A stretch of 64,000 bases of DNA from Actinomycetes bacterium (GTDB lineage Bacteria; Actinomycetota; Thermoleophilia; RBG-16-64-13), in NCBI GenBank assembly GCA_024637095.1, contig JAGXFV010000025.1, forward strand, positions 43,208 to 107,207, in the 5' to 3' direction. The translations under genes and the position numbers were made by a program. Every line of letters begins with the position of its first letter. Position 1 is the stretch's first letter. Below, piece by piece: positions 1 to 64,000 of the stretch. The notes below the pieces were generated by a model, which saw only the letters and a list, made by a program, of their open reading frames with translations, did no database searches and was not told where the DNA came from.

Positions 1-551
1 TTCTTCAAGAAGAGCAACACCAGGAGGGCCACCGGGAAGGCCAGCCCGGCGAGGGCAAAAGGGTAATGCCAGCCCAGTAGAGCCAGGGCGCCCCCGATCG
101 CGGGATAGGTGGCCGTACCGATGCTGAGGACGCTTGCGTTGAGGCCCATGGCGGCGGCGCGGTCCTGCCCGGAGAAGAGATCGCCGATCAAGGTGGTCGC
201 CAGCGCTCCCAGTGGGGCGCCGCCCACCCCTTGCAGCCCCCGAAAGATCAGCAGAATCTGAAAGTCTCGGATGAATACCTGGATCATGCCCGCGGTTCCG
301 AACAAGAGCAGCGCGGGAATCAGGATGCGGCGGCGACCCAAACGGTCGGCCGCCACTCCCAGGAAGGGCGCGAGGAACACGCCGGGCAGGGTAAAGACAG
401 TGATCAGCAGGCCCACCTGGCCCTCCGAGATCCCCAGTTCCCGGGTTATCTTTGGAAAAGCGGGGGTGATGCTGGAAACCGCGAGAACCGCGATCAGAGT
501 TACGCCAAAGACGACCTGGAGATTGCGTTCAAGGTAGAGACGGAGGGCCAT
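1..551 (-). CDS. MFS transporter, partial (C-terminus beyond left edge)
   Basis: Minus-strand translation from ATG at 551: MALRLYLERNLQVVFGVTLIAVLAVSSITPAFPKITRELGISEGQVGLLITVFTLPGVFLAPFLGVAADRLGRR...; typical MFS TM1-TM2 with DRxGRR loop. Confidence 0.85.
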   Translation of the reverse strand, partial: MALRLYLERNLQVVFGVTLIAVLAVSSITPAFPKITRELGISEGQVGLLITVFTLPGVFLAPFLGVAADRLGRRRILIPALLLFGTAGMIQVFIRDFQILLIFRGLQGVGGAPLGALATTLIGDLFSGQDRAAAMGLNASVLSIGTATYPAIGGALALLGWHYPFALAGLAFPVALLVLLFLK

Positions 552-710
552 GGGTTCTGTACTTTACCCCGGCCGACCCGCCCGACACCAGGTATCGGCC
601 CGGTCGGGGGAGGCCGCCCCGGCAGGGCGGACGTGCCGCGGCGACCGCACCCAAGCATGCACCCGAGCCCGCACAAAAGCCCCGCAGGCGGGCCCGGCAC
701 GGCCGCCCGA

Positions 711-2894
711 TCAGCGCGAGAGGGCGCGGCCCAGTATGAGCGTCACGTGGCCGCGGCCGGCCGGGGCGTAGGGATCGAAACTCGTGGCACTCCTGCCGTA
801 CACCAGGCCGTTGAAGCGGGCGCGGGCGACCACCGCGCGGTCCTCCACCGCCACGTCCCGAAAGCCGGAATCGTAGCCGGCGGGAGGCTGAGCCAAGCCG
901 GTGCCCTCGGCCCGAACCAGCACCCGAACCAATTGCACCCGGGTCATCGGCTCCCATGGCCCAAAGCGGCCGTCCCCATAACCCTGCATCAGCCCGTTGG
1001 CCACGGCGGTCTGAACGTAGCCATTAGGGTAGGCGGCCCCATCGTCGGGCAGGTCGGGAAAACTCAGGATGCCTCCGACGGGTGCGCCACCTGCAAGCGC
1101 GTAACCCTCCACCACCATCTTGGCTACCTGGGCCCGCAGCGCGGTTCCGGACGGGCCGAAGGAGCGGTCGCCCCGGCCGTCGACTGCATTCAGCACGTTC
1201 AGGAGACTCAACCTCTGGTAGAGCTCGCCGGATACCGGCACATCCCAAAACAGGCGGCGCAGCGCCGGGGGCATCTGGCCGGCGGGGAGGCCTTCCCGCT
1301 CTTCGGCCAGCAGCGCATGCCCCTGCACGCGGAGTTCCCCCGCGACCTGGTCGTAGGAGAGCCCGTGCAGGTCGGTCCCCTTGATCAGGGCGAGACCGGC
1401 CATCACCCCGGCAGCGGCGCCCATGTTACCCCGCACCGACTCCATCCTCACCGCGGAGCTATAGGCGCTTTCGTCGCTCGAGACGGCGGTGGGAGCGAGC
1501 AGGTAACCAAAGCCGCGAGGAACCAAGGCGCCCATCGGCACGTGGACCGCGGCCTCGGCCGAGATCTGCTGGGCACCGGCGGGATCGTGCCGGTCGTATC
1601 GGGCATAGCGCCCGAAGGCGACGCTCTGGCGCCTTCTGCCCGCGTCTATATCGGCGCCGCTATAGAAGTCTTCGCCCAGGAACCGCACTCCGGCGCGGAC
1701 GTAGGGCTGATCAGGGATCCGGTCGACGCCCACGTGGGGGTAGCCGTGTTCCTGCAGATAGCGCACCTTGTCAAGCACCGCGCTCGCCATCCGCGCCCGC
1801 AGAGCCTCGCGAGAGTCGGGCTGCGTCACCCAGGCGAAGGTGTCGGCCGGAGGTCGGTAGTCGCTCCATGCCTCGTTGAGCTCTCGCCGGTCGTTGGGCA
1901 GCACCTGGCGCATCGACCAGCTGTCGGCAAAACCCAGCAGGTTGTTCTCCCCGAAAGTGAAGTCCGGTCCGTAAGTACTTCCTTGGTAGAGCGGATGCGT
2001 CAGTTGGGCCAGAGGCGGGGCGCCCCCTGGATGGAGACGCAGGGTCAGCAGCATGCTGAGCGATTGGGGAGCGGTGGAAAACCCGTTCTCGGGGCCGGGA
2101 GGAGCCGGAGCCGGACCCAGCACATCATTGAATAGGGCGTTTCCCGTACCCATCATGTAGTCGGCACCCAGGGCCCGGCCCAGGTCGCCCTCGGGGGAGG
2201 CGTCGATCACCAGACGCGCCTCGACCTGCTGCCGGGCGCCCGTCGGACTCTCGACCAATATGCGGGTCAGACCCTCGGCACCGGGCGGCTCGACCTGCAC
2301 GAGTTTTCCGCTCAGACGCCGTAGGCCGCTCTGGGGCAGGAGCGAGCGCAGCACCTCCTGAGCCACCCGGGGTTCGTAGCGCAGGCGGCCGTCTCGGGCG
2401 GCGTCTATACCCTGAGCCGCGTAGCGAGTCAGCACGCTCCGGCGAAACTCGTCGTAGAAACCACTCACGGTGACGTGAGGACGGAAGACGTCTTCGACCG
2501 AGAGTCCCTGGACCAGCGGGCTCTCGAACTCCGCGGCGGGAGCGACCAGCGCCAACGAGAATTGCCGCCCAAAACGGCTGCCCAGTCTGTCCAACGCGCG
2601 AAGCGCTCCTATCCCGCCGGTGGTGGAGCCGTACACCAACACGTCGACCGAGAGAGTCTCGCCTGCCGTCGCTTCGTCCCCGGCCGCTTCGGCCGCCGCC
2701 GCTTCGGCCGATGGTGAACCACCGGTAGCGGCTGCGTTCGACGCGGGGAACACGCCCAGAACGAGCGCCAAGAGCAGCAGAGACAAGGTCGCCGCGGTAC
2801 CTAAGCCCCTTCTCGCATATACTCGCCGGCGGCCGGCGTGTCTCACCGTCATCTGCCTACGCACCTCTCCCTGAGCCCAGTTCCTGTACGGCAT
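711..2894 (-). CDS. Secreted FAD-dependent oxidoreductase with C-terminal S-layer homology (SLH) repeats
   Basis: Signal-peptide-like N-terminus (RRGLGTAATLSLLLLALVLGVFPASNAAA), Rossmann-like VDVLVYGSTTGGIGALRAL, C-terminal SLH-like repeats (FPDLPDDGAAYPNGYVQTAVANGLMQGYGDGRFGPWEPMTRVQLVRVLVRA). True start may be ATG at 2852. Confidence 0.75.
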   Translation of the reverse strand: MPYRNWAQGEVRRQMTVRHAGRRRVYARRGLGTAATLSLLLLALVLGVFPASNAAATGGSPSAEAAAAEAAGDEATAGETLSVDVLVYGSTTGGIGALRALDRLGSRFGRQFSLALVAPAAEFESPLVQGLSVEDVFRPHVTVSGFYDEFRRSVLTRYAAQGIDAARDGRLRYEPRVAQEVLRSLLPQSGLRRLSGKLVQVEPPGAEGLTRILVESPTGARQQVEARLVIDASPEGDLGRALGADYMMGTGNALFNDVLGPAPAPPGPENGFSTAPQSLSMLLTLRLHPGGAPPLAQLTHPLYQGSTYGPDFTFGENNLLGFADSWSMRQVLPNDRRELNEAWSDYRPPADTFAWVTQPDSREALRARMASAVLDKVRYLQEHGYPHVGVDRIPDQPYVRAGVRFLGEDFYSGADIDAGRRRQSVAFGRYARYDRHDPAGAQQISAEAAVHVPMGALVPRGFGYLLAPTAVSSDESAYSSAVRMESVRGNMGAAAGVMAGLALIKGTDLHGLSYDQVAGELRVQGHALLAEEREGLPAGQMPPALRRLFWDVPVSGELYQRLSLLNVLNAVDGRGDRSFGPSGTALRAQVAKMVVEGYALAGGAPVGGILSFPDLPDDGAAYPNGYVQTAVANGLMQGYGDGRFGPWEPMTRVQLVRVLVRAEGTGLAQPPAGYDSGFRDVAVEDRAVVARARFNGLVYGRSATSFDPYAPAGRGHVTLILGRALSR

Positions 2895-2900
2895 GCGACC

Positions 2901-5258
2901 CTACTCCCCCTCGGCCCGGCTTACCCTCGGCATCGAGTCCTTGAGCGCCGGGACCGCGACACGGGGCAATATGGGCGCCTCGGGACGCAGATCGGGCAAC
3001 CAACGCAGCCAGTTGGGCAAGTACCAGTTGATATCTCCAAGCAGGGCCATGGTAGCGGGTACCAGGACAGAACGCACGAGCGTCGCATCCAAGAAAACCG
3101 CGACCGCGAGTCCAAAGCCGACCTGCTGCATCATAACCAGGCGGCCGGAAGCGAAGGTCCCGAAGACCACCACCATAATGGCCGCGGCTCCGGTGATGAT
3201 CCGCCCCGTGGCTCGCAGCCCCACGGCAACCGATTCCTGGTTGCGGCCGGTACCGTCGAAATGCTCGCGGATACGGCTCAGGAGGAAGACGTGGTAGTCC
3301 ATGGAAAGCCCGAAAAGGATGCAGAAGAGAAAAAGCGGAACCCACGCCTCCACTGCGGGAGTTCGCTGGAAGCCCAGCAGGTCGGCTCCCCAACCCCGCT
3401 GAAAGACCAATACCAGCACTCCGTAGGCGGCCGCCACCGAGAGCAGATTCATGAAGATGGCTTTGAGGGGCACCACCACCGAGCGAAAGACCACCAGCAA
3501 CAGCAAGAAGCTGAGCCCCAACACGAAGGCAAATACCCACGGGGTGTAACCTCCGATAACCGCGAAGGAATCGACCTCGGCGGCCGTTTTGCCGGTGACG
3601 TAGGCCTCGACACCCGCGCCTTCCAAGGCTGCCGGCAGTATCTTTTGCCGCAGATCCTCGACCGCAGAGCGCGCCGGCTCCGAATTCGGCCGGTCCTCCA
3701 GATACAGGGTCAGGCGGGCTACCTCGCCGGAGCCGGCCCACTCGAGTTGCGGTTGGGAGAAGCCGGGGATCGCGGCAAGGGAGGCAGGCAGGCGCTCGAC
3801 CGCCACGCGGGCCTCGTCGTCCGCCGGCCGCAGCGCCACCTCGACGGGACTGAGCACGCCGGCGGAGAAATCCTCCTCCAGCAACCGATAGGCGTCCCGC
3901 GCCTCTCCCGGGGGCAGCGTCTCGGCGCCGGCGGCGCCACGCTCGAGCTGCAAGAAGGGCTGCGCCAGAAGGAGAAGTACTCCCCCGGCCAAGATCACGC
4001 TCAAGACCGGCCGGACCATCACCCAGTGGGCGGTCCTCCCCCAGAAGCCGGAATAGGGCTGTCCCGGCCCGTTGTCCCCGTCTTCATCGCGGGAAGCCTG
4101 CTTTGCGACCGGGCGGGCCCTCCACCGCAACCGGCTCAGGCTCAGCCAGTCGATACGGTCTCCCAGCAGGCCGAGCGCCGCCGGCACCAAGGTGAGCATG
4201 GCGACGACCGCCACGCCGACCACCAAGGTCGCCCCCAGTCCCAGCGAACGGAAGGTGGTGATAGGCACCAGGAAAAGCCCCAGCAGAGCCAGGATCACCG
4301 TCACACCCGAGAAGAGCACGGCCCGGCTGGCGGTCGCCCCGGTAACACCGATAGCCTCGAGGGAGCCACGGCCGGCAGCACGCTCCTCCCGATAGCGCTC
4401 GATGATCAAGAGAGCGTAGTCGATACCAACCGCCAGTCCGATCATGAAGATCATATTGACGACGAAAAAGGAGAGATCGAATACCCGCCCGATAAGGGCG
4501 GCCAGGCCGATGGCCGTCACGATCGAAACCGCGGCCAGACCCAAAGAGAGCGCGGCGGCAAGCAGCGCGCCGAAGACGAGCACCAGCACGCCCATGGCGG
4601 CCGGCAGTCCCACCAGTTCGGCGCGAATCAGGTCCTCCTCGGCGATGCTCATGAAGGTCTCGCCGACGCTCCCGTCGCCGATCATGGTCAGACTAAAACC
4701 GGGAGTACGGTGACTCTCGAGAATCTCAGCCAGCCGCTCTTGGTGGTCCGGGGTGGGCGAGCCGCCAATGGCGTGGGCCCCGCTTCCTCTCAGCGTGACC
4801 TGGACGAGCGTGCTTCGGCGGTCGGCCGAGACCAGAGCGGCGGCGGACGCGGGGTCAAAGGCCGCCACCAGAGGATGGCTGTAGGCTTCCACCACCACAT
4901 CACGGGATGCAAGCAGGTCCGCCGTCAAATCTTGCAGAAGCTGCTGGTAGACGGCGTCATCTACCGTCGCTCCGTTTTCCGCGGACACCACGAGGGTTTC
5001 CTGTTCGCCTTCGGCCGAGCCAAAGGCTTCGTTCAGGAGTTCTTTCCCCTGGACCGACTCCGGGCGGCCCAGCAGCGTCATCTCCCCCGCGCTCACGACC
5101 GCCCCGATTTGCAGCGCCGAGAAGACCGCAACGATGAGAACGGAGAGCCAAGAGCCGAGGACGAGCCATCCATGCCGTGCGCTCCAAACGGCAAGCCGGC
5201 CGGTCAGCGAGTCCAAGACCAGGGGGTGAACGGTTGCATCGGCGGGATCAGAAGGCAT
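2901..5258 (-). CDS. MMPL/RND family transporter
   Basis: Two repeats of large periplasmic loop plus TM bundles; GIDYALLIIERYREE and GLSMDYHVFLLSRIRE motifs. Confidence 0.9.
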   Translation of the reverse strand: MPSDPADATVHPLVLDSLTGRLAVWSARHGWLVLGSWLSVLIVAVFSALQIGAVVSAGEMTLLGRPESVQGKELLNEAFGSAEGEQETLVVSAENGATVDDAVYQQLLQDLTADLLASRDVVVEAYSHPLVAAFDPASAAALVSADRRSTLVQVTLRGSGAHAIGGSPTPDHQERLAEILESHRTPGFSLTMIGDGSVGETFMSIAEEDLIRAELVGLPAAMGVLVLVFGALLAAALSLGLAAVSIVTAIGLAALIGRVFDLSFFVVNMIFMIGLAVGIDYALLIIERYREERAAGRGSLEAIGVTGATASRAVLFSGVTVILALLGLFLVPITTFRSLGLGATLVVGVAVVAMLTLVPAALGLLGDRIDWLSLSRLRWRARPVAKQASRDEDGDNGPGQPYSGFWGRTAHWVMVRPVLSVILAGGVLLLLAQPFLQLERGAAGAETLPPGEARDAYRLLEEDFSAGVLSPVEVALRPADDEARVAVERLPASLAAIPGFSQPQLEWAGSGEVARLTLYLEDRPNSEPARSAVEDLRQKILPAALEGAGVEAYVTGKTAAEVDSFAVIGGYTPWVFAFVLGLSFLLLLVVFRSVVVPLKAIFMNLLSVAAAYGVLVLVFQRGWGADLLGFQRTPAVEAWVPLFLFCILFGLSMDYHVFLLSRIREHFDGTGRNQESVAVGLRATGRIITGAAAIMVVVFGTFASGRLVMMQQVGFGLAVAVFLDATLVRSVLVPATMALLGDINWYLPNWLRWLPDLRPEAPILPRVAVPALKDSMPRVSRAEGE

Positions 5259-5318
5259 GAGCTCGTATGCTAGCAGTTGCCCTCGAAAACGGCCGCTCGA
5301 AGACCCCCGCTTTCGGCC

Positions 5319-6443
5319 CTAGAGTGAGGCGAGCCCCAGAACCTTTCGCAGCATGCTCGGCCGCAGGTCCCAGAGCCAAGACGTCTCGACCACGTCGGGG
5401 TTGTTGCAGGCGGTGCAGGCCTCCGCTTCGCGGGCCATCGCCCGATAGCGCGGTGATCGATACAGCGCCTCGAGACCGAGGCCGTCCGCGATCTGCGCGA
5501 AGGATGCCAAAGGCCGATCGCGGCGCAGACAATCGCGCACCGATCCGTCCGCCTCGATGGTGAGAATGGCCCGAGGAACGCGGCAGGTGTACTGGGTCAG
5601 CTCCGGATCGCGTTGCAGCAGCCGCAGATAGCTTTGCGTGGAAAGCAGGGGGTAGCCCAAGGCCTTGAGCCGCAGGGCGCTGTAGGCGGCGCCCCGAAGC
5701 TCATCCGGCGCCAGCGCCAGTTCCGCCAGCCGCTCATCGAAGCCCCCGCTCTGCATCTGCCCGGTTTCCATGGGGCAGAAGTAGAGGCCCGCCCCCCACC
5801 TCTTCGCCAGCGGGGCCACGCGTTCAAGCGCACCGGGATTGGCGCCGGAGAGCACGGTATTTAGCAGGAGCCGCGGCTTTAGCGGGTCCCCCGCCAACCG
5901 CCCCACCAGTTCTTCCAGGCGCTCGAACAGGCCCGGGATACCCCTCAGTAAGTCGTGCGCCTCTCCCAGGTCGTCCACGCTCAAGATCAGGGTATCGACC
6001 GCTCCACGCAATTCGGGCCAGCGGCGGCCAAGGAGGTGGCCGTTGGTGATCAGGGTGACGAGCAGCCCGGCCTCTTTTGCCGTCCAGAGCAGCCGGGGCA
6101 GGTCGCGGCGCAGTGTGGGTTCTCCGCCCCAGACCACCAGTTGCACGAGTCCCGCACGCGCCGCCTGGCGGTAGAGCTTCTCCACCTCCTCCGTACGGAG
6201 TTCGCCCGCCGGTGCGACGGCGGAAGCGGTCCCGGAAGCGGTCCCGGAGGCCTGGAGCGCGTTCTCTGTCCCCGGCCTCTCGGTGGATGATTCCTGCGGC
6301 CGCCGCCACATGCAGGTGGGGCACCGGGCGTTGCAGCGGCCGGTCAGGAGGTGACTGAGGATGAAGGGACGGCCAAGTGCGCGGCTGCGCAGGAACCCGG
6401 CCACCAGCCGGCAACCCTCGAGCGTGCGGGGCATTTTGGCCAC
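5319..6443 (-). CDS. Radical SAM protein, SPASM/twitch-like C-terminus
   Basis: LTGRCNARCPTCMWRR (CxxxCxxC), VVWGGEPTLR, C-terminal Cys cluster CRVPRAILTIEADGSVRDC...CTACNN. Confidence 0.85.
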   Translation of the reverse strand: MAKMPRTLEGCRLVAGFLRSRALGRPFILSHLLTGRCNARCPTCMWRRPQESSTERPGTENALQASGTASGTASAVAPAGELRTEEVEKLYRQAARAGLVQLVVWGGEPTLRRDLPRLLWTAKEAGLLVTLITNGHLLGRRWPELRGAVDTLILSVDDLGEAHDLLRGIPGLFERLEELVGRLAGDPLKPRLLLNTVLSGANPGALERVAPLAKRWGAGLYFCPMETGQMQSGGFDERLAELALAPDELRGAAYSALRLKALGYPLLSTQSYLRLLQRDPELTQYTCRVPRAILTIEADGSVRDCLRRDRPLASFAQIADGLGLEALYRSPRYRAMAREAEACTACNNPDVVETSWLWDLRPSMLRKVLGLASL

Positions 6444-6518
6444 CTACGACTCCCGTGGATCGGGACCAAGCACTCATGTCGTGCCAGGCCAAATGTTCGA
6501 GATTCGAAGCTTACCCAT

Positions 6519-6547
6519 TTGACCTGGGACCCTTACCGTTGTAAAAC
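6519..6547 (+). promoter_or_regulatory. Candidate sigma70-type promoter for the 6801-7943 cassette
   Basis: TTGACC (6519-6524), 17-nt spacer, TAAAAC (6542-6547). Confidence 0.4.
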
Positions 6548-6754
6548 CCCTGTAGGGACGTTTTTGGCTCTTGCCGGACAAACGTCCTGACTTCCTTACG
6601 ATGGGGGACCATATGAGGTCCGGGGGGCCTACTCTAGCGCTTCACGCAGGAATCACGCCGGCCCGGCGTCGCGTGTTGCCGCACCCCAAGCCCTGCCCGA
6701 GGCGCGGACCGCGCTGGCCGCTGGGGAACCCCTTGGGGGGGTGGTGTCCTTGAA

Positions 6755-6769
6755 AGTCAGCAGCTGACT
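6755..6769. promoter_or_regulatory. 15-bp palindrome AGTCAGCAGCTGACT, candidate operator
   Basis: Perfect 7-bp arms around a single base, about 20 nt upstream of the AAGGAGG Shine-Dalgarno of the 6801 gene. Confidence 0.35.
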
Positions 6770-6800
6770 GAGGCGTCACTCCAAACAAGGAGGTAATCCA

Positions 6801-7319
6801 GTGTCCACTGGGACAGACACACAAGTGTCTCCCGCAGAGCGTCCTTCGGCCCCGACCGATCCGCTTTCGTCTTCAACGTCCTTCTGGGCCTCGAAGACCG
6901 CCGAGCGCATCCTAACCCTGCTGGTGGTATGGGGGGCGGCGGCGGCCATAACCTACGTCTTCTGGTGGATCGACAACGGACTGGTAGACGCCAGTCTGTT
7001 TTCCGCGGTATTCGCCTATTGGGGACTCTTCTTCATTTTCACCCTCGGCCTGTACCTAGGTCTTGGGGGAGGCGACTGCTACTCGTGCACCCTACAGAAC
7101 GAGCCGTTTTCCCCGGAGGCCCTCCGCAAGGCCGCGGGGATCGGCATCGCCATGGTCGGCACCGCGATTTCGGTCGCGCTCACCACTCATTTTGCCCAAT
7201 ACGCCGGCCCCGAAGGAGCTCAGGGTCTCAATCTGGCCGGAACTCAGGTGTTCTCACTACTGCCCCTGCATTGGGGCTTTGTCTGGGTGGTCTTCGTCCA
7301 GCATGTCGGACTGGTATAG
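6801..7319 (+). CDS. Uncharacterised four-TM membrane protein A of the three-gene cassette
   Basis: GTG start preceded by AAGGAGG; four hydrophobic segments; GGGDCYSCTLQ loop; no family recognised. Confidence 0.8.
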   Translation: MSTGTDTQVSPAERPSAPTDPLSSSTSFWASKTAERILTLLVVWGAAAAITYVFWWIDNGLVDASLFSAVFAYWGLFFIFTLGLYLGLGGGDCYSCTLQNEPFSPEALRKAAGIGIAMVGTAISVALTTHFAQYAGPEGAQGLNLAGTQVFSLLPLHWGFVWVVFVQHVGLV

Positions 7320-7330
7320 GAGGTGCTGCG

Positions 7331-7735
7331 ATGACCAACATCGGAGGCAAACTCGGAGTTCTGCTGGCCATAGTCCTACTGGCCGCCGTCAGCGTCCTTG
7401 TCATGACCGCCCTGGATTGGCACGTCGCCGGAAGTGACGACGCGCAAGGGCTGCTCGGACTGGACATAGACCTGTGGCTCATCTTTTGGACCCTCGCCCT
7501 GACCGGCTACTGGGGGTTGCCCGGAAAAGATGTGCCCTACGTGCGCAAAGCCATCGGCACCGTGGTCATTCTCGTCTTGGCGGTGGTGTTCACCTACGTC
7601 TTCAAGGCCATAAGCCCGGGCATCGTCGGCGGAAGCGTGGACGAGTACCCCTTGATGTCCATTACCTTCGTAGCCTGGTCCCTGGTCTTCGTCATGACGG
7701 CTCTCTGGGTGGGGTCGTTCTATCCCAAGATCTAG
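7331..7735 (+). CDS. Uncharacterised four-TM membrane protein B of the three-gene cassette
   Basis: ATG start with upstream AGGAGGT; MTNIGGKLGVLLAIVLLAAVSVLVMTALDWHV...; shares YWGL and RKAxG landmarks with protein A. Confidence 0.75.
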   Translation: MTNIGGKLGVLLAIVLLAAVSVLVMTALDWHVAGSDDAQGLLGLDIDLWLIFWTLALTGYWGLPGKDVPYVRKAIGTVVILVLAVVFTYVFKAISPGIVGGSVDEYPLMSITFVAWSLVFVMTALWVGSFYPKI

Positions 7736-7775
7736 TCTCGAGAGAGAGGACAAAGCTCATGCAGAGGAGACAACC

Positions 7776-7943
7776 ATGATGACCACCCGGAACCGTGTGC
7801 TGCTCGAGGTGCTGGTGGTCGGCGTGCTCACCGTCGTGACGACCGCCGTCCTGCTGGGGCTCAACATCGGTGGAGTCATCGGGTCGGTGGTCGCGCTCTG
7901 GGCGTTGCTCTACATGCTCTGGTACAACTATCTGGTGACCTGA
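7776..7943 (+). CDS. 55-aa, two-TM membrane peptide of the three-gene cassette
   Basis: MMTTRNRVLLEVLVVGVLTVVTTAVLLGLNIGGVIGSVVALWALLYMLWYNYLVT*; below the supplied ORF cutoff, co-directional with the two genes before it. Confidence 0.6.
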   Translation: MMTTRNRVLLEVLVVGVLTVVTTAVLLGLNIGGVIGSVVALWALLYMLWYNYLVT

Positions 7944-7979
7944 CCCGACGCCCCGTTCCACCAGGAACTAGTCGCTATC

Positions 7980-8012
7980 GAACCGGCCGAGGCCAGCGGT
8001 CTCGGCCGGTTC
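7980..8012 (+). terminator. Strong hairpin, putative terminator downstream of the cassette
   Basis: GAACCGGCCGAG-GCCAGCGGT-CTCGGCCGGTTC: perfect 12-bp stem, no T-tract; lies between convergent genes. Confidence 0.5.
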
Positions 8013-8074
8013 TGGACGAGCCAAACGCCAAGAAGGCCGCGCGCATCTGCCCTGCACGCTGACGAGCCCGGGAG

Positions 8075-8854
8075 TCAATCAGCCAACCTATGGAACGCCC
8101 AGAGTGTGGCTGCCTGCAGGAGGCCGCCCAGGATCGCCATCGAGACCAGCGCGGTGCCAATGGCCCCCCAGTCGTAACCCGTGACCATCAGGGCGCGGAT
8201 CGCCTCGATGACGTAGGTTACGGGATTCCAATCGTTGACCACCTGCATCCAGTCGGGCATCAACTGCTGAGGGACGAAGGCCGTGGAGATGAACACCAGA
8301 GGAAACAAGAGCAGTGAAAGCGTGCTGGTCGCCTGCTCGCTCTTGGTGATCAGCGCGGGTACAAAGCTGACCCCCGCGAAGGAGACCCCGAACAATCCCG
8401 AAAGCGCCAGGATAAGCAGGAAGCCGCCCACCCCAGTGACCAGTTCGGCGCCCAGCAGCAGGCTAACAATCAGCACCACCCCGGCCATCATGGCGGCTTG
8501 GAAGAAGAGCGGAACCATCTCGCCCGCGAGGATGGACCAACGAGCGATGGGGTTGGCGCGGAGCTTGTCCAGATAACCACTGCGGTACTCGAGCAGTAGT
8601 CCGTAGCCCGACCAGGCGACGGCCATCAGCGCAGTAAAGGCCACCTGCCCGGGGGCCAGGTACGCCAGATAGCTGGTCTGCTCACCAAAGCCCGGCAGCT
8701 GCACGATGTCCTTGTAGAGTTGGCTGAAGACCAGCAGTTGGATCAGGGGAAAGAAGATGATGCTGACCACGTTCGCGGGGACGCGGATGAACCGCCGCGT
8801 GGTGCGGATCCCCAGGTAGTAGGTCTCGTAGGCGAAGCCGGTGAGCACGGCCAT
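8075..8854 (-). CDS. ABC-2 type (DrrB-like) transporter permease
   Basis: Six-TM permease, LAPGQVAFTALMAVAWSGYGLLLEYRSGYLDKLRANPI; adjacent to the ATPase. Confidence 0.88.
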   Translation of the reverse strand: MAVLTGFAYETYYLGIRTTRRFIRVPANVVSIIFFPLIQLLVFSQLYKDIVQLPGFGEQTSYLAYLAPGQVAFTALMAVAWSGYGLLLEYRSGYLDKLRANPIARWSILAGEMVPLFFQAAMMAGVVLIVSLLLGAELVTGVGGFLLILALSGLFGVSFAGVSFVPALITKSEQATSTLSLLLFPLVFISTAFVPQQLMPDWMQVVNDWNPVTYVIEAIRALMVTGYDWGAIGTALVSMAILGGLLQAATLWAFHRLAD

Positions 8855-8861
8855 GACTAGC

Positions 8862-9944
8862 TCACCACCCCATGATGATGGGTTGATCGGCGGCCTCTTC
8901 GCGGATGCGCCGGCCGGTGTACTTCATGAAGACGTCGTCCAGGCTGGGACGACTCATTTGCAGCCCGGTCACCTGCACGCCGCTTCCTTCGAGTCGGCGA
9001 AGCAGCCCGGGGATCGCGGCTCCCGCGTTGGCCACAGAAAGGCTGACCCCAACCGGATGGTCCACGACGTCCTCGGCCGAGACCATCCCCTCGAGCAATC
9101 GGCGAACGTCCGCCACCTCGTCGGAGGAGCCGTTGGGCTCAGTTTGCAGGACCACGGTCTCGGCGCTGATGCCCCGCTTGAGCGCTTCCGGCTCACCTTC
9201 GACCACGATCTGTCCGTTGTCAATGATCGCCAGGCGCGAGCAGAGCCGGTCGGCCTCTTCCATGTAATGGGTGGTCAGCAGCATGGTGGTGCCCGCCTGG
9301 CTGATCCGTTCGAGTTCCTCCCACAGGGCGGACCGGCTCTGCGGGTCAAGGCCCTCGGTGGGTTCGTCGAGGATCAGCACCTCCGGCCGGTGCATCAAGG
9401 CCGCGGCCAGATCGAGCCGCCGTTTCATTCCGCCGGAGTAGGTGCCCGTCAGTTTGCCCGCGACCCCGCCTAGGGCCATCATCTCTAGCAATTCGTCGGC
9501 GCGGCGGCGGATCTCCCCGCCGCGCATCCGTTGCAGGCGTCCGGCGAGTTCCAGAGTCTCCCTGCCGGTGGAGAAAGCATCGAGGGTGGGGGTTTGCATC
9601 GCTAGGCCCAGCCGCCTCCGCACCTCGCGCGGTCTTCTGACAACGTCGAAGCCGGCCACCTGGCCCCGCCCTGACGTGGGCCGAAGCAGCGTGGCGAGAA
9701 TACGTATGGCCGTGGTTTTTCCCGCTCCATTGGGGCCCAGCAGACCAAACAACTCACCCCGTTCGACCGAGAAAGAGATGGCATCCAGCGCACGCGTACC
9801 CGTGCCGTAGACCTTGACCAGGTCTTCGGTTTCGATCGCGTAGTCGGAAGAGGCGCTCAATTTGCTTTCACCCTGGGGGCTCAACTGATAGAAGACTCTA
9901 GAGCGGGAGATTCCCAGTAGGGGGCGGGGGTATGCATTCCGCAT
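8862..9944 (-). CDS. ABC transporter ATP-binding protein (DrrA-like)
   Basis: Walker A GPNGAGKTT, signature YSGGMKRRLDLA, Walker B LILDEPTEG. A TTG at 9860 preceded by AGGGTG is an alternative start; the supplied ORF start at 10253 is too far upstream. Confidence 0.88.
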   Translation of the reverse strand: MRNAYPRPLLGISRSRVFYQLSPQGESKLSASSDYAIETEDLVKVYGTGTRALDAISFSVERGELFGLLGPNGAGKTTAIRILATLLRPTSGRGQVAGFDVVRRPREVRRRLGLAMQTPTLDAFSTGRETLELAGRLQRMRGGEIRRRADELLEMMALGGVAGKLTGTYSGGMKRRLDLAAALMHRPEVLILDEPTEGLDPQSRSALWEELERISQAGTTMLLTTHYMEEADRLCSRLAIIDNGQIVVEGEPEALKRGISAETVVLQTEPNGSSDEVADVRRLLEGMVSAEDVVDHPVGVSLSVANAGAAIPGLLRRLEGSGVQVTGLQMSRPSLDDVFMKYTGRRIREEAADQPIIMGW

Positions 9945-9995
9945 ATTTCCTATTCCTCGGCAAAACTGCGAGCAGTCCGCGCCCCCGTTCGGTAG

Positions 9996-11495
<1,500 letters not shown>

Positions 11496-11513
11496 GAGAG
11501 GCGCCGTCCGCCT

Positions 11514-11544
11514 CCGGCCGGCCGGGGCCGCGCGTTTCGGCCGG
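11514..11544. terminator. Inverted repeat between convergent guaB and recO
   Basis: CCGGCCG ... CGGCCGG flanking a 17-nt loop; no T-tract. Confidence 0.3.
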
Positions 11545-11546
11545 TA

Positions 11547-12272
11547 CTAGTGCCCGTGGTGGTCGAAGATGCGGCTGACCGCCCGCTCCACTTCCCCGGA
11601 CACGGCTTTGCTCACGCGGACGTCCGCCGCCTCGCTCAGGGGCCGGACCAGGACCTCGCGGAGGGCGGCCAGCCCTTGATCGCTCAGGCGGAAGCAGTCG
11701 TGCACGCCCTCCCCGTAGCAATCCTGGCAAACCACCCCACCCAGGGACGGGTCGAAGGCGCACAGGAACTCGTCCTCGCCGCACTTCTGGCAGGAATCCA
11801 GCTCGGGCAGATAGCCGTGCGCCACCAGCAGTTTGGAACGGGCGGCGAGCACCACCCCAGCCGCCGCCTCGCGGCTCTCGGCGAGGGAGAGGTAACCCAC
11901 GGCCCGTACCAGCAGGTTGAAGGCGGCGGCGTTCTCCTCCTCTTCGGGAAAGTAGCGGCGAACATCCTCGAGCAGGCGGGCGCCTTCGTCCATCCGGTAT
12001 AGCTGGTCCCGCACGGCCTGAAAAGTGCGGATGGTCTGGGCCCCGGTGATGCTGTAAAGGCTGCTGCGCCCTAGGTGAAGCGAAATCTCCACCAGACTGA
12101 ACGGCTCGAGGCGGCCGCCCAGCCGGGACTTGGTGCGCCGAATGCCTTTGGCGATCGCGGACACGCGTCCGCGATCGCGAGTGTAGAGGGTCAGGATCTG
12201 GTCGGCCTCTTTAAACCGGCGTGAGCTGACGACCAAGGCCGGGGTCTCCAGGGATCGGTTCCCGCCCGCCAT
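11547..12272 (-). CDS. recO: DNA repair protein RecO
   Basis: Start ALVVSSRRFKEADQILTLYTRDRGRVSAIAKGIRR; Zn motif CQKCG...CQDC. Confidence 0.92.
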   Translation of the reverse strand: MAGGNRSLETPALVVSSRRFKEADQILTLYTRDRGRVSAIAKGIRRTKSRLGGRLEPFSLVEISLHLGRSSLYSITGAQTIRTFQAVRDQLYRMDEGARLLEDVRRYFPEEEENAAAFNLLVRAVGYLSLAESREAAAGVVLAARSKLLVAHGYLPELDSCQKCGEDEFLCAFDPSLGGVVCQDCYGEGVHDCFRLSDQGLAALREVLVRPLSEAADVRVSKAVSGEVERAVSRIFDHHGH

Positions 12273-12317
12273 GTCACTCTCCGGCCGAACTTAAGGTTGC
12301 TGGACTCGAAGGTGCGA

Positions 12318-13007
12318 CTAGGACTCGGAAAAGCCTTTGATGATATCGACCGCCGAAGAAGTGCCGATGCGGGCGGCGCCCGCGTTGATCATCAGTTCCG
12401 CGTCCTCGGCGGTACGGATGCCGCCCGCGGCCTTGACCCCCACGTTCTCGGAAAGCAGGTCGCGGAAGAGTTCGACGTCCTTGGCCGTGGCGCCGCCCGG
12501 GGCCTTGCCCGAAGAGGTCTTGAGAAAGTCCGCGCCCGAATCCTCGACGATCTTGGCCACCAGGCGCTTGAGCTTTTCGTCCAGGTAGTAGGCCTCCACG
12601 ATCACCTTGACCTGCACGATTCCGCGGCCGATGTTCACGCTCTTCATGCGCACGGCCCGCGTCAGGCTGGCCAGCTCATCCCGTACATAGCGGAAGTCAC
12701 CCGAAAGCATGGCCGGGATGTTCATCACCACATCGAGTTCATCCGCGCCGGCCGCAACAGCGGCCTCAGCGGCGGCGATCTTTGCCCGTCGGCCATCCGC
12801 TCCGTAGGGGTAGGAGACGACCGTTCCCACCTTGACGTCGTGACCCCGCAGGAGCTGCTGCGCCAAGGGGACAAAATACGGAAAGATAGACACGGACGCG
12901 AAGTGGTGTTCGATTGCGTCCTTGCACAGCCTTTCGACATCCTGCTCGGTCGCCGTAGGCTCGAGCAACGTGCTATCGATGGTCTTGGCCAGCTCCTCGA
13001 CTCTCAA
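12318..13007 (-). CDS. deoC: Deoxyribose-phosphate aldolase
   Basis: IDSTLLEPTATEQDVERLC, DELDVVMNI, KVIVEAYYL, FLKTSSG, VGVKAAGGIRT. Confidence 0.95.
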   Translation of the reverse strand: MRVEELAKTIDSTLLEPTATEQDVERLCKDAIEHHFASVSIFPYFVPLAQQLLRGHDVKVGTVVSYPYGADGRRAKIAAAEAAVAAGADELDVVMNIPAMLSGDFRYVRDELASLTRAVRMKSVNIGRGIVQVKVIVEAYYLDEKLKRLVAKIVEDSGADFLKTSSGKAPGGATAKDVELFRDLLSENVGVKAAGGIRTAEDAELMINAGAARIGTSSAVDIIKGFSES

Positions 13008-13185
13008 GTGATCCCGTCCTTTCCGCCCGCACCGCCGCCTTTCGGCCGCCCGGTCGCGAGCGAGCGCCTCTACTCGGAAACTACCATTCTACCGCCCTGT
13101 GCAAGCCCCCTGGCGAGCCGCCGAGTGTTTGCCGCTCAGCCGCGCCTCTGCGCCGGGGCTCTGCCGGGCCGCGAGGCCGCATCCT

Positions 13186-14094
13186 CTACAATCCCAGGCG
13201 CTCGAGCATGCTCGAATCGCGGCGCCAACGTTTGCGCACCTTGACCCCCAAATCCAGGTAGAACTTCGAGCCCAACAGCGCCTCGGCCTCGCGTCGAGCC
13301 TCGGAGCCGATCTCCTTGATGCGCTCTCCCCCGACTCCGAGCACAATCGGCCGCTGGGAATCCCGCTCGACGTAGATCAGGGCGCGCACATAGACCAGTT
13401 CGCCACCCTTTCGCGGAGCCATCTCCTCGACCTGCACCGCCAGCGAGTGCGGTACTTCGTCCTGGGTCACGCGGATGGCCTGCTCCCGGATGAGCTCGGC
13501 GATCAGAAGCTCCTCCGGCTGGTCGGTCTTCGTACCCCTGGGGAAGTAGAGAGGGCCCTCGGGGAGCCTTTCGGACAGCTCCAGGCGCAGAGCGGCAACC
13601 CCGGTGCCTTCAAGAGCGCTCACCGCGAACACGTCCTCGGCAAACCCCATTCGGCCGAGCACGTTCCTCCGGAGTTGCACGGACTCCTCGCCCACCAGAT
13701 CCACCTTGTTGAGCGCCACGAGCACAGGCGTGCGCAGCTCCGCCAGCCGGTTGGTGATGAAGCGGTCCCCCGGCCCCGGCTCCTCATCGGCGGGCAGCAT
13801 GAAGAGAACCACATCCACCTCGGTCAGGGTCTCCTCCACCCTCCCCTGCATGCGTTCAGTCAGCTGATCGCGCGGCCTCTGCACCCCGGGGATATCGAGC
13901 AGCACCAACTGATACTCGTCCGTCGTCACCACTCCGGTCACGCGGTGTCGGGTGGTCTGCGGTTTGTCCGAGGTGATGCTGACCTTGCGATCGACCAGCG
14001 CATTCACCAAGGTGGACTTGCCCACGTTCGGCCGACCCAGCAGGGCCACATAGCCGGAGCGAAAACCCGGCGGGGATTCGCCAATGACGTTCAC
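13186..14094 (-). CDS. era: GTPase Era
   Basis: GRPNVGKSTLVN, DIPGVQRP, NKVD, KH-like C-terminus. GTG at 14094 (VNVIGES) is the probable start. Confidence 0.95.
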   Translation of the reverse strand: MNVIGESPPGFRSGYVALLGRPNVGKSTLVNALVDRKVSITSDKPQTTRHRVTGVVTTDEYQLVLLDIPGVQRPRDQLTERMQGRVEETLTEVDVVLFMLPADEEPGPGDRFITNRLAELRTPVLVALNKVDLVGEESVQLRRNVLGRMGFAEDVFAVSALEGTGVAALRLELSERLPEGPLYFPRGTKTDQPEELLIAELIREQAIRVTQDEVPHSLAVQVEEMAPRKGGELVYVRALIYVERDSQRPIVLGVGGERIKEIGSEARREAEALLGSKFYLDLGVKVRKRWRRDSSMLERLGL

Positions 14095-14095
14095 G

Positions 14096-14599
14096 CTAGT
14101 CCTCGTCCCAGGCGAGCACGATGCGATGTTCGCCGGGTCCATAGAAGTCCTCGATCCGCTCGAGTTCTGTGAAACCGAACTCGGCATAGAGACGGCGGGC
14201 GCGCCGGTTCGCGGGGTCCACCGTCAGCCTCACGGCCCGCACGCCGAACTCCCCCAAATGCCCAAGCAATTCGCGGAGGAAGCCCCGGCCCAAACCGCGC
14301 CCCTGAAAACGCGGCCGCACCCAGAAGCCCACCACCCACGCGGATTCGGGCTCGTCCATCATGCGCATGGCTTGGCAACAGGCCGCGATCTCTCCGTCGA
14401 TGAGACCGAGGAAGAGCGCTCCCGCCCGCGCCACCACACCCAAGTCGTAGCTGCGCAGCCCGGTCTCGCCGAAAGCCTCGCGGTCGTACTCGGAGAGCAG
14501 AGCGAGCGTCTCCTGATCGGGCGCGGTCCACCGCTCGATGGTCCACCGCTCGATGGTCAATCCCGAGTTGCTCTCATCCAAGCCGGCCGCATCGGCCAC
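14096..14599 (-). CDS. GNAT family N-acetyltransferase
   Basis: WVVGFWVRPRFQGRGLGRGFLRELLGHLGEFGVRAVRLTVDPANRRARRLYAEFGF. Confidence 0.88.
   Translation of the reverse strand: MADAAGLDESNSGLTIERWTIERWTAPDQETLALLSEYDREAFGETGLRSYDLGVVARAGALFLGLIDGEIAACCQAMRMMDEPESAWVVGFWVRPRFQGRGLGRGFLRELLGHLGEFGVRAVRLTVDPANRRARRLYAEFGFTELERIEDFYGPGEHRIVLAWDED
14525..14558. repeat. 15-bp tandem duplication (about 2.3 copies) in the GNAT 5' end
   Basis: GGTCCACCGCTCGAT twice then GGTC; encodes TIERWTIERW. Confidence 0.85.
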
Positions 14600-14819
14600 G
14601 CCGGCCGCATCGACAGTGCCCGCGGCGTTCGCGTCGCCCGCCCCGCCGGTCGTGCCGGCCGCACCCTGTGGATCAGACCGTCGTTTGCCGGATTCTCTGA
14701 CTTCCGTCGCCGCCTCCTTTCCTATCTGTTCAGCACCGGCGAAGGGAGTCCTCGGCGGCCGTTGGCTTTACATCTGCCCAGCCAGAGCCGCGCTCACGCC
14801 GTCAGGCGCCACGCCTTGC

Positions 14820-15617
14820 TCAATACGCCACCTGAAAGATGAGTGTGGTCACCGTGGCCCCGAGCAGCGCGCCCAGCGATACCTCCACGGTGGTGTGAAT
14901 GCCGGCCTGTACCCGGCTTTGGGCGGTGAGCCCCGCCATGAAGAAAGCCATCGCGCTGACCAACAACTGATAAGACGTGCCTGCCAGCACAAAGCTGATG
15001 GCGGCCCAGCCTGCGAACGCAACCGCGGCGTGCCCTGATGGCAGGCCGCCCGAGAGTAGATCGGTCCGCCCCGCCAGGGCTTTGGCCACTATAACCAGGA
15101 GAATCACGAGAATCAGCGCCACGAAGGTCAGATGGGAGGCGGAGCTCCTCAGCGTAGTGAAAACGGAGGCCGAGACGCCCGACGCCTTGGACCCGAAGAC
15201 AAAGTAGGCCACGACGAGAGCGTGCATCGCAGCGACCAGCACAGCGCCCGCGGAAACGTCCTTGGCCACCTTGGCGCGAGGATCGTAGTCCGGCATCACC
15301 AGATCGACCAAGGCCTCGATCGCCGTGTTCAGAAGCTCCGCGATGAAGACGAAGGTGATCGCACCGAAGATGGAGAGCAGCTCCAACCGCGTGAGCGGGA
15401 AGAAGAGGCTCGCCAGCAGCACGACGAAGGCCAACGCGAAGTGCACCCGGAAGTTGCGCTGATAACGAAAAGCGTAGACCAGCCCCTCGAAGGCGTGGCT
15501 GAAGCTCCGGAGTATGCTGGCCCGCGGGGCGGGGCGCCAGGGGATCGGCTCCGGTTCGGCGCGCCCAAGGTGCCGCTTGTTCTCGGCCCGCCGCGATGGC
15601 CGGTCCGCGCGGCTCAC
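14820..15617 (-). CDS. Diacylglycerol/undecaprenol kinase (DgkA-like) fused to PAP2-like phosphatase
   Basis: N-terminal DGK core RNFRVHFALAFVVLLASLFF...IAELLNTAIEALVDL...AKDVSAGAVLVAA; C-terminal PAP2 motifs KALAGRTD, PSGHAAVAF, SRVQAGIHTTVEV. Confidence 0.88.
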   Translation of the reverse strand: MSRADRPSRRAENKRHLGRAEPEPIPWRPAPRASILRSFSHAFEGLVYAFRYQRNFRVHFALAFVVLLASLFFPLTRLELLSIFGAITFVFIAELLNTAIEALVDLVMPDYDPRAKVAKDVSAGAVLVAAMHALVVAYFVFGSKASGVSASVFTTLRSSASHLTFVALILVILLVIVAKALAGRTDLLSGGLPSGHAAVAFAGWAAISFVLAGTSYQLLVSAMAFFMAGLTAQSRVQAGIHTTVEVSLGALLGATVTTLIFQVAY

Positions 15618-17917
15618 TCGGTTGTGATCAGCGACGCCGGCGGCACGGACGCCAGAAGCTGCACCTCCCGGCTGCGCATCTCGCCCTGGTCGACCTCGTG
15701 GTCGTAACCGAGCAGGTGCAGGGTGCCGTGGACCACCAGCCGCCGCAGCTCTTCACCCAAAGGCGTGCCCTCTTCCGCGGCGTACATGGCGGCCACCCCT
15801 GGGCAGATAACCACGTCTCCCAGCCGGTTTCGCGCCTCGTCGTCAACTTCCGGCCACTCGGGCTGGTTCTCCAGGTTCAATTCGGGAAAAGCGAGGACGT
15901 CAGTCGGCTCGGCCACATTACGGAAGCGGCGGTTGAGCGTGGCCATACCGTTCTTCTCGATAAAGGCGACCGCGACCTCGCCCTCAGCTCCCTCGGCGTT
16001 GAGAACGGCACGCACCAACTGCTTCACCGCCCGCTCGCGGATGCGCACGGGAGTCTCGTTGCTCACGTCCACCTGGACGTCCCGGATGCTGCCGGTCGCC
16101 TGAACCTCGCGGGCGGCGCCACCACCAGGAGGCTTCAGCCCGCTCCCCTCGCCGAAATCCGGGGCCGAAACGTCTTCCGGTTCTCCGGTGTCGGCGAAGG
16201 CGGCGGATTCCCCATGTTTTCGCCGCACCACGTCCGTCCCCTCACCGCTGTATCTGCTCGGAGACCCATATCTGCTGGACGAAGGCACCGCCCGCAGCCG
16301 CACCTTGTTCGGCCCCAACTCCTCAGCGATCGGGCCACCACCGGGGGCATCGGCACCGGAACCGCCGCCCGGGCCACCGTCCTGCCCACGGCCGGGGCCA
16401 CCACCGAGGGCGCCGCCGGCCTTCCGCTCGCCGCCGATGAAGCCACCCCCGGCTCCGCCAACCGCGGCCTTCTGGACGCGACGCTCCTGCCGCCCATTGT
16501 CCGAAGGATAGGGAATCCGTCCCCCGAGCACTCCCCAGAGCGAAGTTTCGAAGACCTCACGGATGCGGTTCAGGTCTCCCAGGCTCAGCCCGGACTGGTC
16601 GAGTTGCCCGTCGTCCACCTTCTGCTTGATCACTTCGCTGATCAGCCCCTGTAGTTTCTTGGGCGTAGGGCTCTTCATCGCCTTGACCGCCGCCTCGACG
16701 CTGTCCGCCAGCATGATGATCGCCGCCTCCTTGGAGTGCGGCTTCTCGGCCTCGTAGCGATAAGACTCCTCGGCCACGGCGTCCACCGAGGTCTCCTTGG
16801 CCTTCTGGTAGAAGTAGGAGAGCACCGAAGTGCCGTGATGCTGCCGGATGATGTCAGTGATCGGGCGGGGCAGCCCGTACTCCTTGGCCAGTTCCCCCCC
16901 GTCGCGCACGTGAGCGGTGATGGCAAGCCGCGAGATGTTGGGGTTCAGCTTGTCGTGCGGATTCTTGATATGCAGCTGATTCTCGATGAAGTACTCGGGC
17001 CGCATCACCTTACCGATGTCGTGGTAATAAGCGCCGACCCGCGCGAGCAGAGCATTGGCCCCGATGGCCTCCGCGGCGGCCTCAGCCAGGTTGCCCATCA
17101 AGATGCTGTGGTTATAGGTCCCCGGGGCCACCTGCATCAGCCGTCTGAGGAGCGGGTGGGCCGGATTTGCCAGTTCAAGCAGCCGGATGGGCGTGGTGAG
17201 ATTGAAAGCCGCCTCGAAAACGATCAGCAGACTCACGGTCAGTACCAAGCTGAGGATTCCGTTGGGTATTGCCCAAAGAGTCAGCCCGAGCGATTCGACC
17301 ACTGGGGTGTCCAGCAAGAGCTCGGCGCCCAGGATCGCGGCCGCGCCCGTGACGATCACGTTGCCGGTGGCGGTCAGAAATTTCGTACGCTGGTCCAGCC
17401 GAAGCATGGGCTGCAAGGAGAAGAGACCCATAACTAGGGCGACCACTGTATAGCTGAGCTCAAAACCGGTCAGCAGTCCGACATTGAGCCCGCCGAGAAT
17501 CACCAGTAACAGACCGGCGCGCAGGTTGAGTATGACCGCGCTGAGCATGCCCAGAGCGGCGGTGGGGATCAGGTAGGGCGAGAATTCGGGCAACAGCAGG
17601 AGCCGGGCGGACGCGGCGAAGGCGAGGAACAAGATGGTGACGACCAGGAGTAGATTGTTGTCCTCGAGCGCCTCGGGGCTGAGCAGCTTGAGGAATGAGT
17701 GAAGGAACAGGAGTTCCAGCACGACCAACAGCAGCGTGCCCACCCAGTCCCTGGCCGCCAGCCAGCTTCCCTGGGCGGTGGGACTGGACATCACGATGAC
17801 AACGAGCCCAAGGGCCATCATCGCGAACACCACCATGGTGAACCGGGAGGTGTCGCGCGCCTCTATCCAGCTGCGAAAGCCCCGCAGCTTCTCGTGGAGC
17901 AGAAGCCTGTATTTCAT
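15614..17917 (-). CDS. Seven-TM HD phosphohydrolase (PgpH-like) fused to YbeY endoribonuclease
   Basis: N-terminal TM segments, HD motif VGAYYHDIGKVMRPEYFIENQ, Gly/Pro-rich linker, C-terminal YbeY motif HGTLHLLGYDHE, in one uninterrupted frame. Confidence 0.9.
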   Translation of the reverse strand: MKYRLLLHEKLRGFRSWIEARDTSRFTMVVFAMMALGLVVIVMSSPTAQGSWLAARDWVGTLLLVVLELLFLHSFLKLLSPEALEDNNLLLVVTILFLAFAASARLLLLPEFSPYLIPTAALGMLSAVILNLRAGLLLVILGGLNVGLLTGFELSYTVVALVMGLFSLQPMLRLDQRTKFLTATGNVIVTGAAAILGAELLLDTPVVESLGLTLWAIPNGILSLVLTVSLLIVFEAAFNLTTPIRLLELANPAHPLLRRLMQVAPGTYNHSILMGNLAEAAAEAIGANALLARVGAYYHDIGKVMRPEYFIENQLHIKNPHDKLNPNISRLAITAHVRDGGELAKEYGLPRPITDIIRQHHGTSVLSYFYQKAKETSVDAVAEESYRYEAEKPHSKEAAIIMLADSVEAAVKAMKSPTPKKLQGLISEVIKQKVDDGQLDQSGLSLGDLNRIREVFETSLWGVLGGRIPYPSDNGRQERRVQKAAVGGAGGGFIGGERKAGGALGGGPGRGQDGGPGGGSGADAPGGGPIAEELGPNKVRLRAVPSSSRYGSPSRYSGEGTDVVRRKHGESAAFADTGEPEDVSAPDFGEGSGLKPPGGGAAREVQATGSIRDVQVDVSNETPVRIRERAVKQLVRAVLNAEGAEGEVAVAFIEKNGMATLNRRFRNVAEPTDVLAFPELNLENQPEWPEVDDEARNRLGDVVICPGVAAMYAAEEGTPLGEELRRLVVHGTLHLLGYDHEVDQGEMRSREVQLLASVPPASLITTE

Positions 17918-17940
17918 CTCGAAATCAAAGCCCCTCCGGC

Positions 17941-19077
17941 TCAGCGCCGGCGGCGGCGCCCCGGAGAGCTCCGCTCGTTCCCTTCCAGCCGATCCAACTC
18001 TTCGCTGTGCCGTTTGTACGCGGAAACGATGTCCTGAACCAGGCGATGACGGACCACGTCCCCGCTGTCGAAGGTGATGAAGGAAATGTCCTCGATCCCC
18101 CCGAGTATGTCGCGAACGATCTTCAAGCCGGAGCGCTGGCCGGCCGGAAGGTCGATCTGGGTGACGTCGCCGGTTACCACCATCTTGGCGCCAAACCCCA
18201 ACCGGGTTAGAAACATCTTCATCTGCTCCGGACTGGTGTTCTGCGCTTCGTCCAGGATTACGAAAGAATCGTTCAGAGTCCTCCCCCGCATGTAGGCGAG
18301 CGGCGCCACCTCGATAGCCCCGTTCTCCAGGTATTCCTGAACCCTTTCGGGATCCATCATATCGTAGAGAGCATCGAATAGAGGCCGCAGATAGGGATCC
18401 ACCTTCTCCATCAGACTACCCGGCAGATAGCCCAGCTTCTCGCCCGCCTCGACGGCAGGACGGGTGAGGATGATGCGGGCGACCTCGCCGCTGAGCAGAG
18501 CGCGAGTGGCCATGCCCATGGCCAGATAAGTCTTGCCCGTACCCGCCGGGCCGATGCCGAATGTGATGACCTTGTCTCGGATGGCGTCAACGTAGGCCTT
18601 CTGGTTGACCGTCTTGGGGGCGATGCGCCGGCCGCGATGTTCGATGATGACGTCGCCCACGATCCTGGTCAGCTTCATGTTCCCGCCGCCCTGCCGGACC
18701 TCCCGGCTACCGCCGGCTTCGCCATTCTTGTCGAGTCCGGCCGCGGCTTCCCGGCGCATGCCGGTGCCCTCCGCTTTGTCGCTTTCGGGGGTCAGCCCGC
18801 CCTCTGTTTCGCCGGGCTGGGGGGTATCGAGAAGCGATGCCCCCAGCTTGATGGTCGCCTCATCCAGGGTGTGTCCGGCTTCGACCAGCCCCAGCAGTTC
18901 CTCGACCAACTCGGCCACCCGCTCGACCTCTCCTTCGGGACCCTGGAGCGTGAGCTCGTTTCCCCGCAGAGTCAGGTCGCAGCAGTCGATCAACGACTCC
19001 AGGCGGCGCAGGTTGGCGTCCGCCTCGCCTACGAGCAGGGCGGCTGCCTCGTTGTCCAGGTATAAAGTCTTCTTCAT
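17941..19077 (-). CDS. phoH: PhoH family protein
   Basis: FGIGPAGTGKTYLAMGMA, LPGSLMEKVDPYLRPLFDAL, FVILDEAQNTSPEQMKMFLTRLG, VVTGDVTQIDLP; start likely ATG at 19077. Confidence 0.93.
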   Translation of the reverse strand: MKKTLYLDNEAAALLVGEADANLRRLESLIDCCDLTLRGNELTLQGPEGEVERVAELVEELLGLVEAGHTLDEATIKLGASLLDTPQPGETEGGLTPESDKAEGTGMRREAAAGLDKNGEAGGSREVRQGGGNMKLTRIVGDVIIEHRGRRIAPKTVNQKAYVDAIRDKVITFGIGPAGTGKTYLAMGMATRALLSGEVARIILTRPAVEAGEKLGYLPGSLMEKVDPYLRPLFDALYDMMDPERVQEYLENGAIEVAPLAYMRGRTLNDSFVILDEAQNTSPEQMKMFLTRLGFGAKMVVTGDVTQIDLPAGQRSGLKIVRDILGGIEDISFITFDSGDVVRHRLVQDIVSAYKRHSEELDRLEGNERSSPGRRRRR

Positions 19078-19157
19078 TCGCCGGTTTCTCCCGAGGGGGC
19101 AAAGGTTCGAGTGCGGCCCGGGTGGAACCACCCTGGAGCCGTGACGCGCGGGCGCGT

Positions 19158-19604
19158 TTAGGTGGAGAGCCGCTCCTGGGCCAGGCGGGAGGCCATCTTG
19201 CCATCCACCTGAGCCCCGCCGCGGGCCATGACCAAGGACATCACCTTGCCCATGTCTTTGGGCGAGGAAGCCCCGCTCTCGGCGACCGCTTCGTCGATCA
19301 GCGCCCGCAGGGCGGCTTCGTCCATCTGCTGCGGCAGGAACCCCTCGATAATGGCCAGGGCGTGCTCTTCCTTGAGAGTCAGCTCCTCGCGCCCGGCCCC
19401 CCTGAAGGATTCCGCCGACTCGAGGCGTTTCTTCCGCTCCCGCTTGAGAATGGCGATCTCCTGCTCCGAGCTGAGTTCAGAGCCGCTCTCCTTGGCCTCG
19501 CGCTGCAGTTCGGCCAGAAGCATGCGGTAGGCCGATAGGTCTTCCTTGCGGCCCTCGCGCAGGGCGGTCTTCATCTCCTCCTGCACCTGTTGGGTCAGCG
19601 CCAT
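19158..19604 (-). CDS. GatB/YqeY domain-containing protein
   Basis: MKTALREGRKEDLSAYRMLLAELQREAKE...PQQMDEAALRALIDEAVAESGASSPKDMGKVM. Confidence 0.88.
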   Translation of the reverse strand: MALTQQVQEEMKTALREGRKEDLSAYRMLLAELQREAKESGSELSSEQEIAILKRERKKRLESAESFRGAGREELTLKEEHALAIIEGFLPQQMDEAALRALIDEAVAESGASSPKDMGKVMSLVMARGGAQVDGKMASRLAQERLST

Positions 19605-19942
19605 CAGAATCCTCCAAGCCGCTCTCCGCCCAGCACGTGGACGTGCAAATGGTCCACCTCCTGGCCGGCGTCGGAACCGATATTGGAGACGATGCGGTAG
19701 CCGGATTCACGGATGCCGAGCTTCCCGGCTACGGCAACGATGCACTCGAGCAGAGCGTGGCTCCGGTCGGCCTCCCACTGCCCGATCTGATCGAGCGATG
19801 CGAGGTGTTCTTTGGGGAGCACGAGCACGTGCACCGGCGCTTTGGGGTGGAGATCTTTGATGGCGAGGAAGCGATCGTCCTCGAGGACGCGTTCAGCAGG
19901 GATTTCCCCCCGCACGATCTTGCAGAAGATACAGCCATTCAT
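19604..19942 (-). CDS. HIT family protein
   Basis: CIFCKIVRGEIPAERVLEDD...HLHVHVLGG histidine triad. Confidence 0.95.
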   Translation of the reverse strand: MNGCIFCKIVRGEIPAERVLEDDRFLAIKDLHPKAPVHVLVLPKEHLASLDQIGQWEADRSHALLECIVAVAGKLGIRESGYRIVSNIGSDAGQEVDHLHVHVLGGERLGGF

Positions 19943-19957
19943 TCGGCGATTAGTATA

Positions 19958-20770
19958 CTACCAATCCATCAGCGCAAAGCGGACCACGGCCGCGGCCACC
20001 GGCCCGGCCGTCTCGGTCCGCAGAATGCGGCGTCCCAGCGAGACCAACTCCCCAAGCCCGGCCAGCCGCTCGAGTTCAGCCTCCGTCCAGCCTCCCTCCG
20101 GACCCACCACGAGAAAGACCCTCTCCGGTTTGGCCAAGGTCGCCTCGGCCTCCAGCCGCTCCTTCATTGAGACCTGGGCAGCCGGCTCCAGGATCAGGCA
20201 GAGACCGGTCCACTCGCCGGTGGCCAAAGCCCGCATCTCCTCCCACGAAACCGCGGCCACCTCGGGCACCGCGGACTGCTTGCTCTGCCGCGCGGCCGCC
20301 GCGGCTACGCGGAGCAGGCGCTCCATGCGCTGTTCGAGTCTTTCCTGGGGCACCGGAGGCGAACCTCCCGCCGGCAGGATGAGGAAACGGTCGACGCCCA
20401 CCTCGGTGCCCTTCTCGACGACCTCGTCGAGCAGCTTGGGTTGAGGCAGGCCCTGGACCAAAGTGAGATGAAGCGCGGCGGTCGGCAGTTCCCTCCGCCG
20501 CTCGAGCCGCACCGCCACCCTCTGTGAAATCTCGGAAAATGAACAGTCGAAGAGGGCGGCTCGTGACGCCTCCGACCCCGCGAACACGACCTCGCAGGGA
20601 TCACCGGGCCTCGCGCGTAGTACCGTGCGGGAATAGCGAGAGTCCTCGTCACTCAGGGTAATTAGTTCGCCCACGGCCGGAGGAGATACCGCCGCCGGTG
20701 CGGTTCCCCCGGTCTCTAGAAAGAAGCGTGGCCGAAAACGCCTCTTGGTGTTTTCGGCTGAGAATGTCAC
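19958..20770 (-). CDS. rsmE: 16S rRNA m3U1498 methyltransferase
   Basis: VVGPEGGWTEAELE, SLGRRILRTETAGPVAAAV. Confidence 0.93.
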   Translation of the reverse strand: MTFSAENTKRRFRPRFFLETGGTAPAAVSPPAVGELITLSDEDSRYSRTVLRARPGDPCEVVFAGSEASRAALFDCSFSEISQRVAVRLERRRELPTAALHLTLVQGLPQPKLLDEVVEKGTEVGVDRFLILPAGGSPPVPQERLEQRMERLLRVAAAAARQSKQSAVPEVAAVSWEEMRALATGEWTGLCLILEPAAQVSMKERLEAEATLAKPERVFLVVGPEGGWTEAELERLAGLGELVSLGRRILRTETAGPVAAAVVRFALMDW

Positions 20771-20776
20771 CGCGGG

Positions 20777-22063
20777 CTAGTTCTCCTCGGCGATTAGTTC
20801 GCGGACACGCTCCAGCGTCTCGTCAACGTCCTCGGTCTCCTGCAGATCCGGGGCCTCGACATCGGGTTCGATCCCCTTCTCGTTGATGTTCCGCCCCTCG
20901 GGCGTGAGATAGACGGCAGTCGTCACCTTCAGGGCACCCCCGTTGCTCAGCGGCTCGATGGTCTGCACCAGGCCTTTGCCGAAGCTGGTGTCCCCGACCA
21001 GGGTTCCCCGTCCCGTGTCCTGGAGCGCCCCGGCCACGATCTCCGACGCGCTGGCCGAGAACTCGTCAATCAGCACGTAGAGCGGAACTCCGTCAAAGGC
21101 CTGTCCCTCGGCCTCGTAGACCTGCTTGGGCGAGTGCAGGCCCTCAGTGGTCACGATGGTGCCGTCCTCTATGAACAGGCTGGCCACGTCGACCGCCTCG
21201 CTGAGAAGGCCCCCGCCGTTACGGCGCAGGTCGAGGATCACCGCGTCGGCCCCGCCCTCCTCCACGTATTGCTCAAGGGGATCGCGCAGCTTCTCGGAGG
21301 ACTCCTGCGAGAAGGTGAAGAACTGCAGGTAGAGTACGTCCTGGCCCTCCACGTCCAGCATCTCGGCCTCGACCACGGGGATTTCGATCTCCCGCCGCTC
21401 CAGCGTGAACTCCAGGGCCTCCCCGCCCTCGGGCAGGTGGATCTGATCCTGAGGCAGATCTTCGGGCACCGGCTCGGCGTCAGCCGGCGGCCGGTAGACT
21501 TCCATGTCGACCGTCGAGCCCTCCGGGCCCTTGATCAGGGTGACCACCTCCTCCAGCGTCTTGCCCCGCACAGATTCGTCGCCAACCACCGTGATGATGT
21601 CGCCGGATTCAACGCCGGCTTCCGCCGCGGGGCTGCCCTCGAAGGTTGCGACCACGGTAACCAGACCGTTCTTTTCCTCGACGCTCATGCCGACACCGGA
21701 GTACTGGCCACCCGAGTGTTCCCGGAAGCGTTCGTACTCCTCCGGGCTCATGTAGGTGGTGTAGTCCTCTTCCAGACCGCTAAGCATGCCGCGAATGGCG
21801 TCGTCCTGGAGTTCAGCGGGCTCTACGTCCCGGTAGTAGTTGCTCTCGAGCTCGCCCAGGACCTCCTCCTGCAGGCCGAAGTCCAGCCCGCCGACATCGG
21901 CCAGCGCCAGGGCGTCTTGGATGCTTCCGCGCACGCCGGGATGCACGCCGACAAGGATCCCGAAAGAGAACACGACGATGAGCAAGAGAACGGCGACAGC
22001 CGTGAAAAGCGTGTTACGGAGCGCTCGCTCCAACTGACCTCCAAACAAAAGCCGGGCCGACAT
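20777..22063 (-). CDS. S41 family C-terminal processing peptidase
   Basis: TM anchor, PDZ GVGMSVEEKNGLVTVVATFEGSPAAEAGV, catalytic FSASASEIVAGALQD...GDTSFGKGLVQ. Confidence 0.93.
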   Translation of the reverse strand: MSARLLFGGQLERALRNTLFTAVAVLLLIVVFSFGILVGVHPGVRGSIQDALALADVGGLDFGLQEEVLGELESNYYRDVEPAELQDDAIRGMLSGLEEDYTTYMSPEEYERFREHSGGQYSGVGMSVEEKNGLVTVVATFEGSPAAEAGVESGDIITVVGDESVRGKTLEEVVTLIKGPEGSTVDMEVYRPPADAEPVPEDLPQDQIHLPEGGEALEFTLERREIEIPVVEAEMLDVEGQDVLYLQFFTFSQESSEKLRDPLEQYVEEGGADAVILDLRRNGGGLLSEAVDVASLFIEDGTIVTTEGLHSPKQVYEAEGQAFDGVPLYVLIDEFSASASEIVAGALQDTGRGTLVGDTSFGKGLVQTIEPLSNGGALKVTTAVYLTPEGRNINEKGIEPDVEAPDLQETEDVDETLERVRELIAEEN

Positions 22064-22126
22064 CCCTAATGGCGGCGGCCCGAGCGGGGGTTCGCAAACC
22101 GGGGTCCCCGGCCTCGAACGAAGATT

Positions 22127-23566
22127 TTACAGGAAGTTAAGCGGGTTTACCGGGGAGCCGTTCCGCCGGACCTCGAAGTGCAGGTGCGGTCCCGTTGAGT
22201 ATCCCGTGCTGCCCACTCGCCCCACCTGAGAGCCTTTGCCGACCGACTGCCCGTTCGAGACCACAAGCGACGATTGGTGAGCGTAAAGCGTGGTCAACCC
22301 TCCGCCGTGCGAGATGATCACCGTCTTGCCGTAGCCTCCGCGCCAGCCGGCGAACACCACGGTTCCCGCATCGGCGGCCTTGATTGGCGTGCCCGCGCCC
22401 ACGGCGAGGTCGACCCCGGTGTGCATCTTTCGCGTCTTGAAGATGGGATGCACCCGATAGCCAAAGCTCGAGCTGATGCGACCCGAAACCGGCCAGATCA
22501 TCTGCCCGGTCCCCTGCACCGATCCGGCCGCCGGAGTGGAAGCGATACCGCGCAGTTCGGCTTCGATGCTGTTGGATTCCGCGAGCAGGGAATTCTCCTG
22601 CTTCTCCCAGGCCGCCTTGTCGGTCTCGGCCTTCGCCACGATCGCCTGCTTGGCGTCACGGGCGCCGTCCAGTTCCTGGAGAGTGGCCACCCGCAGGCCG
22701 ACCAGTTCTTCGAGACGGGTGGTGGTCGCGGCCTGCTCGGCCTCCATCTTGGCGACCTGCGCCTGATCCTGCTCGAGCGAGTCCTTCTCGCGCGCCACCT
22801 TGGTCCGCAGTCGCTCGATCTCGTCCAGCACCTCTTGGTCCTGCTCGATGACCTTGTTGAGCAGATTCATCCGATTGATCAGATCGATCAGCCGCTCGGT
22901 ATTGAGCAACATCTCCACGTAGGCGACGTTGCCGCCCTTGTAGATCGCCGCTGCCCTTTCCCCCACCCGTTCCTGGTGGACGCTCAGATCTTGACGCGCC
23001 TTGTCCAGGGTCTTTTGGCGCTCGCGGATAGCCGTCTCCAGCCGATCCAGTTCGGCACGGGTCTCGGAGAGTTTGGCCTCGGCAGCGTCGCGCTGGCGGG
23101 TGACGGAGGCGAGTTCGCCCTCCAACCCGTCGATCTTCTGATCGAGTGACGAGATGTCCTGGAGAGCCGCCTTCTTGGTGGCCTCCGCCTGATCTATGTT
23201 CTTGCGGATCTCGCCGAGTTTGCGCTGGTTTTCGTCGAGCTTGTCCCGCAGTTCCGCTCGGCTGGTGGCGGCTTGGGCGGAATCGAGACCGAGCGAGGGA
23301 GCGGAGGGCGGAGCCGCCAGCGACGCAGCTACAAACAGGCCCGCGAGCAACAGGAGGGCCAGAGTTTGGGAAACCCTTCGAGGTAGCCAGGGCCGACCGG
23401 CGCTCCGGCCCGCGTTGGCCCGGGTCGCTTCGATACGCACCTCTGGGATGCGCGTCTCCAGGATGCGCGTCTCCGCGGCCGGAGCCGCCCCCGGGCGCGT
23501 CCCTCTATCCGTGCCGATCCCCCTGATGCTCATATCCTCCCTGAACCGATTTCCTGGTGACTCCAT
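22127..23566 (-). CDS. Coiled-coil murein hydrolase activator / M23 metallopeptidase (EnvC-like)
   Basis: Long coiled coil, C-terminal M23 (MHTGVDLAVGAGTPI, HLHFEVRRNGSPVNP); start ATG 23566 preceded by AGGAGAAC. Confidence 0.9.
   Translation of the reverse strand: MESPGNRFREDMSIRGIGTDRGTRPGAAPAAETRILETRIPEVRIEATRANAGRSAGRPWLPRRVSQTLALLLLAGLFVAASLAAPPSAPSLGLDSAQAATSRAELRDKLDENQRKLGEIRKNIDQAEATKKAALQDISSLDQKIDGLEGELASVTRQRDAAEAKLSETRAELDRLETAIRERQKTLDKARQDLSVHQERVGERAAAIYKGGNVAYVEMLLNTERLIDLINRMNLLNKVIEQDQEVLDEIERLRTKVAREKDSLEQDQAQVAKMEAEQAATTTRLEELVGLRVATLQELDGARDAKQAIVAKAETDKAAWEKQENSLLAESNSIEAELRGIASTPAAGSVQGTGQMIWPVSGRISSSFGYRVHPIFKTRKMHTGVDLAVGAGTPIKAADAGTVVFAGWRGGYGKTVIISHGGGLTTLYAHQSSLVVSNGQSVGKGSQVGRVGSTGYSTGPHLHFEVRRNGSPVNPLNFL
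23431..23475. repeat. 15-bp tandem repeat (about three copies, first degenerate) in the M23 gene N-terminus
   Basis: cgatacgcacctctg / ggatgcgcgtctcca / ggatgcgcgtctccg; encodes ETRI-LETRI-PEVRI. Confidence 0.75.
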
Positions 23567-23671
23567 AGTTCTCCTACGTTCGGCGCGCCTCGAGGTGACG
23601 CGCCCGCGCAATGCAGGTCTCTGCTCGAGTGGTCTGGTTGAGTGATTGTCGCCCCGAATTCGAGTGCGCCG

Positions 23672-24556
23672 CTAGACGTTCAGGAAGCGCCGCAGACCGA
23701 GACCCGACCCGGTCGCGCCGATCAAGGCGCCCACTCCCAGGAGCACGATGGCAAGCTGCACCAACGAGATGGCGTCGAAGGGCACCGACAGGAATATCAG
23801 GTTCTCCCGGATGCGCTCGACCACGAAGTCGGTTCCCAGTTGCACCACTGCCAGAGCGGCGGCGGCGCCGACCGTGCCCACCACTATGCCCTCGATGACA
23901 AAGGGCCAGCGAATGAACCAGTTGGTCGCCCCCACGAGTTTCATGATCTCCACTTCCTTGCGGCGGGCGTAGATCGAGAGCCGGATGGTGTTGGAGATCA
24001 GCAGGATCGACACCCCACCAAGCATCACGAGGAACACCACCAGGATGTTGCGGATGACCGAGGTCACCTGGAAGATGCGTTCCGCTATCTCCTGCCCGTA
24101 GCTGACCTCGTCGATGTACTCACGTCCCTCGAGCCGCGAGGCGATGCCCCCGACCTCCTCCGGGTCGTTCAGGGATATTTCGAACGAGGCAGGCAGGGGA
24201 TTCCGCCCCAAGTCCTCGACCACATCGGCGCCTTCGCCCATGTCCTCTTTGAGCCGCTGCAGGGCTTCGTCCTTGCTCACGAATTGCGATTCCTTGACCT
24301 CTTCCCAGCCCACGATCTCCGCTTGCAGGGTCTCGATCTGCTCTGCGGTCACCGAGTCCTTGAGGAAGACACTGATCTCCACCTTCTGCTCGACGTCCTT
24401 GAGCACCGCCTCGATGTTGTAGACAAAGACCATGACCGCACCGAGTACGGCCATGCTCAAGAAGACAGTCACCAGCGCGGCAATGGTCATGAAGTAATTG
24501 CGTCGCAGGGAGCGCAGCGCCTCCCCCAGGAAGAACTTAAGCTTCCCCATATCCAC
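23672..24556 (-). CDS. ftsX: Cell division permease FtsX
   Basis: LGEALRSLRRNYFMTIAALVTVFLSMAVLG, TM topology, upstream FtsE. Confidence 0.94.
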   Translation of the reverse strand: MDMGKLKFFLGEALRSLRRNYFMTIAALVTVFLSMAVLGAVMVFVYNIEAVLKDVEQKVEISVFLKDSVTAEQIETLQAEIVGWEEVKESQFVSKDEALQRLKEDMGEGADVVEDLGRNPLPASFEISLNDPEEVGGIASRLEGREYIDEVSYGQEIAERIFQVTSVIRNILVVFLVMLGGVSILLISNTIRLSIYARRKEVEIMKLVGATNWFIRWPFVIEGIVVGTVGAAAALAVVQLGTDFVVERIRENLIFLSVPFDAISLVQLAIVLLGVGALIGATGSGLGLRRFLNV

Positions 24557-25220
24557 CCCTCCGCTGGTCTCGGACGATCTGCCCGTCGTCCAGGGCGATC
24601 ACCCGGCGGCGCATGGCATCCACCATTTCCCTATCGTGAGTCGCCATGATCACCGTCGTGCCGGTCTTGTTGATCCGGTATAGCAGCTGCATGATGCCGT
24701 TCGAGGTCTCGGGGTCCAAATTGCCCGTGGGTTCGTCGGCGATCAGTAGCGGCGGGTGATTGACGAAGGCGCGGGCTATGGAAACCCGCTGCTGCTCCCC
24801 GCCCGATAGCTCATCCGGGTAGTTGCTGGCTTTGTGCGACAGACCGACCAAATTGAGTATCTCGCTCACCTTGCGCTTGGCGGAGCTACCGCCGTTGCCG
24901 GTGACCTGCAGTGCGTACAGCACGTTGTCGAAGATGGTCTTGGAGCTCAGGAGCTTGAAGTCCTGAAACACGCAGCCGATGTTGCGCCGGAGGTAGGGAA
25001 CCTTCCATTTGCGCAGGGTCCCCAGATCTCGGCCGCCGACGGCGATCTTGCCGCGATCGGGATCGATCTCTTTGATCAGCAATCTGATGAAGGTGGATTT
25101 GCCCGAGCCCGAGGGACCCACAAGAAACACAAACTCGCCCTTCTCGATGTGCAGATCCACTCCCTCGAGCCCGATGGTGTCGGGGGGGTATATCTTGGTT
25201 ACGTCTTCGAACTTGATCAA
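24537..25220 (-). CDS. ftsE: Cell division ATP-binding protein FtsE
   Basis: GPSGSGKSTFIRLL, LSGGEQQRVSIARAFVNHPPLLIADEPTGNLDP; overlaps ftsX start. Confidence 0.95.
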   Translation of the reverse strand: MIKFEDVTKIYPPDTIGLEGVDLHIEKGEFVFLVGPSGSGKSTFIRLLIKEIDPDRGKIAVGGRDLGTLRKWKVPYLRRNIGCVFQDFKLLSSKTIFDNVLYALQVTGNGGSSAKRKVSEILNLVGLSHKASNYPDELSGGEQQRVSIARAFVNHPPLLIADEPTGNLDPETSNGIMQLLYRINKTGTTVIMATHDREMVDAMRRRVIALDDGQIVRDQRRGGYGEA

Positions 25221-25261
25221 CCGCGTCTCCTACTTCTCCGCGTACTGCTCTCGTCAGAGCG

Positions 25262-25309
25262 AGACCGAACCGTCGCAAAACCATCAGACCGAACCGTCGC
25301 AAAACCATC
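25262..25309. repeat. Perfect 24-bp tandem duplication upstream of ftsE
   Basis: AGACCGAACCGTCGCAAAACCATC repeated twice back to back. Confidence 0.95.
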
Positions 25310-25432
25310 CCTGGCACAGGGAACGTAAGAGGTATTCTCGACGGCGGCGTTAACTCCTTGAAGACCCCGCCGGCTCGCAGGGGCTCCATAAACTACACGA
25401 TGTAGTCCAAAGTTGCTACCCATTAGACTGGA

Positions 25433-26594
25433 TTAGGCCTTTCCCCGGTCCTCTGCCGCCGCCCGCTGCAGCAAATAGGCCCGGATGAACTCGTCGATAT
25501 CCCCATTCAGCAAGCCCTCGACGTTGCCCTTCTCCAGATTGGTGCGATGGTCCTTGGCCAGGGTGTAAGGCGCCATCACGTACGAACGGATCTGACTGCC
25601 CCAGCCGATGTCCTTCTGCTCACCCTTTTCCCGAGCCAGTTCTTCCTGCCGGCGCTCGTGCTGAAGAAGAACCAGTTTGCCGCGTAGCATCTTCATCGCT
25701 GTCTCGCGGTTCTGCAGTTGCGAGCGTTCGTTCTGGCACTGGACAACTATCTTGGTGGGCACGTGCGTGATGCGCACGGCGGAGTCGGTCTTGTTGACGT
25801 GCTGGCCGCCCGCGCCCGAAGCCCGGTAGGTCTCAACGCGCAGGTCCTTGTCGTCTATCTGCACCTCGGCCGCTTCTTCGACCATGGGGGTGACGTCCAC
25901 CGAGGCGAAGGACGTGTGGCGCCGGCTGGCCGCGTCAAAAGGCGAGATGCGCACCAGCCGGTGAACTCCCCGCTCGGCGGCGGCCAACCCATAGGCGTTC
26001 TCTCCCCGGATGGTGATCGTCGCGCTCTTGATGCCGGCTTCGTCACCCTCGGTCGCTTCGTTGACTTCGATTTCGAATCCGCGGCCGCTCGCCCAGCGCA
26101 TATACATGCGGAGCAGCATCTCGGCCCAGTCCTGACTCTCGGTGCCGCCGGCACCCGGGTGGATGCTCATGATGGCGTCGCCGGCATCGAACTCTCCGTT
26201 GAAGAGACGCTGCTCCTCAAAGCGGTTGAGTTCTTCCGCCACCTGCCCCCCGAGTTCATCGAGTTCCGAGGTGACTTCCGCGGGCAAATCCTGTCCCTCG
26301 CCCTCTTCGGCTCCCATCTCGAGCAGCACGCCCATGTCCTCGAGGTGCGAGGTGACCAGACGGTAGAGCTCCAGGCGGGACTTCAGGCGGCTGTAGCGGG
26401 AAGAGACCTTCTGGGCGTAGGTCTGATCGTCCCAGAAGTCGGGGCCATGCATCGCCTCCTCGAGGGAGGCGATTTCCCCCTCTAGCGAAGCCGGGTCAAA
26501 GGTACTCCTTAACCCAGGCAAGCTTCTCGTGGAAGCCGGCCAAATTCTCCTGATACTGGGTGGCGGTGCGCGTGGTGTCGGTGTGCTGATTCAT
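25433..26594 (-). CDS. prfB: Peptide chain release factor 2, expressed through a programmed +1 frameshift
   Basis: N-terminal frame MNQHTDTTRTATQYQENLAGFHEKLAWVKEYL then CTT-TGA-C (26501-26495); +1 shift continues LDPASLEGEIASLEEAMHGPDFWDD...GAGGQHVNKTDSAVR. Confidence 0.95.
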
Positions 26595-26604
26595 GACTAA
26601 GCGT

Positions 26605-29280
<2,676 letters not shown>

Positions 29281-29302
29281 ATTTACTACCTGATGTTCTC
29301 TT

Positions 29303-29890
29303 CTATTTCTGGGGCTCGATCAGCCCATAGTCCCCGTCGCGACGGCGGTAGACAACCGCCGTGTCATTGGTATCCGCGCTGGTGAAGACGAAGAAGTCGT
29401 GGCCCACGAGCTCCATCTGCAGAGCGGCTTCCTCAGCGGTCATGGGCTTGATCATGATCTGCTTGGTCTTGACGATCTGAGGGGCGCCCTCGCCCTCTTC
29501 GGCCATGGTGGTCTCCGCAGCGCCCGCTGCGGGCCGCTCGAGTGGCTTGACCCCAAAATTGATCACGGCTTCACGGTGCCCCAAAGCGTGGCGCTGGTTC
29601 AGCCTTCCCCGGTACTTCTTGACCTGCCGCTCCAGCTTGTCGGCCACCGAGTCGAGCGAGGCGTACATGTCGGTGGTCGCTTCGCGCGCGCGGATGACCG
29701 GACCCTTGGTGAAGATGGTCACCTCGGCCACCTGGTTGTCCGCGATCGCGGGGTTCTTCTCCTGCATCAGCTCGATGTCACACTGAGCTTCGTCAAAAAC
29801 GTACTTGGAAAGCCGCCCGATCTTCTCTTCGGCGTACTCGGTCAGCGCGTCCGTTAGTTCGACGTTGCGGCCCTTCACGATAAGCTTCAC
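29303..29890 (-). CDS. hpf: Long-form ribosome hibernation promoting factor
   Basis: [30 protein letters not shown]-domain and [32 protein letters not shown]-domain; GTG start 29890 after GGAGAC. Confidence 0.92.
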
Positions 29891-30001
29891 CAGGGTCTCC
29901 TTGTCCGTTGTCGATTCGACCCGGGCTGAGCCTCGAGGCGAACAGTACATGTTACCACCCGCTCCCTCTCGGACCGGCCCTGCGGGCCCCGTCTGCAGCC
30001 G

Positions 30002-30937
30002 CTAATCCCGGGCGATTGAGCCGGCGCCCGGGGTGCGGCAAAAGGTAAGGACGTAGACGGGGAGCCCAAAGCTACCCTTGATTACTGCGGAAACCTCGTT
30101 CGCCGTGGCTCCCGTGGTGTACACGTCGTCCACCAGAATCACCGCCTTCGTCTCGTCGGGAAGCGTGCCCGGCGCGGGCGCGAACGCCCCTTTGAGGTTC
30201 TCCCGCCGGCCACGGCGGTCCAGCGACTGCTGGTGGCCGGTGCGGACCGTCTTGCGCACCAAGGCGCGGGCCTCGCATTCCGCCGTCCGCGCCAGCCTCC
30301 GGGCGAGGACCTCCGCTTGGTTATACCCTCGGCGCCGCTGCACGGACCCATGCGCCGGAACCCAGGTGAACAGCACCGAACGTTCCGGCATGGGCTGGGT
30401 GCCGCCGAGCGGGGTGGCGCCGCGTGAGGTGGAGCCCGGCGGGGTGGGCCCGGGTCGGCCGCCATCCGGTCGCCTCCCGCCCGAGACCGCCATGTCGAGC
30501 ACCTCGGTACAGGCCGGCCAGGCGAGCTCGGCCATCAGGGGTGCCAGGGAACGGAGACCGGCCCCTTTGAGACCCACCACCAATGAGCGGGCGGCATCCC
30601 GATACACAAAAGCGCTCCGCGCCGCCTGGAAGGCGAAGCCGGCGGCAACGCATTCACCGCAGTAAGGTACCGAAAGCCCGGCGCCTTCGGCCGAGCCGCA
30701 GCGGACACATACATCTGCCAGAGGCGCAAGCGTTGCAGCGCACTCATCGCAGAGCAGTTCGCCAAAACCTCCGCAGTGGGCGCATCGCGCGGGAAGGAAG
30801 AGCTCGAGCAGCGCCTCCTTGGCTTCTTCCAGCCAGCCGCGGCGCCCGGCGGTGCGGGGCGTGACGGGAAGCTTGGAGGCGGTTCCCCGGCCGAGGGCCG
30901 GGGCGGCATCGGCCGGCGCAGAATTTGCCTGTTGCAT
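30002..30937 (-). CDS. ComF family phosphoribosyltransferase
   Basis: Zn motifs CAHCGGFGELLCDEC / CVRCG, RGYNQAEVLARRLA, PRTase VILVDDVYTTGAT. Confidence 0.92.
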   Translation of the reverse strand: MQQANSAPADAAPALGRGTASKLPVTPRTAGRRGWLEEAKEALLELFLPARCAHCGGFGELLCDECAATLAPLADVCVRCGSAEGAGLSVPYCGECVAAGFAFQAARSAFVYRDAARSLVVGLKGAGLRSLAPLMAELAWPACTEVLDMAVSGGRRPDGGRPGPTPPGSTSRGATPLGGTQPMPERSVLFTWVPAHGSVQRRRGYNQAEVLARRLARTAECEARALVRKTVRTGHQQSLDRRGRRENLKGAFAPAPGTLPDETKAVILVDDVYTTGATANEVSAVIKGSFGLPVYVLTFCRTPGAGSIARD

Positions 30938-30952
30938 GATGTGCGGGCGCCT

Positions 30953-32077
30953 CTAGGCCAACCCCTCGTCGATCACTTTCTCTCCCGCCTCCACCAACGA
31001 CCCGACATCCACCAGCGATCGCTCAATGACCGCGGCTTCCAGCAGGCCACAACGCTCCCCCACGACCGAATCCACCACGCGGGCCTCCGGCCATACCGAA
31101 GTGTGCGAGGCTACGATGCTGTCCCGTATCTGCGCGCGGGGACCCAGCAGCACGCCGCCCCACAACACGCTCGACTCCAGGCGGGCCCCGGCTTCGATCA
31201 CGCAGTAATCCCCGATGACCAGTGGTCCCCGCAAGACGGCGTCACCCTCCACCCGGCAATCGCGGCCCAAAAGCACGGGGCCCTCGACCGAGGCTTCAGG
31301 CGAGATGTAGGTGCGCTCCCCGGCGCGCACTCCCGGAGCCACCTCCGTCCCTTCGGGTTCCAATCGCACCTTGCCCCGAAGCGCGTCGAAGTTGCCCTGA
31401 CGGTACTCGGAAAGGCTGCCCACATCGTTCCAGTAGCTCGCGATGCGGTGCACGTAGAAGGGAATGTCCTCCTCCACCAGGCCGGGAAGCACCTGGTTGC
31501 CGAAGTCGTAGAAGGTGTCGGCGGGAATGCGCTCGAAGATCTCGGGCTCGAAGATGTAGATGCCGGCGTTGGAGAGATTGGACAGCGCCTCCTCCGGAGC
31601 CGGTTTTTCTTGAAAGCCGGTGATACGGTCGTTCTCGTCCACGATCATGACCCCATAGTCCGAGGGGTCGTCGACCTCCTTGACCGAAAGGGTGGCGATG
31701 CCCCCCCTCTCCCGATGGGTGCGGACGGCCGCCTCCAGATCGAGGTCGGTGAGGGCGTCGCCGCTCATCACGATGAAGGTGCCCCTCCCTAGGAAGTCCT
31801 CGTTGTTCTTGACGCCTCCGGCGGTGCCCAGCAGTTCCTCCTCGTAGGCGAAGCGGATGGACATGCCCAGGTCGTAACCGTCGCCCAGGTAGCTCGTCAA
31901 TGTGTCGGGGAAATAGTGGATGTTGATCACCACCTCGGTAATCCCGTGCCGCTTGAGCAACTCCACGATGTGGTAGAGCGCCGGACGGTTCGCCAGCGGC
32001 GCCATCGGCTTGGGTATCAGGCCGGTCAACGGACGCAGGCGGGTTCCCAGGCCGGCGGCCATGATCATTGCACGCAT
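30953..32077 (-). CDS. Sugar nucleotidyltransferase with left-handed beta-helix (mannose-1-phosphate guanylyltransferase-like)
   Basis: MRAMIMAAGLGTRLRPLTGLIPKPMAPLANRP; hexapeptide-like repeats at the C-terminus. Confidence 0.9.
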   Translation of the reverse strand: MRAMIMAAGLGTRLRPLTGLIPKPMAPLANRPALYHIVELLKRHGITEVVINIHYFPDTLTSYLGDGYDLGMSIRFAYEEELLGTAGGVKNNEDFLGRGTFIVMSGDALTDLDLEAAVRTHRERGGIATLSVKEVDDPSDYGVMIVDENDRITGFQEKPAPEEALSNLSNAGIYIFEPEIFERIPADTFYDFGNQVLPGLVEEDIPFYVHRIASYWNDVGSLSEYRQGNFDALRGKVRLEPEGTEVAPGVRAGERTYISPEASVEGPVLLGRDCRVEGDAVLRGPLVIGDYCVIEAGARLESSVLWGGVLLGPRAQIRDSIVASHTSVWPEARVVDSVVGERCGLLEAAVIERSLVDVGSLVEAGEKVIDEGLA

Positions 32078-33187
32078 TTAGCAAGCACCTCCGGTCAGCC
32101 TCGCCTTGCTCGGATAGGGCCCCTCGGCCACGGGGCGCAGGCTGTCCTCGTAGGGGGGACGCGCCGTCCCCTTTTCCGTAACAATTGCGGTTATGTTGGC
32201 GGCGGGGGTCACGTCGAAGGCGGGATTACGTACCCCCACCCCCGCCGCCGCCACCCGGACTCCGCCCATGTGAGTGACCTCTTCAGCAGGACGTTCCTCT
32301 ATGGGTATGCCGGAGCCGTCGGCCAGCGAGAAGTCGACCGTGGAGATGGGCGCGGCCACCACGAAGGGGACCGCGTGCTCCCGGGCCAGCACGGAAAGAG
32401 GGTAGGTCCCGATCTTGTTGGCGGTGTCGCCGTTCGCCGCGATCCGGTCGGCTCCCACCACGATCACGTCGATCTCGCCGCGACTGAGGAAGTGTCCCGC
32501 CATGTTGTCGGTGATCAGTTCCACCGGGATCTTCTCCTGCACCAACTCCCAGGCGGTCAACCGCGCACCCTGCAGGAAGGGACGAGTTTCATCGACAAAG
32601 ACTCGAAGCCCGGGAACACGGGCGAATACCGAACGCACCACCCCGAGCGCCGTCCCGTAACCGGCCGTGGCCAGGGCTCCCGCGTTGCAGTGGGTCAACA
32701 GCGTGAGGTCGGGTCGGCCCTGCGTCAATTCGGCCAGCAAGTCTGCGCCGTTCTCGCCGATGGCACGGCAGGCGGCCAGGTCCTCTTCGCATATCTCCAG
32801 CGCCCGCCGCTCCATCAGTTCGGCCGTCTCTCCCGGTTCGAGACCATTGCGCGCCCAAATCCGCTCCATCTCGTCGAGTGCCCACCTCAGGTTAACCGCG
32901 GTGGGACGGGTGGCGAACAGACCTTTGGTTGCACGTTGGAGCGAGGAGCGAAAGGCTTCCGCGCCGAGCGCGGATGACTCCCGGGCCGCCAGCGCCAGTC
33001 CCATCGCCGCCGCGACTCCGATGGCGGGAGCACCCCTGACCACCATGGTGCGGATGGACTCCGCGACCTCCTCCCAGTTGCGGCAGATTACATACTTCTC
33101 GTCGTGAGGCAGCACCCGCTGGTCAATCAGCACGACCGTACTGTCACGCCATTCGATCGTCCGCACACCGGTCCGCACGCCGGTCAT
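32078..33187 (-). CDS. mtnA: S-methyl-5-thioribose-1-phosphate isomerase
   Basis: [27 protein letters not shown]-like [75 protein letters not shown] 33187 overlaps the upstream stop. Confidence 0.95.
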
Positions 33188-33801
33188 CTGCCTGCTCCCT
33201 CGTCGATCAACACCGCCGCCATCAACCTGTCCTGATGGGCCAGAAGCAGGGCGATACCCGCCAGTTCCGCGCTCACCGCCTCCACCTCCGGCCGCCGCAT
33301 GAGTTCGGTTTCCAGTGCACCCGGGTCCCTTTCTTCTCGCACACATACCACCACGCCCTCGGGGATAACCGAAGGCCGGAGCGCCTCCGCCGCAGCCGCG
33401 GGGCGGTAGCGCCCGGCCGTGGTGGGGAAGCGCGGGCCCCGCCGATCATCGTTCGGCCCGATCAGCGGAGAGGGAACTGTGAAGGCGATGTGGTCGCGAA
33501 CCAGGATCATCCTGGGGAAGGTAAGCTCCGTGGCGGCCGCAGGTTCGCGAGCAGGACCCCGGCCGCGAAGGACGCGCCCGGCAAGCACCAGGCCGACCAG
33601 AGGACCGGCTTCGAGGAGCAGCTTGTCGAGAGCCTCCAGTTCGGCGGGGGTCTGCCGGCGGGCGAGGTTGCGAATTCCCTTCTCTGCCAGAGAGACGACC
33701 CCGCCTGCGGTCCCGGCCAGGCGCAAGGCGAGTTCGCGGCCGCGCTCGAATCCGGCCGCCCTGGGCGTCAAGAGGACGAGGAGACCCTCGTCCCCGATCA
33801 C
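33184..33801 (-). CDS. Divergent purine nucleoside/MTA phosphorylase-like protein, catalytic N-terminal region not recognisable
   Basis: [10 protein letters not shown]...[22 protein letters not shown] resembles PNP DHIN..NPL.GPND.R.G.RFPDM...[44 protein letters not shown] resembles the following PNP region; overlaps mtnA. Confidence 0.6.
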
Positions 33802-35579
33802 TGCACCGGGACCATCGACTCCGCGACCTCCAGCATCTCATCCCGGTCCAGGCGATAGGAAAGGGTGTTGGAGATCCAGTAGAGGACTCCGTTACGCTTC
33901 CACCAGATACGATCGACCTTGTCCTCGTAGTCGACCACCGTCAACTCGAGATCGCCGAGCTTGACCTTGTCTCCGGGAGAGGCCGCGGGGGCGTCGACGA
34001 AGACCGTCTCCATAAGGCCCAGGTATTGGTCCTCGCCTTTGAGCTTGTAGTAGACCTTGAGCGCAGCCCGGTTGCCGCCATCGGAATCTATGTCGTAGAG
34101 CCGGTGATCCTTCCAACTGTAACCCTGAGGGATGGTGGTCGGCGCCATCAGGTCGAACGAGGCCTGGTTCCTCAGAGCCTGCCAGTCGCCCGCGTTCGGC
34201 ATGCTCGGCATGCTCACCGGTTCTCTCTGGACGTCCCCCGAGGGCTTGAAGTCGGCACCCAGAATCACGGTGATGGTGGAGACTCCCTCGGCCACGACCT
34301 CCCCGGCGTTAACCGCTTCGGCAACCTGTCCGGCCGCCCCGGATTGGCCGGCGGGATACGCCACCACCGTCTCGTCGTAGTCGAAGCTCTCAGCGTCGCC
34401 GATACGATTGACCGAAGCGCCCATGTTGCGCAGATACCTCGCCCCGAGCGAGGCCTCGCCACCGCGGCCATTGCCGTTGAGCACGTCGACCGTCACGCCG
34501 CGCAGGTCGGGAGAGCCCTCGTCCGGAGTGGAGGCGTTGCCCTGATCGGCGGTCGCCGCATCAGCGCCGGAATCGGGCGCATCCCCGTCGGTGCCGGTCT
34601 CGCCTTCGGCCACCTGTGCGTTCGCCGGCGCGGCCGGGGGAGTCAACAACTCGTCTACCGCATCCCGGACCGCGGCATCAGTGGCCGTCACGTAGGAGAT
34701 GCCGCTGATGGTGTCCATGCCCGATTCCAGGGTAACCTGGCGGATACGGTCCGGTCCAAGCCGGATGCCGTAATAGGCCAGTCGGAGCAGATCCCCGGTA
34801 TCGATCTCGGTCTCCAGGTTGGAAGCCACCACCTGCACCATCTTGGGAAGCTTCAGGGCGCTGTCCCAGCGGAAGGCCTGATCCTTGACCGCTTTGAGAA
34901 AACGCTGCTGCCGCTCGATCCGGCCAAAGTCACCGTTGGAGTCGTGCCGGAAGCGCACCCAGTCGAGTGCGTTCTCACCGTATAGTCGCTGGTATCCGGG
35001 CTTCAGATTGATCCATTCCCAGGACTCGGAGTCGTTGTAGTAGCGGCGGTCGACATCCACGAACACGCCGTTGAGCTGCTTGGTGACCTCGCGGAAAGCA
35101 TCGAAATCGATGTTGACGTAGTGGTCCACCTTGACGCCGGTCAGGTCCTCCACCGTCTGAATGGCGAGCAGCGGTCCGCCCAGGGCGTAGGCGGCGTTGA
35201 TCTTCTCCTGGCCAAAACCCGGGACCGCCACCCGCAGGTCGCGGGGCAGCGAGAGGACCGAGGCGAACTTGTGCTCAGGATCGACGTGCAGCAACATCAT
35301 GGTGTCCGCACGTCCGTACTCCTCGTCGCCCAGTTCCGCCCGGCTGTCCGAGCCCATCAGCAGGATGTCCATACCCTCGGGGTCCTCTATATCGGCCGGG
35401 TCGACGGTCACTCCCCCGTAGCCTTTGCGCGTGGGGTCATCCCGCTCGATGTATTCCGAAATCTGGTCCGATCGCTCCGAGTTCTGCGTGGTGCCCAGGG
35501 TGTAGTTCAGCCAGAGGTACGTACCTCCCGCCGTCACCAGCACCCCGGCCAGCGCGAACATCGACAGCCACACGAGCAC
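33798..35579 (-). CDS. LytR-CpsA-Psr (LCP) family protein with LytR_C-like and extra C-terminal domain
   Basis: TM anchor, LLMGSDSRAE, TMMLLHVDPEHKFASVLSLPRDLRVAVPG, INAAYALGGPLLAIQTVEDLTGVKVDHYVNIDF; VDVLNGNGRGGEASLGARYLRNMGASV LytR_C-like. Confidence 0.92.
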   Translation of the reverse strand: MLVWLSMFALAGVLVTAGGTYLWLNYTLGTTQNSERSDQISEYIERDDPTRKGYGGVTVDPADIEDPEGMDILLMGSDSRAELGDEEYGRADTMMLLHVDPEHKFASVLSLPRDLRVAVPGFGQEKINAAYALGGPLLAIQTVEDLTGVKVDHYVNIDFDAFREVTKQLNGVFVDVDRRYYNDSESWEWINLKPGYQRLYGENALDWVRFRHDSNGDFGRIERQQRFLKAVKDQAFRWDSALKLPKMVQVVASNLETEIDTGDLLRLAYYGIRLGPDRIRQVTLESGMDTISGISYVTATDAAVRDAVDELLTPPAAPANAQVAEGETGTDGDAPDSGADAATADQGNASTPDEGSPDLRGVTVDVLNGNGRGGEASLGARYLRNMGASVNRIGDAESFDYDETVVAYPAGQSGAAGQVAEAVNAGEVVAEGVSTITVILGADFKPSGDVQREPVSMPSMPNAGDWQALRNQASFDLMAPTTIPQGYSWKDHRLYDIDSDGGNRAALKVYYKLKGEDQYLGLMETVFVDAPAASPGDKVKLGDLELTVVDYEDKVDRIWWKRNGVLYWISNTLSYRLDRDEMLEVAESMVPVQ

Positions 35580-35679
35580 ACGCGCCCAACGGGCGCCGCC
35601 CGCGTCGCCGACACGGTAAACGGTATAGGGCTTCTGACTCAGGAAAGGATCCTCCGGAACTTGAAAACGTAGAGTGAGT

Positions 35680-37002
35680 TTAGCTTGGAGAGGGGGCTTC
35701 GACGAGGCGCCGGTCCGAGCGCTCCCCTCCGGAATCCACGCGCTCGAGGTCCGCGCCCACCGAACGAAGCTTCTCCGTGAAGCCTTCGTAGCCTCGGTCG
35801 ATGTGGTAGATGTCCCTCACCTCGGTCACGCCCTCGCCCATCATCCCGGCCAGCACCAGCGCCGCTCCTGCCCGGAGATCGGGGCAGCGAACGATGGCCC
35901 CGGTGAAACTGCGGCCCCCATTGACGAGGGCGTGATGGCCGGCCACCTTGATGTCGGCGCCCAAGCGGACCAACTCGTCCACGAAGCCGAAGCGGTTCTC
36001 GAAAACGTTCTCGGTCACTATTGAGGATCCCTGAGCCAGGGACAGGAGCACCACCATCGGCGCCTGCAGGTCGGTGGGGAAACCGGGATAGGGAAGCGTG
36101 GCTACGTCCGTGCCCGTGTAGTCGCCGGAGCTTCCCCACACTCGGATCTTACGTCCGTTCTCCTGGACGTGGACTCCTACCGCCCGCAATTTCGCCAGGA
36201 ACATCTCGAGAATGTGGGGGGTTATGCCCTCGACCTCGAGGTCGCCCCCGGTGACGGCCGCCGCCACCAAGTAGGTTCCGGCCTCGATACGATCGGCCAT
36301 CACCGTGTGCTCGGTCGGACTGAGCTCGTCCACGCCGTGAATCTCGATGCGAGAGGTGCCGGCTCCCTCGATACGGGCCCCCATGCTGATCAAGAATTTT
36401 CCCAGATCGAGGATCTCGGGTTCGCGGGCAGCGTTATCGATGACCGTGGTGCCCGTCGCGGTGACTGCGGCCATCAGCAGGTTCTCGGTCGCACCCACGC
36501 TGGGGTAATCCAGGAAGATGGAGGTCCCGCGGAGACGTTCCGCCGAGACCTCAACGAAACCGTGATCCACCCGAACCTCGGCACCCAACTGTTCCAGCCC
36601 GCGCAGATGAAAATCGATCTTGCGCGGGCCCAAGTTGCAGCCGCCGGGCATGGCCACCCGCGCCCGGCCAAAGCGGTTGAGCAGAGGGCCCATGATCTGG
36701 ATGGAGGCACGCATGCGCTGCACCAGATCGTAGGGAGCGACGTGCGACTCGACGTTGGTCGTGTCGATGGTGAGCGTGCCCGCCTGGAAGTCGATCACGG
36801 CGCCCAGGAACTCGAGCACCTCGCTCATCGTGCGGACGTCCTGTATCTGCGGGACGTTGTGCAGCCTGGTGGTTCCCGGGGCCAGGAGACTTGCCGCCAT
36901 CAGCTTGAGGGCGGAGTTCTTCGCCCCCGAAACATGGAGGCGGCCGGTCAATGGCCGGCCGCCTCGAACCAGTAATCTTGGTCCTTCAATCACATTTTTC
37001 AT
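35680..37002 (-). CDS. murA: UDP-N-acetylglucosamine 1-carboxyvinyltransferase
   Basis: VSGAKNSALKLMAASLL, MRASIQIMGPLL, GRARVAMPGGCNLGPRKIDFHLRGLEQLGA. Confidence 0.97.
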   Translation of the reverse strand: MKNVIEGPRLLVRGGRPLTGRLHVSGAKNSALKLMAASLLAPGTTRLHNVPQIQDVRTMSEVLEFLGAVIDFQAGTLTIDTTNVESHVAPYDLVQRMRASIQIMGPLLNRFGRARVAMPGGCNLGPRKIDFHLRGLEQLGAEVRVDHGFVEVSAERLRGTSIFLDYPSVGATENLLMAAVTATGTTVIDNAAREPEILDLGKFLISMGARIEGAGTSRIEIHGVDELSPTEHTVMADRIEAGTYLVAAAVTGGDLEVEGITPHILEMFLAKLRAVGVHVQENGRKIRVWGSSGDYTGTDVATLPYPGFPTDLQAPMVVLLSLAQGSSIVTENVFENRFGFVDELVRLGADIKVAGHHALVNGGRSFTGAIVRCPDLRAGAALVLAGMMGEGVTEVRDIYHIDRGYEGFTEKLRSVGADLERVDSGGERSDRRLVEAPSPS

Positions 37003-37055
37003 CGCGCTAACCCTACATCCGCCGGGTAGGAACGACAAGGCGGCCCGGGAGAGGC

Positions 37056-37502
37056 TCAGACCTTGCGAACCACCTTGATTCTATTCTTCGCCCTGACCAC
37101 CGCTTTTTCCTCCACGTGGGGATCGAGGCAGTTGTCCTCGTCCGCGGCGCCCAGACGGCAGGTCTCGAGCTTCTTCTGCGCCTCTTCATGGGCCTGCTCC
37201 GCCCGCTCGAGGTCGATCTCCGAAGCCAGTTCGGCGGCGTTCGCGAGGATGATCACCTTGTCGAACTGCACCTTGGCAAAGCCCTGCGCAACGGCCACCG
37301 AGAACCACTCACCGGCGGGGGTCTTGACCCGACACTCGCCGATGGCGAGCGCGGCCACCATGGGGGCGTGACGCGGCAGGATGCCCATCTCGCCCCCGAC
37401 GGCGGGGATGATCACCATGGCCACATCGCCCTCGTAGACGGGGCCATCCGGAGCCACGATCTCCAGCCGCAGGAAATGCTGCGTGTCGACGGGGACGGCC
37501 AC
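37056..37502 (-). CDS. atpC: ATP synthase epsilon subunit
   Basis: LRLEIVAPDGPVYEGDVAMVIIPAVGGEMGILPRHAPMVAAL; end of atp operon. Confidence 0.94.
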   Translation of the reverse strand: MAVPVDTQHFLRLEIVAPDGPVYEGDVAMVIIPAVGGEMGILPRHAPMVAALAIGECRVKTPAGEWFSVAVAQGFAKVQFDKVIILANAAELASEIDLERAEQAHEEAQKKLETCRLGAADEDNCLDPHVEEKAVVRAKNRIKVVRKV

Positions 37503-37505
37503 GGC

Positions 37506-39852
<2,347 letters not shown>

Positions 39853-39868
39853 GAATACCTAACGCAGC

Positions 39869-41411
<1,543 letters not shown>

Positions 41412-41428
<17 letters not shown>

Positions 41429-41987
41429 CGGAAACCTCCATGGATGCGGTCGGCTTGAGCAGTCGGGAACGGAGTTGATCGAGGTAGTGGCGGACGGTGG
41501 CTTCGGCGATCCGGTCGCCCACGCGCAGCCTCACTCCCCCGAGGATGGATTCATCGACGGTGAGGGCAAGTTCGACCTTCTTCTTCAGGGCGCGCTCGAT
41601 CTGGCCGCGCAGTTCCTCGGCCATCTTGGCAGGCACGGGAACCGCCGTGGTCATCTCGACGTGCACGATCCCCTCAGCCTCTTCGATCAGGTCGAGGAGT
41701 AACCGATAGGCCTCATCCAGCACGAACTCTCTGTCTTTGTCCACGATCAGCCGCAGAAAGTTGCGAACCAGCGGTTCGCCCCCTTCGGTCAACCGCATCA
41801 GAATCTCGGTCTTCTTGGGCGCCGACAAGTCCTCGTTCTGCAGGAAGGTTCGTAGCTGCGGGGACTGCTCCAACGCCTGGAAGAACTCGCCCAGGTCCCG
41901 CCGAACCGGCCCCAACCGGTTTTCTTCGGACGCCGCCTGGAAGAGCGCCTCGGCGTATACCCGCGCTATCTTGGTCTCGTCGCTCAA
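41412..41987 (-). CDS. atpH: ATP synthase delta subunit
   Basis: [13 protein letters not shown]...[32 protein letters not shown]; overlaps atpA start. Confidence 0.95.
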
Positions 41988-42039
41988 CTTCTTCGCTTCC
42001 CCGTGGTCGTATTTCCGGGCCCGGTCCGGAACGGCGCGA

Positions 42040-42549
42040 CTAGTTCTTGTCGCCCAACCGCTCCACGTCGATCTCGTCGATGGCTTCTTTGATCATCCGC
42101 ATGTGGTCCTGGTCGGAGAGGGTCCTGCGGGTAACCTTCTCGGTGGCCGCCACGGTCAGGTCGGCGACCTCGCGTTTGATCTGGCGCAGCGCCTGCCGGG
42201 TTTCTCGTTCGATCTGCTCGCGCGCCTTCTCCACATTGCGCTCGGCCTGCACCCGCGCCTCGGTAAGGATCTCGTTGCGGGTGCTCTCGCCGACCTTGCG
42301 CGCCTGCTCCAAGATCTCCTCCGCGTCCCCCCGAGCCTCGGCCATCTGGGCGCGGTAGTCCTCGATCAGAGCACGCGCCTCCTCGCGCAGCCGCTCGGCC
42401 TCGCGAATGGACTCGTGGATCTCTTCCTGGCGCTGGCGTTGCAGTTCGATCAACGGACCGTAAGCAAACCTATAAAGAAGGAAGACGAGAAGAAGAAAGG
42501 TGAATACGGACCAGAGAAACAGGCCCGGTTCGATCTCGAAAATCTCCAT
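42040..42549 (-). CDS. atpF: ATP synthase b subunit
   Basis: N-terminal TM followed by long charged coiled coil; operon position. Confidence 0.94.
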   Translation of the reverse strand: MEIFEIEPGLFLWSVFTFLLLVFLLYRFAYGPLIELQRQRQEEIHESIREAERLREEARALIEDYRAQMAEARGDAEEILEQARKVGESTRNEILTEARVQAERNVEKAREQIERETRQALRQIKREVADLTVAATEKVTRRTLSDQDHMRMIKEAIDEIDVERLGDKN

Positions 42550-42583
42550 TTGCTATTCCAGCGCTCCTCGATTGAAATGTGCG

Positions 42584-42611
42584 GCCCGGGGGCGGCGCTC
42601 CGCCCCCGGGC
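42584..42611 (-). promoter_or_regulatory. GC-rich intercistronic hairpin between atpE and atpF
   Basis: GCCCGGGGGCGG-CGCT-CCGCCCCCGGGC, perfect 12-bp stem with 4-nt loop. Confidence 0.7.
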
Positions 42612-42627
42612 GTACAGCTTCTCTGTC

Positions 42628-43678
<1,051 letters not shown>

Positions 43679-43699
43679 TCGCTTGCCTCTCCTTCCCGG

Positions 43700-44008
43700 T
43701 TACGCGCTGTCCCGCGCTGCGCCCAACGCTCCCCGTCCGGTCACGTACCGGTAGAGCGACCAGCCGGTGAGCACTGTGAACAGGGCGACAAAGGTGGCGA
43801 GGGTAACAACAATGTGGATCGGTGTGAAGAGGACCAGGACCAGAGCGATTAGCCCCAGAAGACTGAGGCGGAGAAAGAGCGTGGCCACCGAGAGGGCCGG
43901 GAGGGCTCGGTCAGCGGAGCGCGAAAGCCAAAGCTGCGAGCGGGTCATGAAGAGATGGTAGGCCGTGGCCAAGGTCAGACCCACCGCGACCGAAGCTACT
44001 ATTTGCAA
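43700..44008 (-). CDS. ATP synthase subunit I-like small membrane protein
   Basis: 102 aa multi-TM protein directly upstream of atpB. Confidence 0.65.
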   Translation of the reverse strand: MQIVASVAVGLTLATAYHLFMTRSQLWLSRSADRALPALSVATLFLRLSLLGLIALVLVLFTPIHIVVTLATFVALFTVLTGWSLYRYVTGRGALGAARDSA

Positions 44009-44023
44009 ATCACTTCCTCCCCC

Positions 44024-44266
44024 CTACTGCGGGCCGGGCGGCTCGTCTTCCCCCGGCTTCCGGGAAGAAGTCGCGAGCAGAGTGCGCACCATGGTGTAGA
44101 AACCCACCGCCGCACCCAGGAACACACCCCCCACCATCAGCCACGGGCCCGAGTCGAGCCAGCGGTCGAGCAGATAGCCGATGCCGGTGAATACCAGGAC
44201 ATATGCGACGAGCGAAAAACCTACGCTGCCGATCTGTCCCAGGTCGCGCATGCGATTGTCGCTCAT
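44024..44266 (-). CDS. AtpZ/AtpI-family membrane protein
   Basis: LGQIGSVGFSLVAYVLVFTGIGYLLDRWLDSGPWLMVGGVFLGAAVGFYTMVRTLL. Confidence 0.8.
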   Translation of the reverse strand: MSDNRMRDLGQIGSVGFSLVAYVLVFTGIGYLLDRWLDSGPWLMVGGVFLGAAVGFYTMVRTLLATSSRKPGEDEPPGPQ

Positions 44267-44281
44267 CCCAAAGCCGCCCGT

Positions 44282-44310
44282 ATTATAGGGTTCAGTTCAG
44301 ACCGATACAA
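44282..44310 (-). promoter_or_regulatory. Consensus-like sigma70 promoter of the atp operon
   Basis: TTGTAT (44310-44305), 17-nt spacer, TATAAT (44287-44282) on the minus strand, directly upstream of the first gene. Confidence 0.75.
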
Positions 44311-44403
44311 GTTGCATGTTAAGCGTCCTATCATTGCTGACTTAAGCGCACTGAATCGTACTGCGGCGGGCCGCCGGGATCGCCGACGGTTGCAACTGCA
44401 CGC

Positions 44404-45621
44404 TCACCGGGATTCGGCCTTTTTCTCGAGTGCGCCGTCTGCCCCGCCACCCGCGGTACCGTCTGTTTCGCCGCCCACAACCGCCTCCCCCGAAGCCGTC
44501 ACTGAGGCCTCATCGATCAGGTCGCGACTCTCATCACCCAGTTCGGAAGGGGCCAGCGTCCGCGCCGGCCGACCCACCAGTTTGCTCCAGCGGAGAATCT
44601 CCAACTCGTAAGCCAGAAAGGCGGAATAGGCGCCCACCGCCGCCGAGAGTAACAGAGTGAGCCATACAGGAGCGAAGCGCATTGCGAGGGCCACCACGCT
44701 GAGCGAAGCCGACCAGGAGTAGAGAATCACCACGGTCTGCCGCTGGCTGTAGCCCAGATTCGAGAAGCGGTGATGGAAGTGCCCCCGGTCGGCGACGTAT
44801 ATCGGGCGCCGGTTCTTCACCCGGCGCAGGATGGCGAAGCTGGTGTCGAAGATGGGAATGCCCAACACCGCGAGCGGAATCAGCAGGGCCACGGTGGCCA
44901 CTCCTTTGAGGAAACCCTGAAGGCTGATGGCCGCCAGCAAGAAGCCGAGCAGCAGCGAGCCGGAATCGCCCATGAAGATGCTGGCCGGGTGAAAGTTGTG
45001 CCAGAGAAAGCCGACGGTGGAGCCCGCCAGAATCGCCGCGAGGATCCCCATATCGTAGCGGCCCAGGGAAATGGCGATAATCGCGAACGTGGCGGAAGCG
45101 ATGGTGGAGATGCCGGCGGCCAGACCGTCCATGCCATCGATGAAGTTGACGATGTTCATGATCGCGACCACCCAGATCACGCTGAACACCACTCCCACCC
45201 AACCTAGCGCGACGATGCCCAGAAAAGGTACGGTCAGGGTCTCCACCCGCACCCCGTAGAGCACGATCATCAGGGCGATCGCCACCTGCCCCAGGAGTTT
45301 CACCTTGGGGGGAACGTCACGGACGTCGTCTACCAGCCCCAGCAGCGCGGCCAGCGAAGCGCCCGCCAGGATCCCCCGGGTGACGGGATCCCCGGACAGA
45401 AACATCAGCGAGGGGATGATGATGCCGAAGAAGATAGCGATCCCGCCCAGTCGGGGCGTGGGCACCGCGTGAATCTTGCGAGCGGCGGGAAGGTCAATAA
45501 TCCCCATCCGACGGGCGAACTCGCCCACCATCGGGGTCAGGATCCAAACGATGGCCATGGCGAGGCCGAACCCCAGGAAGGCGCGATAGGTGTCGTCGAG
45601 GAAATTCTGGATGTCGCTCAC
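44404..45621 (-). CDS. Undecaprenyl-phosphate N-acetylglucosaminyl 1-phosphate transferase (WecA/TagO family)
   Basis: HAVPTPRLGGIAIFFG, LGLVDDVRDVPPKVKLLGQ, NFIDGMDGLAAG, FMGDSGSLLLGF, DRGHFHHR. Confidence 0.93.
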   Translation of the reverse strand: MSDIQNFLDDTYRAFLGFGLAMAIVWILTPMVGEFARRMGIIDLPAARKIHAVPTPRLGGIAIFFGIIIPSLMFLSGDPVTRGILAGASLAALLGLVDDVRDVPPKVKLLGQVAIALMIVLYGVRVETLTVPFLGIVALGWVGVVFSVIWVVAIMNIVNFIDGMDGLAAGISTIASATFAIIAISLGRYDMGILAAILAGSTVGFLWHNFHPASIFMGDSGSLLLGFLLAAISLQGFLKGVATVALLIPLAVLGIPIFDTSFAILRRVKNRRPIYVADRGHFHHRFSNLGYSQRQTVVILYSWSASLSVVALAMRFAPVWLTLLLSAAVGAYSAFLAYELEILRWSKLVGRPARTLAPSELGDESRDLIDEASVTASGEAVVGGETDGTAGGGADGALEKKAESR

Positions 45622-46073
45622 TGCTCGCTAACCGGCACGAGCCGTATGCCCGATTCGGCGAAGACCTCCGTGGCCAAGTGGTCGGGATAGGCTCCCGCGA
45701 AGTACACGGTTTCGATGCCGGCGTTGACGATCATCTTGGCGCAGACTACGCAGGGCTGGTGGGTGCAATAGAGTTCGGCGTCGCGAATCTCGGTTCCCTG
45801 GTAGGCAGCCTGAATGATGGCGTTCTGTTCGGCGTGAAGCCCCCGGCAGAGCTCGTGCCTCTCTCCCGAGGGGACGCCCAGTTCGTCCCGCAGGCAGCCG
45901 CGCACGTCGCAGTGGGCCAGGTCGCGCGGAACCCCGTTATAGCCCGTGGCCAGGATCTGACGGTTCCTCACGATCACTGCCCCCACGTTCCGGCGCAGAC
46001 AGGTCGAGCGGGTCGCAACCACCCGTGCGATCTGCATGAAGTAGTGCTCCCAGCTGGGGCGTTCCATCGTCAT
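45618..46073 (-). CDS. dCMP/CMP deaminase family protein (ComEB-like)
   Basis: HAEQNAIIQAA, CTHQPCVVCAKMIVNAGI zinc ligands. Confidence 0.93.
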   Translation of the reverse strand: MTMERPSWEHYFMQIARVVATRSTCLRRNVGAVIVRNRQILATGYNGVPRDLAHCDVRGCLRDELGVPSGERHELCRGLHAEQNAIIQAAYQGTEIRDAELYCTHQPCVVCAKMIVNAGIETVYFAGAYPDHLATEVFAESGIRLVPVSEQ

Positions 46074-46093
46074 TGCCTGCCTCCCAGAATCGG

Positions 46094-46219
46094 CTAGCGG
46101 GTGCCGAACATGCGGTCGCCGCCATCGCCCAGGCCCGGAGGGATGAAACCCGGTTCATTCAGCCCGCGGTCGATGGAGGCGGCGTAGATCGTCACGTCCG
46201 GGTTGGTGTCCGCGCTCAT
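46094..46219 (-). pseudogene. upp: 41-codon remnant ORF equivalent to the C-terminal tail of uracil phosphoribosyltransferase
   Basis: [41 protein letters not shown]; matches Upp C-terminus [36 protein letters not shown]; ATG overlaps glyA TGA (ATGA). Confidence 0.85.
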
Positions 46220-47499
46220 TCGCTCAGCCGCTCGTAGATGGGGTGCGCCTCGGCCAGATCACAAGTGCGAGCGCGCAGTTCTCCCAAGCGCTCCTCCGAG
46301 GCTCCGCCGCGCAGGACCTCGGCCACGATCCGTCCGACCTCGGCCGCCTCCAGGGGCTGAAAGCCCCGGGTGGTTATGGCGGGCGTCCCCAGCCGGATGC
46401 CGGAAGCCACCGCGGGAGGACGATGATCGCCCGGCACCGGGTTCTTGTTCGCGGTGATACCAACCCTGGCCAGCAGATCCTCCGCGTCCTTGCCGGTCAG
46501 TTGGCTCTCTTTGAGGTCGACGAGCATGAGATGGTTGTCGGTGCCGCCGGAGACCAGCTGCATGCCGCCTTCGAGCAGAGCAGCGGCCATGGCCGCTGCG
46601 TTGGACACGGTCCGAAGTTGGCGCTCCCGGAACTCCTCACGGGTGGCCAGGTGGAAGCACACCGCCTTGCCGGCGATGACGTGCATGAGCGGCCCGCCCT
46701 GCAGGCCGGGAAAGATGGCTTTGTCCAGAGCGGCGGCGTCGCGCTCGCGGCAGAAGACCACGCCGCCACGGGGCCCGCCCAGCGTCTTGTGCGTGGTGCT
46801 GGTCACCCACTCGGTGAAGGGGAAGGGTGACTGATGCACACCCGCCGCGACCAGACCGGCGATGTGCGCCATGTCGACCATCAGGACAGCATCCACCTCT
46901 CGACAGATTTCGTGGAAGATGGCGAAGTCGATCTCGCGCGGATATGCGCTCGCGCCCGCCACGATCATCCGCGGACGGACCTGACGCGCGAGTTCCCTCA
47001 CCCGGTCGTAATCAATGCGGCCGGTCGTTTCGTCCAGGCCGTAGTGATGAAAGGTGTACTCCCGGCCGGAGAAGTTCGATTTGAGACCATGGGTGAGATG
47101 GCCCCCATGCTCGAGCTTCATCGCGAGAACGGTATCGCCATGCTCCAGGGCGGCGAAGTAGGCCGCATGATTGGCCTGCGAGCCGGCGTGAGGTTGGACG
47201 TTCACGTGTTCCGCCCCAAAGAGTGCGCGTGCCCGCTCGATGGCCAGGCTTTCGACCTCGTCGACCACTTCGCAGCCACCGTAGTAGCGGGCGTTCGGAT
47301 AGCCTTCCGCGTATTTGTTGGTCAGGACGCTTCCCACCGCTTCGAGCACTGCCCGGGGGGTGAAGTTCTCCGAGGCGATCAGCTCGAGATTGTCCTGCTG
47401 ACGCCTGAGCTCGGCCTGAACCAGATCGGCCACGGCGGGGTCCATCTGGCGCAACGCGCTCTCGCCGTGGCTGTCTACCACGGTTTCGCTGGTCTTCAC
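46216..47499 (-). CDS. glyA: Serine hydroxymethyltransferase
   Basis: [62 protein letters not shown]. Confidence 0.98.
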
Positions 47500-48023
47500 C
47501 TTGCCCCCCGTGCACCTTGGTGGTCCGTCTCCGCGAGCCGTTCGCCGGCCGCCTGTCCCGCGCCTGGGGCAGCAGCGAGCGCCTGTCCTCTCGGCAGTCC
47601 GCCCAGCATGTCCACGCGCCCCTGGTGACGCCCCCCTTCAAAGCCGGCGGCGTCCCACGCCTCCAACATGGCCAGGACCGCGTCGATGCCCAAAAGCCGA
47701 GCGCCAAGACAGAGCACGTTGGCATCGTTGTGGCGGCGGGCCATCTGGGCGCCGTAGGAGTCGGCAGGGGTGACCGCCCTCACCGCGGGAAAGCGGTTGG
47801 CCGCGATGGACATTCCCAAGCCGGAGCCACAAACGAGGATCCCGAAATCGGCTTCTCCATCGGTCACGGCTCGAGCCACCTGTTCGGCATATACCGGATA
47901 GTCCACGCGTTCTTCGGAATGGGTACCGAGGTCGGTGACCTCGTGGCCCAGACGATCGAGGGCTTCGCTCAAAGGGCGCTTGAGGGGCAGGCCGGCGTGG
48001 TCGGCCGCAATCGCGTAGCGCAT
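47496..48023 (-). CDS. rpiB: Ribose-5-phosphate isomerase B, with C-terminal extension
   Basis: [18 protein letters not shown]...[54 protein letters not shown]. Confidence 0.94.
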
Positions 48024-48104
48024 CGTGCTCCCGCTCGGATGGAGGTGGTTACCTGCGGCCGCAAGGATACCAGAAGGTCTTGGTCTCTCCGGTCGGCTTC
48101 CCGG

Positions 48105-48743
48105 TTACTGCGGCCCGAAATCGGCGGCGCGGAATGCGTCCGCGTCCAGAAGGTAAACCGTCTGGTGAAAAAAGGGAAAGAGCGAGGTGCGCCGTGCGGA
48201 GAGCAGCGCGAAGCCCTGGTGCGCGAACAGGGACAGCCATTCGGCCTCGCTGCGCGGCCCCGGAACCGCCGAGTCCCACCCACCATTGAGCAGGGCGTCT
48301 ATCAGGCCGCGCCGCCGATCGTTGCCTCGCGAGATATGCAGGTCCTCGAAGACCACGACCCTCGCGGCAACCCGCGCAGCCTCGACGAGGAGTGACTTTG
48401 GATCGGTGGCGTGATGCAGGGCGAAAAGCATCATAACCACGTCGAACGACGCGTCGGGATAGGGCAGGTGGCGCCCGTCGAAGAGCAGCGGCGACATATC
48501 CGGGTAGCAGCTGAGATCGACCACGTCGCAGGTTCGGACCGAAGAAACCCGGCTTTGCAGTCTTCGGGCGATCTGGCCGGTCCCGGAGCCGAGGTCGAGC
48601 ACGCGATCGGTCGGGCGAAGAAACGGAAGGCACAGCCGGGCCACGGCCTCTGCCCGGCCCCAACCGAGGGCGCGCACGCTCCCCCGGCCCAGGGCTGTTC
48701 TGAGGACCATTTCCGGGAGTAGCGGTGCGCCCTCAGTCCCCAC
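48105..48743 (-). CDS. Class I SAM-dependent methyltransferase
   Basis: DRVLDLGSGTGQIARRL, LPYPDASFDVVMMLFALHH; GTG at 48743 probable start overlapping the upstream ORF. Confidence 0.85.
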   Translation of the reverse strand: MGTEGAPLLPEMVLRTALGRGSVRALGWGRAEAVARLCLPFLRPTDRVLDLGSGTGQIARRLQSRVSSVRTCDVVDLSCYPDMSPLLFDGRHLPYPDASFDVVMMLFALHHATDPKSLLVEAARVAARVVVFEDLHISRGNDRRRGLIDALLNGGWDSAVPGPRSEAEWLSLFAHQGFALLSARRTSLFPFFHQTVYLLDADAFRAADFGPQ

Positions 48744-50346
48744 TCGGATCCTCTGCCTGAGAAAGGTCGGCCTCCGACGCCCCCTGCCCGGCACGCAGGG
48801 CACCGGCCACAGCCTCCAGCGCCTGTTCCTCGAGAACTGCCCCCTCACGCAGCACCCGTGCCGTGCCGCCATCATCAAGCGGACGGAGGTCCACCACGGT
48901 GGAGGGAACGCCGGCCGGCCGTGGGGCGTCTCGCAAATCCTCGAAGGCCAGCGAACAGCGGGTCAGCAGTTGGGGCTCGGTCTCGCCCAGAGTGGCGGGG
49001 GCGGGAAGCCCGCTGCGGTTGGCGCTCGTGGCCGCCAGCGGCACGCCCGTTCGGCGAAGCAACTCCATGAGGACGGGGTGATCGGGGACCCGTACCCCCA
49101 GCGAATCGGGGGTACCCACGCGTTCGGGCCGAAGAGTGCAGGTGGCAACGACGAAGGTGTAGGGACCCGGCAGCAGTAGCCGGAGCACCAGCCTCGCCGG
49201 CCCAGAGAGGTCGGGCAGCAGAGCCTCGATCTGAGCGGCCGAGGCAAAAAGCGCGGCCACGGGGCTCTCGGGAGGACGTCCTTTGGCCGCGAACAAGCGC
49301 TCGACCCCGGGGCTCGAGTCCCAGGCGGCGGCCAAGCCGTAGACCGTATCCGTGGGCACGCCCACGACGGCCCCCTGCCTGAGGGCACCGGCGACGGCAG
49401 CCACCTCCCAGGGTGTGAGCTCTCGCGAGTCCCGCACCGCCGTCCCCGGACGCAGTGCGCGGACAATGCGCTCCCGGCCGGAGAGGTCCCGCTGCGACGC
49501 TACCTCGGACAGGCCGGCGCCGCGCAGCACCTCGGCCACCCGCTCGGCCTGGTCATGACCCACCTCCACCAGAAGAACTCCGCCCGGGCCCAGTGCGGAA
49601 AGTGCCTGGGGAGCCAGCCGGCGATATACCTCGAGCCCGTCCGCGCCCGCGTCGAGGGCGACCCGGGGCTCGTAGTCCCGCACGTCGGGCTCGAGCGCCT
49701 CGTATTCATGTGTGGGGATGTAGGGCGGATTGCTGACCAGAAGGCGCAAGGTCCCGGAGGCGAACTCCCCAAGCAGGTCGGCGGACACCAATTCGACGGC
49801 ACCGGCCAAACCCAGACGCGCGCGCTTACGCCGGGCCACGCCGAGCGCCTCCCCGCTGGAGTCAGTGGCCAGCACGCGCACGCCTCCCTCGGTAGCCAAA
49901 CTGAAGGTGATGGCGCCGCTGCCGGTGCCCAGGTCGGCCACCACAGGCGCCGCCCAACCCCCACCGCTCGGCACCGGTGACAGCGGCGGCCTCACCCGCA
50001 GCTCCTCCAGGGCGGCCTCCACCAACTCCTCGGTTTCCGGACGGGGAATCAACACCCCGGGGCCGACCTCCAGCTCGAGATAGCGAAAGGCCGCGCGGCC
50101 CAGGATGTAGGCGATTGGCTCCCGGCGGGCGCGCCGGGCGATGAGTTCCCGGTAGCGCGTGACCTCCTCCTCGCTCAGTGGCCGCTCCGCCTGAATGATC
50201 AGCTGGATCCGCTCGAGTTGGAGTGCCTCAGCCAGCAGTAGCTCAGCATCGAGGCGGGGAGAAGAGGATCCCTTATCGGCCAGATACTCGGCCGAAACGC
50301 GCAGCAGAGAGGAGACGGTCCAAGAAGGGGTGGATGCGGAAGCCAT
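48733..50346 (-). CDS. Fusion: release factor glutamine methyltransferase (PrmC) + threonylcarbamoyl-AMP synthase (TsaC/Sua5/YrdC)
   Basis: PrmC LVSNPPYIPTHEYEALEPDVRDYEPRVALDAGADGLEVYRRL; YrdC GAVVGVPTDTVYGLAAAW...PLAATSANRSGLPAP in one frame. Confidence 0.93.
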   Translation of the reverse strand: MASASTPSWTVSSLLRVSAEYLADKGSSSPRLDAELLLAEALQLERIQLIIQAERPLSEEEVTRYRELIARRARREPIAYILGRAAFRYLELEVGPGVLIPRPETEELVEAALEELRVRPPLSPVPSGGGWAAPVVADLGTGSGAITFSLATEGGVRVLATDSSGEALGVARRKRARLGLAGAVELVSADLLGEFASGTLRLLVSNPPYIPTHEYEALEPDVRDYEPRVALDAGADGLEVYRRLAPQALSALGPGGVLLVEVGHDQAERVAEVLRGAGLSEVASQRDLSGRERIVRALRPGTAVRDSRELTPWEVAAVAGALRQGAVVGVPTDTVYGLAAAWDSSPGVERLFAAKGRPPESPVAALFASAAQIEALLPDLSGPARLVLRLLLPGPYTFVVATCTLRPERVGTPDSLGVRVPDHPVLMELLRRTGVPLAATSANRSGLPAPATLGETEPQLLTRCSLAFEDLRDAPRPAGVPSTVVDLRPLDDGGTARVLREGAVLEEQALEAVAGALRAGQGASEADLSQAEDPSGD

Positions 50347-50367
50347 CGGGCCGACCTCGCGAGGCCG

Positions 50368-51444
50368 CTATACCTCGGCGGACGCCAGCTGCTCCGCGCG
50401 CGCCTGAGCGACCAGGGCCTCGGTGAACTCGTCGAGCTCGCCCTCGAGGATGGCCTCCAGCCGGTGAGAGGTCAATCCTACACGATGGTCGGTGACGCGG
50501 CCCTGGGGAAAATTGTAGGTGCGGATCTTCTCCGAACGCTCGCCCGAGCCCAGCTGCGTGCGGCGGTTGGCGGACAGCTCCGCATCTTGCTCCGCTTCGG
50601 CCACTGCCTGCAGGCGGGCGCGCAGGATTCTCATAGCGCGTTCCTTGTTCTGCAGCTGGGACTTCTCGTCCTGGCAGGAAACCACCAGCCCCGTGGGCAC
50701 GTGAGTGATGCGCACCGCCGAATCCGTGGTGTTCACCGACTGTCCACCCGGCCCGCTCGAGCGGTAAACGTCGATGCGCAGTTCGTTGGCATCAATGCTG
50801 ACCTCGACCTCGTCCGCCTCGAGCAGCACGGCCACCGTAGCCGTCGAGGTGTGGATGCGACCGGTGGACTCCGTCTGCGGAACCCGCTGCACGCGGTGCA
50901 CGCCGGACTCGTACTTGAGCGTGCCGTAGGCATTCTTGCCTTTGACCGCGAAGATGATCTCCTTGATGCCCCCTACCGGCGACTCGTTGGTCGAAAGGGC
51001 TTCCCACTTGAGGCGGTGCCGCTCGGCATAACGCGTGATCATGCGCAGGAGCTCGGCCGCGAAGAGAGAGGCTTCGTCGCCGCCCGCCGCCGCCCGGATC
51101 TCGACCAAGGCGTTCTTCTCGTCGCGGGGGTCCTTCTCGATCATCGCCGCTCGGATTTCGTCCTCGAGCCGCTCGATCTGCCCCCGGGCCTTGGTGCGCT
51201 CCTCGTTCAGAAACTCCTTCATCTCCGGGTCGACCCCACCCTCATCCAACATCGCGCGGGTGTCCTCCTCTGCCTGCTGGGCGGTCAGATACTCCAGCGC
51301 CAGGGCATGGGCCTCACTCAGGTCGGAGTGGGCCTTGGAGACTTCCGCGTAGCGCGGCTGATCCTCATAGATCGAAGGATCCGCCAGTTCCTCGGCGAGC
51401 GCCCGCTGCTTTCCGATGATCTCCTTGACGAGGCGGTCGATCAA
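50368..51444 (-). CDS. prfA: Peptide chain release factor 1
   Basis: [50 protein letters not shown]. Confidence 0.97.
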
Positions 51445-51451
51445 CGCGCGG

Positions 51452-52573
51452 TCACGCTCCCGCCGGGGCCGGCACTCTTCCCGCCTCGTGCATCCTGCAG
51501 GGCAAGGGCTCCTGCCCGCCGTCGACCCTGAGTACCTCGCTCAGGGAGGAGACTGCGACCTCCACCTGATCGTCGGTCGGCTCCCGAGTAGTAAGGCGCT
51601 GCAGGCCCAGTCCCGGCCACAGCACCACTGTCGCGAGAAAACCGTCTTTGTGACGACCGGCGTATTTGATCACCTCGTAGCTCAGACCGGCGACCAGCGG
51701 GATACCGATGATCCGCGAGGCCACCAGGATCCACAGCCCGGGCTTGCCGACCACGGCGAACACCAGGATGGCGAGCACCATGACGATCAGCAGGAAGGCG
51801 GTGCCGCAACGCGGATGGAGGGTGCTGTACTTCTTGTTGATCCGCTGCGGGACCAATTGCTCGCCGGCCTCGAAAGCGTGAATGGTCTTGTGCTCGGCAC
51901 CGTGATACTGGAAGACTCGGCGCAGATCGGGAATGCGGGAGATGACCACGACGTAGGCCAGGAAGATGACCACTCGAATTACGCCCTCCACCAGGTTGAA
52001 CAGGAAGGCGTTCTCCAGCATGAATTCGAGTTCCTTGGCGATGAACAGCGGGAGAGCGACAAAGAGCCCGATGGAGAAGAAGACGGCAATCACCAGGGAA
52101 AGGCCCATGTCCTTCCAGCCCAGCGTCTGCTGCTCGCGCTTCTTCTGGCGAATCTCTTTCTTGGTGAGCTTCGTTTCGTCCTCGACGGGCACGCACGCTT
52201 CGCCATAGATCTCTTCGCCCGTGCTGAGATTGGCCGAGATGCCGAGCGCGCGGACGCCCAGGCTGAGGGACTCGCCAAGCGCCACTATGCCGCGCAGGAC
52301 GGGCAGCTTGAGCAAGGGATAACGCTTGCCCAGATCATTGAGCAGGAAAGAGTGGAGCCCGATCGCCTGGGAGGGGCGCCGCACGGCGATTCCCCAAGAG
52401 CGCCTGCCCCGCATCATCACCCCTTCGAGCACCGCCTGTCCGCCCACGGAGTGGCTGTGCCCGCACTTCCCGGTCGCACACTCGTCTTCCTCGAGGGCCC
52501 GGCTCTGGAAGAGAGCCCAGCTCAGGAGCAGAAGATGTTGAAGTTGCCGAAGATCGGTGAGAATTCGCTTCAT
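51452..52573 (-). CDS. DUF1385 domain-containing membrane protein
   Basis: [56 protein letters not shown]. Confidence 0.92.
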
Positions 52574-52577
52574 CGTC

Positions 52578-53192
52578 TCAACTTTCCCACATGGTCAGAT
52601 TGTCTACGCGCCTTACCTGGTGGCAACGACGGCATCTCGCTTGGTAGGTCTCCAGCGCGCCGACTTTGACCAGAGCATCGTGCTCCCCCGCCGGCTGCCC
52701 GGCGACCAGTCGCTGAGTGCGGGACGCCGGCGCACCGCACTCCGAGCAGATCGCCTGCAACTTGTCCACGAACTCAGCCACCGCCAGTAGCATAGGCATC
52801 GGCCCGAAAGGCCTTCCTCTGAAGTCTTGATCGAGCCCGGCGACAATGACCCTCTTCCCCCGGTCGGCCAAGAACTGAGCCACATGAACCAGCTCTTGGT
52901 CAAGGAACTGGGCCTCGTCGACGGCAATGATATCCGAAACTTCGACACCCTGTAGTAGAAGGATCTCCTCGGCTCGTTGGACCGTGCAGGCCTGGCGGCC
53001 TGCGCCGTCGTGCGAGCGCACATCGCAACCCTCGAAGCGGGTATCGAGCGCCGGCTTGACCACGACGATCCGCTGTCGTGCAATCTCGGCCCGCCGCAGC
53101 CTGCGCAAGAGTTCCTCGCTCTTGCCGCTGAACATGCTGCCACAGATGACTTCGATCCAGCCGTCGCGGCTGGGAACTCTGCGATTCACCAC
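52578..53192 (-). CDS. tdk: Thymidine kinase
   Basis: GWIEVICGSMFSGKSEELLRRLRRA, DEAQFLDQELV, CSECGAPASRTQR, CRRCHQ. Confidence 0.96.
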   Translation of the reverse strand: MVNRRVPSRDGWIEVICGSMFSGKSEELLRRLRRAEIARQRIVVVKPALDTRFEGCDVRSHDGAGRQACTVQRAEEILLLQGVEVSDIIAVDEAQFLDQELVHVAQFLADRGKRVIVAGLDQDFRGRPFGPMPMLLAVAEFVDKLQAICSECGAPASRTQRLVAGQPAGEHDALVKVGALETYQARCRRCHQVRRVDNLTMWES

Positions 53193-53239
53193 CGACTACT
53201 CCACAGATACGCCGGGCCGAGGGCCGGGTGCCCGAACAA

Positions 53240-53269
53240 GAGCCCCGAGCCCGGGTGCGCTCGGGGCTC
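53240..53269 (-). terminator. Terminator hairpin downstream of rpmE
   Basis: GAGCCCCGAG-10 nt-CTCGGGGCTC followed on the minus strand by TTGTT. Confidence 0.7.
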
Positions 53270-53294
53270 AGGGAAAGGGCCGGAAGCCCTCCCC

Positions 53295-53528
53295 CTATTT
53301 CTTCTCTTCAGTCGAGCTCTCGCCGTCGGTCGGGCGCCGGTACTTCCGGTTGAAGCGCTCCACCCGGCCGCCGCTGTCGATCAGCTTTTGCTTCCCGGTG
53401 TAGAAAGGGTGGCAGACAGAGCAGATCTCCACCTTGATCTCCGGTTCGGTGGAGCGCGTGGTGAAGGTGTTGCCGCAGGAGCACGTTACCTTACTCTCAA
53501 CGTACTCGGGGTGAATATCCGACTTCAC
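53295..53528 (-). CDS. rpmE: 50S ribosomal protein L31 (zinc-binding form)
   Basis: [63 protein letters not shown]. Confidence 0.97.
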
Positions 53529-53550
53529 AGGATCCTCCGCAGGGTACCCC

Positions 53551-53568
53551 GGAACGCGCAGGCGTTCC
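53551..53568 (-). promoter_or_regulatory. Hairpin in the rpmE leader / downstream of the nucleotidyltransferase
   Basis: GGAACGC-GCAG-GCGTTCC perfect 7-bp stem, tetraloop. Confidence 0.4.
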
Positions 53569-53571
53569 GTT

Positions 53572-54978
53572 CTAGTTCAAATTCGGGCCATTGATGATAC
53601 CACGCGGGCCGGGGCCTCGGCGGGACGCCACGTAGCCGCGGACATGCTCGAGCAGAGCCCTGCGGTCGGTAACCTCGCCGGCCTCCCAGGCAAGCCCCGC
53701 CTCCCGCAACACCTCACCCAAGAAGGGCCCGGATTCCAGCCCGAGCTCGGCCATCAGCAGGCGACCGTCGAGCGGGAAGGGCTCCGACTGGCCGGACTCG
53801 CGGCGTGCCCACTCGGTCAGCAGCTCGTCCGCCGTCTTGCGCCAGGGAGTGGCCGGCGAAAGGGCGAGCAGGTGGGCCGCACTCGTGAGGACGCACTCGG
53901 GCACGAAGGGGGAGGCCTCCCTGAGGTAGCGCGCGGGCTCACGCCCTCCGTCGGGACCTTCCGAGAGAAAACTCAAAGCCGGCAATTCTCTGACCACGCG
54001 CTCGAGCAGCCTGGTGAGGGCAACCGAGCAGCGCAGCCGTCCGCAGATATTGCGGACCTGCTCTGCCCCCTCCACGGCGGCCGCAATCTCCGCTCCGTGC
54101 TCGCTGGGGACAGCCGCCCAGCCGAGGGCGTGGAGCAACACGGCCAGCCTGAGCGCCACCGGACGCGGGACCATGCCGTCCACCTCAACGGCCAGGCGCT
54201 TCTCCAGAGCCTCCCAGGGTCCGGGGAACCATTTTCCCGGCCGCTCAAGAATGTCCTCGAGCCGTCCCAGGGCGGCGGCGGTGTGCCCAAGCAGAGTGGT
54301 GCCCTGGTCGGCACGGCGCAGAGAGGCCGGCACGGCGACTTCGGGTAAGAAGAACGGAAGCAGCCCAAGCTCGCGCCACACACGGAATGCCCCTGGAGAG
54401 CGCCCGTCGTTGAGGGTAAGCACCACTTCCGAGAGGATGCGCTCTCCGGCCGCTTCGGGCAGCAAGAACGCCTGGCGGCGCACCTGTTCGTCCACGCCTC
54501 GCCCGGGTTTCAGGCCGAGCACATGGATAAACCGGGCCGCGCGTAACAAGCGCAAGGGATCATCTCGAAAGGCGTCCGGCCCAACCGGGACCAGCAGGCG
54601 CTGCTCCAGGTCCGCCACGCCCCCGTGGGGGTCGATGATTTCCCCGCCTTCGAGGGGGAGAGCGATTGCGTTGACGGTGAAGTCTCGCAGCCCCAGGTCG
54701 CCTTCGAGGCTTCCCCCCCGCAGCGCAGCAATGTCCAAATGCCCCTCGGGCATCACCACGCGATAGGCGGCGAACTCGTGCGAGAGCGCGAAGAAGGGGA
54801 CTCCCAAGCGATCGGCCAGCACTCGGGCAATCAGTGCGGGGTCCTCGGTGACCACGACGTCCAGGTCAGGGGAGGGCCGTCCCAGGAGGCGATCGCGCAC
54901 GCTGCCGCCGACCAGCCAACCGCGGGCACGCCGCTCGAAGAGCAGCGCGGTGAGACGATCTAAGAGAGGGTGAGACAT
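53572..54978 (-). CDS. CCA tRNA nucleotidyltransferase / poly(A) polymerase family
   Basis: [66 protein letters not shown] 54978 probable start. Confidence 0.92.
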
Positions 54979-54994
54979 CAGGACCGGTGAGGGA

Positions 54995-55276
54995 CTAGCC
55001 CTCCCGTTCCTTCTTGCGAAGGCGGCGCCGGTGCAGGAACGACTCCCAATAGTAGATGAAAACGCTGTAGAAGACGAAGAAGATCCCGCTCCACAGGGCG
55101 TTGACCCAGACGGACCGACTTTCGTCCCCCACCACATACTCCATCAGGAGAAAGTAGGCGAGACCCAGGAAGGCGCCCATGATCATGGAGCGCCGAAGGG
55201 TGGGCTTCCCTCGATTCGCGGCCTCGCGCTTGCGTTGGGTCTGCCGGTGCACCCGGCGTTTTTCCTTCTTGGCCAT
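54995..55276 (-). CDS. Small basic two-TM membrane protein, function unknown
   Basis: MAKKEKRRVHRQTQRKREAANRGK... plus two hydrophobic segments and basic C-terminus. Confidence 0.7.
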   Translation of the reverse strand: MAKKEKRRVHRQTQRKREAANRGKPTLRRSMIMGAFLGLAYFLLMEYVVGDESRSVWVNALWSGIFFVFYSVFIYYWESFLHRRRLRKKEREG

Positions 55277-55279
55277 CCG

Positions 55280-55747
55280 CTACTCCCCGCGCTCGCGCGC
55301 CATCGCTTTGACCACATCTCCGCGGGTGATGATGCCTACCAGCTTGCCGTCCTCGACGACGGGCACGCGGTTGATGTCTCTCTCGACCATTTCGGTGGCG
55401 ATGTCGCGGATGGAGGTATCCGGCTCTACCGAGACCACCTCATCGCTCATGATGTCCGCCACCTTGGTGCCGTAGGCCTTGCGGAAGCGCTCTTCGAAAC
55501 GGCGGATGCTGTCCACGTAGATCACGCTGTCCAGAAACTGCACGTAATGGGGAAAGTGGAGTTCCACGTCCTGGTAGATGACGTCGCCCTCGGTTGCCAC
55601 GCCGACCACGCGCCCCTCGGGATCCAGCACCGGCACTCCGCTCACCTTGTGCTGCGACAGAAGCTCTGCGAGCTCGCGCACGCTGGCGTCGGCCCCGATG
55701 GTTACGACCTCCTTGCGCATGATGTCCCGTGCCGTCAGTTGGTCCAC
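55280..55747 (-). CDS. CBS domain pair protein
   Basis: ARDIMRKEVVTIGADASVRELAELLSQHKVSGVPVLDPEGRVVGV; VADIMSDEVVSVEPDTSIRDIATEMVERDINRVPVVEDGKLVGIITRGD. Confidence 0.94.
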   Translation of the reverse strand: MDQLTARDIMRKEVVTIGADASVRELAELLSQHKVSGVPVLDPEGRVVGVATEGDVIYQDVELHFPHYVQFLDSVIYVDSIRRFEERFRKAYGTKVADIMSDEVVSVEPDTSIRDIATEMVERDINRVPVVEDGKLVGIITRGDVVKAMARERGE

Positions 55748-57324
55748 TTTGGCCTCCTGCTATACATTTGCTCCGCGACCACCGCCGCGAGTTCATCGGC
55801 TACGTCCTCCGCCACCAGGCCCGCTCCCCGCGTGGCGGCGATCCTTCGCCCCGCCTCCGCGTGAATCCAGGCGCCCGTCCGCGCCGCGGGCCCCGGCTCC
55901 AGCCCGCGCGCGAGCAGGGCTCCCACCAGACCGGTGAGGACGTCGCCCGTCCCGGCCGTGGCCAACTCAGGCGGTCCCTGATCCACCACCCACACTTCCC
56001 CTCCGGGATCTGCGATCAGTGTCGACGAGCCTTTGAGCAGCACAACCTGTCCCGAGATCTCGGTGGCCCGGCGAACAGCCGCCAGGTGCGAAGCGGCCAC
56101 CTCATTCATCGGTGCCTGTAGAAGCGAGGCCAGCTCCCCCGCATGGGGACTGAGCACCAAACCCGGCCGGCCCTTGAGGTCCTCGAGCCGCCCGTTGAAG
56201 GCGTGAAGAGCGTCGGCGTCCAGGATACCAGGAGACCGAGTTTCGCGAACGAGACGCCTGACCGCCTTCGCAGTGTCCTCGTTACGCCCTAACCCCGGCC
56301 CCAAAGCCAGAGCGCCGACGCGGTCGTCCGCGGCGGCCGCGAGCAGCGCCTCAACATCGGTCACGGCCTCAGCGTCCGTCACCGGCTGCACCACCACCTC
56401 CGGCGCGAAGCCGACGACGAGCGGCATCACAGGCTGCGTGGTCAGCAGCTTGACGTAGCCGGCACCGCCTCGCACGGCAGCTCGGCTGGTCAGGAGCGCT
56501 GCCCCCGGATAGGCGGCCGAACCGGCCACCACCAACAGGTAGCCCGCGCTGTACTTGTGATCGTCGGGACGGGGTCCTGGAATCCGCGCGTCTTTCGCGG
56601 TGACCACACGCAACTCCGGGGCGGGTTCCAGAAAGCGGGGGACGCCAATGTCCCAGATCAAGACCTCGCCCGCCGCCTGCGCTCCCGGAGGGCATAGAAT
56701 GCCGGTCTTGGCCGCGTGAAAGGTTATGGTTAGGTCGGCGGCCACGGTCCCTTGGGCGATCGCGCCGCTGCCGGCGTCGACCCCGGTGGGAACGTCCACG
56801 GCCAGAACCGTTGAGCCCCCCGCGCCTGCGCGGTTGATCCGCGCCGTCCACTCAGGCACCCGGTCCCGGAGCTCTCCGGTGGCTCCCGTCCCCAGCAGGC
56901 AGTCAACGATCAGTTCGGCCTCATCCCAGAGGTAGTCCGGCGCTGCGGCCCCCAGTCTAAGATTGACCCGCGAGCGCTCGGCCGCCCGGAACTGAAGGGC
57001 GGCGTCGGCGGAGAGTTCCTCGATCGAATCGGCGACCACCACGACGGCCACCGGATGCCCGGCCAGATGCAGCTGCCGTCCCGCGGCTAGGCCATCCCCA
57101 GCATTGTTGCCCTTGCCGCAGACGATAAGCGTGTGCCGGCCCGAAAAGCGCTCGAGGATCAGCCGGCTAACGCCGAGGGCGGCGCGCTCCATGAGGACCG
57201 GGCCGGGGAGGCCGACCTCCTCGATTGTGGCGGCGTCGAGCCCTCGCATTTGCTCGGGCGAGAAGGCCTCCGGTCTCTCCGCCGGGCGGCGCAGGCGCAG
57301 AATGTCTTCGGCTTCGTGACTCAT
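55735..57324 (-). CDS. nnrD: Bifunctional NAD(P)H-hydrate epimerase / ADP-dependent dehydratase
   Basis: Epimerase CGKGNNAGDGLAAGRQL; dehydratase HKYSAGYLLVVAGSAAYPGAALL, PELATAGTGDVLTGLVGALLARG. Confidence 0.94.
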   Translation of the reverse strand: MSHEAEDILRLRRPAERPEAFSPEQMRGLDAATIEEVGLPGPVLMERAALGVSRLILERFSGRHTLIVCGKGNNAGDGLAAGRQLHLAGHPVAVVVVADSIEELSADAALQFRAAERSRVNLRLGAAAPDYLWDEAELIVDCLLGTGATGELRDRVPEWTARINRAGAGGSTVLAVDVPTGVDAGSGAIAQGTVAADLTITFHAAKTGILCPPGAQAAGEVLIWDIGVPRFLEPAPELRVVTAKDARIPGPRPDDHKYSAGYLLVVAGSAAYPGAALLTSRAAVRGGAGYVKLLTTQPVMPLVVGFAPEVVVQPVTDAEAVTDVEALLAAAADDRVGALALGPGLGRNEDTAKAVRRLVRETRSPGILDADALHAFNGRLEDLKGRPGLVLSPHAGELASLLQAPMNEVAASHLAAVRRATEISGQVVLLKGSSTLIADPGGEVWVVDQGPPELATAGTGDVLTGLVGALLARGLEPGPAARTGAWIHAEAGRRIAATRGAGLVAEDVADELAAVVAEQMYSRRPKWTN

Positions 57325-57331
57325 AGCTGGC

Positions 57332-57748
57332 TCACTCTCCTCGGCCGAGGTCGGCGGAGCCCCCACCGATCCCCCGGCTTGCGTGGGGGGCCTCACCCGA
57401 TATCGCCACCGCCCCCGCCGTGCCACGGGAATGGCTGAGCGAGATCGCGATCACTCCGATGCCCCGCGCCCTCGCCGTATCGCGCGTCCGCCCGTGGAGC
57501 TTGACCACTGGCGGAGCGTGCCCAATCACCTCGATCTCCCGCCAGCAGAGCACTCCCGTTCCCAGGAGCTTCCCCACGGCCTCCTTGGCCGCGAAACGGA
57601 CCGCCAGGCAGGGAACCGGATCCTTCCGCGCCGCACACAGCCGCAACTCCGACTCGGTGAAGACCCGCTGCCGGAGGCGCGGGCGCCGGGCCAGCACTTC
57701 CGAGAAGCGGGGCAGTTCGACCAGATCGAGGCCCACGCGAAGCGTCAC
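57332..57748 (-). CDS. acpS: Holo-[acyl-carrier-protein] synthase
   Basis: GLDLVELPRFSEVLAR, RFAAKEAVGKLLGTGVLCWREIEV, SLSHSRGTAGAVAI. Confidence 0.94.
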   Translation of the reverse strand: MTLRVGLDLVELPRFSEVLARRPRLRQRVFTESELRLCAARKDPVPCLAVRFAAKEAVGKLLGTGVLCWREIEVIGHAPPVVKLHGRTRDTARARGIGVIAISLSHSRGTAGAVAISGEAPHASRGIGGGSADLGRGE

Positions 57749-59577
57749 TCCACGGTGACCGTTTTGGCCAGATTACGCGGCTGATCAACGGTCTCCCCGT
57801 TAGCCGTTGCCACATAGTAGGCGAAGAGCTGCAACGGCACGGTGGCGAGCAGGGGCGACAGCACTTCGTCGGTCTTGGGGACGTAGAAGACCTCGTCGGC
57901 CATGTCGGCGATCGCCTTGTTGCCCTCGGAGGCGATGGCGATGACATGGGCCCCTCGCGCCTTCACCTCCTGGATGTTGGAGATCAGCTTCTCGTAGGTA
58001 TGCCCGTCGGTGGCCACCACGACCACCGGCGAACCCTCTTCGAGCAGGGCGATGGGCCCGTGCTTCATCTCTCCTGCAGCGTAGGCCTCGGTGGGGATGT
58101 AGGAGATCTCCTTGAGCTTGAGTGCGCCCTCCATGCAAACCGGGAGGCCAATGTTCCTGCCCAGGTAGAGGAAGAAGCGTTGTTTGGCATAGCGCGCGGC
58201 CACGGCTTCGATCTGTGCAAGCCGGCCGTCCTCCAGGTAGCCGTTCAGCATGGTGGGCACCCGCCGGATCTCCTCGGTCAGCTGCTTGACGTACCCGTCG
58301 CCCAGATGCCCGCGGATCTCACCGAGGTAGAGCGAGAGGAGAATCACGGCGAGCACCTGCGCCTCGAAGGTCTTCGTGGCGGCCACACCGATCTCTAGTC
58401 CCGCCCGGGTGAAGAGCACCCCGTCGGCCTCGCGAGTCGCCTGGGAACCGACGATGTTGGTGATGGCGAGCACCTTGGATCCGGCCTGCCGGGCCAACCG
58501 CATGGCCGCGAGCGTATCGGCGGTCTCGCCCGATTGCGTGATGGCGATCGTCAGCGTGTCCGGGCCGATCACCGGCTCACGGTAACGAAACTCGGAGGCC
58601 ACGTCGATTTCCACAGGCAGGCGTGCCCACTTCTCGAGCGCGTACTTGCCCACCAGGCCGGCGTGGTGGGAGGTGCCGCAGGCGACGATGATCACCTGGC
58701 GCAGGCGCTGGATCTCCCCGCTGTCGAGGCCGAGCCCCTCGAGCTCCACCCTGCCTTCGTGGGTCACCCGCTCGGCCAGCGTATCGGCAAGCGCGGTCGG
58801 CTGCTCGTTGATCTCTTTGAGCATGAAGGTCTCGTAGCCGCCCTTCTCGGCGGCGTCCTCGTCCCAGTCGACCTCCTCCGCCTTGCGATCGATCACGTTG
58901 CCTTCGAGGTCCGTGATGACGACCGAGTCCCGGGTCACCGTGACGAACTCGGCGTCTTCGGGGAAGATCACCGTGCGCGTCTCGGAGAGGAAGGCCGTCA
59001 CGGCCGAGGCCAGGAAGTTCTCCGTCTCACCCAGTCCTACGACCAGAGGGGTCTCCTTGCGCACCGCCACCATGGTTTCGGGGTCCTCGGTGGTGATGGC
59101 CACGTAGGTGAAGTGCCCCTCCATGTGCCGGAAGGCCTCCGCCGCGGCGTCGCGCAGATCCCCCCGGAAGGCGCGCTCGATCAGATGCGCCACCACTTCC
59201 GCATCCGTCTCGGAGGTGAATTCGTGTCCTTCCGCCTGCAATTCCTCGCGCAGCGCCAGGTAGTTCTCGACGATACCGTTTAGTACGATGGCGAAACGGC
59301 CCGTGCAGTCGGTGTGAGGATGGGCGTTTTCGCTAGAGGGCCTGCCGTGGGTCGCCCAGCGGGTGTGGGCTATGCCCAGGTGGCTCTGATTGGGCATCTG
59401 GTCGAGGATCTCTTCGAGCCGGTCCAGATTCCCCACCGAATGGAGCAGGTCGAACTGCCCCTCGGTGATCACGGATATCCCGGCCGAATCGTAGCCGCGG
59501 TACTCGAGCTTCCGCAACCCTTTGAAAAGGATATCCCTACAGGGGCGATCCCCCGCGTAGCCGACTATTCCGCACAT
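57745..59577 (-). CDS. glmS: Glucosamine-6-phosphate synthase (isomerizing)
   Basis: MCGIVGYAGDRPCRDILFKGLRKLEYRGYDSAG; SIS domains; C-terminal LAKTVTVE. Confidence 0.98.
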   Translation of the reverse strand: MCGIVGYAGDRPCRDILFKGLRKLEYRGYDSAGISVITEGQFDLLHSVGNLDRLEEILDQMPNQSHLGIAHTRWATHGRPSSENAHPHTDCTGRFAIVLNGIVENYLALREELQAEGHEFTSETDAEVVAHLIERAFRGDLRDAAAEAFRHMEGHFTYVAITTEDPETMVAVRKETPLVVGLGETENFLASAVTAFLSETRTVIFPEDAEFVTVTRDSVVITDLEGNVIDRKAEEVDWDEDAAEKGGYETFMLKEINEQPTALADTLAERVTHEGRVELEGLGLDSGEIQRLRQVIIVACGTSHHAGLVGKYALEKWARLPVEIDVASEFRYREPVIGPDTLTIAITQSGETADTLAAMRLARQAGSKVLAITNIVGSQATREADGVLFTRAGLEIGVAATKTFEAQVLAVILLSLYLGEIRGHLGDGYVKQLTEEIRRVPTMLNGYLEDGRLAQIEAVAARYAKQRFFLYLGRNIGLPVCMEGALKLKEISYIPTEAYAAGEMKHGPIALLEEGSPVVVVATDGHTYEKLISNIQEVKARGAHVIAIASEGNKAIADMADEVFYVPKTDEVLSPLLATVPLQLFAYYVATANGETVDQPRNLAKTVTVE

Positions 59578-59590
59578 TCCGCTTTCCTCC

Positions 59591-60758
59591 CTACACCAGC
59601 GCGCTCTTCACCGTGTCGGCCAACCGATTGGCCACATCCTCACAGCGCTCGCGCGTGGGTGCTTCTACGATTACTCGAACCAGCGATTCCGTACTATTCC
59701 TTCATCCCGTCGGCCAGGTCGGCCAGACTGGAGCCGGAATGCTTGAGCACCTCCGCCAGAAGCAGGCCGGTCTGCATCCCGTCGCCCGTCACTCCCGCCT
59801 CGAGATAGATGATGTGCCCCGATTGCTCGCCGCCCAGTACCGCTCCGGTTTGTTCCATGCGCTCGAGTAGGCGGCGGTCGCCCACGTCGGCGATCTCCAG
59901 CGTGTTCTCCTTGACCTCGGCTTCCTCGGCGAGCGCCGACGCCAGAATCGTCATAATGCGGTCGCCGTTGACCGCGCGGCCACCTGCATCGACCGCCAGC
60001 ACCCGGTCCCCGTCGCCGTCGAAGGCGAGGCCCAGGTCAAAGGTCCCCTGTTCCATGCGGCCGCTCAGCAACCCGAGATGAGTGGAGCCGCAGCCCTCGT
60101 TGATATTACGGCCGTCAGGGCGGTCACAGAGAACTTCGACGTAGGCACCGGCCGCCCGGAAGGCCACCGGGGCCGCGCGGTAGGTAGCTCCGTTCGCACA
60201 GTCAAGAAGGATGCGCAGCCCGCTCAGGTCCACCTCGAGCCGCCCCAGAAGGTCGTCGACGTAGCGCGCGGAGGACTCTTCGACATGCACGATTTCGCCG
60301 ATGGGGGGATCGTCTGGGGCGCCGGTGGCAGTCGCACGCGGAGCCGCGGCACCCTCCAACTCCGCCATGACCGCCTCGATCCGCGCCTCCCGGGAGTCGC
60401 TCAGCTTCTTGCCCTCCGGACCGAGCACCTTCAGCCCGTTTTCTCGATAAGGATTGTGTGAGGCGGAGATGATGATTCCCCCGTCGTACTCGCCCGCGGC
60501 CACCAGCCGGGACACCCCCGGAGTGGGGATGACCCCCGCCAGATAGGCCGTCCCGCCCTCGGCGGCTATGCCTGCGCTGAGCGCGGCTTGCAACAAGGAG
60601 CCCGAGATCCGGGTGTCCCGCCCGATGAGGATGCGCGCGGCACCGGCGTCGGTCAGTACCCTGGACGTCGCCCTGGCCACCCTCATGGCCAACTCGGGGG
60701 TCAGGGTTACGTTCGCGACCCCGCGGATCCCGTCCGTCCCGAACCAGCGCCTACTCAA
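59591..60758 (-). pseudogene. glmM: Phosphoglucosamine mutase with disrupted 3' end (internal loss plus frame change)
   Basis: TTG start 60758; RRWFGTDGIRGVAN, SASHNP, DGDGDR, GGEQSGHIIY; ORF stops at 59694 after ADGMKE; residual C-terminus TESLVRVIVEAPTRERCEDVANRLADTVKSALV* lies in another frame at 59692-59591. Confidence 0.85.
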
Positions 60759-61764
60759 AGCGCACCTCCACAAAGGGTGACGTCCACGCTGCAACCAGCG
60801 CATAGTAGGAGGGAATCATCTCCACCACCGCTCCGACTTCGGGAGCCTGAGCTCCCGCGGTGACCTCTGCGACGAGATATTCGCTCGAACGTCCCACCTC
60901 GCGCATTTCCGGCCGCAAGAAACGGACCGGGGCATTGCCCAGGTCCTGACTCCCCAAACCCAGCACCACGCGTTGGCTGCCGACCTCGGAGAACTCTTTA
61001 GTATAGCGTTCGAGCACCTTGGCCCGCAGGCGGCACCCGTCCTGCCGCCCACCGGGAAGCGCGCGAAAACGCACGGTTTCCTGCCCAAGCAGAAGCGCCT
61101 CCCCGCAGCGGATCTCTGTCACCTCCAGAGGCAGACCGACTCCGTCCATTAGCAGGCCGAGAAGGCTCGAGTTCCCGCCCGACACTTCGGGCACGGCCAC
61201 TCCGCCGGCCTCCAGCCCCCGGGCCGCTGCGGCCAGCATTTCCACCGATGCCTGTACATGCTCCGGTCTTTCGGCAAAACAGGCAAAGTTGGTGGCGACA
61301 CCGCGGAGGCGGGTGCTCGGCCCGAGCGCGGTCTTCCGGGCGAGAGCGTGGAGCTCCTCGAGCGGCGCGCCCTCCCGCTGATCCCCGGTTTCTACCAGAA
61401 CCATCACCTCGGCCCGACCGCCACAACCATCCAGCCCCTCCAAGCCCGCGGGCGAGGAAACGTAGAGCACGTCGGCCCACTCCCGTTGCGCATCGCCGGC
61501 GGTGAGATGAATGCGGTGCAGTTCGACCCCGGGCAGCGCCGCACGCAGGCGGGCGAGGTTGGGCTCCCGCGAATCGGCGAGCGCTGCCGCACCCCCTTCG
61601 AGCATGGCCCTGGCCACCGTGGGGTCCCCCAGACAAGCCTTGGTCACGCCGACCAAACGCGGAGGCTCTCTGCGCTCGCCCAGCAGCGTGGGACGGCCGA
61701 GCAGAGCGCGGACCGCCTCGGCATTATCCCGGATCGTGTCCGGCCTGATCACCAGTTCGGGCAA
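60751..61764 (-). CDS. PLP-dependent amino-acid racemase (alanine racemase N-domain, ornithine-racemase-like)
   Basis: PRLVGVTKACLGDPTVARAMLEGGAAALADSREPNLARL; VSGGNSSLLGLLM; IRCGEALLLG. Confidence 0.8.
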   Translation of the reverse strand: MPELVIRPDTIRDNAEAVRALLGRPTLLGERREPPRLVGVTKACLGDPTVARAMLEGGAAALADSREPNLARLRAALPGVELHRIHLTAGDAQREWADVLYVSSPAGLEGLDGCGGRAEVMVLVETGDQREGAPLEELHALARKTALGPSTRLRGVATNFACFAERPEHVQASVEMLAAAARGLEAGGVAVPEVSGGNSSLLGLLMDGVGLPLEVTEIRCGEALLLGQETVRFRALPGGRQDGCRLRAKVLERYTKEFSEVGSQRVVLGLGSQDLGNAPVRFLRPEMREVGRSSEYLVAEVTAGAQAPEVGAVVEMIPSYYALVAAWTSPFVEVRFE

Positions 61765-61804
61765 CAGACTCCCTCCACCGGCCCTTCGATGAGTGGCCCA
61801 AGGA

Positions 61805-61844
61805 CCAAAAAAGACGAGGCGGGGGAGCTGGCTCCCCCGCCTCG
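61805..61844 (-). terminator. Rho-independent terminator downstream of rpsI
   Basis: Minus strand: CGAGGCGGGGGAG-CCAG-CTCCCCCGCCTCG then TCTTTTTT. Confidence 0.93.
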
Positions 61845-61869
61845 AGTGTTCCTGACTATCTCCCGGCGA

Positions 61870-62262
61870 CTAGCGCTTGGAGAACTGCGGACGCTTGCGC
61901 GCCTTCTTCAGCCCGGCCTTCTTCCGCTCGACCATCCTCGCGTCGCGGGTCAGGTGACCGGCCCGCTTCAGATCCGTCTTCAGATTGGGATCGGCGCTGA
62001 CCAGCGCTCTCGCGATTCCGTGCTTGAGCGCGCCCGCCTGACCGGATTTGCCGCCGCCGTGCAGCTTGGCGACCACATCGTAACGGCTCTGGGTCCCGGT
62101 GGTGAGAAGGGGTTCCCGTACCAGCACGGATAGGGTTTCCCGCCCAAAGTAATCGTCCACATTCATGCCGTTTACGGTGATGCTGCCTCCGCCAGGAAGC
62201 AATCGCACTCGCGCGACCGAGGTCTTGCGCTTGCCGGTGCCCAAGTAAGTTACTGCTGCCAT
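61870..62262 (-). CDS. rpsI: 30S ribosomal protein S9
   Basis: [27 protein letters not shown] ... [26 protein letters not shown]. Confidence 0.98.
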
Positions 62263-62684
62263 TCAAATTCCTCCGGCTGCTGAGCCGTATGGGGGTGGGT
62301 CGGGCCGGCGTACACCTTGAGCTTAGTGAGCTGCTTAGCCGCCAGGCGATTCTTGGGCAGCATGCCCTTGACTGCACCGCGGATGACGTCCGTCGGCTTC
62401 TGGGCGATCATCTGCTCGAGAGTGCGAGAGCGCAGGCCGCCCGGATAACCCGAGTGCCGGTAGTAGCGCTTCTGCGATAGTTTCTTGCCGGTCACGGCGA
62501 TCTTTTTGGCATTTACTACGATGACGAAATCACCGGTATCAACGTGGGGGGTATAGCTGGGCTTGTCCTTGCCCCGGAGCTTGCCCGCAATCTGCGTGGC
62601 CAGCCGCCCGAGCGTCTTGCCCTCGGCGTCCACCACGTACCACTTTCGTTCGACTTCGCCCGGCTTTGCCGAGTAGGTTTTCAC
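62250..62684 (-). CDS. rplM: 50S ribosomal protein L13
   Basis: [61 protein letters not shown] start 62684 after GGAGG. Confidence 0.98.
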
Positions 62685-62711
62685 ACTTCCTCCTTGAAGA
62701 CGCGACCGGTG

Positions 62712-62740
62712 ATGATAGTCGAGCAGCCGGAGGGTGTCAA
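62712..62740 (-). promoter_or_regulatory. Sigma70-type promoter for rplM-rpsI
   Basis: TTGACA (62740-62735), 17-nt spacer, TATCAT (62717-62712) on the minus strand; the -35 overlaps the truA stop. Confidence 0.85.
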
Positions 62741-63558
62741 GGCGAGGTCCCGCCCGGAAAGGCGCCCGTAGCATCGATCGAGGTGCTGCCGGAACTCTGA
62801 TCCGGCGCAAGTTCTCCGTCATCATACCGGATTCGCCAGAGGAAAAGGCCCTGCGCGGGAGCGGTGATCCCGCCAACGTTCCGCGGGGCTCCCTCCAGCA
62901 ACTCGAGGAAATCGCTGAGAGTCCGGCGGCCGAGTCCGATCTCGACCATCGTGCCCACGAGAGTTCTCACCATGTGACGCAGGAAGGCCGGGGCTTCGAT
63001 CTCCAGCCACAGCAGCCGTCCCCGCTTTCGCCAGCGACAGCGCAGGATGGTGCGCGTGAAATGTCTATGCTCCGTTTCGGTGGGGGTGAAGGCGGTCAGG
63101 TCGTGCCCGCCCACGAGCGCCTCCGCCGCCGCGGCCATCGGCCCCAGGTCAAGGGGGCCGCGCAACCACCAAGTGTGATTCCGGAGGAAGGGGTTCTGAG
63201 AAGGAAAAAGCCAGATGAGAAAGCGATAACTACGGCTCAGCGCCTGCCGGCGCGCGTCGAAGTCTGGAGCCGCCCTCCTCAAGCCGAAGATGGAAATCTG
63301 AGCGGGGGTCAGCGCGTTGAGCGAGTACAGCAACCCGGAGGGGTCGACCTCGGCGGGGAGGTCGAGACTCACCACCTGACGGTAGGCGTGCACCCCCGCA
63401 TCGGTTCTCCCTGCCACCGTCAGAGGGGGGGCTTCCCCGGTGACTCGAAGCAAGGCTTCCTCCAGCGCGCGCTCGACCGTGGCCAGGCCGGGCTGCTTCG
63501 CCCACCCGTGGAGGCCGGCGCCGTCGTACCTCAAGTCCATGCGATAGCGGTCCAACAT
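62737..63558 (-). CDS. truA: tRNA pseudouridine(38-40) synthase
   Basis: [64 protein letters not shown]. Confidence 0.96.
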
Positions 63559-64000
63559 CTACCAGTGATCCCAGAGGACGGCGCCGCTCAGCCAGAGGAA
63601 GACGCCAGCCGCCGCCACGGCATCCCACCGCCCGAACTCGAGAGCCCGGAAGCGGGTGCGGCCCTCGCCGCCGCGGTAGCAGCGTCCCGCCATCGCCACC
63701 GCCAGTTCGTCGGCGCGTCGGAAGCTGCGGGCGAAGAGAGGGACGACAAGCGGCAGCAGCGCCTGCGCCAGCTTCCGCGGATTGCGCACGTCTAGGCGGA
63801 TACCCCGTGCCTGCTGGGCGACCATCAGGTCGCCGAACTCTTGCACGAGCGTGGGAATAAAGCGCAGGGCTATGACCATCATCAAAGCCATTTCCTGACT
63901 GCTCAGCCTCACCAGGCGCAGCGGCCGCAGCAGCCACTCCACGCCGTCCGTCAGCGACATGGGGGCCGTGGACAGGGTGAGCACGGTGCCCGCAGCGAGA
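63559..64000 (-). CDS. ECF transporter transmembrane subunit EcfT, partial (N-terminus beyond right edge)
   Basis: MMVIALRFIPTLVQEFGDLMVAQQARGIRL ... PLVVPLFARSFRRADELAVAMAGRCYRGG; the frame remains open to the window edge. Confidence 0.88.
   Translation of the reverse strand, partial: LAAGTVLTLSTAPMSLTDGVEWLLRPLRLVRLSSQEMALMMVIALRFIPTLVQEFGDLMVAQQARGIRLDVRNPRKLAQALLPLVVPLFARSFRRADELAVAMAGRCYRGGEGRTRFRALEFGRWDAVAAAGVFLWLSGAVLWDHW

Follow-up and report, generated by a model that had tools for sequence, protein, structure and literature searches.

The 64,000-nucleotide stretch of DNA analysed here (the window) carries three consecutive genes, A, B and C, which probably encode a hitherto undescribed membrane component of methanol metabolism in bacteria, namely in uncultured anaerobic actinobacteria. 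Methanol is an important C1 substrate for anaerobes, and the MtaABC pathway has so far been described as a set of soluble enzymes. The cassette is very probably associated with a methanol regulon centred on MtaB, a zinc enzyme, and MtaC, a corrinoid protein. Computational comparison finds A, B and C in the same genomes as mtaB, in synteny with it in two genera and behind the same type of leader, and all three genes are under purifying selection. The link to mtaB/mtaC and the common leader are the informative part, and neither had been noticed in the initial annotation, which was made from the letters of the window. If a dedicated, co-regulated module of this kind is true, some bacteria need membrane help with methanol, be it in uptake, anchoring or energy coupling. 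Three orphan proteins thereby give rise to a testable prediction, namely induction together with mtaBC on methanol.

The features of the locus are collected in Table 1. The initial annotation had proposed three co-directional genes, each with a start codon and a Shine-Dalgarno (SD) sequence, and this is upheld by the open reading frames, by recurrence in other genomes and by dN/dS. The genes are separated by 11 nt (A to B) and 40 nt (B to C), and a good SD precedes each of them. Comparing the two genomes of the window's genus, G000 and G001, we obtain dN/dS values of 0.08 for A, 0.06 for B and 0.07 for C, and a second genome pair yields 0.09-0.12 across the three. These low values, together with the recurrence in six genomes, identify A, B and the 54/55-aa C as real genes under purifying selection. 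The true start of C is probably its second ATG at 7779 (54 aa), because the orthologues in most other genomes begin there. C was indeed absent from the original list of open reading frames, as had been remarked, but it appears as soon as the length limit is set to 40 aa. Hydropathy gives 4, 4 and 2 transmembrane (TM) segments for A, B and C, the same counts as first claimed, and together with the loop charges it fits an N-in/C-in topology for all three, as predicted by the positive-inside rule. The description of the surroundings as minus-strand holds locally, where radical-SAM and MMPL-like genes upstream and ABC genes downstream (identities assigned by eye) are on the minus strand, but not for guaB. 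Farther upstream, the minus strand encodes a 727-aa protein (711-2894) in which, by eye, an FAD-dependent oxidoreductase-type domain appears to be fused to C-terminal S-layer-homology-like repeats.

Table 1. Features of the cassette locus, in window coordinates
Feature	Position	Strand	Description
Promoter-like site	6519..6547	+	predicted; TTGACC-N17-TAAAAC, upstream of the cassette leader
Leader element	6735..6767	+	extended SD GGGGGGGTGGTGTCC, then mini-ORF TTG AAA GTC AGC AGC TGA (6750-6767)
Gene A	6801-7319	+	172-aa membrane protein, 4 TM; start GTG, SD AAGGAGGT
Gene B	7331-7735	+	134-aa membrane protein, 4 TM as two 2-TM hairpins; start ATG, SD GGAGGTG
Gene C	7776-7943	+	55-aa (probably 54-aa) membrane protein, a single 2-TM hairpin
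guaB	10029-11495	+	IMP dehydrogenase, flanking gene

Profile searches covered the Actinomycetota in samples of 99 relatives, 397 genomes of the phylum and 399 genomes of the class, most of them metagenome-assembled. The cassette is found in 6 of 99 relatives, 2 of 397 phylum genomes and 6 of 399 class genomes; MtaB (PF12176) is found in 6, 2 and 6, and in each sample the genomes are identical. A seventh match to B in the class sample, a 49-residue fragment with an internal stop (E 5e-4), was rejected as noise. C is present in the same six genomes, and six mtaB-less relatives yield no credible match to it. The six genomes belong to three genera of one family, and in every one of them A, B and C occur together, in this order and as single copies; the initial annotation had asked for such co-occurrence to be checked. 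A collection-wide scan used exact peptides and misses distant relatives such as the G006/G014 type; no relatives of B were found in plasmid and viral collections.

Two genera, represented by G004/G013 and G006/G014, have the genes arranged contiguously as A-B-C-mtaB-mtaC. The window's genus has mtaB on a contig separate from the cassette (C45 in G000, C18 in G001), which makes it the stronger case for an association. Counted by genus, cassette and mtaB coincide in 3 of the 12 genera of the family; unlinked loci would do so with a probability of about 1 in 220, a figure that rests on few independent events and on two genera in which physical linkage accounts for the coincidence. Acetyl-CoA synthase is encoded in five of the six cassette genomes (the sixth is 64% complete), so that carbon from methanol probably feeds into the Wood-Ljungdahl pathway. 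Since the synthase is also present in 7 mtaB-less relatives, the cassette tracks mtaB and not the Wood-Ljungdahl pathway generally; a tie to the whole pathway was rejected, acetyl-CoA synthase being far more widespread.

The MtaB encoded on C45 of G000 matches PF12176 with 650 bits against a cut-off of 25 and aligns with Methanosarcina barkeri MtaB (2i2x_A) at E 9e-142. The residues E164, C220 and C269, which we take to be the Zn ligands of the M. barkeri enzyme, are aligned and identical, and on this sequence evidence the protein is a true methanol methyltransferase. MtaC matches the B12-binding families PF02310 and PF02607, keeps the lower-ligand motif DxHxxG (as GDIHDIGKN/GDVHDIGKN), and matches 2i2x_B, the partner of M. 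barkeri MtaB. Both are clear members of the MtaA/MtaB/MtaC system of methanogens, of acetogens including Moorella, Acetobacterium and Eubacterium, and of Desulfotomaculum kuznetsovii. The genes around mtaBC comprise a URO-D-family MtaA-like gene, an AAA_5 ATPase, an unknown 593-aa protein, a RACo-type corrinoid activator and a CobW GTPase, the latter two near mtaBC in g1, g4 and G014. At L021:16585-17514, the CobW/COG0523 GTPase gene adjoins that of the RACo-type activator; in methanogens, CobW-family (COG0523) genes are known to cluster with mta genes (PMC2770081). What sets the present loci apart from MtaABC systems elsewhere is the three-gene membrane cassette tied to mtaBC. M. thermoacetica uses methanol via a mtaA1-B1-C1 cluster with no membrane or transporter genes described nearby (PMC13391211), and an excerpt on D. 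kuznetsovii describes only methyltransferase and B12-synthesis genes (PMC5770442).

The leaders of cassette and mtaB are roughly 130-340 nt long and lie behind putative sigma70-like promoters. At positions equivalent to the promoter-like site of the window, other genomes carry a near-consensus TTGAC-N17-TATAxx, as judged by eye and simple scoring. Common to both kinds of leader is a very strong SD with a mini-ORF (2-8 codons) behind it, an arrangement present in 10 of 12 leaders with at most 2 of 200 shuffles as strong; for the window leader, none of 200 dinucleotide shuffles is equally strong. In a set of 84 leaders of at least 130 nt, drawn from the window and from seven loci, every one of the ten top-scoring is a cassette or mtaB leader, the window leader included, in a test that was devised after the motif had been seen in the same leaders and in which orthologous leaders are non-independent. 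As for the remaining two of the 12, the mtaB leader of G004 has ATG GAG TGA behind an SD that is weaker, and the A leader of G013 has the same SD and start but a long uORF. The mini-ORFs ATG GTG TGA, ATG ACC TAG and ATG GAG TGA are located 104-105 nt 5' of mtaB, and an ATG-NNN-stop at this distance recurs in four genomes of two genera. The individual sites are found at L021:8068-8622, L013:9007-9343 and 10353-10850, and L014:1-485 and 1481-1863, besides window positions 6735-6767.

In G000 and G001, cassette and mtaB have this leader type in common though the loci are unlinked. Scanning whole genomes for the exact pattern followed by a short ORF returns only the cassette (G000) and mtaB (G001). 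Because the same rare leader precedes both, even on different contigs, cassette and mtaB are probably co-regulated. The SD plus mini-ORF may represent a new translation-based regulatory leader, and mini-ORFs act as regulators elsewhere, for instance in axe-txe according to an excerpt of the published account (PMC8708949). A known riboswitch (cobalamin or other) was considered and rejected: the Rfam 15 scan of the leaders gives no match at the gathering score, nor a sub-threshold one in the three loci so scanned. RNAalifold over all 12 leaders detects no conserved RNA structure. A long DNA motif common to the cassette and mtaB promoters was likewise discarded, with 20-mer matches no better than those of shuffles. 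The SD-plus-mini-ORF leader provides a sequence signature for finding more members of the regulon.

That no family had been recognised at first for the proteins is in agreement with all our searches. A, B and C show no match above the curated cut-offs of Pfam and NCBIfam, with best scores at about half of these cut-offs, and the scan of all A and B members against Pfam is equally blank. Profiles of A and B find nothing in the PDB up to E 10, and the best PDB match of the C profile has E 0.92, above the criterion of E < 0.001. AlphaFold2 models of A and B, built from six-sequence alignments, show four helices at low confidence (pLDDT 60.7 and 59.9), and Foldseek with this weak model of A (pLDDT ~60) returns no fold match.

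All three are integral membrane proteins with loops of about 20 residues or fewer and without a soluble or cofactor domain. They have conserved S, T, Trp and Tyr inside their TM segments, conserved cytoplasmic RK motifs, and a conserved D45 in B and E11 in C. TM4 of A is invariant across six A proteins as LLPLHWGFxWxVxVQHxxL, including the histidines H157 and H168, 11 residues apart on the same helix. A 28-residue N-terminal extension of A is confined to the window's genus. The motifs pointed out initially are in part conserved, but genus g6 (G006, G014) keeps neither YWGL in A nor RKAxG in B. The GGGDCYSC loop of A, for which binding of metal or haem or a disulphide had been suggested, is found in two of the three genera and is missing in g6, so that such a function is not supported as a general role. 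As candidate haem or metal ligands, His157 and His168 are invariant but stand alone.

A and B had also been read as versions of the same fold. To compare them at the level of the 2-TM hairpin, both were split into hairpins and scored alongside 74 hairpins that were taken as controls from other proteins encoded at these loci. The pair of A TM1-2 and B TM3-4 yields 49.2 (controls 24.5 +/- 3.6, n=74); the other pairs reach 42.4 (A TM1-2 with B TM1-2), 40.9 (B TM1-2 with C), 38.8 (A TM1-2 with C), 37.6 (B TM3-4 with C) and 37.5 (the two hairpins of B), with control means of 24-27. One control scores extremely high against C; it is probably the ORF of C itself in a different genome, which the control filter let through. 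With hhalign, A TM1-2 and B TM3-4 are paired at P = 2e-4, with a probability of only 45%. A TM1-2, both hairpins of B, and C are thus more alike than unrelated TM hairpins, as paralogues would be, and the proposed relationship is partly supported, at hairpin level, but A TM3-4 resembles the other hairpins no more than the controls do. The sequences suggest a repeated hairpin unit, present twice in A (with one copy strongly diverged or unrelated), twice in B and once in C.

As to function, we infer that A, B and C assemble into a small heteromeric complex of 2-TM hairpins which is co-induced with mtaBC. An undescribed three-subunit complex devoted to anaerobic methanol metabolism, either a new type of channel or one coupled to methyl transfer, and co-controlled with mtaBC by a mini-ORF leader that senses a step in translation or in C1 metabolism, is a tentative proposal to which we give somewhat less than an even chance. 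The same holds for membership of the methanol regulon combined with a role in transport or uptake, which we regard as conceivable, if short of probable. More specifically, the complex might form a channel or facilitator that admits a small and neutral solute. It would speed methanol entry at low concentration and pass the methanol to MtaB, whereupon the methyl group would travel on MtaC towards tetrahydrofolate and acetyl-CoA synthase. This channel reading builds on the analogy with uptake proteins encoded beside their enzymes elsewhere and on the lack of a soluble or cofactor domain. The short loops, the conserved S/T/Trp/Tyr in the TM segments and the location next to a substrate-specific methyltransferase gene speak for uptake. 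The substrate permeases that go with methylamine and betaine methyltransferases (MttP/MtmP-type and BCCT) are often encoded next to these substrate-specific enzymes, like the cassette, but each is a single carrier with 10-12 TM segments from a known family and handles a charged substrate, whereas methanol carries no charge and the cassette consists of three small orphan proteins. The working analogy is UreI/AmiS, small multimeric neutral-solute channels whose genes lie beside those for urease or amidase, the enzymes using the solute; their protomer has 6 TM segments, in contrast to the 2-TM-hairpin units here, and there is no sequence match. Whether a transporter is needed is in doubt, because methanol permeates membranes unaided and the Moorella cluster is described without membrane genes. 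The lack of homology to transporters or channels in Pfam, NCBIfam and the PDB also counts against a channel, and the AlphaFold models (pLDDT about 60) are too weak to reveal a pore. We favour the channel as the most likely mechanism, but treat it as a possible and doubtful assignment.

In the main rival reading, A, B and C form an anchoring or coupling complex, which would dock MtaBC or the corrinoid activator at the membrane, or would link methyl transfer or the reactivation of the corrinoid with an ion gradient. It would work like the Mtr complex of methanogens (methyl-H4MPT:CoM methyltransferase, MtrA-H), which likewise sits in the membrane and serves methyl transfer by corrinoids, without being related to it. 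The invariable company of mtaB and mtaC fits this reading, as do the RACo-type activator and CobW genes near mtaBC in g1, g4 and G014, and a multi-subunit, 10-TM composition with D45 (B), E11 (C) and the cytoplasmic RK motifs conserved. Loops of about 20 residues or fewer, however, leave no soluble domain for binding MtaBC. The cassette has no sequence match to known families, Mtr subunits included, and no corrinoid-binding or methyltransferase subunit, and conversion of methanol to methyl-THF leaves little energy to conserve, which counts against coupling. We consider an anchoring or coupling role unlikely.

Protection of the envelope from methanol or its by-products, by export or membrane stabilisation and induced with mtaBC because methanol is present, would explain why the cassette has the same leader and genome set as mtaB; the proteins are small and very hydrophobic, and nothing indicates that they are required for catalysis. 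In nature, however, methanol occurs at low concentrations, mtaB-less relatives that are possibly also exposed to it lack the cassette, and TM4 of A (LLPLHWGF..VQH) is strongly conserved, which points to a specific function, so that we rate protection as quite improbable. The two histidines invariant on one helix in six A proteins could make A a b-type cytochrome-like carrier, with H157/H168 of two A subunits binding haem and linking methanol oxidation to an electron chain. This is very improbable, as each A has a single His-bearing helix, conserved His residues are missing from B and C, no cytochrome family is matched and the Cys loop is not conserved. Finally, the cassette might have an unrelated role and merely be carried along with mtaBC in one lineage, given that it is known from three genera of a single family and that linkage alone may account for two of them. 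We give this the least credence of all, since the window's genus keeps both loci and the rare leader on different contigs.

Some further genes were observed near the loci compared here. A multicopper-oxidase-domain protein (PF07731, L023:14663-16711) is located near an MFS transporter; the MFS transporter divergent from the cassette is restricted to genus g4 and not conserved in the other genera. Beside mtaBC, L021 carries an AAA_5 (MoxR-like) ATPase (11997-13082) and the 593-aa protein without a Pfam match (13144-14925). The pair occurs in two genera, with a similar one in L023/L024 and none seen near mtaBC in G006/G014, and might serve the corrinoid system as a pair of chaperones.
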